DNA of 64,000 nt from Tumebacillus lacus. Lineage in GTDB: Bacteria; Bacillota; Bacilli; Tumebacillales; Tumebacillaceae. The stretch spans positions 1 through 64,000 of the forward strand of contig NZ_JAPMLT010000011.1 of the NCBI RefSeq assembly GCF_026410385.1. Direction: 5' to 3'. Made by a program: the position numbers and the translations under genes. The first letter of the stretch is position 1; each line of letters begins with the position of its first letter. Positions 1 to 64,000 of this stretch are shown here, one piece after another. The notes under the pieces were generated by a model. That model was not told the origin of the DNA and searched no databases. It saw only the letters and a list, made by a program, of their open reading frames with translations.

Positions 1-286
1 GCCGGGTACCGGTGCCGGGACGACGACGCCGGGTACGGGCGGCGGGACGACGACGCCGGGCACCGGTGGAGGGACGACGACGCCGGGTACGGGCGGCGGG
101 ACGACGACGCCGGGTACGGGCGGCGGGACGACGACGCCGGGTACGGGCGGCGGGACGACGACGCCGGGTACGGGCGGCGGGACGACGACGCCGGGTACGG
201 GCGGCGGGACGACCACGCCGGGTACGGGCGGCGGGACGACCGGAGCCAGCGGAACAGGTGCCGGGACGGGTACGACGGAAGGGTAA
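1..286 (+). CDS. C-terminal tail of a PGTGGGTTT-repeat protein (5' end outside window)
   Basis: The frame beginning at base 2 is open from the window edge to a TAA at 284-286. It encodes about nine near-perfect copies of the nine-residue unit PGTGGGTTT (27 bp each, from base 2 to about 244), followed by a short Gly/Thr/Ser end. Proline, glycine and threonine-rich tails like this are usually extracellular spacers, for example at the end of class A penicillin-binding proteins or cell-wall proteins; no catalytic domain is inside the window, so the parent protein cannot be named. The arginine-rich translation of the neighbouring frame is only a shadow of the repeat. A terminator follows directly. 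Confidence 0.7.
   Translation, partial: PGTGAGTTTPGTGGGTTTPGTGGGTTTPGTGGGTTTPGTGGGTTTPGTGGGTTTPGTGGGTTTPGTGGGTTTPGTGGGTTGASGTGAGTGTTEG
2..244 (+). repeat. 27-bp tandem repeat array, about nine copies
   Basis: Units begin at 2, 29, 56, 83, 110, 137, 164, 191 and 218. The core is CCGGGTACGGGCGGC followed by GGGACGACGACG. Units 1 and 3 carry synonymous variants (ACC GGT in place of ACG GGC), the last units change ACG to ACC. The period is a multiple of three, so the array can expand or shrink without breaking the reading frame. Confidence 0.95.
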
Positions 287-302
287 TGAGTTTCGTTTGG
301 GA

Positions 303-339
303 AGAGGACTCCTTTTATGAAAAAAGGGGTCCTCTTTTT
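303..339 (+). terminator. Intrinsic terminator after the repeat protein
   Basis: AGAGGACTCCTTTT pairs with AAAAGGGGTCCTCT around a short loop, followed by TTTTT. Confidence 0.85.
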
Positions 340-405
340 GTTGGCATGTCGGACGAAGGGAGGGTCATAGAATCGAGCATACAATGTGCGAAGGGGTTGA
401 TCCCG

Positions 406-801
406 GTGGACGATCTGCTTCGGTTTCTTGGGGTGATGGCTGCGCTGTCCGCATCGGCTCAGACGATGACGCTGCAGGTGCGCAGGCGGATGAATTGGCT
501 GCGGTTTAAGGAAGGCGACGGCGATGATATCGAGTTGGTCGCGTTCAAGCGCGGCAAGGTACATGCCAATGTGCATCTGGCCTGCGGGGTGAACGGGGCG
601 ATCTTGGCGGCGGTGGCGAACATTCATCCGCTGTCGTATCTCGGGTTGACGCCGATCTGGGCGTACTCGCAGCTACCGTTGTTGACGAATGTGATGGATT
701 ATGTGTGTGCCGGTGTGTTGGTGGCGTACGGGGGCCCTTGGTTCCATGAGGTGCTCGGGATCTTGCGGGAATACAAGAAAAGTTTGCGAGGGACCGCTTG
801 A
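406..801 (+). CDS. Hypothetical protein, 131 aa
   Basis: I do not recognise the family. The start is placed at GTG 406 because GAAGGGG at 390-396 sits nine bases upstream. Earlier in-frame ATGs (286, 346) lie in or directly after the terminator of the preceding gene and are unlikely to be used. The protein starts MDDLLRFLG, has a basic, polar first half and a more hydrophobic second half (around HPLSYLGLTPIWAYSQLP), and ends in a basic tail KKSLRGTA. Third codon positions are strongly G/C, as in neighbouring real genes. A terminator overlaps its stop codon, so it looks monocistronic. Confidence 0.6.
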   Translation: MDDLLRFLGVMAALSASAQTMTLQVRRRMNWLRFKEGDGDDIELVAFKRGKVHANVHLACGVNGAILAAVANIHPLSYLGLTPIWAYSQLPLLTNVMDYVCAGVLVAYGGPWFHEVLGILREYKKSLRGTA

Positions 802-826
802 GCGGGTCTCCCGCTTCTTTTTTTTT
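800..826 (+). terminator. Intrinsic terminator
   Basis: GAGCGGG, loop TCT, CCCGCTTC, then nine T. It starts within the stop codon of the upstream gene. Confidence 0.75.
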
Positions 827-884
827 GGGGTGGACAAGTGTATCATGGAGGGATGACATCTTGAGTAGGTAAGGAGGAATCGCT

Positions 885-2273
885 TTGTCTATGTGGCGGT
901 TTCGCGCGGCTGTTTTGGCTGCGAAGACGGTAAAGAAGTTGTTGACGCTATCGGGTCGTAAAGGGACGACTCTGCCCGGGAAGGTCGCGCTGTCGATCTA
1001 TCCGGAGTTGTTGGCCGTATACGGAAAGATGCTCGGGGAGCAGATCGTGTTTGTGACCGGGACGAATGGGAAGACGACGACGAGTAACCTGCTCGTTCAT
1101 TTTCTGCGCGAAGATGGGCGTGAGGTGATCAGCAATAGTTTGGGTGCCAATCTGATTCAAGGGATCGCGACGACTCTGATCGAAGGCGTTGATACGCGCC
1201 GTCGCGGGCAACAGGCGGTGGTCCTGGAGGTCGATGAGGCGACGATCGGGAAGGTGATCGGGCATCTGCGTCCGAAAGCGGTCGTGGTGACGAACTTTTT
1301 CCGGGATCAGATGGATCGGTACGGGGAGCTGGATCATGTCGTGGATATGGTCGGGAATGCATTGAAAAAGGCGCCTGACTCCACGACGGTGATCTTGAAT
1401 GCGGATGATCCGTTGGTGACTTCGATTGCTCCGGACGGGAAGAATGTGGTGTATTTTGGAATCGAGTCGAGTGCGTTCGATTCGGAGGAGCATTCGGAAG
1501 TTCGGGACGGGAAGTATTGCCGGAAGTGTGGGTCGGAGTTGGAATATTCGTTGTACCATTATGGGCAGCTCGGGTTTTATCAGTGCCCGTCTTGCGGGTT
1601 CTCGCGCCCGGAGCCGTCGATTGCGGCGGAAGGGGTTCGGTTGGATGCGGAAGGGATTCGGTTTGGGGTAGGTGAGGTGACGGGGTTTATCAACTCGCCT
1701 GCTTTGTATAACGTGTATAATGCGTTGGCGGCTGTGACGGCTTCCACTGTGGTGGGGGTGGACGGCGATGTGCTGATGCGTGAGATGGGGTATATGAAGA
1801 CTCAGTTGGGGCGGATGGAACGGCTGATTTCCGGCTCCGGGAGAGAGTTGATGTTGACGTTGGTGAAGAATCCGACCGGGTTTAATGAGGTGCTCAAGGT
1901 GGTGGAGCATGAGAAGAAGCCGGTGGAGATGTTGATTATTTTGAATGACCGGTATGCGGATGGGACGGATGTGTCCTGGATCTGGGATACGAATGTGGAA
2001 CGGCTGCAGCAGTTTGCGGATCTGCGCAAGATCTATGTGGCCGGGACGCGGGCTGAGGATTTTGCGATTCGGTTGAAGTACGCAGATCTGGGGGAGATTA
2101 CGGAGATTGTGGAAGGGGATACGCAGTCGGTGGATGAGGCGGTGAAGAGGTTGGCGGGAGATTCGATGTTGTATATCCTGTCGACGTATACGTCGCTTTA
2201 TCTGGTGAGGGATCATCTGTTGGCTCAAGGGGGCCAAGAGGTGGGAAGACGGCAGGCGGTGTCGGCTTCGTAG
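885..2273 (+). CDS. murT: MurT-type Mur ligase (lipid II isoglutaminyl synthase, ligase subunit)
   Basis: A 462-aa Mur ligase of the MurT group, which with the glutaminase GatD amidates the D-Glu residue of the peptidoglycan stem peptide in the cytoplasm. The ATP-binding loop TGTNGKTTT lies near residue 58; the central Mur domain is followed by a four-cysteine zinc ribbon (CRKCGSE and CPSCG, about residues 210-242) that is typical of MurT and absent from ordinary Mur ligases; a DUF1727 C-terminal part follows with DRYADGTDVSWIWD. The TTG start at 885 is fixed by AAGGAGGA at 871-878. Known murT genes are nearly always followed by gatD. Here the next features are a T/G-rich spacer and tRNA genes, and the upstream gene is not a glutaminase, so the partner must be elsewhere or missing. 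Confidence 0.9.
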   Translation: MSMWRFRAAVLAAKTVKKLLTLSGRKGTTLPGKVALSIYPELLAVYGKMLGEQIVFVTGTNGKTTTSNLLVHFLREDGREVISNSLGANLIQGIATTLIEGVDTRRRGQQAVVLEVDEATIGKVIGHLRPKAVVVTNFFRDQMDRYGELDHVVDMVGNALKKAPDSTTVILNADDPLVTSIAPDGKNVVYFGIESSAFDSEEHSEVRDGKYCRKCGSELEYSLYHYGQLGFYQCPSCGFSRPEPSIAAEGVRLDAEGIRFGVGEVTGFINSPALYNVYNALAAVTASTVVGVDGDVLMREMGYMKTQLGRMERLISGSGRELMLTLVKNPTGFNEVLKVVEHEKKPVEMLIILNDRYADGTDVSWIWDTNVERLQQFADLRKIYVAGTRAEDFAIRLKYADLGEITEIVEGDTQSVDEAVKRLAGDSMLYILSTYTSLYLVRDHLLAQGGQEVGRRQAVSAS

Positions 2274-2354
2274 GGTTTGGTTTTTTGGTTGAAAGGGCGA
2301 TCTGGGTTCCGCTGGTTTGGTGGGATTTGGGTCGTTTTTTTTGTGGGGTGGGGG

Positions 2355-2383
2355 TTGTTTTTTTGGGGGGGAGGTGGTATGAT
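2355..2383 (+). promoter_or_regulatory. Probable promoter of the tRNA pair
   Basis: TTGTTT (2355-2360), 17-base spacer, TATGAT (2378-2383), with TGG directly before the -10 box. It lies in a G/T-only-looking spacer after murT. Confidence 0.5.
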
Positions 2384-2424
2384 AACACATGTCGCCGCTG
2401 AGAGCGGGACAAGGTTACAGATAT

Positions 2425-2501
2425 GGCGGTGTAGCTCAGCTGGCTAGAGCATTCGGTTCATACCCGAAGGGTCGGGGGTTCAAGTCCCTCCGCCGCTACC
2501 A
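2425..2501 (+). tRNA. tRNA-Met (CAT), elongator type
   Basis: A full cloverleaf can be read: acceptor GGCGGTG with CGCCGCT, D arm GCTC-GAGC, anticodon stem TTCGG/CCGAA around TTCATAC (anticodon CAT), and T arm with GTTCAAGTC. CCA is encoded. The sequence resembles the Bacillus elongator tRNA-Met. A CAT anticodon could also be a tRNA-Ile that becomes lysidine-modified, but the acceptor stem favours Met. Confidence 0.93.
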
Positions 2502-2505
2502 ATAT

Positions 2506-2589
2506 GGAGAGATACCAAAGTGGCCAACTGGGGCGGACTGTAAATCCGTTGCGAAAGCTTCGAAGGTTCGAATCCTTCTCTCTCCACCA
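2506..2589 (+). tRNA. tRNA-Tyr (GTA)
   Basis: A class II tRNA with acceptor GGAGAGA/TCTCTCC, anticodon loop CTGTAAA (anticodon GTA), a long variable arm (around TTGCGAAAGCTTC) and encoded CCA. It lies four bases after tRNA-Met, so both are cotranscribed. Confidence 0.95.
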
Positions 2590-2595
2590 TAAAAG

Positions 2596-2632
2596 AAAAA
2601 GGCTGTTGGGCGGATGCTCAGCAGCCTTTTTG
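2596..2632 (+). terminator. Intrinsic terminator of the tRNA pair
   Basis: AAAAAGGCTGTTGGGC pairs with GCTCAGCAGCCTTTTT through G-U pairs. Confidence 0.85.
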
Positions 2633-2666
2633 TATTTCGGTGCAGATTGGGTTGGGTGGTGGGTCC

Positions 2667-2774
2667 GGGTGGGGAGGTGGTTGCGGGTTCCCGTCGTGGG
2701 CCCCTCCCTTTGATTTAGTTTTTTGATGGTGGGGAGGGGCCCACAAAGGTCACCTCTCCACCACCTCCCCACCC
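2667..2774. repeat. Nested inverted repeats (possible 108-nt double hairpin)
   Basis: The outer arms GGGTGGGGAGGTGG (2667-2680) and CCACCTCCCCACCC (2761-2774) are perfect complements, and so are the inner arms GTGGGCCCCTCCC (2696-2708) and GGGAGGGGCCCAC (2732-2744). Neither strand has a T run after the stem, so this is not an ordinary intrinsic terminator. It fills the gap between the tRNA terminator and the end of the flavoprotein gene on the other strand. Confidence 0.85.
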
Positions 2775-2841
2775 TTCCCATCGTTGGCTGACCAGTTGTT
2801 GGGGGCACAGGCTTTTCCAGATCCCCTCGCGGGGGAGTCCG

Positions 2842-4119
2842 TTACGATGTAACGGTTCCGGTGGCGAGTTCGGCTGCTGCTTTGCCGGCTGTGAAGCCGG
2901 TGGAGAAGGCGACGGTGATGTTGTAGCCGCCGGTGTAGCCGTGGATGTCGAGGACTTCGCCGGCGAAGAAGAGGCCGGGGGTGAGCTTGGACATCATGGT
3001 CTTGGGGGTGATCTCTTTGAGATGCACGCCTCCGCCGGTGATGAAGGCCTCTTCGAGGGAGAGGGTGCCCGTGGCGCGGATGGGGAACTGTTTGATCAGT
3101 TCGGCGAGCTGCTGCCAGGGCTTTTTGGGGATGTTGGCGAAGGTGATGTCGTCTTGGAGTTCGGCTCTGGCGAGCAGGAGCGGGATGATGCGCTCGGGCA
3201 GGTAGCCTTTGAGGACGTTTTTGATGGCGCGCTTTGGCTCTTGCTCTGCAAGAGCATAGGTCTCGCGGTAGATGGTGTCTGTCGTTTTGTCGGGCAGGAG
3301 GTCGAGGGTCATGTGGACGACTCCGGCGCCGGTTTTTTTGAGCTCTTTGACGACGAATTGGGAGCAGCGCAGCACGGCCGGGCCTGACAGGCCAAAGTGG
3401 GTGAAGATCATGTCGCCTTCGTGGGTGATCAGGCGCTTGCCTTTGGCGTTGAGGACGCTCAGTTCGATGTTGCGCAGTGAGAGGCCCTGAAGGCTTTTGT
3501 CTTTGATGAAGGGCTCGTTGGATTTGATCGGGACTTCGGTGGGGTAGAGGTCGGTGATGGTGTGACCCGCCGCCTCTGCCCACGGGTAGCCGTCGCCGGT
3601 GGAGCCCGTTTTGGGGACCGATTTGCCTCCAGAGGCGATGATGACCGCCGGTGCGTCGATCGTTTGGCCGGATTTGAGTTTGACGCCCGCGACTTTGCCG
3701 TCCGCGTAGCGGACATGGTCGACGGGGGTGTGCAGGCGATACTCGACGCCGACTTGGTCGGCTTTGCTGAGCAGGGCGTCGAGGACGCTCTTGGCTTTGT
3801 CGGTGACGGGGAACATGCGGCCGCGGTCTTCTTCTTTGAGACGGATGCCAAGGTCTTCGAAGAAGGCCATGATGTCGCGGTTGTTGAAGACGGCGAACGG
3901 GCCGTGCATGAAACGGCCGTTGCCGGGGATGTGCTTGATCAGTTCGTCCGTCTCTTTGGCGTTGGTGACGTTGCAGCGGCCGCCGCCGGAGATGAGCAGT
4001 TTGCGTCCGAGGCGGTCGCCTTTTTCGAGGAGCAGGACGCGGGCGCCGTGAAGACCCGCCGAGATGGCGGACATCAAGCCTGCCGGGCCGCCGCCGATGA
4101 CGATGCAGTCGTATGTCAT
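2842..4119 (-). CDS. HI0933/YhiN-family FAD-dependent oxidoreductase
   Basis: A 425-aa flavoprotein. The N-terminal dinucleotide fold is clear ([15 protein letters not shown] near residues 6-20), followed by the family signature [13 protein letters not shown] near 40-52 and a C-terminal FAD motif with [14 protein letters not shown]. These are hallmarks of the HI0933 group (often annotated as aminoacetone oxidase family or BaiN-like); the true substrate is not known from sequence. The start at 4119 is chosen because GGAGGT lies nine bases upstream and the Rossmann motif begins immediately; an in-frame extension upstream would run through the terminator of the preceding gene. Confidence 0.88.
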
Positions 4120-4155
4120 AGGATAGTACCTCCGGTATGTAGGAAAGCGAAGATC

Positions 4156-4195
4156 GAAAAAAAGCCACTGTTCGAAGAAACAGTGGCTCTTTTTT
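4156..4195 (-). terminator. Intrinsic terminator of the DUF1292 gene
   Basis: AGCCACTGTT pairs with AACAGTGGCT; on the minus strand it is followed by a T run. A-rich and T-rich flanks make it usable in both directions. Confidence 0.85.
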
Positions 4196-4208
4196 GTGAG
4201 TGGTCGAA

Positions 4209-4505
4209 TTACTCGGAGAGCTTTTCGTACGCTGCGACGACGCGGTTCCATTCGTCTTCTTCTTCGATGTCGACGAGGTAGTCGCCTTCCTCGTCCGCTT
4301 CGATGCGCATGATGAAGCCGTCTTCATCTTCGCCGTCAGCCGGCACGAGGATCGCGTAGTTTTGTTCGCCAACCGGCATGGTTTCGACGATGATGAACTC
4401 GCGCTCGTTGCCTTCGTCGTCGGTCAGGATGACGACTTCTTCGTGCTCGTGATCATGATCGTGGTTGCAGTTTTCGTCGTGGATATGTACGTCTTTTTCG
4501 GACAT
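4209..4505 (-). CDS. DUF1292 family protein with His-rich N-terminus
   Basis: A 98-aa acidic protein of the DUF1292 (YrzB-like) family: a beta-rich core with [23 protein letters not shown] and [11 protein letters not shown]. Residues 7-22 are packed with histidine and aspartate ([16 protein letters not shown]), which looks like a metal-binding arm. In Bacillus this family sits in the yrrK-yrzB operon; here it stands alone between two terminators. Start ATG at 4505 has AGAGGGGG upstream. Function is unknown. Confidence 0.8.
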
Positions 4506-4608
4506 GAGGAAAACCCCCTCTTCCTATATTTGGTCAAGAAGCTTGTGGGCCAAAAGACTTGATAATCATATCATTTCATGTTTCGGGCAGTCAAATACTG
4601 CCTGTTTT

Positions 4609-4962
4609 TTACAGGCTGTCGGAGATGGTGCCCGCGATCAGCTTGGTGATCGATTCGAGCAGCTCGTCCACTTTGCCCATGGCCGTCTTGTAGGCCTGAA
4701 CTTCCGGGTAGGCGTCCAGTTCGGCGGACAGTTTTTTGATGTCGGCGCGCAGGCCGTCGAGGTGACTGCCGGTGCCGTGTTCGCTGAGGCGCTCGTATTG
4801 GTCTTGCAAGTCGCGGAATTGACGGACTTTGACGGAGATGACCGGGTGGTCGTTCATCGCTTGTTCCGCCGCTTTGTAGGCGGTGACTTCCGGTGAGTCG
4901 AGGATCAGTTGGCCAAGCTCGAATGCCTGTGCCCAGATCTCGTTGCGGTCCAGTATGGTCAT
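4609..4962 (-). CDS. YlbF/YmcA-family protein
   Basis: A 117-aa all-helical protein. The middle (DHPVISVKVRQFRDLQDQYE) and the end (PEVQAYKTAMGKVDELLE) match the Com_YlbF family, whose members RicA (YmcA) and RicF (YlbF) with RicT form the Y-complex that modulates RNase Y and Spo0A phosphorylation in B. subtilis. It is closer to YmcA in its end, but it is shorter and has no cysteine, whereas the Ric proteins use C-terminal cysteines for an iron-sulfur cluster. It may therefore be a separate YheA-like branch. Start ATG 4962 has AGGGAGGA upstream; the longer open frame crosses another gene's terminator. Confidence 0.75.
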   Translation of the reverse strand: MTILDRNEIWAQAFELGQLILDSPEVTAYKAAEQAMNDHPVISVKVRQFRDLQDQYERLSEHGTGSHLDGLRADIKKLSAELDAYPEVQAYKTAMGKVDELLESITKLIAGTISDSL

Positions 4963-5023
4963 GAAAGGGTCCTCCCTTTGTTGGGCTTGAGTGAAAAAGA
5001 TATTGTCTAGTATAGCACACATG

Positions 5024-5054
5024 GAAAAAGATCCACACATCGGGTGTGTGGATC
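5024..5054 (-). terminator. Intrinsic terminator
   Basis: GATCCACACA and TGTGTGGATC, followed on the minus strand by TTTTT. It ends the small membrane protein gene at 5075-5272. Confidence 0.85.
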
Positions 5055-5074
5055 TCTGTGACAGTTGTATGAGA

Positions 5075-5272
5075 TCAGTGCTTGTATTGATGGTTGGCGT
5101 TGTGGTGCTTGAACGCTTCATCGCGACGGTTGTCGAAGTACTCGGTCATGAAGCCGAGAGCGACGCCGATCAAGATGGTCAGGCCGAAGATCGCGTAGTT
5201 TTTCGTCGCGATGCCGACAAGAACGATGATGAACGTCAGAGTATAGAAAAAGTAACGGTTGAGCATCGACAT
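5075..5272 (-). CDS. Small two-helix membrane protein, 65 aa
   Basis: Two hydrophobic stretches (about residues 7-22, FFYTLTFIIVLVGIA, and 25-42, YAIFGLTILIGVALGFM) followed by a polar, His/Asn-rich tail ending NANHQYKH. No family recognised. Start ATG 5272 lies nine bases after AGGAGG; a second ATG is two codons further. It has its own terminator. Confidence 0.7.
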   Translation of the reverse strand: MSMLNRYFFYTLTFIIVLVGIATKNYAIFGLTILIGVALGFMTEYFDNRRDEAFKHHNANHQYKH

Positions 5273-5341
5273 GTAAGGGTCCCTCCTTTGCTTCTGCTCT
5301 CTATTATAGCGGGTCGGAGTGATTTCGACCACCCGTTCGAA

Positions 5342-5372
5342 GAAGAAAAACCCCACAGGGATGTGGGGTTTT
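5342..5372 (-). terminator. Intrinsic terminator
   Basis: AAAACCCCACA and TGTGGGGTTTT with a four-base loop; on the minus strand it ends in TTTTTCTTCTT. Confidence 0.85.
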
Positions 5373-5375
5373 GGG

Positions 5376-5687
5376 TCAGATCGGGTAGTAGGGGTGATCC
5401 TGTGGGTCGCTGTCGACGTTGTTGACAAAGCCCCAGCTCTCGATCATGCCGTTCGGCCAGCGGTGTTCGTTTGCGTGGGCGAGCGGCTGGATGCTCTCGG
5501 CCGGCGTGGCCGGGACGTAGACGCCTTCGAGGACGTATTTGGCCGTTTCGAGGCAACGGCGGGCGTTGGTCAGGGCGTCGGGCAAGCTCGGGTCGGTCAG
5601 GTAGAAGATCGCCGAGTTGATGAGGCTTCGGGCCGATTGCTCGACTTCGCCGACGCGCTGTTGGTAACGTTCCATAGACAATGGCAT
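5376..5687 (-). CDS. Hypothetical protein, 103 aa
   Basis: No family recognised. The N-terminal half is helical (RYQQRVGEVEQSARSLINSA, then RRCLETAKYVLEGVYV), the C-terminal part is rich in Pro, Trp and Tyr and ends DHPYYPI. Start ATG 5687 has AAGGAGGGG eight bases upstream. It is the third in a row of short, individually terminated minus-strand genes. Confidence 0.65.
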   Translation of the reverse strand: MPLSMERYQQRVGEVEQSARSLINSAIFYLTDPSLPDALTNARRCLETAKYVLEGVYVPATPAESIQPLAHANEHRWPNGMIESWGFVNNVDSDPQDHPYYPI

Positions 5688-5753
5688 GTGATTCCCCTCC
5701 TTGAAAACACTTCGCTTCCCTAGTCTCTGCCAGTTCGTTCAAGAGATATTCAC

Positions 5754-5782
5754 TTGACTAGGCAAGGCATCAATCTTATGCT
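5754..5782 (+). promoter_or_regulatory. Sigma-A-type promoter of a 39-aa membrane peptide
   Basis: TTGACT (5754-5759), 17-base spacer, TATGCT (5777-5782). The TTG and ATG codons inside these boxes look like starts of a longer reading frame, but they belong to the promoter. Confidence 0.7.
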
Positions 5783-5831
5783 AGATGGGAATACGAATGG
5801 AATACGAAAGTATGGAAAGGGGGCAACGCCC

Positions 5832-5951
5832 GTGCTCGGACTGATCATTACCGTAGCAGCTACGTTCGGCCTGCTCTTCATGTGTGCTTCCATCACCAAG
5901 GAAAACACCGAGAAGGCGGTTCGCAAACATTACGAGAACTGGGAGAACTAA
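5832..5951 (+). CDS. Small single-pass membrane peptide, 39 aa
   Basis: GTG start at 5832 preceded by AAAGGGGG (5816-5823) with eight bases spacing. Residues 1-20 are hydrophobic (LGLIITVAATFGLLFMCAS) and the rest is charged (ITKENTEKAVRKHYENWEN), giving a one-helix membrane protein with a short soluble tail. The same frame stays open upstream to TTG 5754, but that part contains the promoter. A terminator follows at 5977. No family recognised. Confidence 0.65.
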   Translation: MLGLIITVAATFGLLFMCASITKENTEKAVRKHYENWEN

Positions 5952-5976
5952 GTTCCCATTCTAGCGTCTAGGTGAG

Positions 5977-6008
5977 CAGCAGGGCTTGTTACAGGCCCTG
6001 CTGTTTTT
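5977..6008 (+). terminator. Intrinsic terminator of the 39-aa peptide gene
   Basis: CAGCAGGGC and GCCCTGCTG, followed by TTTTT. Confidence 0.85.
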
Positions 6009-6037
6009 CCACACGAAAGGGGCCCCGTTTACCTGTC

Positions 6038-6493
6038 ATGAGCCAACACAAGTTTCGCTTTAACAAGGCGCGTGAATACGCCTTTTTCAATGAGCATGTC
6101 CACTTGTTGTTCGTGGATTTCGAACGCGATGAAAAGCAGGAGCTGTATCTGATCCGCGATGTGGAAGCGGACGGCACTTACATATTGGATTACCCGGGGG
6201 AGCTGTTTACCGAACAGATCCGCGAGTTGGTGAAGTCGATTTTCTTTGTGCAGGTGCAGGAGGAAAATCAAGCCGAAAAGCGCTATGTGCTCGGAGCGTT
6301 CTTCACGTATATGCGTCAGGAATACGCCCTGTACTACGACCGGGACAGCGAGACGGTCGAAGAGTTGGTGTTCTTCCGCGCCAAGGCGACCGGCACCGGT
6401 GACTGGGAGCTGGAAAACGTCGCCCACGAGGAAGAGTACCAAGAGATCGTCGCACACGTTCTCGACAAGTACGGCTCGTTTTTGAGCAAATAA
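6038..6493 (+). CDS. DUF1292-like protein, 151 aa
   Basis: Starts MSQHKFRFNKAREYAFF. It seems to contain two short beta-rich halves: HVHLLFVDFERDEKQELYLIRDVEADGTYIL and, later, YALYYDRDSETVEELVFFRA followed by an acidic HEEEYQEIV helix. The second half has the look of DUF1292. An in-frame ATG at 5972 lies in the preceding terminator, so 6038 is used, although the best Shine-Dalgarno (GAAAGGGG) is somewhat far away. A terminator follows directly. Confidence 0.7.
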   Translation: MSQHKFRFNKAREYAFFNEHVHLLFVDFERDEKQELYLIRDVEADGTYILDYPGELFTEQIRELVKSIFFVQVQEENQAEKRYVLGAFFTYMRQEYALYYDRDSETVEELVFFRAKATGTGDWELENVAHEEEYQEIVAHVLDKYGSFLSK

Positions 6494-6498
6494 AAAGG

Positions 6499-6534
6499 CG
6501 GTCTCACGCTGATGGGCGTGGAGACCGTTTTTTT
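6499..6534 (+). terminator. Intrinsic terminator
   Basis: CGGTCTCACGC pairs with GCGTGGAGACCG (one bulge), then seven T. Confidence 0.8.
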
Positions 6535-6550
6535 GAGCTTCAGAGTAAAA

Positions 6551-6702
6551 TGCGTGATCGTCGTTGTGCAAAGGATCGACGGTCTGTTTTGCTTTCGAGG
6601 ACTTGCTTGATCGTCATGGTGCGAAGGAAAAGATCGGTTTCGCTTTCGAATACTTGCGTGAGTGTCATGGTGCGAAGGAAAGACGGTCTGACACGAGGAT
6701 GT
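6551..6702. repeat. Three degenerate tandem repeats of 51-53 bp
   Basis: Copies start at 6551 (TGCGTGATCGTCGTTGTGCA), 6604 (TGCTTGATCGTCATGGTGCG) and 6655 (TGCGTGAGTGTCATGGTGCG). Each contains a GTGC-AAGGA block and a CGGT block, and the first two contain GCTTTCGA. They fill the space between two convergent genes, ending in a terminator whose arm (GACGGTCTG) also occurs in copy 1. Confidence 0.8.
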
Positions 6703-6720
6703 GTGCAGACCGTCTTTTTT
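6680..6720. terminator. Bidirectional terminator between convergent genes
   Basis: AGACGGTCTG and CAGACCGTCT enclose ACACGAGGATGTGTG; TTTTTT follows on the plus strand, and TCTTTCCTTC on the minus strand. Confidence 0.75.
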
Positions 6721-6733
6721 CGTGATTTTCTTT

Positions 6734-7000
6734 TTAGAGGTTGCCGAGGAGGAATTCGCGGAGCTCTTCGGCTTGGGCTTCGTCGTCGATGGCGAAGGTT
6801 TGCATGAGCAGGTGGAGCTTTTCTTCTTCGAGGTCGTCTTTGCCGACGATGCCGAAGCGGCCGTTCTGGATGTTGAGCACCAGCGTTTTGCCGTAGAAAT
6901 GCGTACTGGTGGTGATGGCGAGATCCCAGCGGTGGTCGCCGACAAACCCGACGTAGCGGGTGACCGTCTCTTCACTTTGTTCGTACATTTTGATATGCAA
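6734..7000 (-). CDS. DUF3055-like small protein, 88 aa
   Basis: The sequence YVGFVGDHRWDLAITTSTHFYGKTLVLNIQ in short pieces (DLAITTSTHFYGKTLVL; RFGIVGKDDLEEEKL) and an acidic C-terminus ending EELREFLLGNL suggest the DUF3055 (SAV0927-like) family of Bacillales; the assignment is from memory and function is unknown. Start: TTG 7000 has GAGGTG six bases upstream; the in-frame GTG at 7009 and ATG at 6988 have worse spacing. Its terminator is shared with the convergent repeats. Confidence 0.65.
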   Translation of the reverse strand: MHIKMYEQSEETVTRYVGFVGDHRWDLAITTSTHFYGKTLVLNIQNGRFGIVGKDDLEEEKLHLLMQTFAIDDEAQAEELREFLLGNL

Positions 7001-7035
7001 CGCTAACACCTCGTCTTTTTTATGTACCTCATCTT

Positions 7036-7065
7036 ATCATAACGATTTTCGATCCCCATCTACAA
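7036..7065 (-). promoter_or_regulatory. Probable promoter of the DUF3055-like gene
   Basis: On the minus strand TTGTAG, 18-base spacer, TATGAT. Confidence 0.45.
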
Positions 7066-7067
7066 GC

Positions 7068-7089
7068 CTTGTCGAATAAAGTTTATAAT
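7068..7089 (+). promoter_or_regulatory. 0A-box-like site and -10 box before the LON-domain gene
   Basis: CTTGTCGAA (7068-7076) matches the Spo0A box TTTGTCGAA at eight of nine positions; a perfect TATAAT lies at 7084-7089. No clear -35 box. Confidence 0.4.
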
Positions 7090-7115
7090 AAGAGGAGCGA
7101 GAGGGGGGTGCGGGG

Positions 7116-7748
7116 ATGCCAAAGACGCACATGCAATTGTTTCCGCTGCACACGGTGTTGTATCCGTATTGCATTTTGCCGTTGCACATCTTTGAGGAGC
7201 GCTACCGGACGATGATCAAGATGTGCCTGGAATACAACCGCCCGTTTGGCGTGGTCCAGATCACGTCAGGTCTTGAGGTCGGCGGCGTGGCCCGCACGGC
7301 GGAGATCGGCACGGTGGCGAAGATCAACAATGTGATCGAATTTGCGGACGGCCGGATGTTTATCGCGGTGCAAGGCGGACAGCGGTTCCGAATCTTGGAG
7401 AGCGGCTATGATGACGAATGTTTGACCGGGTATGTCGAACTGTTCGAGGATGAGCCGTCTGTCGAGTTGGCCGCCATCGGCGACTTGCCGGACAAGATCC
7501 GTCATCTGTTTGAAAAGTACTGGAAGCTGCTGGCGATCGTGCTCAACAAGGAACTGGGCAAGATCGACTTGCCCGATGAGCCGGATGTGCTGTCGTGGCT
7601 GGTGCCGTCGGTGCTGCATGTGCAGCCGGAGATCAAGCAGGCGATCCTGATGAAAAAGAAACTGGCAGACCGTCTGGAGCTGGAGTATGAAGTCTTGCAG
7701 GAGGAGTTTGAAAAACTGCTGGAGACGATGCGGGAAGCGAACGACTGA
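7116..7748 (+). CDS. LON substrate-binding domain protein
   Basis: A 210-aa protein that starts MQLFPLHTVLYPYCILPLHIFEERYR (split as LFPLHTVLYPYC and LPLHIFEERYR), the classic opening of the Lon N-terminal (PUA-like) domain; ADGRMFIAVQGGQRFRI is the next conserved segment. There is no AAA+ or protease domain, so it is a stand-alone substrate-binding domain as found in many bacteria, perhaps an adaptor or hydrolase-related protein. The last 50 residues form a coiled-coil-like helix (KKLADRLELEYEVLQEEFEKLL). Start ATG 7116 follows GAGAGGGGGG; an internal ATG five codons on is possible. Confidence 0.85.
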   Translation: MPKTHMQLFPLHTVLYPYCILPLHIFEERYRTMIKMCLEYNRPFGVVQITSGLEVGGVARTAEIGTVAKINNVIEFADGRMFIAVQGGQRFRILESGYDDECLTGYVELFEDEPSVELAAIGDLPDKIRHLFEKYWKLLAIVLNKELGKIDLPDEPDVLSWLVPSVLHVQPEIKQAILMKKKLADRLELEYEVLQEEFEKLLETMREAND

Positions 7749-7754
7749 CAGGTG

Positions 7755-7763
7755 TGCTATAAT
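7755..7763 (+). promoter_or_regulatory. Extended -10 promoter element
   Basis: TGCTATAAT at 7755-7763, 49 bases before the next start codon; no good -35 box. Confidence 0.45.
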
Positions 7764-7811
7764 AGTTCCCGACTGCAAGGGACATGATAGAAGAAGCAGG
7801 AGGGAAAGCTT

Positions 7812-8069
7812 GTGGACGCAGAAAAATTGCAAAAAATGATCGAAACGCTGGACGAATACATCGCCCAAGCCAAGGCGGGGATGAACAAAAACCATGCACA
7901 GATCGAAGCGATGCGCCAAGATCTGACCGAGCGCGGCTACGGCGAAGCGCTGGAGGAAATCGAAGGCGTGATCGAGATCACCGGCCACCACGGGCAAGCG
8001 CTCGGTCGCCTGACGATGGCCGGCATGATGCGCGGCGAACTCCTGAAGTGGTCGGACGAGTCGAAGTAA
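7812..8069 (+). CDS. Hypothetical small helical protein, 85 aa
   Basis: Start GTG 7812 with AGGAGGGAAAG upstream. The protein is charged and helical throughout (KLQKMIETLDEYIAQAKAG and QIEAMRQDLTERGYGEALEE), with a Met-rich end AGMMRGELLKW. No family recognised; it is probably cytoplasmic. Confidence 0.65.
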   Translation: MDAEKLQKMIETLDEYIAQAKAGMNKNHAQIEAMRQDLTERGYGEALEEIEGVIEITGHHGQALGRLTMAGMMRGELLKWSDESK

Positions 8070-8177
8070 AAACGACAAACAAACGTCAAATCCGGCACGT
8101 GAGTCTCCGTTTACAAGGCAGGGCTTCTCTGCTACCATAAGAAAGACAATGAAACCTTGAAAGGTGAGAGCGATATC

Positions 8178-8642
8178 ATGAAAAAAGCGCTGATCATTAC
8201 TGACATACAGTCTGAGTTTCTCGGCAACATGGACTACATATATCCGATCTGCCAAAAGTACCTTGACGAGCGCGGCAACGACTACGATCTCGTCATCCTG
8301 ACCCACTGGAAGCACGAGGACAACGAGAACGAAAACACGCTGCTCCTCAAGCACGGCAAAGCGACCGTCGTCGAGAAGCGCGGTTACTCGGCGTACATCC
8401 CGGAAGTGGCAAAACTGCTGGAAGACAACAAGATCGAGATGGTGCACCTCGGCGGCATCGACTCCGACATGGCGGTCATGGCGACGATGTACAACCTGCT
8501 CGACGCAGGCTACAAAGTGCAGATCCTCGAGCGTCTGCTGTCCTCCTACTCGACCCGCAACTGGGAATCGACCACGATCATGCGCTTTGTGCTCGGCGAC
8601 GAAAACGTCCTCGACCTCGGCGGCATGCGCACCTGGCTGTAA
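8178..8642 (+). CDS. Isochorismatase-like (cysteine hydrolase fold) protein lacking the catalytic Cys
   Basis: A 154-aa member of the isochorismatase/nicotinamidase fold. The catalytic Asp is at 9 (LIITDIQ) and the Lys at 67 (VVEKRGYSAY). In active members the nucleophile sits in G-x-x-T-D-x-C-V-x-A-T; here the matching segment is GIDSDMAVMAT, so Ala99 (codon GCG) replaces Cys. The protein should therefore be inactive as a hydrolase and may bind a ligand or partner. Start ATG 8178 follows AAAGGTGAGAG; the in-frame TTG at 8157 lacks a ribosome site. A terminator follows. Confidence 0.8.
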   Translation: MKKALIITDIQSEFLGNMDYIYPICQKYLDERGNDYDLVILTHWKHEDNENENTLLLKHGKATVVEKRGYSAYIPEVAKLLEDNKIEMVHLGGIDSDMAVMATMYNLLDAGYKVQILERLLSSYSTRNWESTTIMRFVLGDENVLDLGGMRTWL

Positions 8643-8669
8643 GCCGACCGGCCTCATGCAGAAAATACA

Positions 8670-8703
8670 ACCTGCCCTCCTTGCGACGGGCAGGTTTTTT
8701 CTG
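8670..8703 (+). terminator. Intrinsic terminator
   Basis: AACCTGCCC and GGGCAGGTT followed by TTTTTT. Confidence 0.85.
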
Positions 8704-8781
8704 TCAGGATTACTCCCCGTGCCCCCCGGCAACACTAAGCGCAGACGAAACAACATTCCATCGAAGCTGAGGTGAGGGAAC

Positions 8782-8943
8782 TTGTCGTGGGTCTACTGGG
8801 CAGGTCTGTATGACAGCAAGTTCGAGGCCTATTGTGCCGTGATGTGGGTGGAAGGCGACAAGCGGATCTATGGTCAGAAACCGCCTCAAGAGGTGGAGCT
8901 GTACCGGACCAATCGCGGGAAGTTCGGCGTTCGCTTCAGGTAA
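8782..8943 (+). CDS. Small hypothetical protein, 53 aa
   Basis: TTG start at 8782 with GAGGTGAGGG upstream, TAA at 8941-8943. The protein starts MSWVYWAGLYDSKFEAY, is rich in Trp and Tyr, and ends KFGVRFR. G/C-rich third positions and a good ribosome site support coding. No family recognised. A probable terminator follows at 8995. Confidence 0.6.
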   Translation: MSWVYWAGLYDSKFEAYCAVMWVEGDKRIYGQKPPQEVELYRTNRGKFGVRFR

Positions 8944-8994
8944 TCGTGGTCTGACGTTTAAAAGAGATTGGGAATGTAAAACATAAGAGATGCA

Positions 8995-9040
8995 GAAGCC
9001 TGTTGCCAAGATCGCTCGCTGTGCGCAACGGGCTTTTGTT
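8995..9040 (+). terminator. Probable intrinsic terminator
   Basis: AGCCTGTTGC pairs with GCAACGGGCT across a 17-base loop, followed by TTTTGTTT. Confidence 0.6.
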
Positions 9041-9121
9041 TGGGGATGACAAACGGAAAATTTTGCATTACGATGGATGCATACATAGGAAAGCGAATAA
9101 AACGGAGAGAGGAGGTATTTC

Positions 9122-9391
9122 GTGAGCGAAACGGCGAAGTTCATCCTCGATATCCGCAGTGAGGACGAGTTTGTGGAAGGTCATCTGCCGGGGAGTATCA
9201 ACGCGCAGATCCAAGAGATGACCTATGTCCTCCGCGATGCGGAGCCGGAAGACAAGATCTTGCTGGTCTGTTTGACCGGTACGCGGGCACACCGGGTCAA
9301 GGCGCTGTTGGCGGAAGAGGGCTTTGAAAATGTGGAGGTCCTCGAAGGCGGCATCAAGGCGTATAAAGGCGAGATCGTGCAAGGCGAATAG
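9122..9391 (+). CDS. Rhodanese-domain sulfurtransferase, 89 aa
   Basis: A single rhodanese domain: LDIRSEDEFVEGHLPGSINA near residues 9-28 and the active-site loop CLTGTRA with Cys50 as the persulfide carrier. Single-domain rhodaneses pass sulfane sulfur to acceptors; ThiI in this genome has no rhodanese domain of its own, so a link is conceivable but not shown. Start GTG 9122 has GAGAGGAGG upstream. Confidence 0.88.
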   Translation: MSETAKFILDIRSEDEFVEGHLPGSINAQIQEMTYVLRDAEPEDKILLVCLTGTRAHRVKALLAEEGFENVEVLEGGIKAYKGEIVQGE

Positions 9392-9406
9392 CGACGGCAG
9401 ACTGGA

Positions 9407-9462
9407 TTTGACCATTTTTGACTTTGACGGTCTTTGACCTTTTCTGACGTTGCGATTATACT
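9407..9462 (+). promoter_or_regulatory. CtsR-type operator over a sigma-A promoter, upstream of clpP
   Basis: The CtsR consensus is a heptamer repeat (R)GTCAAA-N3-(R)GTCAAA. Read on the minus strand, heptads here start at 9407 (TTTGACC), 9417 (TTTGACT), 9423 (TTTGACG), 9433 (TTTGACC) and 9443 (TCTGACG, one mismatch); pairs 9407/9417, 9423/9433 and 9433/9443 all have the right three-base spacer. The promoter TTGACC (9434-9439), 17 bases, TATACT (9457-9462) lies inside them, so a bound repressor would block RNA polymerase. Confidence 0.8.
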
Positions 9463-9518
9463 GGTATCATCACATACTGCATCACCCCAATACATGGAAG
9501 CCGAAGGAGGTACCAATC

Positions 9519-10112
9519 ATGAATCTTGTCCCGTATGTTGTGGAGCAAACGTCTCGCGGGGAGCGTTCGTATGACATCTATTCCCGTCTGCTGAAGGACC
9601 GCATCATCTTCCTCGGCAGCGAAATCGATGACAATGTGGCCAACTCGATCGTCGCGCAGCTGCTGTTCTTGGCAGCGGATGATCCGGAAAAGGACATTCA
9701 TCTGTACATCAACTCGCCGGGCGGGTCGATCTCGGCCGGCATGGCGATCTATGATACGATGAACTTTATCAAACCGGACGTGTCGACGATCTGCCTCGGC
9801 ATGGCGGCGTCGATGGGCGCGTTCCTGCTCTCTTCCGGCGCGAAGGGCAAGCGCATCGCGCTGCCGAACTCGGAGATCATGATCCACCAGCCGCTCGGCG
9901 GTGCTCGCGGTCAAGCGACGGAGATCGAGATTGCGGCTCGCCGCATTCTCTCCCTGCGTGAAAAGCTGAACCGTCTGCTCGCGGAGCAAACCGGCCAGCC
10001 GATCGAAGTGATCGCGCGCGACACCGACCGCGACAACTTCATGTATGCGGATGAGGCGTTGAAGTACGGGTTGGTTGACAAGATCATCGAGAACATCACG
10101 GAAGTGAAGTAA
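9519..10112 (+). CDS. clpP: ClpP, proteolytic subunit of Clp protease
   Basis: A 197-aa protein of full family length. The catalytic triad is Ser98 (GMAASMGAF), His123 (MIHQPLGG) and Asp172 (RDTDRDNFM). It forms the tetradecameric chamber fed by ClpX or ClpC and degrades misfolded and regulatory proteins. Start ATG 9519 lies seven bases after AAGGAGGT. The CtsR boxes over its promoter indicate heat-stress induction. The gene is monocistronic, with a terminator directly after the stop. Confidence 0.97.
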
Positions 10113-10134
10113 GTTCTTTGATGAGCAAACAGAG

Positions 10135-10165
10135 CGGCAGGGGATCTCGATCTCCTGTCGTTTTT
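10135..10165 (+). terminator. Intrinsic terminator of clpP
   Basis: CGGCAGGGGATC pairs with GATCTCCTGTCG (G-U pairs), followed by TTTTT. Confidence 0.8.
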
Positions 10166-10185
10166 GCATGGGAAGGACGGGGAGC

Positions 10186-11433
10186 ATGGCGATGGCCAAT
10201 CAGTTGACGGAGTGGATACGCGGGCAGGTGCTCGAACAGGGTCCGGTGCCGTTTGTGCGGTTTATGGAGTGGGCGTTGTATCACCCGGAGTGGGGGTACT
10301 ACACGCGGGACTCCCGCAAGTTTGGCAAGGAAGGCGATTTTTACACGTCGCCGGGGATTCATCCGGTGTTTGCCGAGATGATCGCCGATGGGATCGCAGA
10401 CAAGTGGCGTGCGTTGGGGGAGCCGGCCGCGTTTACGCTGATCGAGTTCGGCGCCGGCGAAGGAAAGCTGGCACGGGATGTGCTCGGGCGATTGAAGGGC
10501 GAGCACCCGGCGTTGTTCGCAGCGGTGCAGTACAAGATCGTGGAGGTGTCGCCCGTATTAAGAGAACGGCAGCAGGCGACGTTGGCGGCGTATTTGCAGG
10601 GCGGCCAGGCATCGGAAGTACGGACGGCCAACGAGAGTCTGACAACGGATGAACAAGCGGCTGATCGAGGTGGTCAGGCATTGGACGTACAGACGGCCAA
10701 CGAGAGTCTGGCAGGTGATCAGCAGGTTGGGCATGCGTGCAAGGTCGTCTGGGTATCGGAGGCTGAATTGGCTGCAGGTGCTCCTTATGTCGGCGTCGTG
10801 GTCACCAATGAGTTGGTGGATGCGTATCCGGTGCATCGTGTGAGGAAGGCGGACGGTGTGCTGCAGGAAGTGTATGTGCAGTGGGATGCGTCTGCCGAGC
10901 GATTTGTGGAAGTGACCGGTGCGCTGACCGATCCACGCATCGAGGCGTATCTGGAGCGGTACGGGAAGCCGCTGCTAAACGGGCAGACGGCGGAGGTCGG
11001 GCTGCCGGGGCTGAACTGGTATGAGCGGGCTCTGGGGCTGCTTCGGCGCGGGAGTGTGCTGACGGTGGATTATGGGTTTGAGGCGGAGATGTTGTATCAT
11101 CCGTCGCGCATGAAGGGGACGTTGCGCGGGTTTTACCGGCATACGTTGACGGACGACCCCTACCGCCACATCGGCGAACAAGACCTGACCACCGACATCA
11201 ACTTCACCGCCCTGATCCGGCGCGGCGAGGAACTCGGCTGGCAGACGTCGTTCTTTGGCTCGCAGGCGAAGTATCTGCTCGACAGCGGGATCTTGAACCG
11301 GCTTCGGGATGCGATGGGTGCCGACCCGTTTACCGACCCGGACATGAAGCGCAACCGGGCGATTCGCCAATTGGTCACACCGGGCGGCATCGGCGATCAT
11401 TTTAAGGTGCTCGTACAGGACAATTTGGTATAA
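10186..11433 (+). CDS. MidA-family SAM-dependent methyltransferase (DUF185)
   Basis: A 415-aa protein of the MidA/NDUFAF7 family, protein arginine methyltransferases in mitochondria and of unknown target in bacteria. Family motifs: FMEWALYHPEWGYY, GDFYTSPGIHPVF, the SAM loop LIEFGAGEGKLA, VTNELVDAYPVHR and LTVDYG. Between the SAM fold strands, at about residues 139-186, there is an insert made of two copies of a 23-residue unit (TANESL twice; DNA ACGGCCAACGAGAGTCTG at 10624 and 10693), a recent in-frame duplication. Start: ATG 10186 fits GGAAGGA (10171-10177); ATG 10192 fits GGGGAG equally well. Confidence 0.85.
   Translation: MAMANQLTEWIRGQVLEQGPVPFVRFMEWALYHPEWGYYTRDSRKFGKEGDFYTSPGIHPVFAEMIADGIADKWRALGEPAAFTLIEFGAGEGKLARDVLGRLKGEHPALFAAVQYKIVEVSPVLRERQQATLAAYLQGGQASEVRTANESLTTDEQAADRGGQALDVQTANESLAGDQQVGHACKVVWVSEAELAAGAPYVGVVVTNELVDAYPVHRVRKADGVLQEVYVQWDASAERFVEVTGALTDPRIEAYLERYGKPLLNGQTAEVGLPGLNWYERALGLLRRGSVLTVDYGFEAEMLYHPSRMKGTLRGFYRHTLTDDPYRHIGEQDLTTDINFTALIRRGEELGWQTSFFGSQAKYLLDSGILNRLRDAMGADPFTDPDMKRNRAIRQLVTPGGIGDHFKVLVQDNLV
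10624..10710 (+). repeat. 69-bp direct duplication inside the midA-like gene
   Basis: ACGGCCAACGAGAGTCTG occurs at 10624-10641 and 10693-10710. The flanks (GGTCAGGCA and GGCCAGGCA before each copy) are similar too, giving a 69-bp (23-codon) unit. Confidence 0.85.
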
Positions 11434-11434
11434 T
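11427..11434 (+). promoter_or_regulatory. Extended -10 promoter overlapping the end of the midA-like gene
   Basis: TGGTATAAT ends at 11434; it overlaps the stop codon and lies 39 bases before the next small gene. Confidence 0.5.
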
Positions 11435-11472
11435 GGCAGTATGGGTTTTGAAAGTAGAGGAGTGACAGTCTC

Positions 11473-11571
11473 ATGTTTTTGAAGCGGTTGTCGATCATTC
11501 TGTTCGTCCTGTGCATGCTGTTTTTGGCTCTCGGCCTCTGGTTCATGTATTCCGGACAGCTGGTCGGGTAA
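11473..11571 (+). CDS. Small membrane peptide, 32 aa
   Basis: ATG at 11473 preceded by GAGGAGTGA. The peptide is one hydrophobic helix (LSIILFVLCMLFLALGLWFM) with a basic start MFLKR and a short end YSGQLVG. It has its own extended -10 box and a terminator right after the stop, so it is probably a real single-gene unit. No family recognised. Confidence 0.6.
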   Translation: MFLKRLSIILFVLCMLFLALGLWFMYSGQLVG

Positions 11572-11575
11572 AAGA

Positions 11576-11615
11576 AAAAGCCACGTCGCCAAGCAGGCGG
11601 TTCGTGGCTTTTATT
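11576..11615. terminator. Bidirectional terminator between convergent genes
   Basis: AAAAGCCACG and CGTGGCTTTT around an inner CGCC/GGCG stem. Confidence 0.8.
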
Positions 11616-11626
11616 TATTTTCCGGC

Positions 11627-12472
11627 TTATTTCTTGGCAAAGTAGAACATGCCGGTGGTGCCTTCGCCAACGTGCGCGCCGATGACGCCGGAGAGGTAGA
11701 TGATCTGCGTGTTGGTCATGCCCGTCTTTTCGCGGACCGCCGCTTCGAGCTCCTGCGCCTGCTCCGGTACGTGCGCATGAACGACGTACAGGGTGTAGTC
11801 GGGGTCCGGCGGGAACTCTTCCAAGTGGCGCATCAAGGCGAGCAGGGCGTTTTTCTTGCCGCGTGCTTTTTCGTAGACCTGCACCACGCCTTTGATGTCG
11901 AGCATCATGATCGGCTTGATGCTCAACAGCGAGCCGAACAGGAAGGAGAGGTTGTTGATGCGGCCGGACTTGCGCAGGTTGTCGAGGTGGGCCACGGAGA
12001 AGACAAGCTTTTCCCGGTTGCGCAGTTCGGTCAGAACAGCGGTGATCTCCGCGGGTGTTTTGCCGTCGTTTGCCATCTTGGCCGCTTCCATCGCCAGCAT
12101 GCCTTGGCCGATCGCCACGTTCAGCGAGTCGAAGATCGTGACGCGCTCCGGGTCGCTGACGAGGTCACGGGCGATCTTCGCCGACTGCATGGTGCCGGAC
12201 AAGGAGGAAGACAGGCCGACGTAGTAGACGTCGTTGCCTGCGTCGAGCACCTTTTGGAAGCGCTCACGCATCAGAGCCGGGCTCGGCTGCGAGGTGGTCG
12301 GCAGCGTCTTGGAAGCGGCCATGCGCTCATAGAACTGCTCTTTGCTCAGTTCGACCCCGTCCGCGTACGCCGTGCCTTCAAATATCACGTTAAGGGGAAC
12401 GACCTCGATGCCATACTGCTCGATCATGGATACGGTCAGGTCGGATGTGCTATCGGTTACAATACGGATCAT
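11627..12472 (-). CDS. DegV-family fatty-acid-binding protein
   Basis: A 281-aa DegV domain protein. Family signatures: IVTDSTSDL at the N-terminus, TSQPSP near residue 60, LSSSLSGTMQSA near 87-98 (fatty acid carboxyl binding in FakB), and a C-terminal EGTTGMFYF region. FakB proteins present exogenous fatty acids to the kinase FakA; many DegV paralogues exist and this one may differ in lipid choice. Start ATG 12472 has AAAGGCGGAG upstream. It is transcribed away from gapB. Confidence 0.88.
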   Translation of the reverse strand: MIRIVTDSTSDLTVSMIEQYGIEVVPLNVIFEGTAYADGVELSKEQFYERMAASKTLPTTSQPSPALMRERFQKVLDAGNDVYYVGLSSSLSGTMQSAKIARDLVSDPERVTIFDSLNVAIGQGMLAMEAAKMANDGKTPAEITAVLTELRNREKLVFSVAHLDNLRKSGRINNLSFLFGSLLSIKPIMMLDIKGVVQVYEKARGKKNALLALMRHLEEFPPDPDYTLYVVHAHVPEQAQELEAAVREKTGMTNTQIIYLSGVIGAHVGEGTTGMFYFAKK

Positions 12473-12506
12473 GTGTATCTCCGCCTTTCAAAATGCGAAT
12501 TGCTTT

Positions 12507-12515
12507 ATTATAGCA
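12507..12515 (-). promoter_or_regulatory. Extended -10 box for the degV-family gene
   Basis: On the minus strand TGCTATAAT, about 35 bases before the start codon. Confidence 0.45.
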
Positions 12516-12556
12516 CAGAAGAGAATGGCAACTATACGCACCAGACTATTTTCACA

Positions 12557-12590
12557 TGTGCTGTCACGAGATGTTCGAATGTGACATACT
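12557..12590 (+). promoter_or_regulatory. Candidate CcpN operator upstream of gapB
   Basis: TGTGACATACT at 12580-12590 matches the CcpN consensus TRTGHYATAYW at all 11 positions. A weaker relative, TGTGCTGTCAC, lies at 12557-12567, so the centres are 23 bases apart. The pair also forms an inverted repeat TGTCAC/GTGACA (12562-12567, 12581-12586). In B. subtilis CcpN represses gapB and pckA during glycolysis. Confidence 0.5.
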
Positions 12591-12616
12591 TTTTACTAAA
12601 GGATGCAAAAATAGTA

Positions 12617-12645
12617 TGGATTATTCGGAGGGTATCGTGTAAAAT
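12617..12645 (+). promoter_or_regulatory. Probable promoter of gapB
   Basis: TGGATT, 17-base spacer, TAAAAT (12640-12645); weak -35 box. Confidence 0.4.
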
Positions 12646-12684
12646 AGCGGTAGTTGATACTCGACTGGGAGGGACTTTATACTT

Positions 12685-13707
12685 ATGACGATTAAACTTG
12701 CAATTAACGGATTCGGACGTATCGGTCGGATGGTGTATCGCGCAGCTGTGCTCGATCCGCAGTTTGAAGTTGTGGCAGTAAACGCAACACACGATGTGAA
12801 AGCGCTTGCACATCTGTTAAAATATGATTCCATTCAAGGCAAATTTGATGCAGACATCCAGACCACCGAAGACAGCATCATCGTCAACGGCCGCGAGACG
12901 AAGATCGTCGGCGACCGCAATCCGCTGAACCTGCCGTGGGCAGAGCTTGGTGTTGACATCGTGATCGAAGCGACCGGCAAGTTCCGTTCGAAAGAGACAG
13001 CGGGTCAGCACATCACCGCCGGTGCAAAGAAAGTCATCATCACCGCTCCGGGCAAAGATGAGGACATCACGATCGTCCTCGGTGTCAACGAGCATATGTA
13101 CGATGCACAAAAACATGACGTGATCTCCAACGCATCTTGCACGTCGAACTGCCTGGCTCCGGTCGCGAAGGTCCTGCATGAGAACTTCGAGATCCTGTCC
13201 GGTCTGATGACGACCGTTCACGCGTACACCAATGACCAAAACAACCTCGACAACCCGCACAAAGACCTCCGCCGTGCGCGCGCTTGCGGTCAGTCGATCA
13301 TCCCGACTTCGACGGGTGCTGCCAAGGCGATCTCGCTGGTGCTGCCGGAGCTGAAAGGCAAGCTGAACGGCATGTCGATGCGTGTGCCGACCCCGAACGT
13401 GTCGGTCGTCGACCTCGTGGTCAACCTGGGCAAAGACGTCACCGTCGACGAGGTCAACCGCGTGCTGCGTGAAGCGGCAGAAGGCCCGCTCAAAGGCATC
13501 CTGCGCTACACGGAAGAGCCGCTGGTCTCGGTGGACTTCGTCCATGACGAGCACTCCTCCATCGTCGACGGCCTGTCCACGATGGTCGTGGCGGACCGCA
13601 CCGTAAAAGTGCTGGCTTGGTACGACAACGAGTGGGGCTACTCCATGCGTTGCGTCGATCTCGCCGCGATGGTGGGCAAGCAACTGAAGTCGAAAGTGAC
13701 TGTGTAA
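12685..13707 (+). CDS. gapB: Glyceraldehyde-3-phosphate dehydrogenase, GapB (gluconeogenic) type
   Basis: A 340-aa GAPDH with INGFGRIGRM at the N-terminus, the catalytic cysteine in SNASCTSNCLAPV, and the C-terminal WYDNEWGYS. Segments such as LAHLLKYDSIQGKFDADI, VHAYTNDQNNLDNPHKDLRR and the extended insertion follow B. subtilis GapB (NADP-preferring, gluconeogenesis) rather than GapA. It is not in a glycolytic operon with cggR or pgk, which fits. Start ATG 12685; the best ribosome site is GGGAGGGA. A strong terminator follows. Confidence 0.93.
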   Translation: MTIKLAINGFGRIGRMVYRAAVLDPQFEVVAVNATHDVKALAHLLKYDSIQGKFDADIQTTEDSIIVNGRETKIVGDRNPLNLPWAELGVDIVIEATGKFRSKETAGQHITAGAKKVIITAPGKDEDITIVLGVNEHMYDAQKHDVISNASCTSNCLAPVAKVLHENFEILSGLMTTVHAYTNDQNNLDNPHKDLRRARACGQSIIPTSTGAAKAISLVLPELKGKLNGMSMRVPTPNVSVVDLVVNLGKDVTVDEVNRVLREAAEGPLKGILRYTEEPLVSVDFVHDEHSSIVDGLSTMVVADRTVKVLAWYDNEWGYSMRCVDLAAMVGKQLKSKVTV

Positions 13708-13722
13708 GCAGAGAAGAACACG

Positions 13723-13756
13723 AAAAAGCACAGGGCCGTGCGGTCCTGTGCTTTTT
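13723..13756 (+). terminator. Intrinsic terminator of gapB
   Basis: AAAAAGCACAGG and TCCTGTGCTTTTT. Confidence 0.88.
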
Positions 13757-13829
13757 GTGTGGGAACGGCGGCCGGACGGGCGTTTACACTCCTTTGAAAC
13801 AGGTTCTGTGCTTTTTATGTGCAAGATGA

Positions 13830-13835
13830 TACAAT
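13830..13835 (+). promoter_or_regulatory. Possible -10 box for the leader/MFS transcript
   Basis: TACAAT at 13830-13835 with no convincing -35 box. Confidence 0.3.
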
Positions 13836-13892
13836 GAGCAAGTGGAATATTTTGTTTCTTATTTTCTCTGATGTAGAAGGAGGACGAGGTAC

Positions 13893-13928
13893 ATGCAAAA
13901 AAATCCGGTTCTGGGGTGCACCCTGTAG
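13893..13928 (+). CDS. Candidate 11-aa leader peptide upstream of the MFS gene
   Basis: ATG 13893 is preceded by a very strong ribosome site (AAGGAGG at 13877-13883, spacing nine). It encodes MQKNPVLGCTL and stops at TAG 13926-13928. The base after the stop begins a 16-bp stem-loop (see the hairpin feature). The layout, a short translated ORF, then a hairpin, then an exporter gene, resembles ribosome-mediated attenuators of antibiotic efflux or modification genes. There is no family to compare with; expression is inferred from the ribosome site only. Confidence 0.5.
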   Translation: MQKNPVLGCTL

Positions 13929-13981
13929 TCTGAAGCAGACGGAACCCGACTCAACCGAATCATGCGTTCCTCTGTTTCAGA
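13929..13981 (+). promoter_or_regulatory. Long hairpin in the leader of the MFS gene
   Basis: TCTGAAGCAGA (13929-13939) pairs with TCTGTTTCAGA (13971-13981), continued by GGAAC (13941-13945) with GTTCC (13966-13970); one bulged C. No T run follows, so it is not itself a terminator. TCCTC (13968-13972) could alternatively pair with GAGGA in the ribosome site of the MFS gene (14008-14012). Confidence 0.7.
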
Positions 13982-14022
13982 TGTCTGTTGGATGACATGT
14001 GATATCGGAGGATTTGAAAAAA

Positions 14023-15225
14023 ATGAATCAACTCAAAGATCGTACGATCTCTGCGCACAATGTGCGGATTTTATTCTGGGCTACTGTGTTTGCCAGTGTC
14101 AATTTTATGGAGCCGATCCTGACGTTGTTCTATCTGGAGCGGGGGCTGGACCTCGCGCAGGTGTACCTGGTGACGCTGGTGTGGTGTTTGACGGTATTGG
14201 TGTTTGAAGTGCCGACGGGGGCGTTTGCCGACCAATTTGGCCCGAAGGCGTCGTTTGTAACAGGCTGTCTGATCGCGATCCTGTCCAAGATCATCTTGAT
14301 CTTCGCTCATGACTTTTGGGGCATGGCGGTCTACACGTTTTTGTGGGGGCTGTCGGTGACATTCTTCTCCGGTGCGGAGGAGGCGCTCCTGTACGAGTCG
14401 TTGAAGCAGGACGGCGAGGAAGAGCGGATGAGCGACGTGATGGGCAAACTCTATGCGGCCTCGCTCTACCCGATGGTGCTGGCCTTCCTGTTCGGGGCGT
14501 ATGTGGCTCGCGATCTGGAGGAAAGCCAGTTCGTGCTGCTGATCGTGCTCGGCATGGTGTTTCAGTTGGTGCAACTCTTCTTCCTGTTGCGCGTTGTCAA
14601 TCCGCGCTCGTTTGAAGGATTTCGTGAAAATCCGTTCCAGCATGTGAAAAACGGCGTGACGGTGATCCGCAAGACGCCCGATTTGCTGCTGATCTTTTTG
14701 AATTTTACCATCGTGTTTGTCCTGTCGGCGGTCGTGGCAGGCAGGCTGGAGCAGCCGTACCTGACGATGTCCGGCGTGTCGGTGGCGTGGCTTGGGGTGC
14801 TCTATGCGGGTGCGGCTGTGCTCGCGCTCTTGGTGTCGAGCCGCATCGGGTGGTTTACGCAGCGCTTTTCCAAGAAAGGGCTGATGTACGCCACCGGCCT
14901 GGCGACCGCACTGGCGCTCGTTGTGGCGGCTACAGTGGTGCCGGCCGTCTGGACGGCGACGCTGGTGTTTCTGATCCTGCGATTGTCGCGGGCGGTCAGG
15001 ATGCCCTTGTACTCGCAGTTGACGAATGATCACATCCCGTCGGAGAGCCGGGCGACGACGTTGTCGCTGCTATCCATCGCCGACTCGCTGTTTGACGTGA
15101 TCTTCCTGGTGACGTTTGCCGGGATCGCGGTGGCGGCCGACCGCTATGCGCTGGTGTTTGCCGCCTGTGCGGGGATCGTCCTGCTCGGCACGTTGATCCC
15201 CGTTCGGGAAGCAAAAAAAGGGTGA
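14023..15225 (+). CDS. MFS transporter, probable drug/metabolite exporter
   Basis: A 400-aa membrane protein with about 12 hydrophobic helices. The loop between helices 2 and 3 carries GAFADQFGPKAS, a form of the MFS motif G-x-x-x-D-x-x-G-x-x. The protein is of the DHA1-like size class; the substrate cannot be told. Start ATG 14023 follows TCGGAGGA with ten bases; the upstream in-frame GTG 13999 has no ribosome site. The unusual leader (11-codon ORF and hairpin) suggests regulated translation or transcription. Confidence 0.85.
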   Translation: MNQLKDRTISAHNVRILFWATVFASVNFMEPILTLFYLERGLDLAQVYLVTLVWCLTVLVFEVPTGAFADQFGPKASFVTGCLIAILSKIILIFAHDFWGMAVYTFLWGLSVTFFSGAEEALLYESLKQDGEEERMSDVMGKLYAASLYPMVLAFLFGAYVARDLEESQFVLLIVLGMVFQLVQLFFLLRVVNPRSFEGFRENPFQHVKNGVTVIRKTPDLLLIFLNFTIVFVLSAVVAGRLEQPYLTMSGVSVAWLGVLYAGAAVLALLVSSRIGWFTQRFSKKGLMYATGLATALALVVAATVVPAVWTATLVFLILRLSRAVRMPLYSQLTNDHIPSESRATTLSLLSIADSLFDVIFLVTFAGIAVAADRYALVFAACAGIVLLGTLIPVREAKKG

Positions 15226-15231
15226 GGAGAG

Positions 15232-15261
15232 GCGTCGGGCTTTACGGGTCCGGCGCTTTTT
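15232..15261 (+). terminator. Intrinsic terminator of the MFS gene
   Basis: GCGTCGG and CCGGCGC (one G-U) followed by TTTTT. Confidence 0.7.
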
Positions 15262-15269
15262 CCTATAAT
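15241..15269 (+). promoter_or_regulatory. Promoter of nifZ-thiI
   Basis: TTTACG (15241-15246), 17-base spacer, TATAAT (15264-15269). The -35 box lies in the loop of the preceding terminator. Confidence 0.6.
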
Positions 15270-15331
15270 GAGGGTCGATGCGTTTGGGACAGACTAGAAA
15301 ATACGAGTACCCCAAAAAAGGTTGTGAGACG

Positions 15332-16495
15332 ATGAAGTTAGAGATCTACCTCGACAACAGCGCGACGACGCAGCCGTACCCGGAAGTGATCGACGCGATG
15401 GTCGAGATGATGACGGTAACGTATGGCAACCCTTCTTCCTTACATAAAAAAGGTCTGACTGCCGAGAAGGAGGTCGACCGGGCTCGCGAGCGCGTCGCCA
15501 AAGCGGTGGGGGCGAAAAAGTCGGAGATCCTGTTCACATCGGGCGGCACCGAGGCGAACAACCTCGCGCTGTTCGGCGCGGCGCAGCAATACGCGTCCCG
15601 GGGCAAGCACATCATCACGACGGCGATCGAGCACCCCTGCGTGTACGACACCGCACAGGAACTGGAGCGTCGAGGCTACGCGGTGACGTTTTTGCCGGTC
15701 GGGAGCGACGGGCGGGTCAGCGCCGACGTTGTGAAACAAGCGTGGCGCGAAGACACGATCCTCGTCTCGGTGATGTATGTCAACAACGAGACGGGCGCGG
15801 TGCAGCCGATCCGCGAGATCGGACAATTTTTGAAAGACAAGCGCAAGACGCTGTTTCACGTCGACGCGGTCCAAGCGCTTGGCAAACTGCCGATCAAAGT
15901 CAAGGACTGCGGCATCGACCTGCTCTCGGTCAGCGGGCACAAGATCCACGGACCGAAAGGCGTCGGCGCGCTCTATGTGCGCGACGGCGTCACGCTCACG
16001 CCGATCTTGTTCGGCGGCGGGCAGGAGCGCGGCGTGAGATCGGGCACGGAAAATGTGCCGGGCATCGTCGGCATGGGCGTGGCGGCCGAGCGGTCGCTGC
16101 GCGAGATGGCGGCGGGCTCCAAACGGATGGCGGAACTGCGCGATCTGCTGATCGAGCGCATCGAGGCGAAGATCCCCGACGCGCGGATCAACACGCCGCG
16201 CGGGGCCGGTCACGCGGCTCCCCACGTCGTCAATGTGTCGTTTACGGGCGTGCGCGGCGAGGTGCTGGTGCATGCGTTGGAAGCGAACGGCGTGTATGTG
16301 TCGACAGGGTCGGCCTGCTCGTCGCGAGAAAAGGTCTACAGCCGCGTCTTGAAAGCGATGGGGCTGCCGGAATCGGCGCTTGAGGGCGCGGTTCGCCTGT
16401 CGCTGCGGCCGGACCATACGGCCGATGACGTGGAAGAAACGGTGCAACAACTCCAGTCGCTGATCGCCGATCTGCGACTGGTATCCCGGAGGTAA
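15332..16495 (+). CDS. nifZ: Cysteine desulfurase, NifZ type
   Basis: A 387-aa PLP enzyme of the NifS/IscS class. YLDNSATTQP opens the protein; SGHKIHGPKGVG holds the PLP lysine (Lys204); STGSACSS holds the persulfide cysteine (Cys329). The tight link to thiI (6 bases between genes) is as in B. subtilis, where NifZ feeds sulfur to ThiI for 4-thiouridine in tRNA. Start ATG 15332 is supported by the conserved N-terminus and AAAGGTTGTGAG upstream; the longer open frame lacks conservation. Confidence 0.92.
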   Translation: MKLEIYLDNSATTQPYPEVIDAMVEMMTVTYGNPSSLHKKGLTAEKEVDRARERVAKAVGAKKSEILFTSGGTEANNLALFGAAQQYASRGKHIITTAIEHPCVYDTAQELERRGYAVTFLPVGSDGRVSADVVKQAWREDTILVSVMYVNNETGAVQPIREIGQFLKDKRKTLFHVDAVQALGKLPIKVKDCGIDLLSVSGHKIHGPKGVGALYVRDGVTLTPILFGGGQERGVRSGTENVPGIVGMGVAAERSLREMAAGSKRMAELRDLLIERIEAKIPDARINTPRGAGHAAPHVVNVSFTGVRGEVLVHALEANGVYVSTGSACSSREKVYSRVLKAMGLPESALEGAVRLSLRPDHTADDVEETVQQLQSLIADLRLVSRR

Positions 16496-16501
16496 TCATA
16501 T

Positions 16502-17695
16502 ATGTACACAACGTTGATGATACGGATGGCGGGCGAGATCTCCATCAAAGGCAAGAACCGCTCGGTGTTTGAAAAGGCATTGATGGAAAACATGCGCCTC
16601 GCTGTCAAACCGATTGGCGGCGTGAAGATCGTCCGCACGGGCGGCCGGATCGAAGCACTGCTGAACGGCGCCGATCTGGACGAGGTCGCAACCGCATTGA
16701 GCAAAGTACCGGGCATCCGCTCCTTGTCGCCGGTTATGGAAGCGGAACTGGATATGGACCGGATCAAGGACGCGGCCTTGAAAGTGGTCGAGGACGCGTT
16801 GACCAAACGGCAGACGCCGATCACCTTTAAAGTGGACGGCCGCCGTGCCAATAAAAGATTTCCCCTGACCTCGCCGGAGATCGCACGCGAAGTGGGCGGC
16901 CATGTGCTGCGTCACACGGACGGCCTGACGGTCGATGTGCACAAGCCGGAGCTGACCTTGCAAGTCGAGGTGCGCGAGAGCAAAGCGTATCTGCTATGCG
17001 ACGTGATCCCGGGGCCGGGCGGCCTCCCGGTCGGTTCGTCCGGCAAGGTGATGCTGCTCCTCTCCGGCGGCATCGATTCGCCGGTCGCCGGCTGGATGGC
17101 GATGAAGCGCGGTGCGAAACTGGAGTGCATCCACTTCCATTCCTTCCCGTTCACCAGCGAGCGCGCGCAGGAAAAGGTCAACGATCTCGCCAAGATCCTC
17201 GCCGAGCACGGCGGCCGGATCGTGCTGCACAACGTGCATTTCACCGAGATCCAAAAAGCGATCCGCCAACATGTGCCGGAGGAGTACTCGATTACGATCA
17301 TGCGCCGCTTCATGATGCGCATCGCCGACCGGCTCGCTCATCAGCGCAAAGCGATGGCGCTCGTCACCGGCGAGTCGCTCGGCCAGGTGGCGTCTCAGAC
17401 GCTGGAGAGCATGTACACGATCAACAACGTGACCAACATGCCGATCCTGCGTCCGCTCGTGGCGATGGACAAGGTGGACATCATGGACATCGCGCACAAG
17501 ATCGGCACGTACGAGACGTCGATCCTGCCGTATGAGGACTGCTGCACGATCTTCCTGCCGAAAAATCCGAAGACCCGTCCGAAGCTCTGGGAAGCGCAGG
17601 AGATCGAGAAAAAGCTCGACATCGAAGCGCTGATCGAAGAAGCGCTGGAAAAGACGGAGAAGCTGATCATGTACTCGGAGGGCGCTGCACGCTGA
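16502..17695 (+). CDS. thiI: tRNA 4-thiouridine synthase ThiI
   Basis: A 397-aa protein with N-terminal ferredoxin-like and THUMP domains (to about residue 170) and a PP-loop adenylation domain with SGGIDSP at 188-194. It lacks the C-terminal rhodanese domain of E. coli ThiI, as usual in Bacillales, where a dedicated desulfurase (the preceding gene) supplies sulfur. EDCCTIFLPKNPKTRP near residue 345 is the family's C-terminal signature. It is cotranscribed with nifZ. Confidence 0.95.
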   Translation: MYTTLMIRMAGEISIKGKNRSVFEKALMENMRLAVKPIGGVKIVRTGGRIEALLNGADLDEVATALSKVPGIRSLSPVMEAELDMDRIKDAALKVVEDALTKRQTPITFKVDGRRANKRFPLTSPEIAREVGGHVLRHTDGLTVDVHKPELTLQVEVRESKAYLLCDVIPGPGGLPVGSSGKVMLLLSGGIDSPVAGWMAMKRGAKLECIHFHSFPFTSERAQEKVNDLAKILAEHGGRIVLHNVHFTEIQKAIRQHVPEEYSITIMRRFMMRIADRLAHQRKAMALVTGESLGQVASQTLESMYTINNVTNMPILRPLVAMDKVDIMDIAHKIGTYETSILPYEDCCTIFLPKNPKTRPKLWEAQEIEKKLDIEALIEEALEKTEKLIMYSEGAAR

Positions 17696-17769
17696 TCTCT
17701 CTCCCACATACCGCATCAGGCAGAAGGGCACACTACCCGCAAGAAGCAGAAACAGGAAGGGGTGTGTGT

Positions 17770-17913
17770 ATGCTGCTGAAGGCCACTCGACTGTTGCGGA
17801 TGGTGTCCACACTGGCCGGATTTGTCTTCGGTGTGATGGAACTGCGCAACCAGTATTTCAAACGCAAGCGCATGTGGAACATCCTCCGCAAACTGGTGCG
17901 GCAACTGGGGTAA
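17770..17913 (+). CDS. Small basic membrane-associated peptide, 47 aa
   Basis: ATG 17770 with GGAAGGGG upstream. The peptide (MLLKATRLLRMVSTLAGF, then VFGVMELRNQYFKRKRMW) has one moderately hydrophobic helix and a strongly basic C-terminal half ending RKLVRQLG. It follows thiI by 74 bases and has its own terminator. No family recognised. Confidence 0.55.
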   Translation: MLLKATRLLRMVSTLAGFVFGVMELRNQYFKRKRMWNILRKLVRQLG

Positions 17914-17922
17914 AGGGAAGAG

Positions 17923-17953
17923 AACCGTTTCTCATGGAGGAACGGTTTTTTTC
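17923..17953 (+). terminator. Intrinsic terminator
   Basis: AACCGTTTCTC and GAGGAACGGTT with loop ATG, followed by seven T. Confidence 0.88.
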
Positions 17954-17981
17954 TTATTTCTTTTTCTCAAAAAAGAATGAT

Positions 17982-18016
17982 TTTGACGAAGGGTGTCGAA
18001 TAAATCTCGATACAAT
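17982..18016 (+). promoter_or_regulatory. Tandem Spo0A boxes and -10 box before the PAS-GGDEF gene
   Basis: TTTGACGAA (17982-17990) and GGTGTCGAA (17992-18000) both contain TGNCGAA and are spaced by ten bases, one helical turn. TACAAT (18011-18016) lies 10 bases downstream, so the boxes cover the -35 region, which has no sigma-A consensus. This is the arrangement of Spo0A-activated promoters. Confidence 0.6.
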
Positions 18017-18040
18017 TTTTTATGGAAAGTGGTGAGCGAC

Positions 18041-19360
18041 ATGGTCAGCAGCACGCAGGACGTGCTTCAACTCGAAGGAGAATTGCGTTCGACCCGTCAA
18101 TTGTTGGAGGCGTTTGTAAACAATGCGGCGGTGGCCTTTCTGGTGTGCGACCTGGACGGCCGTGTTTTGCGCACCAACCGGACGTTCGAGCAAGCGTTTG
18201 GCTGGCGGGAGGAGCAAGTGCTGGGCGAGGTGCTGCCAGTCGTTCCCATGGAGGCAAGGGTCGCCTATCTGGACGCGTTGCGCGAGTCCGGGTATCAGCT
18301 GACGGCGGCGGAGCAGGAGCGGCAACGCCAAGATGGCAGCACGTTTGTCGCCAGCGAGACGGTGGTGCCGATGCCGGGAACGGAAGGCGGGATGAGCGGG
18401 TTTGCGCTGATCATGCGCGACATCTCCTCCCGCAAAGCGGAGGAGCGGCGGTTGAAGGAAAGCGAGATGCGCTACCGCTCTCTGTTTGAGCACAACCCGG
18501 ACGGCGTGTTTATGATCGATCTGAACGGTGTGTTTACCAGCATCAATCCGGCGGCTGAACACATCACCGGCTATACGGAAAACGAGTTGATCGGCAGAAG
18601 CTATGAGTTTTTCACAGAGTCTGAAGAGATCGAACGGCTGCGGGAGCTTTTTCAAAGAGCGTTGCAGGGAGCCACTCAAAATTATGAGATGGCGATCCGA
18701 CATAAACAAGGGCAGCGTGTGGAGTTGAGCGTGATCTCGTTGCCCATTGAGATCGACGGCGAACTGATCGGCGTGTACGGCATCGCCAAAGACATCACCG
18801 AAGCCAAGCGGGCGGAGCGGATGATCAACCACATGGCCTATCACGATGCGCTGACCGACCTGCCGAACCGCCGCTTGTTTGAAAACAAGCTGATCGATAC
18901 GCTGGCGGGCGCGCAGCAGCGGGGCGAACGGGCGGCGGTGCTGTTCCTCGATCTGGATCGCTTCAAGTCGATCAACGATACACAAGGCCACGCGGCGGGC
19001 GACGGGGTGTTGGTGACGGTTGCGGATCGGCTGCGCGAGTGCGTGCGCGACACCGATGTGGTGGCGCGGATCAGCGGGGATGAGTTTACGCTGATCTTGC
19101 CCGATATCAAGAAGGGGACGGCCGAGACGGTGGCGCAGCGCGTGCTGGACAGTTTGCGGCGTCCGATCTTTATCGGGGTACAGGACTATCACGTCACCGC
19201 GAGCATCGGCATCTCGATCTATCCGGATCACGGCGGGGATGCGGCTGCGCTGATGAAGCGTGCGGATGCTGCGATGTATCGTTCGAAGGGACTAGGCAAA
19301 AACACGTGGCAGATGTACCAGCCGTCCTTTGAAACGTTGCTGAAACGACAAAATTGTTAA
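18041..19360 (+). CDS. PAS-PAS-GGDEF diguanylate cyclase
   Basis: A 439-aa cytoplasmic protein without membrane segments: PAS 1 at about 20-130, PAS 2 at about 144-255, and a GGDEF domain at about 265-430. The active-site motif is SGDEF (345-349), a form found in active cyclases, and RDTD at 336-339 is the inhibitory c-di-GMP site five residues before it. The start at ATG 18041 follows AAAGTGGTGAG; the in-frame ATG at 17993 lies inside the regulatory region. Two Spo0A boxes upstream suggest control by Spo0A. Confidence 0.9.
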   Translation: MVSSTQDVLQLEGELRSTRQLLEAFVNNAAVAFLVCDLDGRVLRTNRTFEQAFGWREEQVLGEVLPVVPMEARVAYLDALRESGYQLTAAEQERQRQDGSTFVASETVVPMPGTEGGMSGFALIMRDISSRKAEERRLKESEMRYRSLFEHNPDGVFMIDLNGVFTSINPAAEHITGYTENELIGRSYEFFTESEEIERLRELFQRALQGATQNYEMAIRHKQGQRVELSVISLPIEIDGELIGVYGIAKDITEAKRAERMINHMAYHDALTDLPNRRLFENKLIDTLAGAQQRGERAAVLFLDLDRFKSINDTQGHAAGDGVLVTVADRLRECVRDTDVVARISGDEFTLILPDIKKGTAETVAQRVLDSLRRPIFIGVQDYHVTASIGISIYPDHGGDAAALMKRADAAMYRSKGLGKNTWQMYQPSFETLLKRQNC

Positions 19361-19406
19361 GAAATCGAGAAAATACGAAATAGTTCACGACAACTTTAGT
19401 TGAATT

Positions 19407-19415
19407 TGGTACAAT
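19407..19415 (+). promoter_or_regulatory. Extended -10 promoter of the zinc-finger gene
   Basis: TGGTACAAT at 19407-19415; no good -35 box. Confidence 0.5.
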
Positions 19416-19483
19416 GAGGGCATAGACAAGTTCATCGTTTTGCTGCTGGGACGAACATCTTCGTTCGAAAGGGGAACTATGAT

Positions 19484-19729
19484 TTGGTTGAATGCCCGAT
19501 TTGCTGTCAATTGTTGGAGGAGCTGACGTCTGTGCACTGTCAGCAAACTCACGGTGTTACAAAGCAACAAGTGATCACGCAGTTCGGTAAGCCCAAACCC
19601 ATCTTTCACGTCTTTTCGAAAACAGAGAAAACAGACCCGCAAACGGTGTCGCGTTGGGACTATGTCAATTCCCAACAGGTGACCGACCGGATTCGTTCGC
19701 GATCTCGCAAGTTTCACGACTCGCGCTGA
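19484..19729 (+). CDS. Small C2H2 zinc-finger-like protein, 81 aa
   Basis: The N-terminus MVECPICCQLLEELTSVH continues to CQQTH, giving C4-x2-C7-x10-H18-x4-H23, spacing of a C2H2 finger; THGVT after the second His recalls Ros/MucR proteins. The rest is basic and ends in RSRSRKFHDSR. TTG start at 19484 with AAAGGGG nine bases upstream; the ATG at 19479 is in another, closed frame. Likely a DNA- or RNA-binding regulator, but that is an inference. Confidence 0.6.
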   Translation: MVECPICCQLLEELTSVHCQQTHGVTKQQVITQFGKPKPIFHVFSKTEKTDPQTVSRWDYVNSQQVTDRIRSRSRKFHDSR

Positions 19730-19770
19730 GGTGGGTCCATCCAGACATCATCAAAATGATCAAAATGATC

Positions 19771-19807
19771 AAAAAGCCCCCCTGCCTGAGGCAGCGAGGC
19801 TTTTTTT
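19771..19807. terminator. Bidirectional terminator between convergent genes
   Basis: AAAAAGCC and GGCTTTTT around CTGCC/GGCAG. It is preceded by two copies of AAAATGATC. Confidence 0.8.
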
Positions 19808-19822
19808 CTTTATGGGGCTTGC

Positions 19823-20029
19823 TTACTGTTTGGTGCGCGGCGGTTCCGGGTTGCCGTCTTCGTCGACGAACTGGATCTGGTCGAGCTGGTTGCGGAACGA
19901 TTGTCGGAAGGAGGTCATGTATTCGTCGCGCAGAGCTTTCTGCTCCTTCGCTTCCGCTTCGGTGAGCGTGCCGGCCTTTTTCTTGCGGGCCAGTTCGTTG
20001 ATGCGTTCGATCTTGTCAGGGGTCAGCAT
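19823..20029 (-). CDS. DUF896 (YnzC-like, UPF0291) protein
   Basis: A 68-aa helical protein with the family start MLTPDKIERINELARKKK and the pattern GTLTEAEAKEQKALRDEY. YnzC of B. subtilis is a small helical-hairpin protein linked to the SOS/sporulation region but of unclear function. Start ATG 20029 has GAAAGGAGG upstream. Confidence 0.9.
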   Translation of the reverse strand: MLTPDKIERINELARKKKAGTLTEAEAKEQKALRDEYMTSFRQSFRNQLDQIQFVDEDGNPEPPRTKQ

Positions 20030-20093
20030 CTCGCTGCCTCCTTTCTTGTAGGGAAAAATCTGTAGCTTAGTCTACAAGAAAAACGGCGGTTCG

Positions 20094-20552
20094 TCAAAAG
20101 GACGGCGGTTGCCAGACGTACGGGTTTTCGCCGCGGTCGCGCTCCGGGTTGTACTTCACCGCGCAAAAGCCAAGGCGAAGGAAGAAGTCTTGCGCGCCGA
20201 GCCGGACGTTGGTTTTGATCGGGCGTCCCAGCGACTTGGCGTATTCGACCAGCGCTTGGCCGTAGCCTTTGCCTTTGTAGCCGGGCAGCACTTCGAGCTT
20301 CATCAGTTCGAGGTAGCCGGTAGCCGGTTCAAAATAGCGGTCGTACTTGGCCGGCGTCGGGTAGAGGGAGATGCGGGCGACGAGCTTGCCTTCCTCGTAG
20401 ATGCCGTAGAAAGGCGAGTCGACATTGTCCTCGATCAGGTCGGCTTGGAGATCTTCCAGCATGGACAGTTCTTCCAATCCGTTCTCGCGAAATTTTTTAA
20501 ACTCTTCGAGCGTTTTGTAGTTGATCGACAGTCGTTGCACGCGTGTGGTCAT
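20094..20552 (-). CDS. GNAT-family N-acetyltransferase
   Basis: A 152-aa protein. LVARISLYPTP and LELMKLEVLPGYKGKGYGQA carry the GNAT acetyl-CoA motif (GYKGKGYGQ), followed by FFLRLGFCAV. It resembles YlbP of Bacillus, an uncharacterised acetyltransferase. Start ATG 20552 follows GGGAGGAACC; a longer open frame upstream overlaps the neighbouring gene and has no conserved part. Confidence 0.85.
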   Translation of the reverse strand: MTTRVQRLSINYKTLEEFKKFRENGLEELSMLEDLQADLIEDNVDSPFYGIYEEGKLVARISLYPTPAKYDRYFEPATGYLELMKLEVLPGYKGKGYGQALVEYAKSLGRPIKTNVRLGAQDFFLRLGFCAVKYNPERDRGENPYVWQPPSF

Positions 20553-20582
20553 CGTTCGGTTCCTCCCGCTCTTTTTGCTTTT

Positions 20583-20612
20583 ATTATACATGCGGCAGGA
20601 ACGTTTTGTCAG
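20583..20612 (-). promoter_or_regulatory. Promoter of the GNAT gene
   Basis: On the minus strand CTGACA, 18-base spacer, TATAAT. The -35 box lies within the end of the upstream gene. Confidence 0.6.
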
Positions 20613-21069
20613 TGCGCATGACGCAGAAGGCGTGCAGGATCTCGCTGAGATGTCCGGGGGCGAGGGTGGGAGGCTCGATGATCTCGCAGCCGGAGCGGCA
20701 GGAGGGGCGAGGATCATCGGGGCGGTTGACGATCAGGACGGGCATGTCGAGATCGGGCAGGCAAGGGGTCTCCGGGCGGATCAGGAACAAGCCGCTGATC
20801 CTGGCGGGAATCTCAGCTGCGATGGCGGCCGCGAGCGGCGAGTCGGCGCGGGAGGCGGCGAGCACGATCTGCTCCCAGCCCAGTTCATCGAGCAGGAGCG
20901 AAAGGCTGGCGGCATGGTCGGCGCGCTCCGGGTCGATCAAGGTGAAGACGGCGGCGAGGCAGTCCTCGCGGGAGTTCACCCCTTCGAGCAACTGCGGAAA
21001 GCGGGAAAAGTCCTGACCGGCGTGGCGGCTTTGCAGGAGCAGAACACGGGTGGCGTTGCGTGCTGGCAT
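20584..21069 (-). CDS. Hypothetical protein, 161 aa
   Basis: The sequence reads like an alpha/beta fold (RVLLLQSRHAG, QIVLAASRADSPLAAAIAAE, GLFLIRPE, MPVLIVNRPDDPRP) of the kind seen in short alpha/beta hydrolases, but the usual G-x-S-x-G nucleophile elbow is replaced by AASRADS, so activity is doubtful. Start ATG 21069 has AAAAGGAGG upstream. A hairpin lies immediately before the ribosome site. No family can be assigned with confidence. Confidence 0.6.
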   Translation of the reverse strand: MPARNATRVLLLQSRHAGQDFSRFPQLLEGVNSREDCLAAVFTLIDPERADHAASLSLLLDELGWEQIVLAASRADSPLAAAIAAEIPARISGLFLIRPETPCLPDLDMPVLIVNRPDDPRPSCRSGCEIIEPPTLAPGHLSEILHAFCVMRTDKTFLPHV

Positions 21070-21090
21070 AGGGACAGCCTCCTTTTGATC

Positions 21091-21124
21091 AAAACTCGGA
21101 GGCGTGCCTGTCCGAGTTTTTTTA
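21091..21124 (+). terminator. Terminator-like hairpin with no plus-strand gene before it
   Basis: AAAACTCGGA and TCCGAGTTTTTTT. The T run is on the plus strand, yet no plus gene ends here; on the minus strand the same stem lies 10-20 bases before the ribosome site of the 161-aa gene. Confidence 0.6.
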
Positions 21125-21155
21125 CCAATCCCTATGCAGCCCGCGAACCATTTAT

Positions 21156-21163
21156 GCTATAAT
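21156..21163 (+). promoter_or_regulatory. Extended -10 promoter of the HAD gene
   Basis: TGCTATAAT around 21156-21163; no clear -35 box. Confidence 0.5.
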
Positions 21164-21222
21164 AAACCCGAACGATTGAGAGTGATACGACATGAATGTT
21201 CGGTTTGGGCGGGTGATGAGAG

Positions 21223-23302
<2,080 letters not shown>

Positions 23303-23304
23303 GC

Positions 23305-23337
23305 AAAAAAGCCCTCGGCGCGCCGGGGGCTTTTTTT
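23305..23337 (+). terminator. Intrinsic terminator of purB
   Basis: AAAAAAGCCCTCGG and CCGGGGGCTTTTTTT. Confidence 0.9.
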
Positions 23338-23488
23338 CATCAGTCGAAGATGATGACAAAAAATTTTTTGGACAAACTTTTCCCGAGACCCGCATAAAAT
23401 CATCCCGTTGTACGTATTCCGTATATGATGCCCCGTCAAGAGTGTCATATTGTTGGAAACGGACGGGATCAGCAAGGGGGAAATGGAC

Positions 23489-25009
23489 ATGAACGAGCGA
23501 ATCTTGGCCGGTCGGTATCGTCTCCAAGAAGCGGTCGGCGGCCGCTCGGATCTCTGGCGCGCTCATGACGAAGCGCTGGGTCGCCAAGTGGCGGTCAAGC
23601 GGCTGGCCGCTGGAGTGACGGAGGACCGCAGACGTCAGCTGGAGCCGGAGATCGCCAAGGCGGCCGGTCTGCATGACCCGCACTTGTTGGCCGTATATGA
23701 TGCGGTCTGGGAAGAAGATGTCTTTTATTTGGTCACTGAAGACCTTGAAGGTGATAGTTTGGCCCGCTACGTCCGCGATCAGAGCAAGGTAGAGCCGGAG
23801 CGGGCGGTCGATCTGATCTGCCAATTGGCAGGCGCGGTCGTGCAAGCGGAAAAGAACGGTGTCTATGAATTGTCGATCGATCCAAAGACGGTTTTGATCG
23901 ACGAAGGCTATTTGAAAGTGATCGAGTATGGACCGCTGGCGACGGCGTCGCGGGCGCAAAGCACGCGGGAGCAGATTCACACGGTTGGCGTGCTGCTCTA
24001 TGAACTCCTGACCGGCAACGGCTGGTCAGACCTCGCGCCGACGCGTCAAGTGGTGCAGGATGTGCATCAGGCGCTCGCCGCCGCTCAGGTACATCACAGC
24101 TGGCTGCCGGAGCGGATGGAGAGCATCGCGCACCGCGCGCTCGGTCTGTTGGCGGAGGGCGGCTACCAGTCGATGCAAGAGTTGCACAAAGATGTGAAAG
24201 CGGTGCGTCACGCGATCGGGCAGGCGGCCGACCTGCTCGGTGAGCGGGGGCAGACGGGGTCGAAGGCGTCTGCAGGCGGCGTATCGCCGGTGGAACAGGT
24301 GCGCGACACGGTGCTCGGAGCGGCACAGGAAGGAATGGCGAAAGTGGCGCAGGTGCGCAAGATGGAGTTCGTCAAGCAGATGACCGAAAAGAGCACCCCG
24401 AAAAAGCGCAGCCCGCTGCTGTACGCGCTGGCCGCCGTCGTGTTGGTCATCGTCACCGGCGGGCTGTGGTGGACGGCGAGCGGCGAAGAGGCGACGACGG
24501 TGGCGCACGGTGAGTTCCAAGGCAAGGAAGTCAAGATGCCGAACTTGATCAACAAGACGGAGCAACAAGCGGTGCAGATCCTTACCGAGAACGGCTTCCC
24601 GCAAAATCGCATCCAGTGGGTGTATAAGCCGACCGATGAACGGCTGACCGAGGGAAAGATCTATCAGCAGTCGGTCGACCCGAACACGCAGGTGGTGACC
24701 GGCGAGCAGATGATCGTGCTGACGGTCAACGGCACGATGACCGACGGTCAAACGGCCGGCGAGTCGAACGGCAGCAACGGCGGCAACAACCCGAACGGGC
24801 AAGAGTCCGTGACAGCGGGCGTTGTGCCCGACCTGCGCGGGATGTCGCAACCCGATGCCGAACAGATGCTGCTCAAACTGGGTTACCGCTACTCGTTTGA
24901 GATCAAGAGCGGCGGCGACACTCCGGCCGGTACTGTCTACCAGCAACAACCGGCAGCCGGTTCAAAGGCGGAACAGGGCGCACGGGTGACGTTCTACGTC
25001 AATCAATAA
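23489..25009 (+). CDS. PASTA-domain membrane protein with a degenerate Ser/Thr kinase domain (pseudokinase)
   Basis: A 506-aa protein: kinase-like domain (about 6-245), linker, one membrane helix (about 309-329), and two extracellular PASTA domains (about 345-412 and 441-506) joined by a Gly/Asn-rich linker. The VAVK lysine (Lys37) and a possible helix-C glutamate (Glu54) remain. Catalytic residues do not: the HRD-x-K-x-x-N loop reads ELSIDPKTVLI (Asp to Ser129, Lys to Asp131, Asn to Thr134) and DFG reads EYG (146-148); the glycine loop is AVGGRSDLW. It should bind muropeptides or lipid II outside but not phosphorylate. No PP2C phosphatase gene is next to it, unlike prkC/stkP. Start ATG 23489 fits AAGGGGG with correct spacing. 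Confidence 0.85.
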   Translation: MNERILAGRYRLQEAVGGRSDLWRAHDEALGRQVAVKRLAAGVTEDRRRQLEPEIAKAAGLHDPHLLAVYDAVWEEDVFYLVTEDLEGDSLARYVRDQSKVEPERAVDLICQLAGAVVQAEKNGVYELSIDPKTVLIDEGYLKVIEYGPLATASRAQSTREQIHTVGVLLYELLTGNGWSDLAPTRQVVQDVHQALAAAQVHHSWLPERMESIAHRALGLLAEGGYQSMQELHKDVKAVRHAIGQAADLLGERGQTGSKASAGGVSPVEQVRDTVLGAAQEGMAKVAQVRKMEFVKQMTEKSTPKKRSPLLYALAAVVLVIVTGGLWWTASGEEATTVAHGEFQGKEVKMPNLINKTEQQAVQILTENGFPQNRIQWVYKPTDERLTEGKIYQQSVDPNTQVVTGEQMIVLTVNGTMTDGQTAGESNGSNGGNNPNGQESVTAGVVPDLRGMSQPDAEQMLLKLGYRYSFEIKSGGDTPAGTVYQQQPAAGSKAEQGARVTFYVNQ

Positions 25010-25031
25010 GCACAGCTAGAAGAAAAACAAG

Positions 25032-25070
25032 AAAAAGGCAACCTCCGACGTGTCAAGAGGTTGCCTTTTT
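25032..25070. terminator. Bidirectional terminator
   Basis: AAAAAGGCAACCTC and GAGGTTGCCTTTTT between convergent genes. Confidence 0.9.
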
Positions 25071-25097
25071 GGTACGGCGTTTCCTGCGGAGCTATGA

Positions 25098-25343
25098 TCA
25101 GGAGAGGCGGCTCTTGAGGAGTTCGAGCACTTCACCGTCTTCCGGGAAGCGGCCGAGCTCCTTTTTGGAGAAGATCACCTCTCCGTTGAGAGTCAGTTCA
25201 AACACACCGCCTGTGGCGGGGACCAGCGCGAACTCGCGGATCGAAAATTGATGATGCGTCAACAGTTCTTCCGTCAACCTGACGGCTTTGGGCAAGAAGC
25301 CTCAAGACGTGCAGTAGGACAGAGACAATTTGTTCTCAGCCAT
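25098..25343 (-). CDS. SelW-like (Rdx family) selenoprotein with in-frame UGA
   Basis: Read from ATG 25343 (AGGAGG upstream), the frame encodes MAENKLSLSYCTS, a TGA at 25304-25302, then GFLPKAVRLTEELL and on to a normal stop at 25098, 81 codons. The redox motif of the Rdx/SelW family is C-x-x-C or C-x-x-U; here it is C11-T-S-U14 with UGA at the second position. The rest matches the family (ALVPATGGVFELTLNGE, GRFPEDGEVLELLK). A SECIS-like hairpin starts within 25 bases of the UGA (separate feature). A frame called without UGA readthrough begins at a TTG with no ribosome site and lacks the active site. Function in the family: thiol redox protein. Confidence 0.8.
25266..25298 (-). promoter_or_regulatory. 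SECIS-like hairpin after the UGA codon
   Basis: On the minus strand, after UGA and GGC: TTCTT pairs with AAGAA as outer stem; the inner stem CCGTCA/TGACGG closes a GGT loop 22 bases after the UGA. The loop context CAGGUUG resembles the CAGGUCUG loop of the E. coli fdhF SECIS. Bacterial SECIS elements require a small G-containing loop at this distance. Confidence 0.7.
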
Positions 25344-25380
25344 ATGACAAGCAACCTCCTGTAAAGTAAGATGTCTTCAC

Positions 25381-25410
25381 ATCGTAGCACGGCGGGTGGA
25401 AAGACTGCAA
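25381..25410 (-). promoter_or_regulatory. Promoter of the selenoprotein gene
   Basis: On the minus strand TTGCAG, 18-base spacer ending TGC, TACGAT. Confidence 0.5.
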
Positions 25411-25486
25411 ACCCATGATGACCGTCCGGCTCGGTTATGATATTCTAGGTAGTACACATTTCCGTGAGCGGGAGGACAAGAGAAAG

Positions 25487-25861
25487 ATGGAAGATCTGGG
25501 CATGTTTGAACCGGGGGTTGAAGGGCTCGAAGATCTCGCAGGGATCTTGGAGAGTCTGTTTGGTGACAGCCAGGTGTTTGTGCGGCTGTGGATGCGGGAA
25601 GAGCGGGGGGAGACGGTGCATGAGCATCTGTTGAGCCAGTTTGCCGGGACGCTGGATCTGTGCGGCATCGTGCAGTCGGAGTCCGAGGAGGATGTGGCGC
25701 TCGAGTTGCTGTTTCGCGAGGTCGATCCGACGGGAGGCGGCGAAGAACCGCGTTTGATGGCGATGCCGGTGGACAGTCAGGATGTGGAGGTCGATCTCGA
25801 CCCGGATCAAGTGGCGGTGAGCAGCGGGTCGTTTACGCTGGCGATCGAGCGGCTCGGCTAA
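25487..25861 (+). CDS. Hypothetical acidic protein, 124 aa
   Basis: Starts MEDLGMFEPGVEGLEDLAG; strongly acidic, with FVRLWMREERGE and VALELLFREVDP as beta-like segments. No family recognised. The start at ATG 25487 has GGGAGGACAAGAG upstream at slightly long spacing. Its stop codon overlaps, by two bases, the stop codon of the convergent gene. Confidence 0.6.
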   Translation: MEDLGMFEPGVEGLEDLAGILESLFGDSQVFVRLWMREERGETVHEHLLSQFAGTLDLCGIVQSESEEDVALELLFREVDPTGGGEEPRLMAMPVDSQDVEVDLDPDQVAVSSGSFTLAIERLG

Positions 25862-26190
25862 GTGCGAACTGCGTTCTGGACAGGCACCGTCGTCTCAGCC
25901 GGGTAAAAGTCGCTGTGCGTGTATTTGCCGGCAAAGTCGGCGAAGGAGAGACAGATCAGATCGTGGTAGACAGCCGGCAGATCGGAGCCGACGTAGAAGA
26001 GCGGGTTGGAGGCGTAGCGGAGTTCATACTCGTGCGGGTCATGCGAAGGCTCGACGAGATGTACTTCCAGATGCTCGTCGAAGATCGCGAACGCGGTGCG
26101 GTCCCCGACCAAGCAGCCCGGCACGCGGAAATACCCGCCCGTCTCTTCGTTCGGCCAGCGGATGATGATCGGTCGATAGTTCCATTCCAT
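25858..26190 (-). CDS. Hypothetical protein, 110 aa
   Basis: Starts MEWNYRPIIIRWPNEETGGY; aromatic-rich beta-type sequence with SDLPAVYHDLICLSFADF. No family recognised. ATG 26190 lies after AGGAGGG. It shares its last bases with the convergent 124-aa gene (stops TAA 25859-25861 and TAG 25858-25860 overlap), and there is no room for a terminator. Confidence 0.6.
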   Translation of the reverse strand: MEWNYRPIIIRWPNEETGGYFRVPGCLVGDRTAFAIFDEHLEVHLVEPSHDPHEYELRYASNPLFYVGSDLPAVYHDLICLSFADFAGKYTHSDFYPAETTVPVQNAVRT

Positions 26191-26429
26191 GAAAAATCCC
26201 TCCTAGTAGGATCATGATCGGTGCAGTATAATTGACGATTGGATAGAAACACACACCTGAGGCAACGTTTTCCAGTGGTGTTGGGATTATTATAGGGTGT
26301 AACTATAGTGTGAGTCGAAGGGGCGAGGGGGTCGTTTGGGGTTGTGAGGGCGGGTTGGCTCGCTCTGGGTCTTTGTAGTGGCTTGGATTGCGGTTTTTGG
26401 TGAGAACATGTGTTTGGGGGTAGTGGGAT

Positions 26430-26801
26430 ATGGAGGAACTAGGGAGCCGGATCCGGCGGGCGCGTCAGACGCGCCGCGTGACGGCAGCGCAACTGGCAGA
26501 ACATATCGGCGTGTCGGCCAATTACATCAGCGAGCTGGAGCGGGGCGTCAAGAAAAATCCGTCGATGCAGGTGATCGCGAAGATGTCGGACGTGCTGGAT
26601 TTTCCGGTCGACTATTTCTTTGGCGTCGAGCAGCGGCGGATCGCGCAGTATATCCCGGAGGATCTCTCGTCGTACGTGCACGAAGCGATCGTGCAGTCCT
26701 ACGGCGAGACCACGCGTGACTTGGAGGAGCTCGACGACCGGGAAGTGATGGACGCCCTGATGGAGTATGTGCGCGAGATGCGCAAGAAGACCGTGGAATA
26801 G
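26430..26801 (+). CDS. XRE-family transcriptional regulator, 123 aa
   Basis: N-terminal helix-turn-helix: GSRIRRARQTRRVTAAQLA, EHIGVSANYISELERG (recognition helix), NPSMQVIAKMSDVLDFPVDYFF. The C-terminal 55 residues are acidic and helical, probably for dimerisation or ligand sensing. It lies 28 bases upstream of a small membrane protein gene and is probably cotranscribed. The ribosome site is weak (GGGGGTAGTGGGAT). Confidence 0.88.
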   Translation: MEELGSRIRRARQTRRVTAAQLAEHIGVSANYISELERGVKKNPSMQVIAKMSDVLDFPVDYFFGVEQRRIAQYIPEDLSSYVHEAIVQSYGETTRDLEELDDREVMDALMEYVREMRKKTVE

Positions 26802-26829
26802 AGCGAACGACAGAAGGATGTGAACGAGG

Positions 26830-27063
26830 ATGAAGCGACGGCTCTTCTGGATCGCGGCGCTGGCCGTGGAAGTGTGGGTCTTGGTGGCGATGTACGGCAA
26901 ATATGCCGATGTGCAGCAGCGCATCCTCAACGTGCAGGGGCAATTTACGGAGCGCTATGCAGATCTGCATCAAGAATGGCTGCAGATGGCGGGCGCGCTG
27001 GTGTTGGTGGCGCTGATCTTGCCGTTTACGCTGTATTATCTGGTGCAGTCATTTCGCAAATAG
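26830..27063 (+). CDS. Small two-helix membrane protein, 77 aa
   Basis: Membrane segments at about residues 5-22 (LFWIAALAVEVWVLVAMY) and 54-72 (AGALVLVALILPFTLYYLV), separated by a polar helical loop (KYADVQQRILNVQGQF). It follows the XRE gene closely, so the regulator may control or sense through it. No family recognised. A terminator follows. Confidence 0.7.
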   Translation: MKRRLFWIAALAVEVWVLVAMYGKYADVQQRILNVQGQFTERYADLHQEWLQMAGALVLVALILPFTLYYLVQSFRK

Positions 27064-27072
27064 AGGGATCAG

Positions 27073-27103
27073 GGGCCACCGCTTGGCAGCAGGTGGTCTT
27101 TTT
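27073..27103 (+). terminator. Intrinsic terminator
   Basis: GGGCCACC and GGTGGTCT, followed by TTTTT. Confidence 0.7.
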
Positions 27104-27182
27104 GTATGGTTAATGGTCGCTTCCTCCCCGGCGGACATAGATATGAGGAGAGGACTCAGTTGACGGCAGAGGAGCGACGCAT

Positions 27183-27923
27183 GTGAGCGAATGGACGTAT
27201 CATGACGCTTTGGCTCAGTTTGGCATCGGCAGTGCTCATCCCGGCGGATACGGGTTGACGAAGGAACTGTTGGCAAAAGAGGCGTTGACCGCCAAGACGC
27301 GGGTGCTCGACTGCGGGTGCGGCACAGGGCGCACGGCCGCCTTGCTGGCCAAGCGATACCGGTGCAAGGTGACGGCGCTCGACCGCCACCCGCTGATGCT
27401 GGAGAAGGCCAAGCGCCGGATGGCAAAAGAAAAGGTGCGCAGCGTACGTCTGCTGCAGGGCGACATCGAAAACCTGCCGTTTGCGGACAACAGCTTTGAC
27501 CTGTTGCTCGCCGAGTCGGTGACCGTCTTTACCGATCTTGGGACGGCGCTTCGGGAGTATGCCCGCGTGCTGCGTCCCGGCGGGGTGCTGATCGACCTCG
27601 ACATGACGGCAGAGCGGCCGCTGTCCGCCCGCGAGCTGGAGGAGCTGAGTCTGGTCTACGGCACGCGGCATGTGCCGACGGAGGAGGAGTGGCGCGGTCG
27701 TTTGGAGCAGGCCGGGTTTGACCTGATCGAGGTGGTCAAAGGCGGTTCGGTGGCATCGGCGTTGGCCGCGCTGACCGAACAGCAGGCGGCTGACGCGCAG
27801 GACATCGATCCGTCGGAAGGCATCGATACGCAGCTGTACGAGATTTTTGCCGCTCACGAACGGGTGACTCGGCAGTATCGGCACCGCCTGGGGTTTCGCG
27901 TCTTTCGGGCGGTGGTGAAATAG
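27183..27923 (+). CDS. Class I SAM-dependent methyltransferase
   Basis: A 246-aa methyltransferase of the UbiE/Methyltransf_11 type: motif I RVLDCGCGTGRTAALLA, the acidic ribose-binding strand VTALDRHP, GDIENLPFADNSFD and the post-motif LRPGGVLIDLDM. Substrate unknown. The C-terminal part after residue 180 is a family-specific cap. GTG start at 27183 follows GGAG. It lies 80 bases before the di-metal oxidase gene, and both may be one unit. Confidence 0.85.
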   Translation: MSEWTYHDALAQFGIGSAHPGGYGLTKELLAKEALTAKTRVLDCGCGTGRTAALLAKRYRCKVTALDRHPLMLEKAKRRMAKEKVRSVRLLQGDIENLPFADNSFDLLLAESVTVFTDLGTALREYARVLRPGGVLIDLDMTAERPLSARELEELSLVYGTRHVPTEEEWRGRLEQAGFDLIEVVKGGSVASALAALTEQQAADAQDIDPSEGIDTQLYEIFAAHERVTRQYRHRLGFRVFRAVVK

Positions 27924-28003
27924 GGGCGAGGCTCTTGCAAAAACTCGCCTCGTTGCCTAAAATGTGAAGGATTGCACATAGAGAAAGAGGAGCGAACAAA
28001 GAG

Positions 28004-28771
28004 ATGGTCACGTTGGAGACAAAGACTGATTTTCATACATATGACGAAGTGGAAGCAGCCGTTTGGAAGCTGGTGGAGGAACACATCGAGAACGGCCGTT
28101 TCCTGACCGCCCTTGGCAACGGCGACTTCACGGCCGGGCAGATTGCCGAGTTTGCCCTGCAATACAGCTACTATTCCCGCAATTTCCCCCGCGTGCTCGG
28201 AGCGGCGATCGCAGCCGTCGAACCGCTGGACCGTTGGTGGGTGCCGCTGGTTGACAATCTGTGGGACGAAGCCGGGCGCGGCAATCCGAAAGGTTTCCAT
28301 TCGAAGATGTACAGAAGCTTCCTTGAGACGGCGGCACCGGGCGTTGTGATCAATGACGAGCACGTCCCGCAGCATCCGGTGGGCGAGGCGGCCAAGCGGG
28401 CGGTGCAGGCGTTCATCGACTTCCTTGGACAGGCGACGACGCTTCAGGCGATGGCGGCGGTCGGCCTTGGCTCCGAACTGTTTGCCGGCAAGGTGATGGG
28501 CTTGATCGGCCAGGGGCTGCGGCATGCCAACTACAACGGAGAGCAGCGGATCAACGTCGGCTTTTGGATGGCACATGCGGACACGCACGAACCGCGCCAT
28601 TATCAACTGTGCAAAGAGGTGCTGCTCGATTTCAACGAGCCGGAGCAACTGGCGGAGATCTATCGGGCCGGGGCGGCGGTCGCGTTGTCGGAGGCACAGT
28701 TTTACGAGGAATTGTATCAAGAATTGACGGGATTGCAGGGGACGGATTCCATACTGTTGTCAAGAGCATAA
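28004..28771 (+). CDS. Haem-oxygenase-like di-metal oxidase (HDO, iron-containing redox enzyme family)
   Basis: A 255-aa helical protein of the TenA/HDO type. Likely metal ligands: Glu89 in LWDEAGRGNPKGFH (with His99), Glu158 in GSELF, and the cluster His191, Asp193, His195, Glu196, His199 in FWMAHADTHEPRH. HDO enzymes (UndA, SznF, CADD) activate oxygen for oxidations in natural product or cofactor synthesis. The substrate is unknown; the methyltransferase next to it could act on the same compound. ATG 28004 has AGAGGAGCG upstream. Confidence 0.78.
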   Translation: MVTLETKTDFHTYDEVEAAVWKLVEEHIENGRFLTALGNGDFTAGQIAEFALQYSYYSRNFPRVLGAAIAAVEPLDRWWVPLVDNLWDEAGRGNPKGFHSKMYRSFLETAAPGVVINDEHVPQHPVGEAAKRAVQAFIDFLGQATTLQAMAAVGLGSELFAGKVMGLIGQGLRHANYNGEQRINVGFWMAHADTHEPRHYQLCKEVLLDFNEPEQLAEIYRAGAAVALSEAQFYEELYQELTGLQGTDSILLSRA

Positions 28772-28781
28772 GCAGAGCAAG

Positions 28782-28818
28782 AGAGGTCATCCTAACAAAA
28801 CAAAGGATGGCCTCTTTT
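28782..28818 (+). terminator. Intrinsic terminator
   Basis: AGAGGTCATCCT and AGGATGGCCTCT (one G-U), followed by TTTT. Confidence 0.8.
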
Positions 28819-28859
28819 GCATGATCAGGGATCTCTTGGAAGGGGGAGGTGGACATCGC

Positions 28860-30512
28860 TTGACCCGATTTGTGAAGCCTCGCAAGCTCAGTGAATGGAA
28901 GCAGCAACAGGTTCTGGAGGAGCGGTTCGAGCAAAAGGTGGACCGCCTTCCCGAGGATGGGCTGACCGAAGATCTCGATCTGAATCTGAAAACGTTGCAC
29001 GAGATGCTCGGCTACAGCAACGATCTCATCATACGCGACTTCATCTGTGAGACTCCCCGCCATATGCGCGCGTCCCTGATCTTTGTCGACGGACTGGTGT
29101 CGACCGAGATCATCGACGATCAGATCATGCGGCCGCTTATGATCACACCTGTCGCGGAGTATAAAGAGCATCTGCTTCCACCGACGGAAGCGGTCCTCCA
29201 TATCAAGAGGAGCGTGCTGCCCATCGGCGAAGCGAAAGAGTCGGCCGCATTCAAAGATGTGGTCAAGTCGGTGCTGAGCGGCGATACCGCCTTGCTCTTG
29301 GAAGGGTGTCGGCAGGCCCTTTTGCTCAATACGAAGGGTTGGGAAAAGCGGAGCGTGTCGGAACCGACCGCCGAATCGATTGTACGCGGACCGCGCGAGG
29401 GATTTAGCGAGACGCTGCGGGTCAATACCGCCTTGATCCGGCGTCGGGTCAAAGACCCGGATCTGCGGGTGAAAAACTTTAGCGTCGGCACGCGCAGCAA
29501 CACGGACGTCGCGGTGTTGTACATCGAAGGGGTGGCCGATCACAACATCGTCGAAGAGGTGCAACGGCGCATCCAGGACATCGAGATCGACGGCGTGCTC
29601 GAGAGCGGCTATATCGAGCAGTTTATCGAGGACAACCACTGGTCGCCGTTTCCGATCATCCAAAACACTGAGCGGCCAGACAAAGCGGCTGCCAATCTGC
29701 TCGAAGGCAAAGTGATCATCGTCATTGACGGCACGCCGTTTGTGTTGATCGCACCGGCGGTGCTCTCGCAGTTTTACCATTCACCGGAAGATTATTACGA
29801 GCGTTTTTTGATCTCTACCCTGCTGCGTTTCATCCGGGCGTTGAGCATGACGATCGCTCTGCTGTTGCCGTCTTTGTATATCGCCTTCTCCTCCTTTCAC
29901 CCCGAGATGATCCCATCCAAGCTGGTGATCGCGATGGCGGCCGGCCGCGCGACCGTGCCGTTTCCCTCGGTGGTGGAGGCGCTGGCGATGGAAATCTCCA
30001 TCGAGATCCTGCGCGAAGCCAGCGTCCGGCTGCCAGGCCCGATTGGCCCGACCATCGGCATCGTCGGCGCGTTGATCGTCGGTGAAGCGGCGGTGTCGGC
30101 CGGCATCGTCTCGCCGATCATGGTCATCGTCGTCGCGTTGACGACCATCGGTTCCTTTGCCGCTCCGTCCTACAACGCGGCCATCGCGTTGCGCATGCTC
30201 CGGTTTCCGGTGATGTTGCTCGCCGCCGCGTTCGGTCTGTATGGGATCATGCTGTTCATGATCTTGATCGTCGTGCATCTCTGTTCGCTGAAATCTTTCG
30301 GCGTGCCGTACCTTTCCCCGTTTACGCCGCGCAACCTGCTCGCGATGGGCGACAGCGTGATCCGCATCCCGCTCTATTGGATGAAGAAGCGGCCGAACGT
30401 GTTTGCCGAATCAACAGACAACGTGCGTCTGAAACCTTCATCAGCGGAGGATATCAAACCCGATGACAAGTGGAAAACAGAACCCCAAACGGAAGAAGAA
30501 CAAGACCAATAG
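28860..30512 (+). CDS. Germinant receptor A subunit (GerA family)
   Basis: A 550-aa GerAA/GerKA-type protein. The soluble N-terminal domain has LGYSNDLIIRDF and LIFVDGLVSTEIIDDQI; the membrane half begins near residue 325 and includes the conserved PGPIGPTIGIVGALIVGEAA. It sits in the inner membrane of the spore and, with the B and C subunits, senses germinants. TTG 28860 is chosen because GGGGGAGGTG lies eight bases upstream. The gene overlaps gerB by 50 bases. Confidence 0.92.
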   Translation: MTRFVKPRKLSEWKQQQVLEERFEQKVDRLPEDGLTEDLDLNLKTLHEMLGYSNDLIIRDFICETPRHMRASLIFVDGLVSTEIIDDQIMRPLMITPVAEYKEHLLPPTEAVLHIKRSVLPIGEAKESAAFKDVVKSVLSGDTALLLEGCRQALLLNTKGWEKRSVSEPTAESIVRGPREGFSETLRVNTALIRRRVKDPDLRVKNFSVGTRSNTDVAVLYIEGVADHNIVEEVQRRIQDIEIDGVLESGYIEQFIEDNHWSPFPIIQNTERPDKAAANLLEGKVIIVIDGTPFVLIAPAVLSQFYHSPEDYYERFLISTLLRFIRALSMTIALLLPSLYIAFSSFHPEMIPSKLVIAMAAGRATVPFPSVVEALAMEISIEILREASVRLPGPIGPTIGIVGALIVGEAAVSAGIVSPIMVIVVALTTIGSFAAPSYNAAIALRMLRFPVMLLAAAFGLYGIMLFMILIVVHLCSLKSFGVPYLSPFTPRNLLAMGDSVIRIPLYWMKKRPNVFAESTDNVRLKPSSAEDIKPDDKWKTEPQTEEEQDQ

Positions 30513-31665
30513 TTCCCCCTACAAAATGACGGTGCAGCAGGCGATGTCCCTCAACGCCTCGACGATCATCGGAGTAGGGGTGCTCACGTTGCCCCGCTCC
30601 GTGACCGATGCGGGACATCAGTTTGGCTGGTATTCGGTGTTGCTCGGTCTGCTCTACGGCGTCCTCGGGATCTTCGTGGTCGTGAAACTCGGGGCGAGAT
30701 TTCCCGGGAAAACGTTTGTGGAGTTTTCGTCGGAGATCCTCGGCAGTCAAAAGGTGAAATGGCTCGGGCCCGTGATTCGATTTCCCCTCATCCTGATCTA
30801 CAGCCTCTACTGGGCGCTCGTCTGCTCTTTGGTGGCGCGCATCTTCGGTGAAGTGGTCGTCACGGCCGTGCTGACCAACACGCCGCTGGAGGTGATCGTC
30901 GGCACGATGCTGCTGCTCTGCCTCTATCTGGCGTGGCACGATGTCGAGGTGGTGACCCGCGTCAACGAGGTGCTGTTGATCATCATCGTCATCCCGGTGC
31001 TGTTTATCTCTTTGTCCGCCTATCAAAATGCGCAGATGGAATTTATCATGCCGCTAGTGCCCTACGACGGTTATTGGTTTCAACTGCTCCAAGGGTCGCT
31101 CCCGGTGATGACCAGCTTTTTGGGGTTTGAGTGCATGTTGATGTTCAACAAACATCTGCAGGAAGATCGGAAAATGATGCGCTACCAGATCTACGGGATT
31201 CTGGTGCCAGGCGTGTTGTATCTGCTGATCGTCATCGCCGGGATCATGGCATTCGGGTACGAAGAACTGTCCCGCCAGGCGTGGCCGACGCTTGAATTGA
31301 TCAAGTCGGTCAATGTGCCGGGGTTGATCCTCGAACGGCTGGAAGCGGTGTTTCTGGGCGTCTGGGTGGCGGCTGTGTTTACGACGGCCGGCACCTGGTT
31401 CTATTGTGCCAACTGGACGCTGTCCGAACTGATCGGCCGCCCGCACAAACGGCGTTGGATCACCGTCGCGTACGTCCTTTTGATCTACTTATTGGCGATG
31501 CGTCTCGGGGGCAACGTGCAAGAACTGTTCCGGACGACCGACTATGCCGGCTACGGCGGCATCGTGCTCGCCTTTGTGATTCCAGGGCTGCTGCTCTTGA
31601 TCGCGATGGCGCGCAAACTGGATCATCGAGGCGAAAAGGAGGAGGAGTCCCGTGAAGCGAGTTAG
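30463..31665 (+). CDS. Germinant receptor B subunit (GerB family, spore germination permease)
   Basis: A 400-aa APC-superfamily-like membrane protein with about ten helices; MTVQQAMSLNASTIIGVGVLTLP is the family opening (helix 1, with the broken-helix IIGVGVL). It probably binds the germinant. The first 20 residues are very basic (KRKKNKTN). It overlaps the A subunit at its 5' end and the C subunit by 14 bases at its 3' end, so the three are translationally coupled. Confidence 0.92.
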   Translation: MTSGKQNPKRKKNKTNSSPYKMTVQQAMSLNASTIIGVGVLTLPRSVTDAGHQFGWYSVLLGLLYGVLGIFVVVKLGARFPGKTFVEFSSEILGSQKVKWLGPVIRFPLILIYSLYWALVCSLVARIFGEVVVTAVLTNTPLEVIVGTMLLLCLYLAWHDVEVVTRVNEVLLIIIVIPVLFISLSAYQNAQMEFIMPLVPYDGYWFQLLQGSLPVMTSFLGFECMLMFNKHLQEDRKMMRYQIYGILVPGVLYLLIVIAGIMAFGYEELSRQAWPTLELIKSVNVPGLILERLEAVFLGVWVAAVFTTAGTWFYCANWTLSELIGRPHKRRWITVAYVLLIYLLAMRLGGNVQELFRTTDYAGYGGIVLAFVIPGLLLLIAMARKLDHRGEKEEESREAS

Positions 31666-32818
31666 AGCGGTGCTTCCTTTTCTGCTGTTCATCGTGCTGA
31701 TGAGCACGGTGACGGCCGGGTGTTGGGACCGCCGCGAGTTGGAAGAGCGGACTTCGGTGGTGGCGATGTCGATCGACCGGGTCGACGAAAAGGAGCAATC
31801 CTTGGTCAAGATCTCCGTGCAGATCCCGATCCCGATCAAGATCGTCGGCTCCGGCGGCGGGGGCGGCGAAGGAGGTAAAAGCGCCGTCAAAGTGATGAGC
31901 GCCACCGGGTACTCGATGGCCGACGCGATGCGCAATCTTCAGCAGCGGCTCAATCAGCAACTTTTTTACGGGCACACTCGCGTCGTGGCGATCAGCGAAG
32001 CGGTGGCGCGAGAGGATCTCTCCGCCATCGTCGACTCGCTGCGCCGCTCTCCCCAGATGCGCCGCCTGCTCTGGATGGTGATCACGCCCCAAGAGGCGGT
32101 GAAACTGCTCGAAGCCGATCCAAAGCTGGAACAGATCCCGATCGTCTACGTGATGGACTTGATGGAAAACGGGTCCAAGTCGGGGATCGTACCGGACATC
32201 ACGCTTGGCAGATGGTTTATCGACCGCTCCTCGTCAGGGAGCGATGCGATGGCCAACTACATTCAATCCACCCCGCGCGAAGTCAAATGGCACGGTCTCG
32301 CTCTCTTTAACGACGACAAGATGGTCGGTCATCTGGAGGAAGACCTTTCGTGGGTGCTGATGCAGGTGAAAAATAAACAGATCGGCGGCGACGTGACCAT
32401 CTCGTGTCCACAGAACGCCTCCCGAGTTGACGGTATAGGCGCCTATCTCACCGCTCATCCCAAGAAGGTCCACGTCAAAACCACAGTCGCACCCTACCAA
32501 AACACGTTTAAAATGACGGTGGACGTGATGGTGGAAGACGATATCGTCGAGTCGATGTGCAACGCTGATTTTTCCAAAGAGGAGTCGTATCGATTGGTCG
32601 AAAAGGCGTTGGCCGCCGAGATGAACTCCCGCGCACAAAAAATGATCGAAAAAGTGCAGGGGGAGTACGGCGTGGACGTTTTTGGCATGGGCAACAAAGT
32701 GCGGGCCAACTACATGAAGCAGTTTGAACAATTGGATTGGAAAAAGGAATTTCCCAAAACGAAAATCGAGGTCCGCTACACGGTGGAGGTGCGCCGGGTG
32801 GGAATGAAAATGCAGTGA
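31652..32818 (+). CDS. Germinant receptor C subunit, Ger(x)C-family lipoprotein
   Basis: A 388-aa lipoprotein: signal peptide with lipobox TVTAGC (Cys24) followed by the family start WDRRELEE. A Gly-rich loop (GSGGGGGEGG) at about residues 67-76 is longer than usual. GHTRVVAISEA and the C-terminal domain fit Ger(x)C. It anchors to the outer face of the spore inner membrane. GTG start at 31652, with AAAAGGAGGAGG upstream. Confidence 0.92.
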   Translation: MKRVRAVLPFLLFIVLMSTVTAGCWDRRELEERTSVVAMSIDRVDEKEQSLVKISVQIPIPIKIVGSGGGGGEGGKSAVKVMSATGYSMADAMRNLQQRLNQQLFYGHTRVVAISEAVAREDLSAIVDSLRRSPQMRRLLWMVITPQEAVKLLEADPKLEQIPIVYVMDLMENGSKSGIVPDITLGRWFIDRSSSGSDAMANYIQSTPREVKWHGLALFNDDKMVGHLEEDLSWVLMQVKNKQIGGDVTISCPQNASRVDGIGAYLTAHPKKVHVKTTVAPYQNTFKMTVDVMVEDDIVESMCNADFSKEESYRLVEKALAAEMNSRAQKMIEKVQGEYGVDVFGMGNKVRANYMKQFEQLDWKKEFPKTKIEVRYTVEVRRVGMKMQ

Positions 32819-32855
32819 CGAGCGAACGATAAGAGCAGAAAAGGAGGGCGACTCG

Positions 32856-33116
32856 ATGAACAATGAAGATCAGAAACTCCAGCAGCGCAAAAAGCATGAT
32901 GATAAATTTGAAGAGAACATGCACAAAGAGTACACCGACATCGAGGAAGAGTATCATGCCGCCTATCCTGATCGGCCGATGCCGTGGACGTGGGGCTTCC
33001 TGACCGGGCTCTTCAGCCGCGACGGCAAAGGCATGGTGCTCTGGGGACTGGTGGGGGCGGCCGTCGCGGTGGCGCTGTGGATCGTCTATATGATGTTCGC
33101 GCCTCCCGCTCCGTAA
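32856..33116 (+). CDS. Small membrane protein at the end of the ger operon, 86 aa
   Basis: A charged N-terminal half (KLQQRKKHDDKFEENMHKEY) and one membrane helix near the end (WGLVGAAVAVALWIVYMMF). It follows the C subunit by 37 bases with AAAAGGAGGGCG before its ATG, and the terminator after it closes the operon. Small D-type subunits are known in some germinant receptor operons, but those usually have two helices; the link is inferred from position. Confidence 0.7.
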   Translation: MNNEDQKLQQRKKHDDKFEENMHKEYTDIEEEYHAAYPDRPMPWTWGFLTGLFSRDGKGMVLWGLVGAAVAVALWIVYMMFAPPAP

Positions 33117-33141
33117 ACTGTCTCCTGCGCGCCAGAGTCAG

Positions 33142-33179
33142 CCGACGAACTTCGGTCCCCGGGGTTCGTCGGTTTTTTT
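33142..33179 (+). terminator. Intrinsic terminator of the ger operon
   Basis: CCGACGAAC and GTTCGTCGG, followed by seven T. Confidence 0.88.
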
Positions 33180-33185
33180 GTACCG

Positions 33186-33215
33186 TGGACAAAAGTGGAA
33201 GTGTGTTCCTATAAT
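33186..33215 (+). promoter_or_regulatory. Sigma-A-type promoter of the HAD/DUF188 pair
   Basis: TGGACA (33186-33191), 18-base spacer, TATAAT (33210-33215). Confidence 0.65.
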
Positions 33216-33248
33216 GAATTACACTTACATGGAGGAGGGGAATAGGCT

Positions 33249-33986
33249 ATGAGACAAAATATCCTGTTTGACTTGGACGACACGTTGATCCATTGCAACC
33301 GCTTTTTCAGCGAAGCGCGGACCGAGTTTCTCGACGCGATGGATCGGATGTTTGCTTCGTACCCGATCACGCGCAAGATGGTGGACGAGACCCAGCAGCA
33401 CATCGACCTCTCCGGCATCGAACAGTTTGGCCTTGGCAAGCACCGCTTCCCGGAATCGTTGATCTCCACCTATCGGCTGATGTGCGAGAAGGTGGGCAAA
33501 GAGCCGCTCAAGCATGACGAAGACGAACTGCTCTCCATCGGATACGGAGTCTACACCAAAGAGGTGGAACTGTATCCGCATGCGCATGAGACGCTGGAGC
33601 GGCTCAAGGGAGAAGGGCATGAACTGTATCTCTACACGGGCGGCGATCACGAGATCCAGACCGGAAAAGTGCTGCGCGCGGGGTTGGAACATATCTTCAC
33701 GAAAGACCGGCGTTTTATCAGCGAGCACAAAAACCGCGACGTTCTCGCCCGGATCATCCGCGAGAAACAGTTCGACAAAGAACATACTTGGATGATCGGC
33801 AACTCGGCGCGCACCGACATCCGTCCGGCCCTGCTGGAAGGGATTCACGCCATCCACTTGCCGGACAAAGGCGGCTGGTCGTTTGACCATGCCGATCTGA
33901 ACGTGCCGGTGACGGGCAAGTTTCACACGTTGGAGAGCATCGTCCATGTGCCGCCGGTGATCCGCGAGCATATCGAGCCGAAATGA
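33249..33986 (+). CDS. HAD-family hydrolase, 245 aa
   Basis: Motif I LFDLDDTLIH (nucleophile Asp8, second Asp10), helical cap, motif II YLYTGG, a Lys in FTKDRRF and motif IV MIGNSARTDIRPA, where Asn replaces the usual first Asp. Such N-for-D forms exist in active HADs. Substrate unknown. ATG 33249 has GGAGGGGAA upstream. The stop overlaps the start of the DUF188 gene (ATGA). Confidence 0.82.
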   Translation: MRQNILFDLDDTLIHCNRFFSEARTEFLDAMDRMFASYPITRKMVDETQQHIDLSGIEQFGLGKHRFPESLISTYRLMCEKVGKEPLKHDEDELLSIGYGVYTKEVELYPHAHETLERLKGEGHELYLYTGGDHEIQTGKVLRAGLEHIFTKDRRFISEHKNRDVLARIIREKQFDKEHTWMIGNSARTDIRPALLEGIHAIHLPDKGGWSFDHADLNVPVTGKFHTLESIVHVPPVIREHIEPK

Positions 33987-34426
33987 TCGGGACGATCTGG
34001 ATCGACGGGGACGGCTGCCCGAAGCTCGCCGTGCGTTTTACGCTCGATGAAGGCGAGCGTCGCGGCCTCCCCGTGGTGCTGGTGACCAACGTGCATCACG
34101 AACAACAGGCGCCGGGCAGGTTGGTCGTCGACGGCGAAGCGCAGGCGGTCGACCTCGCGATCCTCAACCGGATGCGGGCGGGCGACGTCGTGATCACGCA
34201 GGATATCGGGCTGGCGGCGATGGTGCTGGGCAAAAAGGGCTACGCGCTCAATCCGAGCGGGGAAGTGTACGAAGAGGAGCGGATGGGCCTGATCCTGGAA
34301 TTGCGCGAGGCGGCCGCCAGACATCGTCGGGGCGGCGGGCGCACCAAAGGGCCGAAAAAGCGCACCGCTCTCGACGAGGAGCGGTTTCAAAAGGCGTTGC
34401 TCGGCCTGCTGGACCGCCTGATCTAA
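33983..34426 (+). CDS. DUF188 (YaiI/YqxD, UPF0178) protein
   Basis: A 147-aa PIN-like-fold protein: IWIDGDGCPKLA near the start, VDLAILNRMRAGDVVITQDIGLAA and KKGYALNPSGEVY are the family signatures. Conserved acidic residues suggest a nuclease-type metal site; the function is not known. It is coupled to the HAD gene through an ATGA overlap. Confidence 0.92.
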   Translation: MIGTIWIDGDGCPKLAVRFTLDEGERRGLPVVLVTNVHHEQQAPGRLVVDGEAQAVDLAILNRMRAGDVVITQDIGLAAMVLGKKGYALNPSGEVYEEERMGLILELREAAARHRRGGGRTKGPKKRTALDEERFQKALLGLLDRLI

Positions 34427-34429
34427 AGA

Positions 34430-34461
34430 AAGTATGGCGCTTTCCGCGACATGCTTTTTTT
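34430..34461 (+). terminator. Weak terminator-like hairpin
   Basis: AGTATGGCG pairs imperfectly with CGCGACATGCT, followed by TTTTTTT. Confidence 0.4.
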
Positions 34462-34510
34462 ATTCGTAAAGGTAATTTTCTGAATGGTGAATGTTGATTG
34501 AATCAATTTG

Positions 34511-34540
34511 TTGCGAAGATACAAGTGTTTGTTCTATCAT
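34511..34540 (+). promoter_or_regulatory. Probable promoter of the GGDEF/HD-GYP gene
   Basis: TTGCGA (34511-34516), 18-base spacer, TATCAT (34535-34540). Confidence 0.5.
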
Positions 34541-34617
34541 AAAAGGTGTAAGATTAATAGGAAATTGTGCCTATTTATCTGAAGGACGCTGACTTTGCAA
34601 AGGAGGTGAATCGTATT

Positions 34618-36966
34618 TTGTTGACGTCGCTTCGACTCTACGTGTACACGATCAACCTTCTCGGCTTGGGACTTGTCGCCTATGCGATGCGTCATTTCCC
34701 TTATGACCGTCTTCTGGACGGGCTGATCTTTCTGCTGTTTGCTTCGGTGGTGCAGATGATGCCGGTGATGCTGAAACGGGACAGCAACGTCTCCGTGTCG
34801 TGGGCGTTGGCCTACGCGTCGGTGTTGCTGCTCGGACCGGAGGCGGGCGTGCTGGCCTGCACCGGGATCGGTCTGGTCGCTTCGTTTATTCCGGAGCGTC
34901 TGCATCCGCAAAAAATGCTGTTCAACGTTGTCGCCAACGCAGCCCCCGCTTATGCGGCCGGTTTGGTGTTGCAGGCGGTGGCCGGCTGGCAGACGGTCTG
35001 GCTGTTCCAATTTGTGATCGTTCCGTTGCTGTATTTTGCCTTAAATGCTTCGCTGGTGCTGTTTGCCATCTCGTTGGCGACCAAAGAGCCGCCGGTCAAG
35101 ATCTTCAATCAAAACTATCGCTGGCTTTCGATCAACTATCTGGCGTTGGCTCCGATCGGCTACGGGCTGTACAAAGCGTATGAGCTGTTGAACGTGTTGG
35201 GCCTCCTGATCTTCCTGTTGCCGCTGGTCATGGCTCGCTACAGTTTTAAACTGTACATCGACCAGACCCAAAAAGTGGAGATGCACGTCGCGTCCTTGGA
35301 GCGTGCCAATCATCTCTTAGAGCGCAAGGTCGACGAAGTGGCCGCTTTGCAAAAACACGCGCTTTTGATGGGCGGCTCGCTGAACGTGGAATCGGCTTTG
35401 CGGGCGGTGTTTGAGCCGGTCGCCAAAGAGGTGCCGTACCGCACGCTGCACATCGTTCGCAAGAACGACGAGCGCGGCGGCTACGATCTGATGCGCCAAA
35501 GCCACGACGGCAAAATCCACTATCAAACCGTTGCGGAGTTGGAAACCGACATGAAGCGGGCGTTCTACCACGGCAAGCGCGTGGTGCTCCCCTACGACGA
35601 GAAGCAAGTCACGCTGCTCTGCCCGATGATCGCTCAAGGCGAGGTCAAAGGCGTGATGACGTTGCTCTGCTCCTGCGAACTGCTGGAGGAGATCGACTCC
35701 TCGCTCGATGTCTATGTGGCGCATGCGGCAGCCGCGCTGGAAAACGCGATCTTGTTCGACCGCGCGGAAAAGATGGCGTGCACCGACAATTTGACCAAGC
35801 TCTACAACCGCCACTACTTGGGGCGGAAACTGGCCGAATTGAAAGCGAGCGGTCGACGTCCCGTTACGGTGATCGTGATGGACTTCGACAATTTCAAGGA
35901 CATCAACAACACGTACGGTCACCATGTTGGCGACTTGACCCTGCATCACGTTGCCGCGCTAATCAGAGAAGAGGTCCGTGAAGGGGACATACCGGTCCGC
36001 TACGGCGGCGATGAGTATGCGGTGCTGTTGCCGGACGCGACCGAGGAGATGGGGCTGATCGTCGGCACCCGCTTGCTCGAACGCATCCGGCAGCCCGTCA
36101 CGTTCGAAGGGCACAGCGTCTCCATCGGTCTTTCCATCGGGGTGGCTTCCTGCACAGACGAGCACGGGGATTTGCAGGAGACGATCAAGCAGGCGGACAA
36201 GGCGGCCTACGTGTCAAAGGCGCAGGGAAAAGGCTGTCTCACGCTCTATTCGCAACTCTGTTGCGCCGAGAGTCAGGACGGGCATGACTGCCGAGCTCAA
36301 GAAGAGATCGTGGAAGCGTTCACAGAGTCGGATGCATCGCGCTCGATCACCAAGGGACTGTTGCAAGTATTGTTGGCGCGCGACGTCGATACCTATCATC
36401 ATTCTCTGCAGGTGGCGACCTACGCGGTCTGGTTGGCCGAGGAGATCGGACTGTGCGAGGCAGAGGTGGAACGCATCCGCACCGGCGCGTTGTTGCACGA
36501 CATCGGGAAGCTGGGGATCTCCGATGAAGTGTTGAACAAAAGGTCGGGGCTGAGCGAACCGGAGATCGTCTGCATGCGCACGCACCCGGTCGTCGGCTAT
36601 GAATTGTTGACACACTTCGGCAACGTCTACACGCCGATCTTGCCGATCGTGCTCTCTCATCACGAGCGCATCGACGGCTGCGGCTATCCGCATCAAGCGG
36701 CGGCCGCAACGCTAGAGGTCGGCGTACGCATCGTTTCGATTGCCGACGCTTTCGATTCGATGACGCGTGAAAAAGCGTACCGGGGACGGCTGCCGTTCCA
36801 ATGGGCGGTCGAAGAGCTGCACCGCTGTGCGGGCACGCAGTTTGATGCCGAACTGGTCGGGAAGTTTGCACAGACGCTGAAACGGCACGTGCCGGAACAA
36901 GAGATGGAAGCGACAGGGGATGCCGGCTCTGAAGGTAAGCCCTTGAGGGAGGCGTTGCTTCAATGA
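34618..36966 (+). CDS. Membrane sensor with GAF, GGDEF and HD-GYP domains
   Basis: A 782-aa protein: six to seven membrane helices (about 5-210), a short coiled coil, GAF domain (about 245-380), GGDEF (GGDEY at 463-467 with inhibitory site REGD at 454-457) and HD-GYP (HDIGK at 627-631, HHERIDGCGYP ending at 691). Both the synthesis and the breakdown domains of c-di-GMP keep their active residues. A Cys-rich linker (LCCAESQDGHDC) joins them. TTG 34618 follows AGGAGGTG by nine bases; the longer in-frame GTG start at 34567 has no ribosome site. Confidence 0.85.
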   Translation: MLTSLRLYVYTINLLGLGLVAYAMRHFPYDRLLDGLIFLLFASVVQMMPVMLKRDSNVSVSWALAYASVLLLGPEAGVLACTGIGLVASFIPERLHPQKMLFNVVANAAPAYAAGLVLQAVAGWQTVWLFQFVIVPLLYFALNASLVLFAISLATKEPPVKIFNQNYRWLSINYLALAPIGYGLYKAYELLNVLGLLIFLLPLVMARYSFKLYIDQTQKVEMHVASLERANHLLERKVDEVAALQKHALLMGGSLNVESALRAVFEPVAKEVPYRTLHIVRKNDERGGYDLMRQSHDGKIHYQTVAELETDMKRAFYHGKRVVLPYDEKQVTLLCPMIAQGEVKGVMTLLCSCELLEEIDSSLDVYVAHAAAALENAILFDRAEKMACTDNLTKLYNRHYLGRKLAELKASGRRPVTVIVMDFDNFKDINNTYGHHVGDLTLHHVAALIREEVREGDIPVRYGGDEYAVLLPDATEEMGLIVGTRLLERIRQPVTFEGHSVSIGLSIGVASCTDEHGDLQETIKQADKAAYVSKAQGKGCLTLYSQLCCAESQDGHDCRAQEEIVEAFTESDASRSITKGLLQVLLARDVDTYHHSLQVATYAVWLAEEIGLCEAEVERIRTGALLHDIGKLGISDEVLNKRSGLSEPEIVCMRTHPVVGYELLTHFGNVYTPILPIVLSHHERIDGCGYPHQAAAATLEVGVRIVSIADAFDSMTREKAYRGRLPFQWAVEELHRCAGTQFDAELVGKFAQTLKRHVPEQEMEATGDAGSEGKPLREALLQ

Positions 36967-37016
36967 TCTGCAAGTGGCTGGACGAGTTGATGAAACGTAT
37001 CTTGCATGCGTTATAG
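36963..37016 (+). CDS. Candidate 17-aa coupled ORF
   Basis: ATGA overlap with the stop of the preceding gene; GGGAGG lies nine bases before the ATG. It encodes MICKWLDELMKRILHAL, an amphipathic helix. It may be a real peptide or only a reinitiation artefact. Confidence 0.3.
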   Translation: MICKWLDELMKRILHAL

Positions 37017-37063
37017 AGTTGGGTAAGGGGATTGACCAAAACAGGGGAAATGGGGAATGACAA

Positions 37064-37246
37064 ATGATGAAAAAATGGATGCAAGTGTTGATGTTTGCCG
37101 TATTGCTCACGGTGGGTACCGATGTGACGCTGGAGCCGGTCGAACCGTTTGAACCGCTCGAACCGATTGCCGAGGAAGTCGGGGAAGAGTGCCTCAACTG
37201 TTCGCCGATCAACTCGATCACATGGGGCGGCGGCGGAGGTCTCTAA
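37064..37246 (+). CDS. Small exported peptide with Glu-Pro and CxxC motifs, 60 aa
   Basis: Basic start MMKKW, a hydrophobic signal segment (MQVLMFAVLLTVGTDV), then an acidic Pro-rich stretch (EPVEPFEPLEPIAEE), a CLNC pair and the end SITWGGGGGL. It follows the GGDEF/HD-GYP gene by 97 bases and has a strong terminator behind it. The ribosome site is weak. It looks like an exported peptide, possibly a signal or a modified peptide; no family recognised. Confidence 0.5.
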   Translation: MMKKWMQVLMFAVLLTVGTDVTLEPVEPFEPLEPIAEEVGEECLNCSPINSITWGGGGGL

Positions 37247-37315
37247 GCTTGGAAAGAATCGCATTGCGATGCGCCAGAGGGGACCTTGCAGCATGATGTC
37301 AGACCGAACGTAACG

Positions 37316-37353
37316 GCGGGAAACTCTCTGGGGAGAGAGTTCTCCCGCTTTTT
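37316..37353 (+). terminator. Intrinsic terminator
   Basis: GCGGGAAACTCTC and GAGAGTTCTCCCGC, followed by TTTTT. A weaker second hairpin with a T run (GACC/GGTC) lies at 37391-37411. Confidence 0.8.
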
Positions 37354-37453
37354 GCATGTTCATAGACTGTTGGAAAAAGGACCTGTCCCGCGCACGGTCT
37401 TTTTTTGTTGTCTCAAAACTATAACTTTTTTTGGGAGACTGTTTTTTTTGTTG

Positions 37454-37482
37454 GTCTAACCGCTGGACATGACCCATATAGA
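37454..37482 (+). promoter_or_regulatory. Possible sigma-E promoter of the spoIIIA operon
   Basis: GTCTAACC, 13-base spacer, CATATAGA (37475-37482); loosely fits the sigma-E pattern (-35 near GTCATATT, -10 near CATACAAT). Expected here because spoIIIA is sigma-E dependent in B. subtilis. Confidence 0.35.
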
Positions 37483-37520
37483 TGAACTAACCAAGATAGG
37501 ACAGGGAGGAGGAGAGGAAG

Positions 37521-38537
37521 ATGCCGGAAATTCTGGCTGGCACCGACTGGTCCCGCATCATCCGCGAACAGATCGCGCCGGTGTTGCCTTCGCGTCTGCG
37601 TCAGGCGATTCTGCTGCTGCCGCAAGATGTGCTGGAGCGGTTGGAAGAGATCCGCATCCGGCTGTCGCGGCCGCTGATGATCTGCTACGGCGGGCGCGAC
37701 GGATTTGTCTCCACGGAAGGCCGCGTGCACGCCGACCCGGCGCAAGGATGCGTGATCGGGGAAGAGGAGATCCATCAGACGTTGAACCTGCTCACAAAGT
37801 CTTCGCTCTACGCGCTGGAGGAAGAGCTTCGGCGCGGCTACCTGACCATCGCGGGAGGGCATCGCGTCGGCATCGCCGGCCGGGCTCTCCTGGATGGACA
37901 AGGGCAGGTGCGCGGGCTCAAAGAGATCGCGACCTTCAACATCCGCATCGCCCGCGACATACGGGGGGCGGCTCATCCGCTCGCTTCGCTGCTGATCGAA
38001 CCGGCCGCCTCCCGCCTGCACAACACGCTGCTGATCTCGCCGCCGCAGTGCGGCAAGACGACGCTGCTGCGCGATCTTGCCCGGCAGATCTCCTCAGGCA
38101 CGCTGCATCCGAACCTCGCAGGCCTGAAGGTCGGCATCGTCGACGAACGCTCGGAGATCGCCGCCACGTGGCGCGGGGTGCCGCAGCACGACCTCGGACC
38201 GCGCACCGACATCCTCGACGCCTGTCCGAAAGCGGAAGGGATGCTGATGATGATCCGCTCCTTGTCGCCGCACGTGCTGATTACCGACGAGATCGGCCGC
38301 CCTGAAGATTCGCAAGCGGTGATGGAGGCGATTCACGCCGGTGTCGGCGTGATCGCCACCGCGCACGGATTTGGCCTGCAGGAGGTGCGCCGCCGCCGTG
38401 AACTGCGCGAACTGTTCGAGATGGGCGCCTTTACCCGCTACATCGTGCTTTCACGCCGTCGCGGACCTTGCACCGTCGAAGGTGTGCACGACCGCACGGG
38501 CGAGCGGATCGCCGTCGGGGAGGGAGCGCGATGGTGA
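37521..38537 (+). CDS. spoIIIAA: Stage III sporulation protein AA, ATPase
   Basis: A 338-aa secretion-ATPase-like protein of the mother cell that powers or assembles the SpoIIIA-SpoIIQ channel. Walker A is PPQCGKTT (174-181); Walker B lies in VLITDEIG. GGHRVGIAGRA and IVDERSEIAATWRG are family signatures. ATG 37521 follows GGGAGGAGGAGAGG. First gene of the eight-gene operon; it overlaps spoIIIAB by seven bases. Confidence 0.96.
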   Translation: MPEILAGTDWSRIIREQIAPVLPSRLRQAILLLPQDVLERLEEIRIRLSRPLMICYGGRDGFVSTEGRVHADPAQGCVIGEEEIHQTLNLLTKSSLYALEEELRRGYLTIAGGHRVGIAGRALLDGQGQVRGLKEIATFNIRIARDIRGAAHPLASLLIEPAASRLHNTLLISPPQCGKTTLLRDLARQISSGTLHPNLAGLKVGIVDERSEIAATWRGVPQHDLGPRTDILDACPKAEGMLMMIRSLSPHVLITDEIGRPEDSQAVMEAIHAGVGVIATAHGFGLQEVRRRRELRELFEMGAFTRYIVLSRRRGPCTVEGVHDRTGERIAVGEGARW

Positions 38538-39049
38538 AACTGCTCGGCGGCGTGCTGACCGTCCTCGCCGCCACGCTCGTCGGGTTTCAGATCGCCGCCC
38601 GCTATGCGGAGCGACCCAAGCAGTTGCGCCGCCTGATCAGCGCGTTGCAGGTGTTGGAGACGGAGATCCTCTACGGAGCGACTCCGCTGCCGGACGCCTG
38701 CCGCCGGATCGCACAGCGCACGCAGGCGCCCGTGGGGCCGTTCTTCGGGCGTGTGGCCGAGTATCTCGGCGACGGGCTTGGACGGACGGCAGAGGAAGCC
38801 TGGCAGGCCGCGCTGGCGGAGCTGGCCTCCGAATCGGCGCTAAAGCCCGTCGAGCGCGACGTGTTGCGCAGTTTCGGGCGCACGCTCGGCGTATCGGACC
38901 GGGAAGATCAGATCAAACACATTCGTCTGGCCATCGCCCACCTGCACACCGAAGAGCGGGAGGCGCGCGATGAGCAGACGCGCAACGAAAAGATGTGGAA
39001 ATACCTCGGAGCCCTGCTGGGGCTGACAGTCGTGATACTGCTGTACTGA
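38531..39049 (+). CDS. spoIIIAB: Stage III sporulation protein AB
   Basis: A 172-aa GspF-like protein with one N-terminal membrane helix and a C-terminal one (YLGALLGLTVVILLY); ERPKQLRRLISALQVLETEI is conserved. Start ATG 38531 lies inside the end of spoIIIAA with GGGGAGGGAGC upstream. Confidence 0.95.
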   Translation: MVKLLGGVLTVLAATLVGFQIAARYAERPKQLRRLISALQVLETEILYGATPLPDACRRIAQRTQAPVGPFFGRVAEYLGDGLGRTAEEAWQAALAELASESALKPVERDVLRSFGRTLGVSDREDQIKHIRLAIAHLHTEEREARDEQTRNEKMWKYLGALLGLTVVILLY

Positions 39050-39068
39050 GTTTAGGAGGACGGAACCG

Positions 39069-39275
39069 ATGATGAGCACAGAGATCAACGCCATCTTTTT
39101 CATCGCCGGCATCGGGATCTTGACGGCGGTCATACACACAGTTCTCAAACAATCTGGAAAAGAAGAATTTGCTTCGTGGGCGACGCTGACCGGATTTATC
39201 GTGATCATGTTCACCGTCGTCTCCTACATCAGCGACCTGTTTGACAAAGTGCGCAACGTCTTTTTGACGCACTAG
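39069..39275 (+). CDS. spoIIIAC: Stage III sporulation protein AC
   Basis: A 68-aa protein with two membrane helices (INAIFFIAGIGILTAVIHTVL; LTGFIVIMFTVVSYI), of family length. TTTAGGAGGACGG precedes two adjacent ATG codons; the first is used here. Confidence 0.95.
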   Translation: MMSTEINAIFFIAGIGILTAVIHTVLKQSGKEEFASWATLTGFIVIMFTVVSYISDLFDKVRNVFLTH

Positions 39276-39314
39276 CGCACGAGCCCAAGAGCCTTCCCTG
39301 AAGGAGTACCGCTC

Positions 39315-39704
39315 ATGGAAATCATCCAAATCGTCGGACTCGGACTCTCCGCTACGATCCTGCTCGTCGTCTTGCGCGGGCAATCGCCGCAGATCGCCTT
39401 TCTGCTGTCCCTGCTGGTCGGCGTGTTCATCTTCATCTTTCTGCTCGACAAGATCCAGGTGGTCATCTACCTCCTGCAGCGATTGTCGGTGCAGGCGGGG
39501 ATCGAGATGATCTTTCTGCAGACGATCTTGAAGATCATCGGCATCGCCTACATCGCCGAGTTTGCGGCGCAGATCGCCAAAGACTCCGGCGAAGGCTCCA
39601 TCGCCGCCAAGATCGAACTGGCCGGCAAAGTGCTGATCCTCGTGTTGGCGCTGCCGATCGTGCAACGGGTCATCGAGACCGTGCTCAATCTGCTGCCGGC
39701 CTGA
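39315..39704 (+). CDS. spoIIIAD: Stage III sporulation protein AD
   Basis: A 129-aa integral membrane protein with about four helices; VVLRGQSPQIAFLLSLLVG and the FAAQIAKDSGEGSIAAKIE region are typical for the family. It forms the membrane part of the channel with SpoIIIAC and AE. Confidence 0.95.
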   Translation: MEIIQIVGLGLSATILLVVLRGQSPQIAFLLSLLVGVFIFIFLLDKIQVVIYLLQRLSVQAGIEMIFLQTILKIIGIAYIAEFAAQIAKDSGEGSIAAKIELAGKVLILVLALPIVQRVIETVLNLLPA

Positions 39705-39736
39705 TACTTATTTTTCTCTGGAAAGGGGGTGGGGCG

Positions 39737-40978
39737 ATGGGCACACGGCCACCATACCGGATCTTGTGGATGATCATGCTGGTGATCCTGGCTGGCTTTG
39801 GCAGTCTGACCGCCTACGCGGAAGGGACATCGCCGCCCCCCGCGACGGCGGAACATCCACTCGAACAAGCGCCGGGCTCGGCCCTGACCGATCCGATTGC
39901 AGGCGAGCAGTTTGAACAGCTCAACCTGCAAGACTTCGACCAATTTTGGGACGAGATCACTACCGAATACGGCCAGTTCCTGCCGCCAGAGGTGCGCGGC
40001 AACCTCGCCGAACTGGTCTTTACCGGACAGTTCGGCACCGCGATCAAAGGCTTGCTGACCGGGCTGATGCGCTTCTTGTTCCACGAACTCTTTTTAAGTT
40101 CCAAACTGCTCGGCTCGATCATCTGCCTCGCCGTGTTCGCCGCCTTGCTGGAGTCGCTTCAGTCGGCGTTTGAAGCGAACAACGTCTCGAAGATCGCCCA
40201 TTCGATCCTCTTTCTCGCCCTGATGATCCTCGCGTTGAACTCCTTCGCGATGGCGACGTCCTACGCGTCGGGGGCGATCCAGACGATGGTCGACTTCATG
40301 ATGGCGACGATCCCGATGTTTCTCGCCTTGCTCGCCGCGACAGGCGGCATGGCATCGGCCGCGATGCTGCATCCGCTGATCGTGTTCCTGATCCACGGGA
40401 TCGGCGACCTGATCTCCTACATCGTGTTTCCGCTGATCTTTTTCTCGGCGATCCTCACCCTCGTTTCGCAGATCTCGTCCCGCTACCAGGTCACGCAGCT
40501 CGCCAACCTGATGCGCAGCGTTGCCGTCTGGGTGATGGGCGTCTCCTTCACCGTCTTTCTCGGCGTCGTTTCGGTGCAGGGGGCAGCGGGGGCGGTCGCC
40601 GACGGCGTGTCGATCAAAGCGGCCAAATACGTCTCTTCCAACTTTGTCCCGGTCGTCGGGAAACTGTTCTCGGACGCAGCCGACACAGTCGTCGGCGCGT
40701 CGCTGATCGTCAAAAACGCGGTCGGCATCACGGGAGCGACGATCCTGCTCCTCGTCTGCGCGTTCCCGGCGATCAAAATCCTGTCCCTCGCCTTGATCTA
40801 TAACATCTCGGCCGCCTTGATGCAGCCGCTCGGCGACTCGCTGATCATCAAATGCCTCGCGACGATCGGCAAGAGCTTGATCCTCGTGTTTGCGGCACTG
40901 GCCACCGTCGGGTTTATGTTCTTCCTGGCGATCACTGTGATCATCGCGGCGGGCAATCTGTCGGTGATGGTGAGGTGA
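39737..40978 (+). CDS. spoIIIAE: Stage III sporulation protein AE
   Basis: A 413-aa multi-spanning membrane protein with a signal-like N-terminal helix (ILWMIMLVILAGFGSLTAYA), an extracytoplasmic segment, and about seven helices from residue 110 on. Start ATG 39737 follows AAAGGGGGTGGGG. The region upstream of the first internal helix is Pro-rich and variable. Confidence 0.95.
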   Translation: MGTRPPYRILWMIMLVILAGFGSLTAYAEGTSPPPATAEHPLEQAPGSALTDPIAGEQFEQLNLQDFDQFWDEITTEYGQFLPPEVRGNLAELVFTGQFGTAIKGLLTGLMRFLFHELFLSSKLLGSIICLAVFAALLESLQSAFEANNVSKIAHSILFLALMILALNSFAMATSYASGAIQTMVDFMMATIPMFLALLAATGGMASAAMLHPLIVFLIHGIGDLISYIVFPLIFFSAILTLVSQISSRYQVTQLANLMRSVAVWVMGVSFTVFLGVVSVQGAAGAVADGVSIKAAKYVSSNFVPVVGKLFSDAADTVVGASLIVKNAVGITGATILLLVCAFPAIKILSLALIYNISAALMQPLGDSLIIKCLATIGKSLILVFAALATVGFMFFLAITVIIAAGNLSVMVR

Positions 40979-40985
40979 TGAGGGC

Positions 40986-41654
40986 ATGATCGAATTTCTC
41001 AGCGAATGGATGCGCGGGTTGATCCTCGTGATCTTCTTCGCCGTCGTGCTGGACATGATCTTGCCAAACAGCACGATGCAGCGGTACGCAAGGCTCGTGA
41101 TGGGGCTGTTGATCATCCTGATGATGCTCAGCCCCGTGCTCAAGATCGCCAAAACGCCGGTCGAAAATATGGACTTCACGCTCGACTCGCTCTTGGCTGG
41201 TGACGAGACCGACTCCTCCGGTCAGACGATGAAGACGCTCGACGAGATCCTGCAGGACGGGCAAGAGATGCAGCAACAAAGCCAGCAACTCACCGTCAAG
41301 CAGTGGCAGGACGGGATCGCCGAGCAGGTGAAAATGCAGATCCAGCAAGATCATCCCGTCACCGTCGACAGCGTCGAAGTGAGCATCGCCGCCGATGAAG
41401 CGGGCCGCCCGAAAGACCTCGAAAGCCTGACCGTCACGCTCCGTGAGCAGACCGTGCCGGGCGAGGAGTCGATGATCAAACCGATCGAACCGGTGATCAT
41501 CGGCAAGAGCGGACCCGACGAGGCGGCACCGTCCGGAAAAAAGGGCACCCTGTCGCAGGACGCGCAGGAAGCAGCGGCGGCGATCCGCGCCCAGTTGGCC
41601 GCCGAGTACAAGCTGAAGACCGCGCAGATCCGCGTCGTCTGGCGCGAGTCCTGA
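40986..41654 (+). CDS. spoIIIAF: Stage III sporulation protein AF
   Basis: A 222-aa protein with two N-terminal helices (LILVIFFAVVLDMILP; LVMGLLIILMMLSPVL) and a soluble ring-building-motif-type C-terminal domain. It starts eight bases after spoIIIAE. Confidence 0.93.
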   Translation: MIEFLSEWMRGLILVIFFAVVLDMILPNSTMQRYARLVMGLLIILMMLSPVLKIAKTPVENMDFTLDSLLAGDETDSSGQTMKTLDEILQDGQEMQQQSQQLTVKQWQDGIAEQVKMQIQQDHPVTVDSVEVSIAADEAGRPKDLESLTVTLREQTVPGEESMIKPIEPVIIGKSGPDEAAPSGKKGTLSQDAQEAAAAIRAQLAAEYKLKTAQIRVVWRES

Positions 41655-41671
41655 ACAGGGGGGGTGAGACC

Positions 41672-42265
41672 ATGGAAAAGATGAACGCAAAAGTGCAGAC
41701 CTTGATCAAAAACAAAAAGATGCTCTGGGTGCTCGGCAGCCTCGGCGTGCTGCTCCTGTTCAATCCGTTGACCTTCTTCACCGGTCAGTCGACAGGTGGT
41801 CAGCAACTGCCGACAAGTCAGGCGCAAGCGACGGTGACCAACTCCTCGCAGGCGTCGATGGCCGAGTATGAAAAAATTTATGAGCAGCGCTTGACAGACA
41901 TCCTCTCCACGGTGCGCGGCGTGTCCGAGCCGTCGGTGATGGTGACGATCGACTCCAGCGAGGAGGTCGTCTACGCGATGAATCACCAAGGCTCCAAACA
42001 GCAAGCCCAAGAGGGTGACAACAAAGGCGGCACGCGGGGCACCACCTCGTTCGACGAGTCGAACAACATCGTTCTGACCAAACAGAACGGGGCCGACAAA
42101 CCGCTGGTCGTCAAGACGATCAAGCCGCGCGTGCGCGGCGTCGTCGTCACCGCCAAAGGAGCGGAAGATGTCAAAGTCCAAGCGCTGATCACGGAGGCTG
42201 TCCAGCGTTCGCTGGAAGTGCCGCCACATAAAATCTCCATCCTGCCCAAAAAAGCAAACCAATAA
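41672..42265 (+). CDS. spoIIIAG: Stage III sporulation protein AG
   Basis: A 197-aa protein with one N-terminal helix (MLWVLGSLGVLLLFN) and an extracytoplasmic ring domain (YEKIYEQRLTDILSTVRGVS; VRGVVVTAKGAEDVKVQ), which in B. subtilis forms a large ring in the intermembrane space. Confidence 0.95.
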   Translation: MEKMNAKVQTLIKNKKMLWVLGSLGVLLLFNPLTFFTGQSTGGQQLPTSQAQATVTNSSQASMAEYEKIYEQRLTDILSTVRGVSEPSVMVTIDSSEEVVYAMNHQGSKQQAQEGDNKGGTRGTTSFDESNNIVLTKQNGADKPLVVKTIKPRVRGVVVTAKGAEDVKVQALITEAVQRSLEVPPHKISILPKKANQ

Positions 42266-42291
42266 CAATGACCTTTAGGAGGGTTTCTGCA

Positions 42292-42813
42292 ATGGCGAAA
42301 CGTCAAACGATCTGGTTGTCCACGATGATGGTGCTGTCCTTGATGCTGATCGGTTTTTACACGGTGAACAACAACGTCGAACCGGTCACCACCGAGACCT
42401 CGAAAGTTGCAAAAGACAACCAGGACCAAAACAAAGAGACGGAGACCGCCGTCATGGAGCAAAGCGACTTCTTCGTCGCGTACCACATGAAAGAAGGCGA
42501 AGAGATGAGCGCCAAAGCCGAGCTACTGCAATCGGTGATCGCCAACGCGCAATCCAGCGCCGAAGAAGTGGAAAAAGCAAAGAAAGACCTGGAGACGATG
42601 AACAACACCGCCGACAAAGTGGAAAAGGCGATCGACATGATCACCGCAGAAGGCTTCCCGGATGCGATTGTCAAAGTCCAACAAGACGGCAAGGTCAACG
42701 TCACCGTACAAGCGAAAGAGCTCGACAAGAAACAAGCGGTCAAGATCATGGGCATCGTCGCCAAAGAGATGCAAGTCTCCTCGTCCAAAGTGTCCGTCGG
42801 CGTCCACGAATAA
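42292..42813 (+). CDS. spoIIIAH: Stage III sporulation protein AH
   Basis: A 173-aa protein with one N-terminal helix and a YscJ/FliF-like domain that binds forespore SpoIIQ across the septum. The ATG at 42292 has TTTAGGAGGG upstream, so it is preferred to the in-frame ATG at 42268. A terminator closes the operon. Confidence 0.95.
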   Translation: MAKRQTIWLSTMMVLSLMLIGFYTVNNNVEPVTTETSKVAKDNQDQNKETETAVMEQSDFFVAYHMKEGEEMSAKAELLQSVIANAQSSAEEVEKAKKDLETMNNTADKVEKAIDMITAEGFPDAIVKVQQDGKVNVTVQAKELDKKQAVKIMGIVAKEMQVSSSKVSVGVHE

Positions 42814-42820
42814 GAAAAAA

Positions 42821-42863
42821 AAACAACCTGCCGTCCTTGTGTTTACGGGACGGCAGGTTGTTT
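42821..42863 (+). terminator. Intrinsic terminator of the spoIIIA operon
   Basis: AAACAACCTGCCGTCC and GGACGGCAGGTTGTTT around TTGTGTTTACG. Confidence 0.85.
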
Positions 42864-42910
42864 CAATCTGGTAAACTTCGACTGGCAAGTAGAAAGAAAA
42901 TAATGGGTTA

Positions 42911-42919
42911 TGCTATACT
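42911..42919 (+). promoter_or_regulatory. Extended -10 promoter of accBC
   Basis: TGCTATACT ending near 42919; no clear -35 box and no obvious FapR operator. Confidence 0.4.
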
Positions 42920-43006
42920 GATGGGGAACGTCCCTTTTTACAGGCAAGCCGAACACAGGAAATCGAACACAAGGGAAGCATTACATATGAGGAGTGACAG
43001 AGAACC

Positions 43007-43534
43007 ATGTTCAAGTTGAACGAACTGCGCGAACTGATTCGTCTGATCGACGAAACGAGCATCTCCGAGTTCAATTACGAAGTCGGACAGGCAAAATTGC
43101 AAATCAAAAAGACGGATGAAAACGCTGTACAAGTGGCGACTCAACCGATCGTCCACGTAGCGGCGGCACCGGCGGCAGCACCTGTTCCAGCACCGGCACC
43201 GGTCGCAGCGGCACCGGCAGCAGCGCCGGCACCGGCACCGGCAGAAGCGGCAGCGCCTGCTCCGGCAGCAGCTCCGAAAGCGGTCGACGCCAACCTGCAC
43301 AAGATCGTTTCGCCGATGGTCGGCACCTTCTACTCAGCACCGTCCCCGGATGCGGATGCGTACGTCAAGTCGGGCGCACGCGTCGAAGAGAAGACGATCG
43401 TCTGCATCCTCGAAGCGATGAAACTGATGAACGAGATCGAAGCGGACGTGCGCGGCGAGATCGTGGAAGTGCTCGTAGAAAACGGCCAGCTGGTTGAGTA
43501 CGGTCAACCGCTGTTCACTGTAAAAGTCGACTAG
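43007..43534 (+). CDS. accB: Biotin carboxyl carrier protein of acetyl-CoA carboxylase
   Basis: A 175-aa BCCP. N-terminal helix region ([19 protein letters not shown]), an Ala/Pro linker at about 50-92 that is unusually long and regular, and the biotinyl domain with EAMKLMNEI (biotin on Lys139). It carries carboxybiotin between AccC and the carboxyltransferase in fatty acid synthesis. GAGGAGTGA lies before the ATG. Confidence 0.97.
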
Positions 43535-43555
43535 TACCGGAACGGGGGAAAACGG

Positions 43556-44899
<1,344 letters not shown>

Positions 44900-44957
44900 A
44901 AGTGCAAGATGACTATACTTATATAACTAGGTGGACAAGACAAAGGAGGTAGTCAAC

Positions 44958-45386
44958 ATGACGACAAATACGGAATTTGACTCCACGGATATTGGCAATA
45001 TTCGCATCGCGAATGAGGTCATCGAGATCATTGCAGGTCTTGCCGCTACGGAAGTAAAAGGCGTGGCCGGCATGTCCGGAGGCGTCGCAGGCGGCATCGC
45101 CGAACTGCTGGGCCGCAAAAACCTCTCCAAAGGGGTCAAGGTCGAGGTCGGGCAGCGTCAATGCGCCGTCGACCTGACCATCGTCGCCGAGTACGGCGTG
45201 CGCATCCCGGAGGTCTGCTCGGAGATCCAAGAGAACGTCAAACGGGCGATCGAGAGCATGACCGGCCTGGAAGTGGTCGAGGTAAACATCAGCGTGCTTG
45301 GCGTGACCTTCAAGTCTGCCGCAGCGGAAGAGACGATCACGGTCAAGGAAGAAGAGAAGCCGCAGGCGCCGAACCGCGTTCTGTAA
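44958..45386 (+). CDS. Asp23/Gls24-family envelope stress protein (YqhY-like)
   Basis: A 142-aa Asp23-family protein: IRIANEVIEIIAGLAATEVKG in parts, GVAGMSGG and LGVTFKS. In B. subtilis YqhY sits at this same place after accC and affects acetyl-CoA carboxylase levels. ATG 44958 follows AAAGGAGGTAG; the in-frame start at 44931 lacks a ribosome site. Upstream TATACTTATATAACT offers a -10 box. Confidence 0.92.
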   Translation: MTTNTEFDSTDIGNIRIANEVIEIIAGLAATEVKGVAGMSGGVAGGIAELLGRKNLSKGVKVEVGQRQCAVDLTIVAEYGVRIPEVCSEIQENVKRAIESMTGLEVVEVNISVLGVTFKSAAAEETITVKEEEKPQAPNRVL

Positions 45387-45399
45387 CATCGGCTTTCTG

Positions 45400-45428
45400 A
45401 ACCCCCCTGTTTACAGGGGGGTTTGCTT
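45400..45428 (+). terminator. Probable terminator or attenuator before amaP
   Basis: AACCCCCCTGT and ACAGGGGGGTT with a two-base gap; the T run (TTTGCTT) is weak, so readthrough into amaP is likely. Confidence 0.55.
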
Positions 45429-45450
45429 CCTTGGAGAGGAGGACAAGCGT

Positions 45451-45990
45451 TTGAACATCATTCCGAGAATTTTGCTCTGGCTGTACGCGGCCGGGGTCGC
45501 AGCCGCATCTGTCACCGTGCTGCTCCAGTACGCCGGGCTTCGCGTGCTCGACACTCGCTTGCGGATCACCGAAGAAGGCGCGCTGGCAGCGTTGATCTTC
45601 CTGCTCGTCAGCATCTTCTTCCTGATCTACCGCAGCCGTCGCGGCGGCGGTCGCAACCGCGAACCGCAGACGGTCGTGCACAAAATGGAGCACGGCGATG
45701 TAAAGATCACCTACGAAGCGATTGAACAGTTGGCAACGCGGGCCGCTGTGAAGATTCGCGGCGTGAAAAACTTGGAAACCCGCGTGCGCGTGGCGGAGGG
45801 CGGCGCGCTGACGCTGGCCGTTCGCTTTGCGATCGAGGCGGACCTCGACATCCCGAAGACGACAGCCGAGCTGCAAGGTACGGTCAAAGACTACATCGAA
45901 TCGACGACCGGCATCCCGGTGTCGCAGGTGACGGTGTACGTCACCGAGATGGCGACCGCTCCGGACGTCGTCAAGAAGCGGGTGGAGTAA
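45451..45990 (+). CDS. amaP: AmaP, membrane anchor of the Asp23 system
   Basis: A 179-aa protein with two N-terminal helices (ILLWLYAAGVAAASVTVLL; LAALIFLLVSIFFLIY) and an Asp23-like cytosolic domain with VKIRGVKNLETRVRV. AmaP anchors Asp23 to the membrane in Staphylococcus. TTG start at 45451 with GAGAGGAGGAC upstream. Confidence 0.88.
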   Translation: MNIIPRILLWLYAAGVAAASVTVLLQYAGLRVLDTRLRITEEGALAALIFLLVSIFFLIYRSRRGGGRNREPQTVVHKMEHGDVKITYEAIEQLATRAAVKIRGVKNLETRVRVAEGGALTLAVRFAIEADLDIPKTTAELQGTVKDYIESTTGIPVSQVTVYVTEMATAPDVVKKRVE

Positions 45991-45993
45991 CCG

Positions 45994-46221
45994 ATGGAGA
46001 AATGGTTGCAGATCTGGCAATGGCTGCTTGCGAACAAGCGCTGGCTCGGCGTGCTGGCCGGGACGATCCTCGGTCTGTTCTACCTGATCTTCGGCTTTTT
46101 GAAGACGCTGGTATTCGCCTTGTTCGTCTTCCTCGGTTTCTACATCGGCAAGATGGCGGACGACCGCGAAGACTGGCGCGACGTCATCGACCGCATTGTG
46201 CCGCAACAATTCCGCGAATAA
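45994..46221 (+). CDS. DUF2273 small membrane protein
   Basis: A 75-aa protein with a hydrophobic core (GVLAGTILGLFYLIFGFL and FALFVFLGFYIGKMADD). DUF2273 proteins are the third partner in asp23-amaP clusters. It starts four bases after amaP. Confidence 0.92.
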   Translation: MEKWLQIWQWLLANKRWLGVLAGTILGLFYLIFGFLKTLVFALFVFLGFYIGKMADDREDWRDVIDRIVPQQFRE

Positions 46222-46247
46222 CCACCAGAGATGGTGGTTTCCTTTTT
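46220..46247 (+). terminator. Intrinsic terminator
   Basis: AACCACCA and TGGTGGTT followed by TCCTTTTTG. Confidence 0.7.
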
Positions 46248-46295
46248 GTTGTTCGGGTACACTACATATAGCCAATACATAAGAGGAGTGCAGAT

Positions 46296-46721
46296 ATGAG
46301 TCGCAGAACTTCCAGAGAATTTGCTTTGCAGGGACTGTTTCAGATCGACGTCGTCGACGCGAACGTCGAAGAATCGATTCAACACGTGATGGAACAGGAA
46401 GGGGCGGAGGTCGATCCGCTGTTCGTGCGTGATCTCGTGCAGGGCACGGTCAAGAACCGCGAACAGATCGACGAGATCCTGACACGCTTTACCACCGGGT
46501 GGGACCTGACCCGGATGGCGAACGTCGACCGCAACGTGTTGCGCATGGCGGTTTATGAACTGCTGTTTGTTTTGGAGACACCGGCATCGGTCGTCGTCAA
46601 CGAGGCGGTCGATCTGGCCAAAGCGTTCTCGACCCCGGAATCGGGCAAATTTGTAAACGGTGTCCTCGGCAAGATCTTGCCTGAACTGGACACGTTGCGA
46701 GCTGCCCAGGGACAAGCGTAA
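46296..46721 (+). CDS. nusB: Transcription antitermination factor NusB
   Basis: A 141-aa helical protein: SRRTSREFALQGLFQIDV at the start and the C-terminal VDRNVLRMAVYELLF with NEAVDLAKAFSTPESGKFVNGVLGK. It binds boxA RNA with NusE in rRNA antitermination. AAGAGGAGTGC lies before the ATG. Confidence 0.96.
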   Translation: MSRRTSREFALQGLFQIDVVDANVEESIQHVMEQEGAEVDPLFVRDLVQGTVKNREQIDEILTRFTTGWDLTRMANVDRNVLRMAVYELLFVLETPASVVVNEAVDLAKAFSTPESGKFVNGVLGKILPELDTLRAAQGQA

Positions 46722-46732
46722 AGGAGACCCCG

Positions 46733-47710
46733 ATGAACAAGACGGCTCGCTATGTGCTTGGTATCGACACGAGCAACTACACCACCTCGGTCTGCCTCAT
46801 CGATTCGGATGGGGTGATCGTCAAAGAAGAGCGCCGTCTGTTGCATGTATCAGAAGGAGAGCGGGGATTGCAACAATCTGCCGCTCTCTTTCAACATGTG
46901 CAGAACCTGCCTGTCCTGATCGAGCAACTTGGCGATCTCAGCGGACAATTGCAAGCGGTATGCGCGTCCGCCAAACCCCGCCGCTTGGAAGGCTCCTACA
47001 TGCCGGTCTTCACAGCAGGCTCCGGCGTCGGCCGCATCCTTGCCGCCACACACGGCGTGCCGTATCTGGAGACGACGCATCAAGAAGGCCACATCGCCGC
47101 CGGGGAAGGCAGCGCCGAGCGAGTGCCGGCCGACCATTTTCTCGCCGTTCATCTGTCTGGCGGCACCACCGACCTGCTCGATGTGAACCGCCTGCAGGAC
47201 GGCTATGAGATCGAGGAGCTCGGCACGTCGATCGATCTGCATGCAGGTCAGTTTGTCGACCGAGTCGGCGTTGCGCTGGGACTGATCTTCCCGGCTGGCC
47301 CGCACTTGGAGAAACTGGCGCAAGGCTCGACCGATGAAGCGGTCACCTTGCCCTCGCCGGTCAACGGCTACAACCTGTCCTTCGCCGGTCCCGAGACGGC
47401 TGCCTTGCGCCTGATCGAAGCGGGCGTCGCGCCTGCCGACATCGCCCGCGCTGTCGAGCGCTGCATCGCCAAGGGCCTTGAGAAGACCTTGCGCAAGGCG
47501 GTCGAGGAACGGGGTGTCAAACACCTGCTGATCGTCGGCGGCGTGGCTGCCAACACCTTCATCCGCGAACGGCTCAAACTGCGCCTTGAACACCGCGCTG
47601 TCGGGGCCCGGCTGTACTTTGCACAGCCGCGCTATTCCACCGACAACGCGTACGGTGTGGCGCTTTTAGGACTTTCACAATTAAATATTGGGTTGGAAGC
47701 CAATTTGTAG
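46733..47710 (+). CDS. TsaD/Kae1-family paralogue (annotated elsewhere as O-sialoglycoprotein endopeptidase)
   Basis: A 325-aa ASKHA-fold protein of the TsaD family: YVLGIDTSNYTTSVCL, a metal-binding pair in THQEGHIAAG, LSGGTTDLL and the late Asp in YSTDNAYG. It differs from true TsaD in the N-terminal signature and in several active-site surroundings, so it is likely a second family member rather than the t6A synthase. It takes the place that folD has in Bacillus, between nusB and xseA. It starts 11 bases after nusB. Confidence 0.82.
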   Translation: MNKTARYVLGIDTSNYTTSVCLIDSDGVIVKEERRLLHVSEGERGLQQSAALFQHVQNLPVLIEQLGDLSGQLQAVCASAKPRRLEGSYMPVFTAGSGVGRILAATHGVPYLETTHQEGHIAAGEGSAERVPADHFLAVHLSGGTTDLLDVNRLQDGYEIEELGTSIDLHAGQFVDRVGVALGLIFPAGPHLEKLAQGSTDEAVTLPSPVNGYNLSFAGPETAALRLIEAGVAPADIARAVERCIAKGLEKTLRKAVEERGVKHLLIVGGVAANTFIRERLKLRLEHRAVGARLYFAQPRYSTDNAYGVALLGLSQLNIGLEANL

Positions 47711-47716
47711 TATAAT
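47688..47716 (+). promoter_or_regulatory. Promoter of the ferredoxin reductase gene
   Basis: TTGGGT (47688-47693), 17-base spacer, TATAAT (47711-47716); it overlaps the end of the upstream gene. Confidence 0.65.
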
Positions 47717-47812
47717 AGTATCTGCTTGAAAGATCGAAATTTATCGACAAAATATTCGATTTAGAGCAGACGCAGAGGATGGGGTCCATCCATAGAGGAG
47801 GAAGGTTTCACA

Positions 47813-48814
47813 ATGGAAGATCTGCTGTTTGATAACGAACTGTATGACATCACCATCGTGGGTGGCGGCCCGGCGGGGTTGTTCACCGCTTTCTATGCAG
47901 GTATTCGCGACGCGAAGACGAAGATCATCGACTCTCTGCCTCAACTGGGCGGTCAGCTCGCGGAACTGTATCCGGAAAAGTACATCTATGATGTCGCCGG
48001 ATTCCCGAAAGTGCTCGCACGCGATCTGGTCAACAACCTCAAAGAACAGGCATTCCAATACAACCCGTCGGTCGCTCTCAACCAGCGCGTTCTCAAACTG
48101 AACAAGTTGGAAGACGGCACGTTTGAACTGATTACCAACACCACGCGCCACCTGACCAAGACGGTGATCATCACCGCTGGCATCGGCGCGTTCACCCCGC
48201 GTTCGCTGCCGGCTGAAAATGTCGACCAGTACGAAGGCAAAGGCATTCACTACTTCATCGACGACCTGCAGTCGCACAAAGGCAAAAAGGCGCTCGTCGT
48301 CGGCGGCGGCGACTCGGCGGTCGACTACGCGCTGATGCTGGAAGAAGTCTGCGAAAAGGTCACCTTGATCCATCGCCGCGACCAGTTCCGCGCTCATGAA
48401 GAATCGGTGAAAAAGCTGATGAGCTCCACCGTCGACGTCAAAGTCTTCAACGAACTCAAGGAAGTCCAAGGCCTCGACGGTCTGGAAAAGGCGGTCCTCA
48501 TCAACAACAAGGACAAGTCGACCTCCGAGCTCGATGTCGATCTGATCATCGGCGCGCTGGGCTTCTCCGCATCGCTCGGTCCGATCCTGCAATGGGGTCT
48601 TGTCACCGAAGACAACGCGATTGTCGTCAACACCAAGATGGAGACGAACATCCCGGGCGTCTACGCGGCCGGCGACATTGTCACCTATCCGGGCAAGGTC
48701 AAGCTGATCGCCACCGGTTTTGGCGAAGCACCGACGGCTGTCAACAACGCCAAGCTGTTCTATGATCCGGCTGCCAAGCTGCATCCGGGCCATTCTTCGA
48801 ACCGTAAAGAATAG
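47813..48814 (+). CDS. Ferredoxin/flavodoxin-NADP reductase, thioredoxin-reductase-like (YumC type)
   Basis: A 333-aa flavoprotein with FAD motif IVGGGPAGLFTAFYAG and NADPH motif VVGGGDSAVDYAL, and the C-terminal GVYAAGDIV. It has no CxxC between the two domains, so it is not a thioredoxin reductase but of the type 2 ferredoxin-NADP reductase group. GAGGAGGAAGG precedes its ATG; a terminator follows. Confidence 0.92.
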   Translation: MEDLLFDNELYDITIVGGGPAGLFTAFYAGIRDAKTKIIDSLPQLGGQLAELYPEKYIYDVAGFPKVLARDLVNNLKEQAFQYNPSVALNQRVLKLNKLEDGTFELITNTTRHLTKTVIITAGIGAFTPRSLPAENVDQYEGKGIHYFIDDLQSHKGKKALVVGGGDSAVDYALMLEEVCEKVTLIHRRDQFRAHEESVKKLMSSTVDVKVFNELKEVQGLDGLEKAVLINNKDKSTSELDVDLIIGALGFSASLGPILQWGLVTEDNAIVVNTKMETNIPGVYAAGDIVTYPGKVKLIATGFGEAPTAVNNAKLFYDPAAKLHPGHSSNRKE

Positions 48815-48820
48815 TCGAAC

Positions 48821-48853
48821 AAAAGTTCACATCCTCGCGATGTGAACTTTTTT
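48821..48853 (+). terminator. Intrinsic terminator
   Basis: AAAAGTTCACATC and GATGTGAACTTTTTT. Confidence 0.9.
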
Positions 48854-48891
48854 ATGGTACTATTTCTACAAAATAGTGAGAGTAAAGCGAG

Positions 48892-50265
48892 TTGAAAGCG
48901 GTGTTGACAGAGCAATCAAAAACTTGGTCGGTCAGCGATCTGACCGCGAGAATCAAGCAGTTGTTCGAAGAGGACGACCGCTTGGTCGACTGCTGGGTGC
49001 GGGGCGAGATCTCCAACTTCACACACCACAGCAAAGGGCATATGTATTTCACGTTGAAAGATGCCCAGAGCCGCGTCAAATCGGTCATGTTCGCCGGCAA
49101 CAACCGCTACCTGAAATTCATCCCGAAAGAAGGGATGAAGATCGTCGCTCACGGTTACGTCTCCGTGTTTGAGCGGGACGGCGCGTACCAGTTCTATGTC
49201 GATGACATGCAACCGGACGGGCTGGGGTCGCTGTTTTTGGCATTCCAACAGTTGAAAGACAAGCTGGAGCAGGAAGGCCTGTTCCATCCGCAATATAAAA
49301 AGCCGATCCCCAAATACCCCCGCGTCATCGGCGTGATCACCTCGCCGACGGGGGCTGCGGTGCGCGACATCATCACGACGATCCGCCGCCGCTATCCGGT
49401 GGCCGACATCCTCCTGCACCCGGTCATCGTGCAGGGACCAAACGCTGCGCCGTCGGTGGCGGAGGCGATCGAGACGATGAACGAACTCGGCGCGGCTGAC
49501 GTGCTGATCGTCGGGCGGGGCGGCGGCTCGCTGGAGGAACTGTGGGCGTTTAACGAAGAGGTGGTCGTGCGCGCAATTCATGCTTCGATGATCCCGGTGA
49601 TCTCGGCGGTCGGCCATGAGACGGACACCACGCTGGCCGATTATGTCGCCGATATGCGGGCACCCACCCCGACAGCAGCAGCTGAACTGGCTGTGCCCAA
49701 CCTGTTCGAACTGCGCCGTCACCTCGAACAGTTACATGCGCGGCTGGTCAATGCCTTGCAAGGGCAGGTGCGGGACGCTCAAAAAGCACTCACGCGTTTG
49801 GAGACGTCACCCGTCTTCACGCGGCCGACACACCAGGTCCGCCAGTGGCAACAGACGGTGGACAACCTCGAAGACCGCCTGCTGCTCGCCTTGACCAAGG
49901 CAGCGGGGCAGCGCGAACGACAACTGGCAGCTCTGGAGACGCGACTGATCCGCACGTCGCCTGTCGAGCGGGCGAAGCGCATGGATCAGACGTTGCAATA
50001 CATGGTCGAACGGCTGGAAAAGGCGGCGCAGGATCAACTGCAGCGGGACAACAACCGCTACGAGCGGCTGCTGGACAAACTGGACGTGCTCTCCCCGCTG
50101 GCGGTGATGCGCCGCGGCTATTCGCTGGCCTATGCTGACGGGAAGAAACGGATGGTCAAACGACTGAATGACGTGCAACTCGGCGACATGGTCAACATCA
50201 GATTGGAGGATGGCTGGCTGGATTGCGCCGTCTGGGGCATAGAGGAGGACAAGCACAATGACTGA
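48892..50265 (+). CDS. xseA: Exodeoxyribonuclease VII large subunit
   Basis: A 457-aa protein: OB-fold with WVRGEISNFTHHSKGHMYF, the catalytic domain with GVITSPTGAAVRDI and GRGGGSLEELWAFN, AVGHETDTTLADYVAD, and a long coiled coil. Start is uncertain: TTG 48892 is listed, but GTG 48901 or TTG 48904 are possible. It overlaps xseB by eight bases. Confidence 0.95.
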   Translation: MKAVLTEQSKTWSVSDLTARIKQLFEEDDRLVDCWVRGEISNFTHHSKGHMYFTLKDAQSRVKSVMFAGNNRYLKFIPKEGMKIVAHGYVSVFERDGAYQFYVDDMQPDGLGSLFLAFQQLKDKLEQEGLFHPQYKKPIPKYPRVIGVITSPTGAAVRDIITTIRRRYPVADILLHPVIVQGPNAAPSVAEAIETMNELGAADVLIVGRGGGSLEELWAFNEEVVVRAIHASMIPVISAVGHETDTTLADYVADMRAPTPTAAAELAVPNLFELRRHLEQLHARLVNALQGQVRDAQKALTRLETSPVFTRPTHQVRQWQQTVDNLEDRLLLALTKAAGQRERQLAALETRLIRTSPVERAKRMDQTLQYMVERLEKAAQDQLQRDNNRYERLLDKLDVLSPLAVMRRGYSLAYADGKKRMVKRLNDVQLGDMVNIRLEDGWLDCAVWGIEEDKHND

Positions 50266-50509
50266 CACAAAAGCGGCAGCCGAGCAAGAACTGAGTTTCG
50301 AACAAGCGCTGGCACGTCTTGAAACGATCGTCAAAGCGATGGAGTCGGGCGATCTCGCGCTGGAACAGGCGATCTCCGAATTTCAAGAGGGGATGCAGTT
50401 GGCGCGTATCTGCCGGGAAAAATTGGATCAAGCTGAACAAAAGATCGAGATGCTCGTCAGTGAAGCGGGCGCTCTGACGAAAAAACCATTTCAAGCGGAG
50501 GAATCGTAA
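50258..50509 (+). CDS. xseB: Exodeoxyribonuclease VII small subunit
   Basis: An 83-aa helical protein with LSFEQALARLETIVKAMESG and LEQAISEFQEGMQLA, the family signature. The start lies inside xseA and the stop overlaps ispA (TAATG), so all three are coupled. Confidence 0.96.
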   Translation: MTDTKAAAEQELSFEQALARLETIVKAMESGDLALEQAISEFQEGMQLARICREKLDQAEQKIEMLVSEAGALTKKPFQAEES

Positions 50510-51411
50510 TGGCTACCGCTGCAACTGGAGATCTCAACGCGTATTTCAAAGATCGGATCGGGCAGATCGAGCGCACGCTGGATGAGCTGGTGCCGGAGGG
50601 CAATCGCTTTTGCGGCGTGCTGTTCGAATCGATGCGCTACTCTTTGTTCGCGGGCGGCAAACGCCTGCGCCCGGTGCTCGCGCTGGCGACGGTGGAAGCG
50701 CTAGGCGGGGATGTGGAGGCCGCTTTGCCGGTCGCTTCAACGCTGGAGATGATCCACACCTATTCGCTGGTGCACGACGATCTGCCGGCGATGGACGACG
50801 ATGATTTCCGCCGTGGCAAACCGACCAACCACAAAGTGTTCGGCGAAGCGGTGGCCGTCCTCGCGGGCGACGCGCTGCTCACGCAGGCGTTTCAGGTGCT
50901 TGGCACCCTTGACGCGACCGGCCGGGAAGCGGTGATGTTGCGCATTGTCGGCGAACTGGCGCTTGCGTCCGGGTCGCTCGGCATGGTCGCCGGTCAAACG
51001 GCCGACATGCTCAACGAAGGCAAGCAGGCGGATGCGGAGACGCTCGCCTTCATCCACACCAACAAGACGGGTGCACTGCTCACCGCTTCCGTCCGCATCG
51101 GCGCACTGTTTGCAGAAGCGACGGAAGAACAACTGCTTGCATTGACGACCTATGCGGAGCGCATCGGACTCGCCTTCCAGATCGTGGATGACATCCTCGA
51201 CGTGGTCGGCTCAGCCGAAAAGCTCGGCAAAGCGGTCGGCGCGGACGCAGCGCATGCCAAGCTGACCTATCCGGCGTTGCACGGTCTGCAGGAGTCGCGC
51301 GAAGCTGTCCGTCGCTTGACGGGGGAAGCGCACCAAGCGTTGCAATCGATCGGCCTTTCGGGCGGCCGCCTCACGCAGATCGCCGATTGGCTGGTCAACC
51401 GGGAAGTGTAA
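50509..51411 (+). CDS. ispA: Polyprenyl synthetase IspA (farnesyl diphosphate synthase)
   Basis: A 300-aa trans-prenyltransferase: GGKRLRPVL, first Asp-rich motif DDLPAMDD (90-97) and second DDILD (227-231). It makes farnesyl diphosphate from IPP and DMAPP for undecaprenol and quinones. It is placed between xseB and dxs as in Bacillus. Confidence 0.95.
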   Translation: MATAATGDLNAYFKDRIGQIERTLDELVPEGNRFCGVLFESMRYSLFAGGKRLRPVLALATVEALGGDVEAALPVASTLEMIHTYSLVHDDLPAMDDDDFRRGKPTNHKVFGEAVAVLAGDALLTQAFQVLGTLDATGREAVMLRIVGELALASGSLGMVAGQTADMLNEGKQADAETLAFIHTNKTGALLTASVRIGALFAEATEEQLLALTTYAERIGLAFQIVDDILDVVGSAEKLGKAVGADAAHAKLTYPALHGLQESREAVRRLTGEAHQALQSIGLSGGRLTQIADWLVNREV

Positions 51412-51417
51412 AAGGGG

Positions 51418-51456
51418 GAAGCGGGCACATCTCTGTTGTGGCCTGCTTCTTTTTTT
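51418..51456 (+). terminator. Intrinsic terminator of xseA-xseB-ispA
   Basis: GAAGCGGGC and GCCTGCTTC, followed by seven T. Confidence 0.85.
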
Positions 51457-51720
51457 CATCTCCTTGGCGAATCGCTGTAACTTTCCCGCCGGGTATCCGT
51501 TACATAGAATGAGCGGCTGAGGAAGAGACACACTAACGGCAACAGCTTTTTCCAAAGGGGATCTTGCGTCCATGCGACCACCGGCGTCCTTTCGCAGGAG
51601 CCAGCCAGAGTCACAGCGGAAAACGACGTGGAAAAGCAGGGCTGACTTATGTTAAACTAGTTCTAACTATGGGTTTTTTTCCCCCAATTCCTGCACCTTA
51701 CAGAAGAGAGGCGGTATTAC
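51457..51720. other. Gene-free spacer before dxs
   Basis: About 260 bases without a convincing gene. TAAACT near 51653-51658 could be a -10 box; a C-rich run follows a T run at 51668-51684. The plus-strand open frames here are short and without ribosome sites. Confidence 0.5.
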
Positions 51721-53625
51721 GTGTTACTCGATCAGATTCATAGCCCCTCCGACCTGAAACATCTATCGGTGGAACAACTGACGACTCTCTCCGAAGAGAT
51801 TCGCCAATTTCTTATAGAGAGCCTGGCAGTCACCGGCGGGCACTTTGGCTCCAACCTTGGTGTCGTCGAACTGACCCTCGCGCTGCACCAGATCTTTGAG
51901 TCTCCGAAAGACAAGATCATCTGGGACGTCGGGCATCAGGCATACGTCCACAAGATCCTCACCGGACGCAAGCACCTGTTCCCGACCCTGCGCAAATACA
52001 AAGGCATGTCCGGCTTCCCGAAGCGGGGCGAGTCGGAGCATGACATGTTTGACGTCGGTCACGCCTCGACCTCGATCTCGGCGGCTGTCGGCTACGCGGT
52101 CGGCCGCGACATGAGCGGCGAAGATCACAAGGTCGTCGCGGTGATCGGCGACGGCGCGATGACCGGCGGCATGGCGTTTGAGGCGCTCAACCACGCCGGT
52201 CACGTCAAAACGGACATGGTCGTCGTGCTCAACGACAACGAGATGTCGATCGCGCCAAACGTCGGTGCGATCTCCTCCTACCTGACCAAACTGCGCGTCG
52301 ACCCGCACTATTCGTCCTTCAAAAAGGAAGTCTCGCACCTGCTGCACAAAGTGGGCGGCGACATCGGCGACAAAGCGGCAAAAGTGCTGGAGCGGGCCAA
52401 AGACTCGTTCAAGTACTTCATGGTGCCGGGCATCCTCTTTGAAGAGTTCGGCTTCACGTACCTCGGCCCGATTGACGGCCACGACCTGCCGACCCTGCTC
52501 AAGTACCTCAAGCAGGCGCGCAACACCAAAGGCCCGGTGCTCCTGCACGTGATCACGCAAAAGGGTAAAGGCTATGCAGTGGCAGCCGACGCGCCGGATA
52601 AAATGCACGCGGTCAACAAAGGCTTTAATGTCCAGCCGGGTGACGCTCCGAAGGTCGTCAAAGTCAAGGCAGCCCCGCCGCAGTACACCAAGGTGTTCGG
52701 TGACACGCTGACCGAGATGGCAAAAGAAAACGAAAACATCGTCGCGATCACCGCTGCGATGCCAAGCGGCACCGGACTCAGCAAATTTGCCGATGCCTAC
52801 CCGAAGCGCTTCTACGACGTGGGGATCGCCGAGCAGCACGCCGCCACGTTTGCGGCAGGTCTCGCCTGCGCCGGAAAGAAGCCGGTCCTGTCGCTGTACT
52901 CGACCTTCCTGCAACGCGCGTATGACCAGACGATCCACGACATCTGCATTCAGAACTTGCCGGTCGTATTTGCCATCGACCGCGCCGGTCTCGTCGGAGC
53001 GGATGGCGAAACGCATCAAGGCGCGTTTGACGTCTCCTACCTGCGCATCATCCCGAACATGGCGATCATGATGCCGAAGGACGAAAACGAACTGCGCCAT
53101 ATGCTCCACACGGCCGTCCACTACGACAAAGGCCCCATCGCTGTCCGCTATCCCCGCGGCGAAGGACGCGGCGTCGAGATGGACACGGAGCTGAAACGGC
53201 TCCCCATCGGCAAATCTGAGACGGTGCGCGACGGCAAAGACCTTGCGATCCTCGCCTTTGGCCCGATCATCGAGACGGCCGAGCGCGCAGCAGAACTCCT
53301 CGCCGAGGAAGGCATCGAAGCCCGCGTGATCAACCTGCGCTTCGTCAAGCCGCTCGACGGCGAGATGCTGATGGAACTGGCGCAGCAAAACATGCCGATC
53401 GTGACGCTCGAAGAAGGGGCGGTCGCAGGCGGTGTCGGCAGCGCCGTGCTGGAGTTTTACGCGCAAAACCGCGTGACCAACATCAACCTGTTCCCGCTGG
53501 GCCTGCCCGATCAATTCATCGAGCACGGCACCCCGGAAGAACTGCGTGACTCAGTCGGTCTGAACGTCGACACCTTGGTCGAATACGTCAAGACCATGGT
53601 GCCGCTCAAGCAAAAGCGCGCCTAA
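51721..53625 (+). CDS. dxs: 1-deoxy-D-xylulose-5-phosphate synthase
   Basis: A 634-aa thiamine-diphosphate enzyme of full length, first step of the MEP isoprenoid pathway. The TPP motif begins at GDGAMTGGMAFEALNHAG and ends at NDNEMSI; HVITQKGKGYAVAA, the transketolase Tyr/Glu region DVGIAEQHAATFAAGLA and the C-terminal VTLEEGAVAGG are all present. GTG start at 51721 with AGAGAGGCGG upstream. It uses its own promoter, apart from ispA. Confidence 0.96.
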   Translation: MLLDQIHSPSDLKHLSVEQLTTLSEEIRQFLIESLAVTGGHFGSNLGVVELTLALHQIFESPKDKIIWDVGHQAYVHKILTGRKHLFPTLRKYKGMSGFPKRGESEHDMFDVGHASTSISAAVGYAVGRDMSGEDHKVVAVIGDGAMTGGMAFEALNHAGHVKTDMVVVLNDNEMSIAPNVGAISSYLTKLRVDPHYSSFKKEVSHLLHKVGGDIGDKAAKVLERAKDSFKYFMVPGILFEEFGFTYLGPIDGHDLPTLLKYLKQARNTKGPVLLHVITQKGKGYAVAADAPDKMHAVNKGFNVQPGDAPKVVKVKAAPPQYTKVFGDTLTEMAKENENIVAITAAMPSGTGLSKFADAYPKRFYDVGIAEQHAATFAAGLACAGKKPVLSLYSTFLQRAYDQTIHDICIQNLPVVFAIDRAGLVGADGETHQGAFDVSYLRIIPNMAIMMPKDENELRHMLHTAVHYDKGPIAVRYPRGEGRGVEMDTELKRLPIGKSETVRDGKDLAILAFGPIIETAERAAELLAEEGIEARVINLRFVKPLDGEMLMELAQQNMPIVTLEEGAVAGGVGSAVLEFYAQNRVTNINLFPLGLPDQFIEHGTPEELRDSVGLNVDTLVEYVKTMVPLKQKRA

Positions 53626-53642
53626 AATTGCACATGATAAAC

Positions 53643-53671
53643 AGGGCGGGACGCATGTCCTGCCCGTTTTT
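53643..53671 (+). terminator. Intrinsic terminator of dxs
   Basis: GGGCGGGAC and GTCCTGCCC, followed by GTTTTT. Confidence 0.85.
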
Positions 53672-53716
53672 AGTGAACGGTAAACAGAGAAATCACGGAT
53701 GACAGGAGCAATTTCC

Positions 53717-54535
53717 ATGAGTGCAAAGGAACGGTTGGACGTGCTGGTCGTAGAGCAAGGCTTCTACGAATCCCGCGAAAAAGCGAAAGCGGCGATCATG
53801 GCCGGCCTCGTGCTCGTCGACGGTGAGCGCAGCGACAAACCGGGCGTGAAAGTCAAATCGGACGCGAAGATCACCGTCAAAGGCGATCTGCACCCCTACG
53901 TGTCACGGGGCGGTCTGAAGTTGGAAAAAGCATTGAAAGAATTTGACGTCTCCGTCGAAGGCAAAGTCGTGATCGACATCGGCGCATCCACGGGCGGATT
54001 TACCGATTGCGCTCTGCAAAACGGCGCCAAACAGGTCTACAGCGTCGACGTCGGCTACGGCCAGTTGGCGTGGTCCCTGCGCAACGACCCGCGCGTCATC
54101 GTCATGGAGCGGACCAATTTCCGCCATCTCAAGCCGGAAGACCTCAAAGGCGAGACGCCGCAGGTTGCGGTGATGGACGTCTCGTTCATCTCGATTCGCC
54201 TCTTGTTCCCGGTCATCCACAACGTGCTGACTGAGGACGGGGAACTGCTCACTTTGATCAAACCGCAGTTCGAAGCCGGCCGCGAACGCGTCGGGAAAAA
54301 CGGCATCGTCCGCGACCCGGAGGTGCACCGCGACGTCCTTTTACATACCCTAGGTTCCGCTCAATCGAACGGATTTCACATTCGCCGCGTCACGTTTTCG
54401 CCGATCACCGGCGGCGACGGCAACATCGAGTTTCTCGCCCGCCTGACCAAACAGGGGGAGGCACTGGACGCAGATGCGTTGACCGCTCTCATCGACGAGG
54501 TGGTGCGCGAGGCGCATCGGAGCTTAGAACGGTAA
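53717..54535 (+). CDS. tlyA: TlyA-family rRNA 2'-O-methyltransferase
   Basis: A 272-aa protein with an N-terminal S4 RNA-binding domain (ERLDVLVVEQGFYESREKAK; KITVKGDLHPYVSRGGLKL) and an FtsJ-like SAM domain (VIDIGASTGGFTDCAL; VAVMDVSFISI; LIKPQFEAGRERV). TlyA methylates 16S and 23S rRNA cytidines in mycobacteria. ATG 53717 follows CAGGAGC. In Bacillus it is yqxC, upstream of ahrC. Confidence 0.92.
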   Translation: MSAKERLDVLVVEQGFYESREKAKAAIMAGLVLVDGERSDKPGVKVKSDAKITVKGDLHPYVSRGGLKLEKALKEFDVSVEGKVVIDIGASTGGFTDCALQNGAKQVYSVDVGYGQLAWSLRNDPRVIVMERTNFRHLKPEDLKGETPQVAVMDVSFISIRLLFPVIHNVLTEDGELLTLIKPQFEAGRERVGKNGIVRDPEVHRDVLLHTLGSAQSNGFHIRRVTFSPITGGDGNIEFLARLTKQGEALDADALTALIDEVVREAHRSLER

Positions 54536-54617
54536 ATCGTCATATTCTAAAAAGGATTTTATTTCACGCATAGCGAATACTTATGCGGAAGACCTCGTGA
54601 AGGGGGCAACTTTTGCC

Positions 54618-55475
54618 GTGAAAACGATCGGTTTAGCGGTTAATCATTCAAAAGTCAAAGCGGACGAGATCACAGCCAGACTGATCGAGTTGATTGAAAA
54701 ATACGGGTCGCGCCTCGTCCTCGATGAGGAGTCGGCAGCCAAAGCGGATCGCGCCGATTTGGCGTTGCCACTCGACCGATTTGCGGAAGAAGCTGAACTT
54801 TTGTTTGTGCTCGGCGGTGACGGGACCATGCTGGGATTTGCCCGGCAGTTTGCCCGCGCCGGACTGCCGATCCTCGGCATCAACATCGGCCACCTCGGCT
54901 TTTTATCCGAGGCGGAACCGAAAGATTTGGAAAATGCTGTGAAGCGCGTGCTTGACGGCGAATACTGCCTTGAAAACCGCTTGATGCTGGAAGCGCGAGT
55001 CGTTCGCAACGGCGAGACGGTGATGGAATCGTTGACCGCGTTGAACGACATCGGCATCGCCCGCGACTCTTTTGGCAAGATGGTCACCTGCAAAGTGTTC
55101 GTCGACGACATGTACGTCGACCAGTACACCGGCGACGGCCTACTGATCTCCACGCCGACCGGCTCCACCGCCTATTCGCTGTCTTGCGGCGGACCGATCG
55201 TCTCGCCGCACATCGAGGTCATCTTGCTGACCCCGATCTGTGCGCATACCTTGCATGCCCGCCCGATGGTGATCGCGGCCAACCAAGAAGTGCGCGTCGA
55301 AGTGTCCGCCTCTCATCCGGAGTTGGTGCTGTCCCTCGACGGCCAGATCTTCGAGAAATTGGAACAAAACGATGTGGTGCATGTGCGGCAGGCCCCGTAC
55401 AAAACCACGTTGATCAAATGGCATGACCGTGAATTTTATGACGTGCTGCGGCAGAAACTCCACCGCGCACCGTAA
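54618..55475 (+). CDS. nadK: NAD kinase
   Basis: A 285-aa ATP-NAD kinase: the GGDGT motif at 66-70, ALNDIGIARDS, the conserved Gly/Thr/Ser loop TPTGSTAYSLSCGGPI, and LSLDGQ near the end. It makes NADP. GTG 54618 is chosen because the conserved core begins there and AAGGGGG lies 11 bases before; the in-frame GTG 54597 has no ribosome site. Its place between tlyA and argR differs from B. subtilis. Confidence 0.93.
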   Translation: MKTIGLAVNHSKVKADEITARLIELIEKYGSRLVLDEESAAKADRADLALPLDRFAEEAELLFVLGGDGTMLGFARQFARAGLPILGINIGHLGFLSEAEPKDLENAVKRVLDGEYCLENRLMLEARVVRNGETVMESLTALNDIGIARDSFGKMVTCKVFVDDMYVDQYTGDGLLISTPTGSTAYSLSCGGPIVSPHIEVILLTPICAHTLHARPMVIAANQEVRVEVSASHPELVLSLDGQIFEKLEQNDVVHVRQAPYKTTLIKWHDREFYDVLRQKLHRAP

Positions 55476-55496
55476 CTTGTGAAGGAGCTCGATTCG

Positions 55497-55943
55497 ATGA
55501 AGGGGCAACGCCTGTTAAAAATCCGCGAGATCATCTCGACAAAAGAGATTGAAACGCAGGAAGAATTGGTCGACAAACTGCGCGACGCCGGGTTTCAAGT
55601 CACCCAGGCCACCGTATCCCGCGACATCAAAGAACTGCATCTCGTGAAGACGCCGACCCCAAACGGCACCTACAAATATTCGTTGCCGGCAGAACCGACC
55701 TACAACCCGGAACAAAAGCTCCGCCGCATTCTGATCGACTCGTTCGTATCCATCGACCGGGCGGAGAACCTGATCGTGATGAAAACGCTGCCGGGCAATG
55801 CGCACGCTGTCGGCGCCATCGTTGATGCGCTGGACTGGTCGGAGGTGCTCGGCACCATCTGCGGCGACGACACGATCCTCGTCATCGTCCGCAGCACCGA
55901 CGCCGCGCAAACGGTCGTCAATCGTTTCCTCTCCTACGTCTAA
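55497..55943 (+). CDS. argR: Arginine repressor ArgR/AhrC
   Basis: A 148-aa regulator: winged helix with [12 protein letters not shown] (about 36-47) and a C-terminal arginine-binding domain with [17 protein letters not shown] and [12 protein letters not shown], where the GDD motif binds arginine. Represses arginine synthesis and activates catabolism. ATG 55497 follows AAGGAGC; the in-frame ATG 55479 lacks a site. Confidence 0.96.
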
Positions 55944-55958
55944 CCAGGGGGATACACC

Positions 55959-57686
55959 ATGCTTCTAGAACTCTACGTAAAAAATTTTGCCCTGATCGAA
56001 GAGATTCGCCTTTCGCTGGAGGAAGGGCTGAACATCTTGACCGGGGAGACTGGAGCCGGCAAATCGATCTTGCTCGACGCATTGAGCCTCATCCTCGGCG
56101 GCCGCGCTTCCTCCGAATTCGTTCGGCAGGGAGCGGCCAAAGCCACCATCGAGGCTCTTTTTGCCGTTTCTACGTCTCCTGATTTTCAAGAACTGTGTGA
56201 GGATATCGGCATCGACTCGGAAGAAGGCTCCATCGCCATCGTTCGCGAGATCTCCGCAAACGGCAAAAACGTCTGCCGGATCAACGGCCGCCTCGTCACC
56301 GTCCAGATGTTGAAAAGCATCGCGCCTTACCTCTTGCACATGCACGGCCAGCACGAGCACCAGACCCTGACCGATCCGCAGGAGCAACTGCAGATCATCG
56401 ACCTTTTTGGCGGCGACACCGTGCTCGACCTGCGCGAACGCGTCTCGCAGTCGTATCACGACTATCGGGCGGCTCGCATCCGTCTGCGCGAGGCGAGGGC
56501 GGACGAGCAGACCCGCATCCAGCGGCTGGACATCCTCCGCTTTCAGCTCGCCGAGATCCAAGAGGCGAAACTGCGCCCTGGCGAAGAGGTCGCCCTCGAC
56601 GAAGAGCGGCGCCGCCTCGCTCACTCCGAAAAACTCCACTCCGCCGCCCAGCGCTCCTACGAGCGGCTCTACACGGGCGACGGTCGGGGTGCGTCCGCCC
56701 TCGATCACCTCAACACCGTCACCACCGATCTCGAAGCGGTGCTGCGCTATGACGAAGGGCTGCTGCCGACGCTGGAGTTGGTCAAGACGGCGCTCTACCA
56801 CGTCGAGGAAGCGGCGCACAACCTGCGCGCCTACCGGGATGACATCGAGTTCAACCCGGCGCGGCTGTCTCAGATCGAAGAGCGGCTGACCGGCATCAAC
56901 CGGCTGCGGAAAAAATACGGCGAGTCGATCGACGAGATCCTCGATGTGGCCGACCGCTTGGAAACGGAACTGCACAACATCGAACATTATGAAGAAAACA
57001 TCGAACGTCTGTTGGCTGACGTGAAAAAAACCGGCAGTGTGCTGGCCAAACAGGCGTTGCTACTCTCCAAAGCCCGCCAAGAAGCTGCCACCCGCCTCGC
57101 CGACGCCGTGATGGACGAACTGTCCGCTCTGATGATGCCGAAAACGCAGATCGCCATCACCTTCACTCAGATCCAGGAAGAGGGCGGCCTCTCCATCGGC
57201 GAGCGGCGCGTCCACGTCTCCGAGAGCGGCATCGACCGCGTCGAGTTTCTGTTTTCGCCAAACGCCGGCGAGCCGCTGCGGCCGCTGGGCAAGATCGCAT
57301 CCGGCGGCGAACTGTCACGGACGATGCTGGCCTTGAAGACGATCCTCGCCGACGTCGACAACGTCGGGACCTTGATCTTTGACGAGGTCGACACCGGTAT
57401 CTCCGGACAAGCGGCGATGGCCGTCGCCGAGAAACTGGCCGCCATCGGGGCGAAGCGTCAAGTGCTCTGCGTCACCCATCTGCCGCAGGTCGCTTCGATG
57501 GCAGACGCTCATTACCTGATCCAAAAACGCCAAGACGATCTCCGCACCAAAACGGAGGTGGCCGCGCTCTCCCCTTCCGAGCGCGTGCGCGAAATCGCCC
57601 GGATGCTGTCCGGAGCCGAACTGACCGAGACCACCTTGCGCCATGCGGAAGAAATGTTGGATCGCGCCCGTTTAATCAAGGTCTGA
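55959..57686 (+). CDS. recN: DNA repair protein RecN
   Basis: A 575-aa SMC-like ATPase: Walker A GETGAGKS (29-36), coiled-coil middle, signature ASGGELSRTMLALK and Walker B LIFDEVDTGISG near the end. It acts early at double-strand breaks. It starts 16 bases after argR. Confidence 0.96.
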   Translation: MLLELYVKNFALIEEIRLSLEEGLNILTGETGAGKSILLDALSLILGGRASSEFVRQGAAKATIEALFAVSTSPDFQELCEDIGIDSEEGSIAIVREISANGKNVCRINGRLVTVQMLKSIAPYLLHMHGQHEHQTLTDPQEQLQIIDLFGGDTVLDLRERVSQSYHDYRAARIRLREARADEQTRIQRLDILRFQLAEIQEAKLRPGEEVALDEERRRLAHSEKLHSAAQRSYERLYTGDGRGASALDHLNTVTTDLEAVLRYDEGLLPTLELVKTALYHVEEAAHNLRAYRDDIEFNPARLSQIEERLTGINRLRKKYGESIDEILDVADRLETELHNIEHYEENIERLLADVKKTGSVLAKQALLLSKARQEAATRLADAVMDELSALMMPKTQIAITFTQIQEEGGLSIGERRVHVSESGIDRVEFLFSPNAGEPLRPLGKIASGGELSRTMLALKTILADVDNVGTLIFDEVDTGISGQAAMAVAEKLAAIGAKRQVLCVTHLPQVASMADAHYLIQKRQDDLRTKTEVAALSPSERVREIARMLSGAELTETTLRHAEEMLDRARLIKV

Positions 57687-57747
57687 ATCGGGTATCACGG
57701 TAAGACCGCCAAGAAACGCGCGTGGCACTCATACCAGATGTTTTCTC

Positions 57748-57777
57748 GGATAGCAGGGGCGCGGGGGTGGCATTCTA
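57748..57777 (+). promoter_or_regulatory. Sigma-G/F-like promoter of spoIVB
   Basis: GGATA (57748-57752), 18-base spacer, CATTCTA (57771-57777). The -10 part fits CATNHTA fully; the -35 differs from GHATR at one base. In B. subtilis spoIVB is transcribed by sigma-F and sigma-G in the forespore. Confidence 0.55.
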
Positions 57778-57863
57778 TAGCCATCAACTAAAAGATGACC
57801 AACTGGCCTCCTGCAAGAGGATGACGGAGGTGTAGACGGGAAGGAAGGGGAGCGTGAGATGGT

Positions 57864-59168
57864 TTGACGAAACACACCGCAAAAAAGTTGATGGGACTCA
57901 CCGTTGCAGTGCTCTTTGTCGCCTTGTGTTGGTTCACACCCATTCATCAGCTCGCAAGCATTCCCCAAGAACTGCGTATCCTGCAAGGCGCGAGTACCGC
58001 GCTTGACATCGGGCTCAAGTCGTTCGCGACGGTCACCACCTCCGAACCGGCGGTCGTCTCCGTCGCCGGCCCGCAGCAGGATGTATCCGCCGCACACCAA
58101 AAGACTCCTCTTACGCTCGATTCCGGGAAGACAGGCACCGCCAACCTGCAGGTCAAACTGTTCGGCGTCATCCCTGTCAAATCGGTGCACGTCAACGTCG
58201 TGCCCGATCTGAAAGTGATCCCGGGCGGCCAATCGATCGGCGTGAAACTGAAATCGTCCGGCATCATGGTCGTGGGCTACAACCTCGTCAAAGCTGGCGG
58301 AGAGTCGATCTCGCCCGCTGAGCAAGCTCAAGTCAAAGTCGGCGACATCATCACCGCCATCGACGGCAAAAAGGTCAAATCGGTCGAACAGGCCGCCGAG
58401 TGGATCAACAAGGCGGGCAAGTCGAACCAAAGTCTAGAATTTTCGATCAAAAGACAGAAAGAGACGTTGAAAGTGAAAGTCAAACCGCTCTACGACAAAG
58501 ACAGCGACATCTACCGGATCGGTCTGTACATTCGCGATTCTGCAGCCGGGGTGGGGACGCTGACCTTCTATCAGCCGGATCACAACGTATTCGGCGCGCT
58601 CGGCCACATCATCACAGACGTGGACACCGGGCAGCCGATCGGCGTCGGCGACGGACAGGTCGTGCATTCCAGCGTCACCTCGATTGAGAAAGGCGAGAAC
58701 GGCACGCCGGGGGAAAAGCGCGGGATCTTCGTCGACGAGGACAAAGTGCTGGGCTCGATTACGCGCAACAGCGATTTTGGCGTCTTCGGAAAGATGAGCG
58801 AACAGCCTGAGTACGGCAAGATCAAAAAAGCGTTGCCGATTGCCCTCGCCGAGCAGGTGCATGAAGGCAAAGCGTCGATCCTCACCGTCGTCGACAACCA
58901 AAAAGTCGAAGAGTTTGACATCCAGATCGTCAACGTCATGCGTCAGAAGTACCCGGCGACCAAAAGCATGGTGATCAAAGTCACCGACCCGCGCCTCTTG
59001 GAAAAGACGGGCGGCATCATCCAAGGCATGTCCGGCTCCCCGATCCTCCAAGACGGCAAAGTCGTCGGCGCTGTCACCCACGTCTTTGTCAACGACCCGA
59101 CGCAAGGCTACGGCGTCTTCATCGAATGGATGCTCAACGAAGCGGGCGTCAAAACCAAAGCCTCGTAA
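57864..59168 (+). CDS. spoIVB: SpoIVB serine peptidase
   Basis: A 434-aa S55 peptidase: N-terminal membrane helix (LMGLTVAVLFVALCWF), PDZ domain at about 115-205 (GIMVVGYNLVKAGGES; VGDIITAIDGKKV), and the peptidase domain with FGALGHIITD and GMSGSPI (nucleophile Ser). It is made in the forespore and cuts SpoIVFA to activate sigma-K in the mother cell. TTG start at 57864 with AAGGGGAGCG upstream. Confidence 0.95.
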   Translation: MTKHTAKKLMGLTVAVLFVALCWFTPIHQLASIPQELRILQGASTALDIGLKSFATVTTSEPAVVSVAGPQQDVSAAHQKTPLTLDSGKTGTANLQVKLFGVIPVKSVHVNVVPDLKVIPGGQSIGVKLKSSGIMVVGYNLVKAGGESISPAEQAQVKVGDIITAIDGKKVKSVEQAAEWINKAGKSNQSLEFSIKRQKETLKVKVKPLYDKDSDIYRIGLYIRDSAAGVGTLTFYQPDHNVFGALGHIITDVDTGQPIGVGDGQVVHSSVTSIEKGENGTPGEKRGIFVDEDKVLGSITRNSDFGVFGKMSEQPEYGKIKKALPIALAEQVHEGKASILTVVDNQKVEEFDIQIVNVMRQKYPATKSMVIKVTDPRLLEKTGGIIQGMSGSPILQDGKVVGAVTHVFVNDPTQGYGVFIEWMLNEAGVKTKAS

Positions 59169-59173
59169 CACAC

Positions 59174-59199
59174 CGCCCAGCAATGGGCGTTCTTTTTTT
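59174..59199 (+). terminator. Intrinsic terminator of spoIVB
   Basis: CGCCCA and TGGGCG with loop GCAA, followed by TTCTTTTTTT. Confidence 0.85.
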
Positions 59200-59211
59200 G
59201 CGCAGAACGAA

Positions 59212-59254
59212 CGCAAGGAAAAAGGCTCTCGACGCGGGAGCCTTTTTCCTTGCG
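59212..59254 (-). terminator. Terminator of the convergent secreted-protein gene (perfect 17-bp stem)
   Basis: CGCAAGGAAAAAGGCTC (59212-59228) and GAGCCTTTTTCCTTGCG (59238-59254) are perfect complements. The stem carries its own A and T runs, so it can work in both directions. Confidence 0.8.
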
Positions 59255-59283
59255 TTCCTGTCAGGCGTTCGCTGCGATCCTGT

Positions 59284-60006
59284 TCATTCCTTGGCGGCGG
59301 CCGTCAGCTCGGCGAGTCCGTCGCGCGTGTACACGTACGCCTTCTCCACGCCGCATACGCGCGCTTGCAACAGCGGCGGCGTCTTGCGGTTGCGGAACAC
59401 CGGGAGCACGAACTCAGCGCCCAGAGCGGCGTTCACGTCGGCCATCGTCATCCGGCCGTCGCAGTACTTATAGAAGTACGCCTGCGCCGTATGGGTGCCC
59501 ACTGTGTGCGCGATCCACTCCGACTCGCCGTCGCCGTCCAGATCAAAAGCGATCCGGCATCCTTCCGTCTGCAAAAAAGGCTGCGGTCCGTCGGCGGTCA
59601 ACAAAAAGCTCACACCGCGCGTCACATTGTGCCCAAACCAGCCGTCACATTGCAACAACGTCTGCGTGCCAAACGGTTCCTCGCGCATCTCTACATGATA
59701 GGGGGCGCGGCCGACGGCGCCGAGGTCATACCGCCTGTCATTTTGACGCCAGCCGGCGTGGAGGTGTTCATCATCGCCGGCCTTGATGAACAAAAAGGCG
59801 GTGCCTGTCCCGGCCGGCACTTCACGCAGCACGTCCGCGATCTTGGAGGGGGAGAGCGGACGGATGCCGGAGCTTGGTTCCTCCGGCCGAACCGGGTCGA
59901 AACGCAACGGGAGCGGAGGTTTGACTCGCACGTCCGCATCGGCAGACGGGGCGGCGGCTTGAACGAACGACAGGACGAGGCTGTTGACTGCAACTTTTCT
60001 CAGCAC
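59284..60006 (-). CDS. Hypothetical secreted protein, 240 aa
   Basis: Start GTG 60006 with GGAGGG seven bases upstream. A signal peptide is visible (MLRKVAVNSLVLSFVQAAAP). The mature part has FDLDGDGESEWIAH, an Asp-rich loop like a calcium site or VCBS/FG-GAP element, and beta-rich surroundings. No family recognised. A much longer open frame upstream crosses the spo0A control region and is not credible. It is convergent with spoIVB and divergent from spo0A. Confidence 0.7.
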   Translation of the reverse strand: MLRKVAVNSLVLSFVQAAAPSADADVRVKPPLPLRFDPVRPEEPSSGIRPLSPSKIADVLREVPAGTGTAFLFIKAGDDEHLHAGWRQNDRRYDLGAVGRAPYHVEMREEPFGTQTLLQCDGWFGHNVTRGVSFLLTADGPQPFLQTEGCRIAFDLDGDGESEWIAHTVGTHTAQAYFYKYCDGRMTMADVNAALGAEFVLPVFRNRKTPPLLQARVCGVEKAYVYTRDGLAELTAAAKE

Positions 60007-60132
60007 GGGAAACCCTCCTCCGAAAATGGTGTTTGTTCTTACTTTGCCCCGAAAAGAGCCAGAAAAACAAAAAAAGGGACAAGTTGGGTCATGGGTATTT
60101 AGAACTATATTACATAACGAATGCTTATTTTT

Positions 60133-60141
60133 TTCGACAAA
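60133..60141 (-). promoter_or_regulatory. Perfect Spo0A box upstream of spo0A
   Basis: On the minus strand TTTGTCGAA, nine of nine with the 0A box consensus. Confidence 0.7.
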
Positions 60142-60246
60142 TATCAGGTCTTTTATCCTGCACCGCTTGATCAAAGTCACGTCTTTCAACCTGTTAGTTT
60201 GCGGAATATGTTGAATTCCGTCAGAATGTTTATCAACCGGAAATGA

Positions 60247-60272
60247 AGGAATAAAAATGCTCTTGTCGAAAT
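60247..60272 (+). promoter_or_regulatory. Sigma-H-like promoter with overlapping 0A box, upstream of spo0A
   Basis: AGGAATA (60247-60253), 14 bases, GAAAT (60268-60272), close to the sigma-H pattern AGGAWWW and GAAT. CTTGTCGAA (60262-60270) is a 0A box with eight of nine matches and overlaps the -10 part. B. subtilis spo0A has the same combination. Confidence 0.6.
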
Positions 60273-60335
60273 ATCTTCACGACAGAAACCATAAACCAAA
60301 TAGCTGAACCACCACCCCAAGGAGGTACACATACA

Positions 60336-61109
60336 GTGAAACAAATCAAAGTCCTGATCGCCGACGACAACCGCGAGTTTGCGGAACTGCTCAAAGAGTT
60401 TGTGACCGAACAGCGCGACATGGAAGTCGTGGCCGTGGCCTACAACGGCAGCGAAGTGCTGGAGCAGTTGGAACAGACGCAGCCGGACGTCATCATCTTG
60501 GACATCATCATGCCGGTGCTTGACGGGATCGGGGTCTTGGAGAAGATCCAAGGCATGCAGCTCTCCTTCGATCCGAAAGTGATCATGCTGACCGCCTTCG
60601 GACAAGAGAACATCACCCAGCGTGCGGTGGAGTTCGGAGCTGCGTACTACATCCTCAAGCCGTTCGACATGGATGTCCTCGCCAACCGCATTCGCCAAGT
60701 CGTGCGCGTGCCGGGCGTGACCACCGCGCCGAAGCAACAGATGATGACCCGCGGCAAAAACGTCGACGCCTCGATCACCAACATCATTCATGAGATCGGC
60801 GTACCGGCGCACATCAAGGGGTACCACTACCTGCGGGAAGCGATCGGCATGGTCTACAAAGACGTGGAGATCCTCGGTTCGATCACCAAGATCCTCTACC
60901 CGAAGATCGCCGAGAAATACAACACCACCCCGTCCCGCGTCGAACGCGCCATCCGCCACGCCATCGAAGTCGCCTGGGGCCGCGGCAACGTCGATTCGAT
61001 CCGCTCCCTCTTCGGCAACACCGTCAACGTCGGCAAGAGCAAACCGACCAACTCCGAGTTCATCGCGATGGTCGCAGATAAGCTCCGCATCGAAGCGAAG
61101 ATTTCGTAA
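60336..61109 (+). CDS. spo0A: Sporulation master regulator Spo0A
   Basis: A 257-aa response regulator: receiver domain with Asp10, Asp11 and phosphorylated Asp56 (IILDIIMP), Thr/Lys in MLTAFGQ and ILKPFD; then the C-terminal DNA-binding domain with [20 protein letters not shown] and [15 protein letters not shown] (recognition helix) and [19 protein letters not shown]. Start GTG 60336 follows AAGGAGGT. 0A boxes and a sigma-H-like promoter upstream indicate autoregulation. Confidence 0.98.
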
Positions 61110-61146
61110 TTGCAATCGTACAATTCTCATTGTGAAAAGCCATTTC

Positions 61147-61180
61147 ACCCGATGAACCTACTGGATTCATCGGGTTTTTT
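61147..61180 (+). terminator. Intrinsic terminator of spo0A
   Basis: ACCCGATGAA and TTCATCGGGT, followed by TTTTT. Nearly the same sequence recurs at 63570. Confidence 0.88.
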
Positions 61181-61590
61181 AGTGCTCAGAAGATCCTAAT
61201 CTTTTAATCCCTTTCCATTGAAGATGGACTGCATATATTTTTGAATCCTGACTCAGGAGTTCTTGATATGAGACGTGACAAACACCTTTCAGCATTTGAA
61301 GTACAATCACGAAGATATACCGGGATATTTGCTTTGAGTTATCCTTCGCTGTCCCTCTAGACAGTACAAGTGATCTGAAAAAGGAGTAAGAAGCATAGGA
61401 AATTAGTCGTGCAATCTTTCATAGACACACTGAAACAGGTGTTCAGTTTGACTATCGATGACTGCATTCTAAGCATCAATACGTATTTAAATATATATGG
61501 ATAAAACACAAAAATATCACTTGATATTATTTTAATTTATATGATATAGTGTTGGTGAAGTGAAAAACGACAGTAAAGGAGCTCGAACCT
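61181..61590. other. A+T-rich gene-free stretch after spo0A
   Basis: About 410 bases, clearly richer in A+T than the rest. AAAAAGGAG at 61379-61387 looks like a ribosome site but no open frame follows. The promoter of the lectin gene lies at its end. Otherwise I see nothing that can be supported. Confidence 0.6.
61521..61550 (+). promoter_or_regulatory. Promoter of the lectin gene
   Basis: TTGATA (61521-61526), 18-base spacer, TATAGT (61545-61550), in A+T-rich surroundings. Confidence 0.6.
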
Positions 61591-62124
61591 ATGAAGAATC
61601 TCGTGAAAAAGACTGGTTTTCTGTTTCTTGCGGTATCCATGCTTTCGCTCCCTGTTGTCTCTTCGGCCTTGGCAGCGGACACGCTCAGACCTGGCCAATC
61701 CATTTCTCATGACGGAAAGCTGACCTCAAGTGATGGCAGATTTAATTTCGTCATGCAGTGGGATGGGAATCTCGTGCATTATCAAGGCGGTTCGTCTCTC
61801 TGGGATTCTGACACCAGAGGCGACAAGGTTGAAATCTGGGATCCGTTCTTGGGGCGTTACTTTTACAGATATGCCGAGGTATTGAAACTCGACAGCAGCG
61901 GCAATCTTTATATCACAGATCTTGAAGGTAGATTTATGTTTTGGCGTGCAGATACCGCGGCATGGATGGAAGGCTGGTACCACCCGCCGATGGTTGTTCC
62001 GACTGGCCTCGTAGGTGATACGCTGATCGCTCAAAATGACGGGAACGTGGTTCTCTATGACACCATTGGAAACTACAACGGCGAGTGGAAGCCTGTCTGG
62101 GCTACAAATACAGGCGGGCGATAA
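61591..62124 (+). CDS. Secreted bulb-type (B-) lectin domain protein
   Basis: A 177-aa protein with a clear signal peptide (KKTGFLFLAVSMLSLPVVSS, cleavage probably after ALA) and a B-lectin fold. Two full mannose-binding motifs Q-x-D-x-N-x-V-x-Y are visible: QWDGNLVHY (56-64) and QNDGNVVLY near residue 150, plus a degenerate one (LDSSGNLYI). Such domains occur in lectin-like bacteriocins and in surface or spore carbohydrate-binding proteins. ATG 61591 follows AAAGGAGC. Codon usage is less G/C-biased than in neighbouring genes, which suggests acquisition by transfer. Confidence 0.82.
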   Translation: MKNLVKKTGFLFLAVSMLSLPVVSSALAADTLRPGQSISHDGKLTSSDGRFNFVMQWDGNLVHYQGGSSLWDSDTRGDKVEIWDPFLGRYFYRYAEVLKLDSSGNLYITDLEGRFMFWRADTAAWMEGWYHPPMVVPTGLVGDTLIAQNDGNVVLYDTIGNYNGEWKPVWATNTGGR

Positions 62125-62155
62125 GAAGAAAGAACCACGGTTGTTAGGCGGCCGG

Positions 62156-62195
62156 AAGATGACTTCTGATATTCATCAGGAGTCATCTTTTTTTA
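62156..62195 (+). terminator. Intrinsic terminator of the lectin gene
   Basis: AAGATGACTTCTGAT and ATCAGGAGTCATCTT (one G-U), followed by TTTTT. Confidence 0.9.
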
Positions 62196-62250
62196 TGACC
62201 ATTGATCAGTGCACTCGCAGTAGACGAATCAATGGAAGTGGAAGAAAAAC

Positions 62251-62679
62251 GTGATGATCGCTGAGTCGATTGAGGAAGTTCAAAAAATACTTGAAGATCA
62301 TGCCATAAAATGTGAGAACGGTTTTATTGGCAGAAGTGTGGGAAAGGAAATTTCCAATTGCGGGCAGGTGACACTAGAGGAATTTTGCAGAAGCACGTCG
62401 ATCAGCGTATGTGGATGTTTAAGAACTTCATCTTTTACGCTGATTCCGTCGAAGAGGTGCTTGAGATCAAAAACATTTCGGGAGTACCACGAGTTGAAAA
62501 CGCATTGCATGACTCCTGAACGGCGAATCCCTCTTTCATCCGAATGCCAGACGTCAATGGAGTGCTGTGCATCGGGCGCAATCCGATTCGCTTTATTGAG
62601 AACACCTCCGCAAGCGTCTAATCGAAAGCATATTCATGACAACACGACCGATGACAGACATAGCGTTTTGAACGGTTAA
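62251..62679 (+). pseudogene. Possible broken gene, A+T-rich patch
   Basis: The frame from 62251 begins with MMIAESIEEVQKILEDHAI, which looks like a real helical protein, but loses protein character after about residue 45 (many Cys, Arg and Ser). Another frame then reads MFKNFIFYADSVEEVLEIKN and stops at about 62519. The two parts together suggest an old gene broken by a frameshift. No family recognised. Confidence 0.25.
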
Positions 62680-62925
62680 GATTATACTTGGGATGGTTAG
62701 AAAGATAGTGAATGTCAATGAATGTATACACCTACGGGAAACTAATCGAACTGCTGAATACGACCGGTAGATCTTTAGATCTATCGGTTTTGTTTATGTT
62801 ATATAATTAATATAAAAATCACGAATTGCTCAATATTGAATTTTAATGGTAATATGTGGTGGCGGTTCATAGGAGCAATGGGAAAAATCCTCTAATAAGC
62901 GTTGAGCTACGAAAGGTGGAGAAGC
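62680..62925. other. Gene-free A+T-rich stretch
   Basis: Contains the terminator at 62763 and A+T-rich runs such as TTATATAATTAATATAAAAA near 62799-62818, which include -10-like TATAAT (62802-62807). No gene seen. Confidence 0.5.
62763..62792 (+). terminator. Intrinsic terminator
   Basis: ACCGGTAGATC and GATCTATCGGT with loop TTTA, followed by TTTGTTT. Confidence 0.75.
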
Positions 62926-63543
62926 ATGAAGAGGTCAAAACCGCTGGTACTTGGTATTCTTGCGGCTGTTCTGGTAGTTGGTTTGCTCTGGTATACCGAT
63001 GAACGAAGAGAAGATCAACATCGAGAGGAGTACGACCATCATGTGCTCAAAGCCTTTTCCGAAATTGATATGGCTGAACATGAGGTACAGACCGTTTTAG
63101 AAAATTGGGAAAAGAAGTCGCCACGTGATATTTCCAGTTCCCTTCTGGCTATCTCTACGGCGCTTGCTCTTGCAGAAAATGATTTGCGGAGTTTGGAAGG
63201 CTATCTTCGTTATCATGATGATGCGAAAAGAGGTGGAAGCACTTCATTTCTCTCAAATCTCTTCTTATATTACAAACAAGCGGTAGATGCAAGACTTCGC
63301 GAAACATGGCCATATACAAATGACTCGAATCCAGTCAATATGAATTCTGAATTTTGGTTCACGTTGAACAAAGATATGCAAACAATTCAGGGAGACCTTG
63401 AACTTCTCGGTGACACTGACAGGTCTGTATTTGAGGATGCCAGTATGCTCGAATTGCATAATGATTGGCTGGATCAGGCTTCGAGATTGAAGTTTCAAGA
63501 AGTGAGAACACGTTATGAAGAAATGGAAGGGCGGACCAACTAA
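62926..63543 (+). CDS. Hypothetical membrane-anchored protein, 205 aa
   Basis: Basic start MKRSKP, one membrane helix (LVLGILAAVLVVGLLWY), then an extracytoplasmic helical domain (HVLKAFSEIDMAEHEVQTVL; LLAISTALALAENDLRSLEG). Probably anchored outside the cytoplasmic membrane. No family recognised. ATG 62926 has AAAGGTGGAG upstream. Codon use is intermediate between the island and the core genes. Confidence 0.7.
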   Translation: MKRSKPLVLGILAAVLVVGLLWYTDERREDQHREEYDHHVLKAFSEIDMAEHEVQTVLENWEKKSPRDISSSLLAISTALALAENDLRSLEGYLRYHDDAKRGGSTSFLSNLFLYYKQAVDARLRETWPYTNDSNPVNMNSEFWFTLNKDMQTIQGDLELLGDTDRSVFEDASMLELHNDWLDQASRLKFQEVRTRYEEMEGRTN

Positions 63544-63569
63544 TATAGTACGGATGAGTTGCAGACCTC

Positions 63570-63603
63570 ACCCGATGAATCCAGTTGATTCGTCGGGTTT
63601 TTA
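63570..63603 (+). terminator. Intrinsic terminator, near copy of the spo0A terminator
   Basis: ACCCGATGAATC and GATTCGTCGGGT, followed by TTTTAT. Confidence 0.85.
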
Positions 63604-63695
63604 TTTTCTTCGGAGACTCCTCGCATAAACCTAATCTATCCAGCAAATGGTAACCTAGACAGCTATTGATACACGTAGGTGAGGGGCGGCACGAG

Positions 63696-64000
63696 ATGAG
63701 ATTTCGCAAGTCAAAAGAACCACAGAAACACAAACATGCGACGGATCACAGAAGTCAACATGAGCACGAGCAAGTGCCTGTGACGCAAACACAAGTCACG
63801 CCCGGATTGCAAGATCGAATCGAAGAAACAGCAAAACTGCTGGGCGGCAGCACAGACCTCGGCATTCGGACGTTCAGGCTGGGACCGGCTGGGGAACTAT
63901 TGATCGGCGTCCTGTTTCTCGATGGATTGGTGGATCAGGCCCGCGTCCAAGACGTGCAGGAAACTCTGTCTTTGCAAGCCGAAAAGGAGGGCTTTGCGAA
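63696..64000 (+). CDS. GerA-family germinant receptor A subunit, 5' part (runs off the window)
   Basis: Begins MRFRKSKEPQKHKHATDHRS, a basic His-rich leader, then LQDRIEETAKLLGGSTDLGIR, FRLGPAGELLIGVLFLDGLV and DQARVQDVQETL, which match the start of the GerA soluble domain (compare the gene at 28860). GTAGGTGAGGGGCGG lies before the ATG. Only the first 101 codons are in the window; the downstream subunits cannot be seen. Confidence 0.82.
   Translation, partial: MRFRKSKEPQKHKHATDHRSQHEHEQVPVTQTQVTPGLQDRIEETAKLLGGSTDLGIRTFRLGPAGELLIGVLFLDGLVDQARVQDVQETLSLQAEKEGFA

Follow-up and report, generated by a model that had tools for sequence, protein, structure and literature searches.

The window analyzed here comprises 64,000 nucleotides of the genome of Tumebacillus lacus (contig NZ_JAPMLT010000011.1, positions 1 to 64,000 of the forward strand) and carries, on its reverse strand, a gene of the selW type flanked by a convergent and a divergent gene (Table 1). 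The selW frame is composed of an ATG start codon (25343-25341), 12 sense codons, an in-frame UGA, 67 sense codons and a terminal UGA (25100-25098), with no other stop; the internal UGA is codon 14 and sits in the motif Y-C-T-S-U-G. A first-pass annotation, made from the sequence letters, had described a frame intact on both sides of a UGA at the second position of the C-x-x-U motif and preceded by a ribosome site, and its coordinates for the UGA (25304-25302) were right, with an AGGAGG sequence present upstream. It had also foreseen that standard gene callers would truncate the gene and lose its active site: the ordinary ORF listing contains at this locus a single 65-aa ORF starting at TTG 25295, from which the active site is missing.

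Table 1. Features of the selW locus and its immediate surroundings, in window coordinates.
Feature	Position	Strand	Basis
selW-like gene, almost certainly encoding a selenoprotein; 81 codons plus stop, Sec at residue 14	25098..25343	-	frame reading; PF10262 and TIGR02174 matches
In-frame UGA (Sec14, codon 14)	25302..25304	-	sequence; UGA kept in 4/4 genus genomes
Codon of Cys11, partner in C-x-x-U	25311..25313	-	sequence; C11 invariant in 19-row alignment
AGGAGG ribosome-binding site, 11 nt before ATG	25355..25360	-	direct reading
SECIS hairpin: 6-bp stem (25285-25280 with 25276-25271), GGU loop (25279-25277)	25271..25285	-	folding, covariation, Cys-form control
Inverted repeat with arms of 14 bp, a loop of 12 nt and an A/T tail at either end	25031..25070	.	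direct reading
Convergent neighbor: protein kinase with PASTA domains	23450..25009	+	Pfam; synteny
Divergent neighbor, no Pfam match	25415..25861	+	ORF listing; synteny; Pfam search

The inverted repeat that separates selW from the convergent kinase gene is probably a two-way terminator. A scan for promoters and terminators returned nothing convincing for selW, and the repeat itself was absent from its output, the loop limit of the scan being 8 nt. Among 11 relative loci compared by tblastn, the kinase/PASTA gene and the divergent gene were both found near selW in six (L018, L039, L041, L043, L046 and L047), and L056 also gave a weak kinase match. This gene order is a local one and points to no clear function. 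Rfam searches of the whole window at gathering scores detected two tRNAs and nothing else, so that no SECIS family was among the matches at these scores. ARAGORN called a tmRNA at window positions 2243-2589, which overlaps the tRNA-Met and tRNA-Tyr genes and is probably a false call. When the selW protein was searched against the complete assembly (4.18 Mb, 26 contigs), one match was obtained at E <= 0.001, and no second copy was found at this threshold.

Profile searches and structure prediction were carried out with Cys in place of Sec. The selW product matched the Rdx family of Pfam (PF10262; E 1.5e-20, 73.6 bits for a cut-off of 22.6) and TIGR02174 of NCBIfam (E 3.5e-17, 62.5 bits, cut-off 34.2), and fell just short of the cut-off of the narrower equivalog NF041051 (85.3 vs 88). 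Residue 11 (Cys) and residue 14 (Cys or Sec) were invariant in an alignment of 19 rows (A2). The AlphaFold model (pLDDT 85.5, pTM 0.69) predicts a strand (residues 4-11), a helix (17-31), three further strands (35-43, 48-52 and 55-59) and a C-terminal helix (71-80), placing the C-x-x-U motif between the first strand and the first helix. The best Foldseek matches of this model were SelW-related proteins (2fa8, TM 0.95), followed by MIEN1, mouse SelW and thioredoxins. The product thus combines the three properties by which members of the Rdx/SelW family are recognized, namely a profile score over the cut-off, the motif after the first strand and a thioredoxin-like fold. The solved bacterial Rdx structures (2fa8, 2oka, 2obk, 2ojl, 3dex and 2p0g) share its sequence family and fold, with TM values up to 0.95, although the closest of them, 2fa8, has C-x-x-C where the window's selW has C-x-x-U. 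Mouse selenoprotein W (2npb) belongs to the same superfamily but is distant (E 3.3e-6, TM 0.72); the mammalian protein has a C-x-x-U motif according to a passage of PMC8508763. As the part of PMC1088965 dealing with the SelW-like family calls its function unclear and takes C-x-x-U as a pointer to a redox role, we go no further than to say that family, motif and predicted fold together suggest such a role for the selW product.

Close relatives were compared for UGA or Cys at codon 14, a check proposed in the first-pass annotation, and the UGA was found to be conserved: each of the four genomes of the genus has one SelW match with one TGA inside. Across the class, 55 of 398 genomes gave a total of 59 matches, 56 with a TGA inside and 3 without. 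The UGA occupies the second motif position in all 56 (54 by pattern reading, with the window gene, L048, and L071 read separately), and in two of them the first position is UGA as well. Twenty loci of broader relatives from the genome collection were divided between UGA (11) and Cys (9), the UGA-form records coming from Bacillota, Actinomycetota, Desulfobulbus, Planctomycetota and Obscuribacterales. A chance stop is hard to uphold when the frame persists over such a distance with UGA in place of the Cys codon, and selW shows one of the marks of a bacterial selenoprotein, an in-frame UGA aligned with the Cys of homologues in a frame intact on both sides. The Cys found at this position in 9 of the 20 broader loci might also recommend a sequencing error, or a mutation particular to this strain that turned a Cys codon (TGC or TGT) into TGA, but the TGA recurs in independent assemblies, in 4/4 genus genomes and 53 class genomes, and the SECIS hairpin described below goes with the UGA forms, which leaves this explanation a negligible probability.

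The distribution of the selenocysteine-specific factor SelB follows that of the UGA form. SelB scored over the cut-off in 52 of the 53 class genomes with a UGA form and in 32 of the 345 without it (Fisher test, 1e-41, a value that ignores relatedness). The total of 84 among 398 genomes may be a lower bound, as scoring was limited to about 3 candidates per genome, and it does not agree with the first-pass view that selenocysteine use is uncommon in Bacilli. Two genomes have Cys forms only; SelB was found in one of them (G288) and not in the other. The selW and selB genes are no more than 15 kb apart in 13 of the 52 genomes, which links SelW to selenocysteine decoding in those genomes, and in six the distance is at most 130 bp, with both genes on the same strand. 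These six, in which selW is directly beside selB at 30-130 bp, are G338, G329, G347, G321, G232 and G343.

Substitution rates differed between the two sides of the UGA. For the 63 codons after it, pairs within the genus gave dN/dS values of 0.088/0.92, 0.081/1.33 and 0.085/1.35, and the window compared with L043 gave 0.174/0.66. For the 11 codons before it, comparisons of the window with relatives gave dN of 0.68-0.99 and dS of 1.1 or more, or saturated. The downstream part of selW is under purifying selection, and no clear purifying selection is seen over the 11 codons before the UGA. No decay elsewhere in the frame, which according to the first-pass annotation would have spoken against a selenoprotein, was seen in the relatives, and among 13 loci the terminal stop varies (TGA, TAA or TAG) while the internal UGA is conserved. 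It could be argued that translation truly terminates at this UGA, the gene being either a pseudogene or a source of the 65-aa piece from TTG 25295 and nothing more; this piece is all that a plain ORF caller reports, and the first 11 codons before the UGA are little conserved in the window. We consider this very improbable, because all four genus genomes retain the UGA together with the frame on either side of it, the UGA form recurs in 53 of 398 class genomes, SelB accompanies it in 52 of these 53, selection acts after the UGA, and a product of 65 aa would contain neither the first strand nor the active site.

The hairpin that follows the UGA (CCGUCA-GGU-UGACGG) has a 6-bp stem and a 3-nt loop starting with G, with a folding energy of -7.8 kcal/mol when taken alone. 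The first-pass annotation had a hairpin with a GGU loop starting 22 bases after the UGA; this distance is correct for the loop, whereas the stem already begins after 16 intervening bases. Bacterial SECIS constraints listed in a section of PMC13188914 are a loop of 3-9 nt, an upper stem of 4-16 bp, a G in the first two loop positions, 16-37 nt between UGA and loop, and an energy of <= -7.5 kcal/mol. The selW hairpin falls within all of these published constraints, and its form was thus judged properly at first reading as that which a bacterial SECIS element requires, a judgment to which the covariation described below adds.

A plain energy test of the window hairpin was not significant, and comparative tests were therefore used. 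The 56-nt fold had z = -0.95, an equal or better fold being reached by 29 of 200 shuffles, and the minimum-energy fold of 50 nt prefers a competing hairpin. Of 20000 synonymous shuffles, 931 under the uniform-codon model and 856 under the pooled-codon model also formed six of six pairs. The case for a SECIS element rests on comparative evidence, and the window hairpin by itself is unremarkable. The set used for comparison consisted of 38 distinct UGA forms and 9 Cys forms, after exclusion of L040, L042, L044, L045 and L048 (duplicate genes) and of L049 (identical to L019). L064, which is outside the 38, has a UGA and a 6/6 stem. Complete 6/6 stems at the SECIS place were present in 22 of the 38 UGA forms, and at least five of six pairs in 34, vs none of the 9 Cys forms with at least five; L020, L026, L036 and L037 were counted as misses among the 38. 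Synonymous-codon shuffles of the 38 sequences (1000 for each of two codon models) never reached 22 complete stems, the maximum being 6 or 8 depending on the model. Over all 56 UGA matches of the class, 6/6 pairs were found in 42 and at least 5/6 in 55, L142 having one pair. This locus (G161:C305:400-800) is a second SelW copy of its genome, with the UGA in place and 1/6 pairs at the usual distance; a shifted hairpin and a decaying copy are candidate readings. In another genome, with both UGA and Cys forms of SelW (L115, G004:C1:1322200-1322900), the Cys copy has 0/6 SECIS pairs.

Covariation was analyzed in an alignment of 34 rows, 33 of them distinct (A5), which does not include L020, L026, L036 and L037, whose hairpin was either in another place or not seen; L026, L036 and L037 have another G-containing hairpin nearby. 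In A5, 94.4% of the cells pair, and four of the six pairs show changes on both sides. The covariation score was 0.410, compared with 0.158 in shuffled alignments (reached by 0/500 shuffles), and cells with a two-sided change numbered 26 against a shuffled mean of 7.1. Versions of the hairpin slid along the alignment attained at most 54.0% pairing and a covariation of at most 0.174. Two of the five covariation measures were less extreme, in that 31 of 500 shuffles attained the number of pairs with a double change and 27 that of further pair types. The innermost pair is open in 10 of 33 rows, leading to a 5-nt loop with G in second position, which the SECIS model allows. At the terminal stops of 13 loci, on the other hand, at most 4/6 pairs were formed at SECIS distance, with 0 in the window.

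The expectation of the first-pass annotation that a selA/selB/selC/selD set would exist elsewhere in the genome was borne out by the assembly, in which selA, selB, selD and a gene for tRNA-Sec were all located. The tRNA-Sec gene (C21:40839-40931) scored 65.8 bits and was given the anticodon tca by ARAGORN, the other two matches over the Rfam cut-off being tRNA-Ser. The selA gene (C21:166382-167743; 614 bits) is followed by selD (pair, C21:166382-168722), whose N-terminal motif A-G-U-G-C-K runs through an in-frame UGA, and selB is located at C25:59586-61466 (389 bits), on a contig other than that of selW. The gene adjoining selB is one that we take from its sequence to be thioredoxin-reductase-like (trxB-like). 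The best selD match had one in-frame TGA in 14/14 genomes of the window's order, and the SelD motif was found in 14 of the 15 loci over the cut-off, a second copy in G098 (L106) being outside the pattern. In the window's genome the selD UGA is followed at 33 nt by an 8-bp hairpin with the loop GUU, and the best selD hairpin (8 bp, loop starting with G) is at 33 nt in 12 of the 14 genomes. The selD and selW hairpins are similar at the tip, as would be expected if one SelB reads both. Formate dehydrogenase, the usual selenocysteine enzyme, seems to be no selenoprotein here, since none of the three matches to its alpha subunit in the window's genome has an internal stop. Among selW, selD and formate dehydrogenase alpha, UGA genes were recognized in this genome for selW and selD.

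In G001, which belongs to the same genus, both selW and selD carry the in-frame UGA and a tRNA-Sec gene is present; SelB over the cut-off is absent from it, with no close SelB found when that of the window's genome was used as the query. A close trxB, the neighbor of selB in the window's genome, is absent from G001 too (best match, 31% identity) while the tRNA-Sec is present, which makes an assembly gap at trxB-selB the simplest and likely reading, with a loss of SelB as the less likely one.

The frame would stay open under any reassignment of UGA, be it decoding by a suppressor tRNA, by near-cognate readthrough or as Trp. Against such decoding stand the position of the UGA at the redox Cys, the presence of the full selenocysteine machinery, the conserved hairpin after the codon, and the use of UGA as selW's own terminal stop, where such a hairpin is missing. 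We regard it as most improbable. The selW gene is, almost certainly, that of a selenoprotein of the SelW-like (Rdx) family.

From what is established about the pathway, selenocysteine insertion in this organism would proceed as follows. UGA codon 14 of the selW mRNA would not be read as a stop; SelB, acting on the hairpin after it, would deliver Sec-tRNA(Sec) with the anticodon UCA, which SelA would have made from selenophosphate supplied by SelD. The product would be an 81-residue thioredoxin-like protein with Cys11-x-x-Sec14 as a thiol/selenol redox centre. Somewhat more likely than not, it would cycle between selenol/thiol and selenenylsulfide, reducing disulfides or peroxides and being regenerated by thioredoxin or a small thiol.

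Two genomes of one genus of the window's class, G149 and G170, possess a second SelW copy with two TGA codons each (L112, G149:C30:600-1300, and L113, G170:C12:8000-8800; also L117 and L118), which read through gives Y-U-T-G-U-G-F-L-P-K-A-V. Both genomes have SelB over the cut-off as well as C-x-x-U copies (L119 and L120), with a 6/6 stem in both of the latter. The surroundings of the U-x-x-U copies differ, a blastn comparison of 6,000 with 11,001 bases aligning 267 columns, at the gene itself. These copies have one 6/6 hairpin, the loop of which comes 34 nt downstream of the first UGA and 22 nt downstream of the second; both distances look usable, given that the best selD hairpin is at 33 nt in most genomes of the order. 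From its position, a single hairpin could therefore act on both UGA codons. The portions of PMC13188914 that list selenoprotein families assign a C-x-x-U motif and one Sec to SelW-like and place U-x-x-U under other families, and a SelW of U-x-x-U type was not found in the literature passages dealing with UxxU selenoproteins. It seems to us an even question whether one hairpin serves two Sec codons in a Sec-x-x-Sec, diselenide SelW and whether SelW is a main reason why many Bacilli keep selenocysteine, the latter idea following from the association of SelB with 52 of 53 UGA-form genomes taken together with the U-x-x-U copies.

SelW-like selenoproteins are already known in bacteria, and the gene in the window adds one more. 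Passages in the literature report 48 of them in the Sargasso Sea (PMC1088965), 10 bacterial SelW-like proteins then known together with Bacillales having 3 selenoproteins in 3 families (PMC1794560), 427 in GOS (PMC2398784), and SelW-like proteins in 35 organisms among more than 5200 in a 2016 survey (PMC5029168); the family lists in PMC9312934 and PMC13188914 include SelW-like with C-x-x-U, and a passage of PMC7996765 mentions selenocysteine synthase in two Aneurinibacillus species. The bacterial SelW-like selenoproteins (PF10262) have the same family assignment, a C-x-x-U motif, a single Sec and a SECIS element directly after the UGA; no structural difference from them was found, and the selW described here is a member of this group in Bacilli. 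Its Cys-form relatives (which are not the crystallized genes) are set apart by the missing SECIS hairpin. Eukaryotic SECIS elements, in turn, are located in the 3'-UTR as stated in a section of PMC1088965, whereas that of the window lies directly after the UGA. No paper on this selW gene was found in the open-licence literature searched.

Plain ORF calling cuts selW and removes the very residues on which its proposed chemistry depends. The 52 genomes of this class, among 398 examined, that have a SelW-like selenoprotein with matching selenocysteine machinery can be set beside the 35 organisms among more than 5200 given in the survey passage of PMC5029168, a rough comparison in view of the different sampling. 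The role of bacterial SelW would be open to experiment in a culturable relative whose selenoproteome is as small as the one recognized here.
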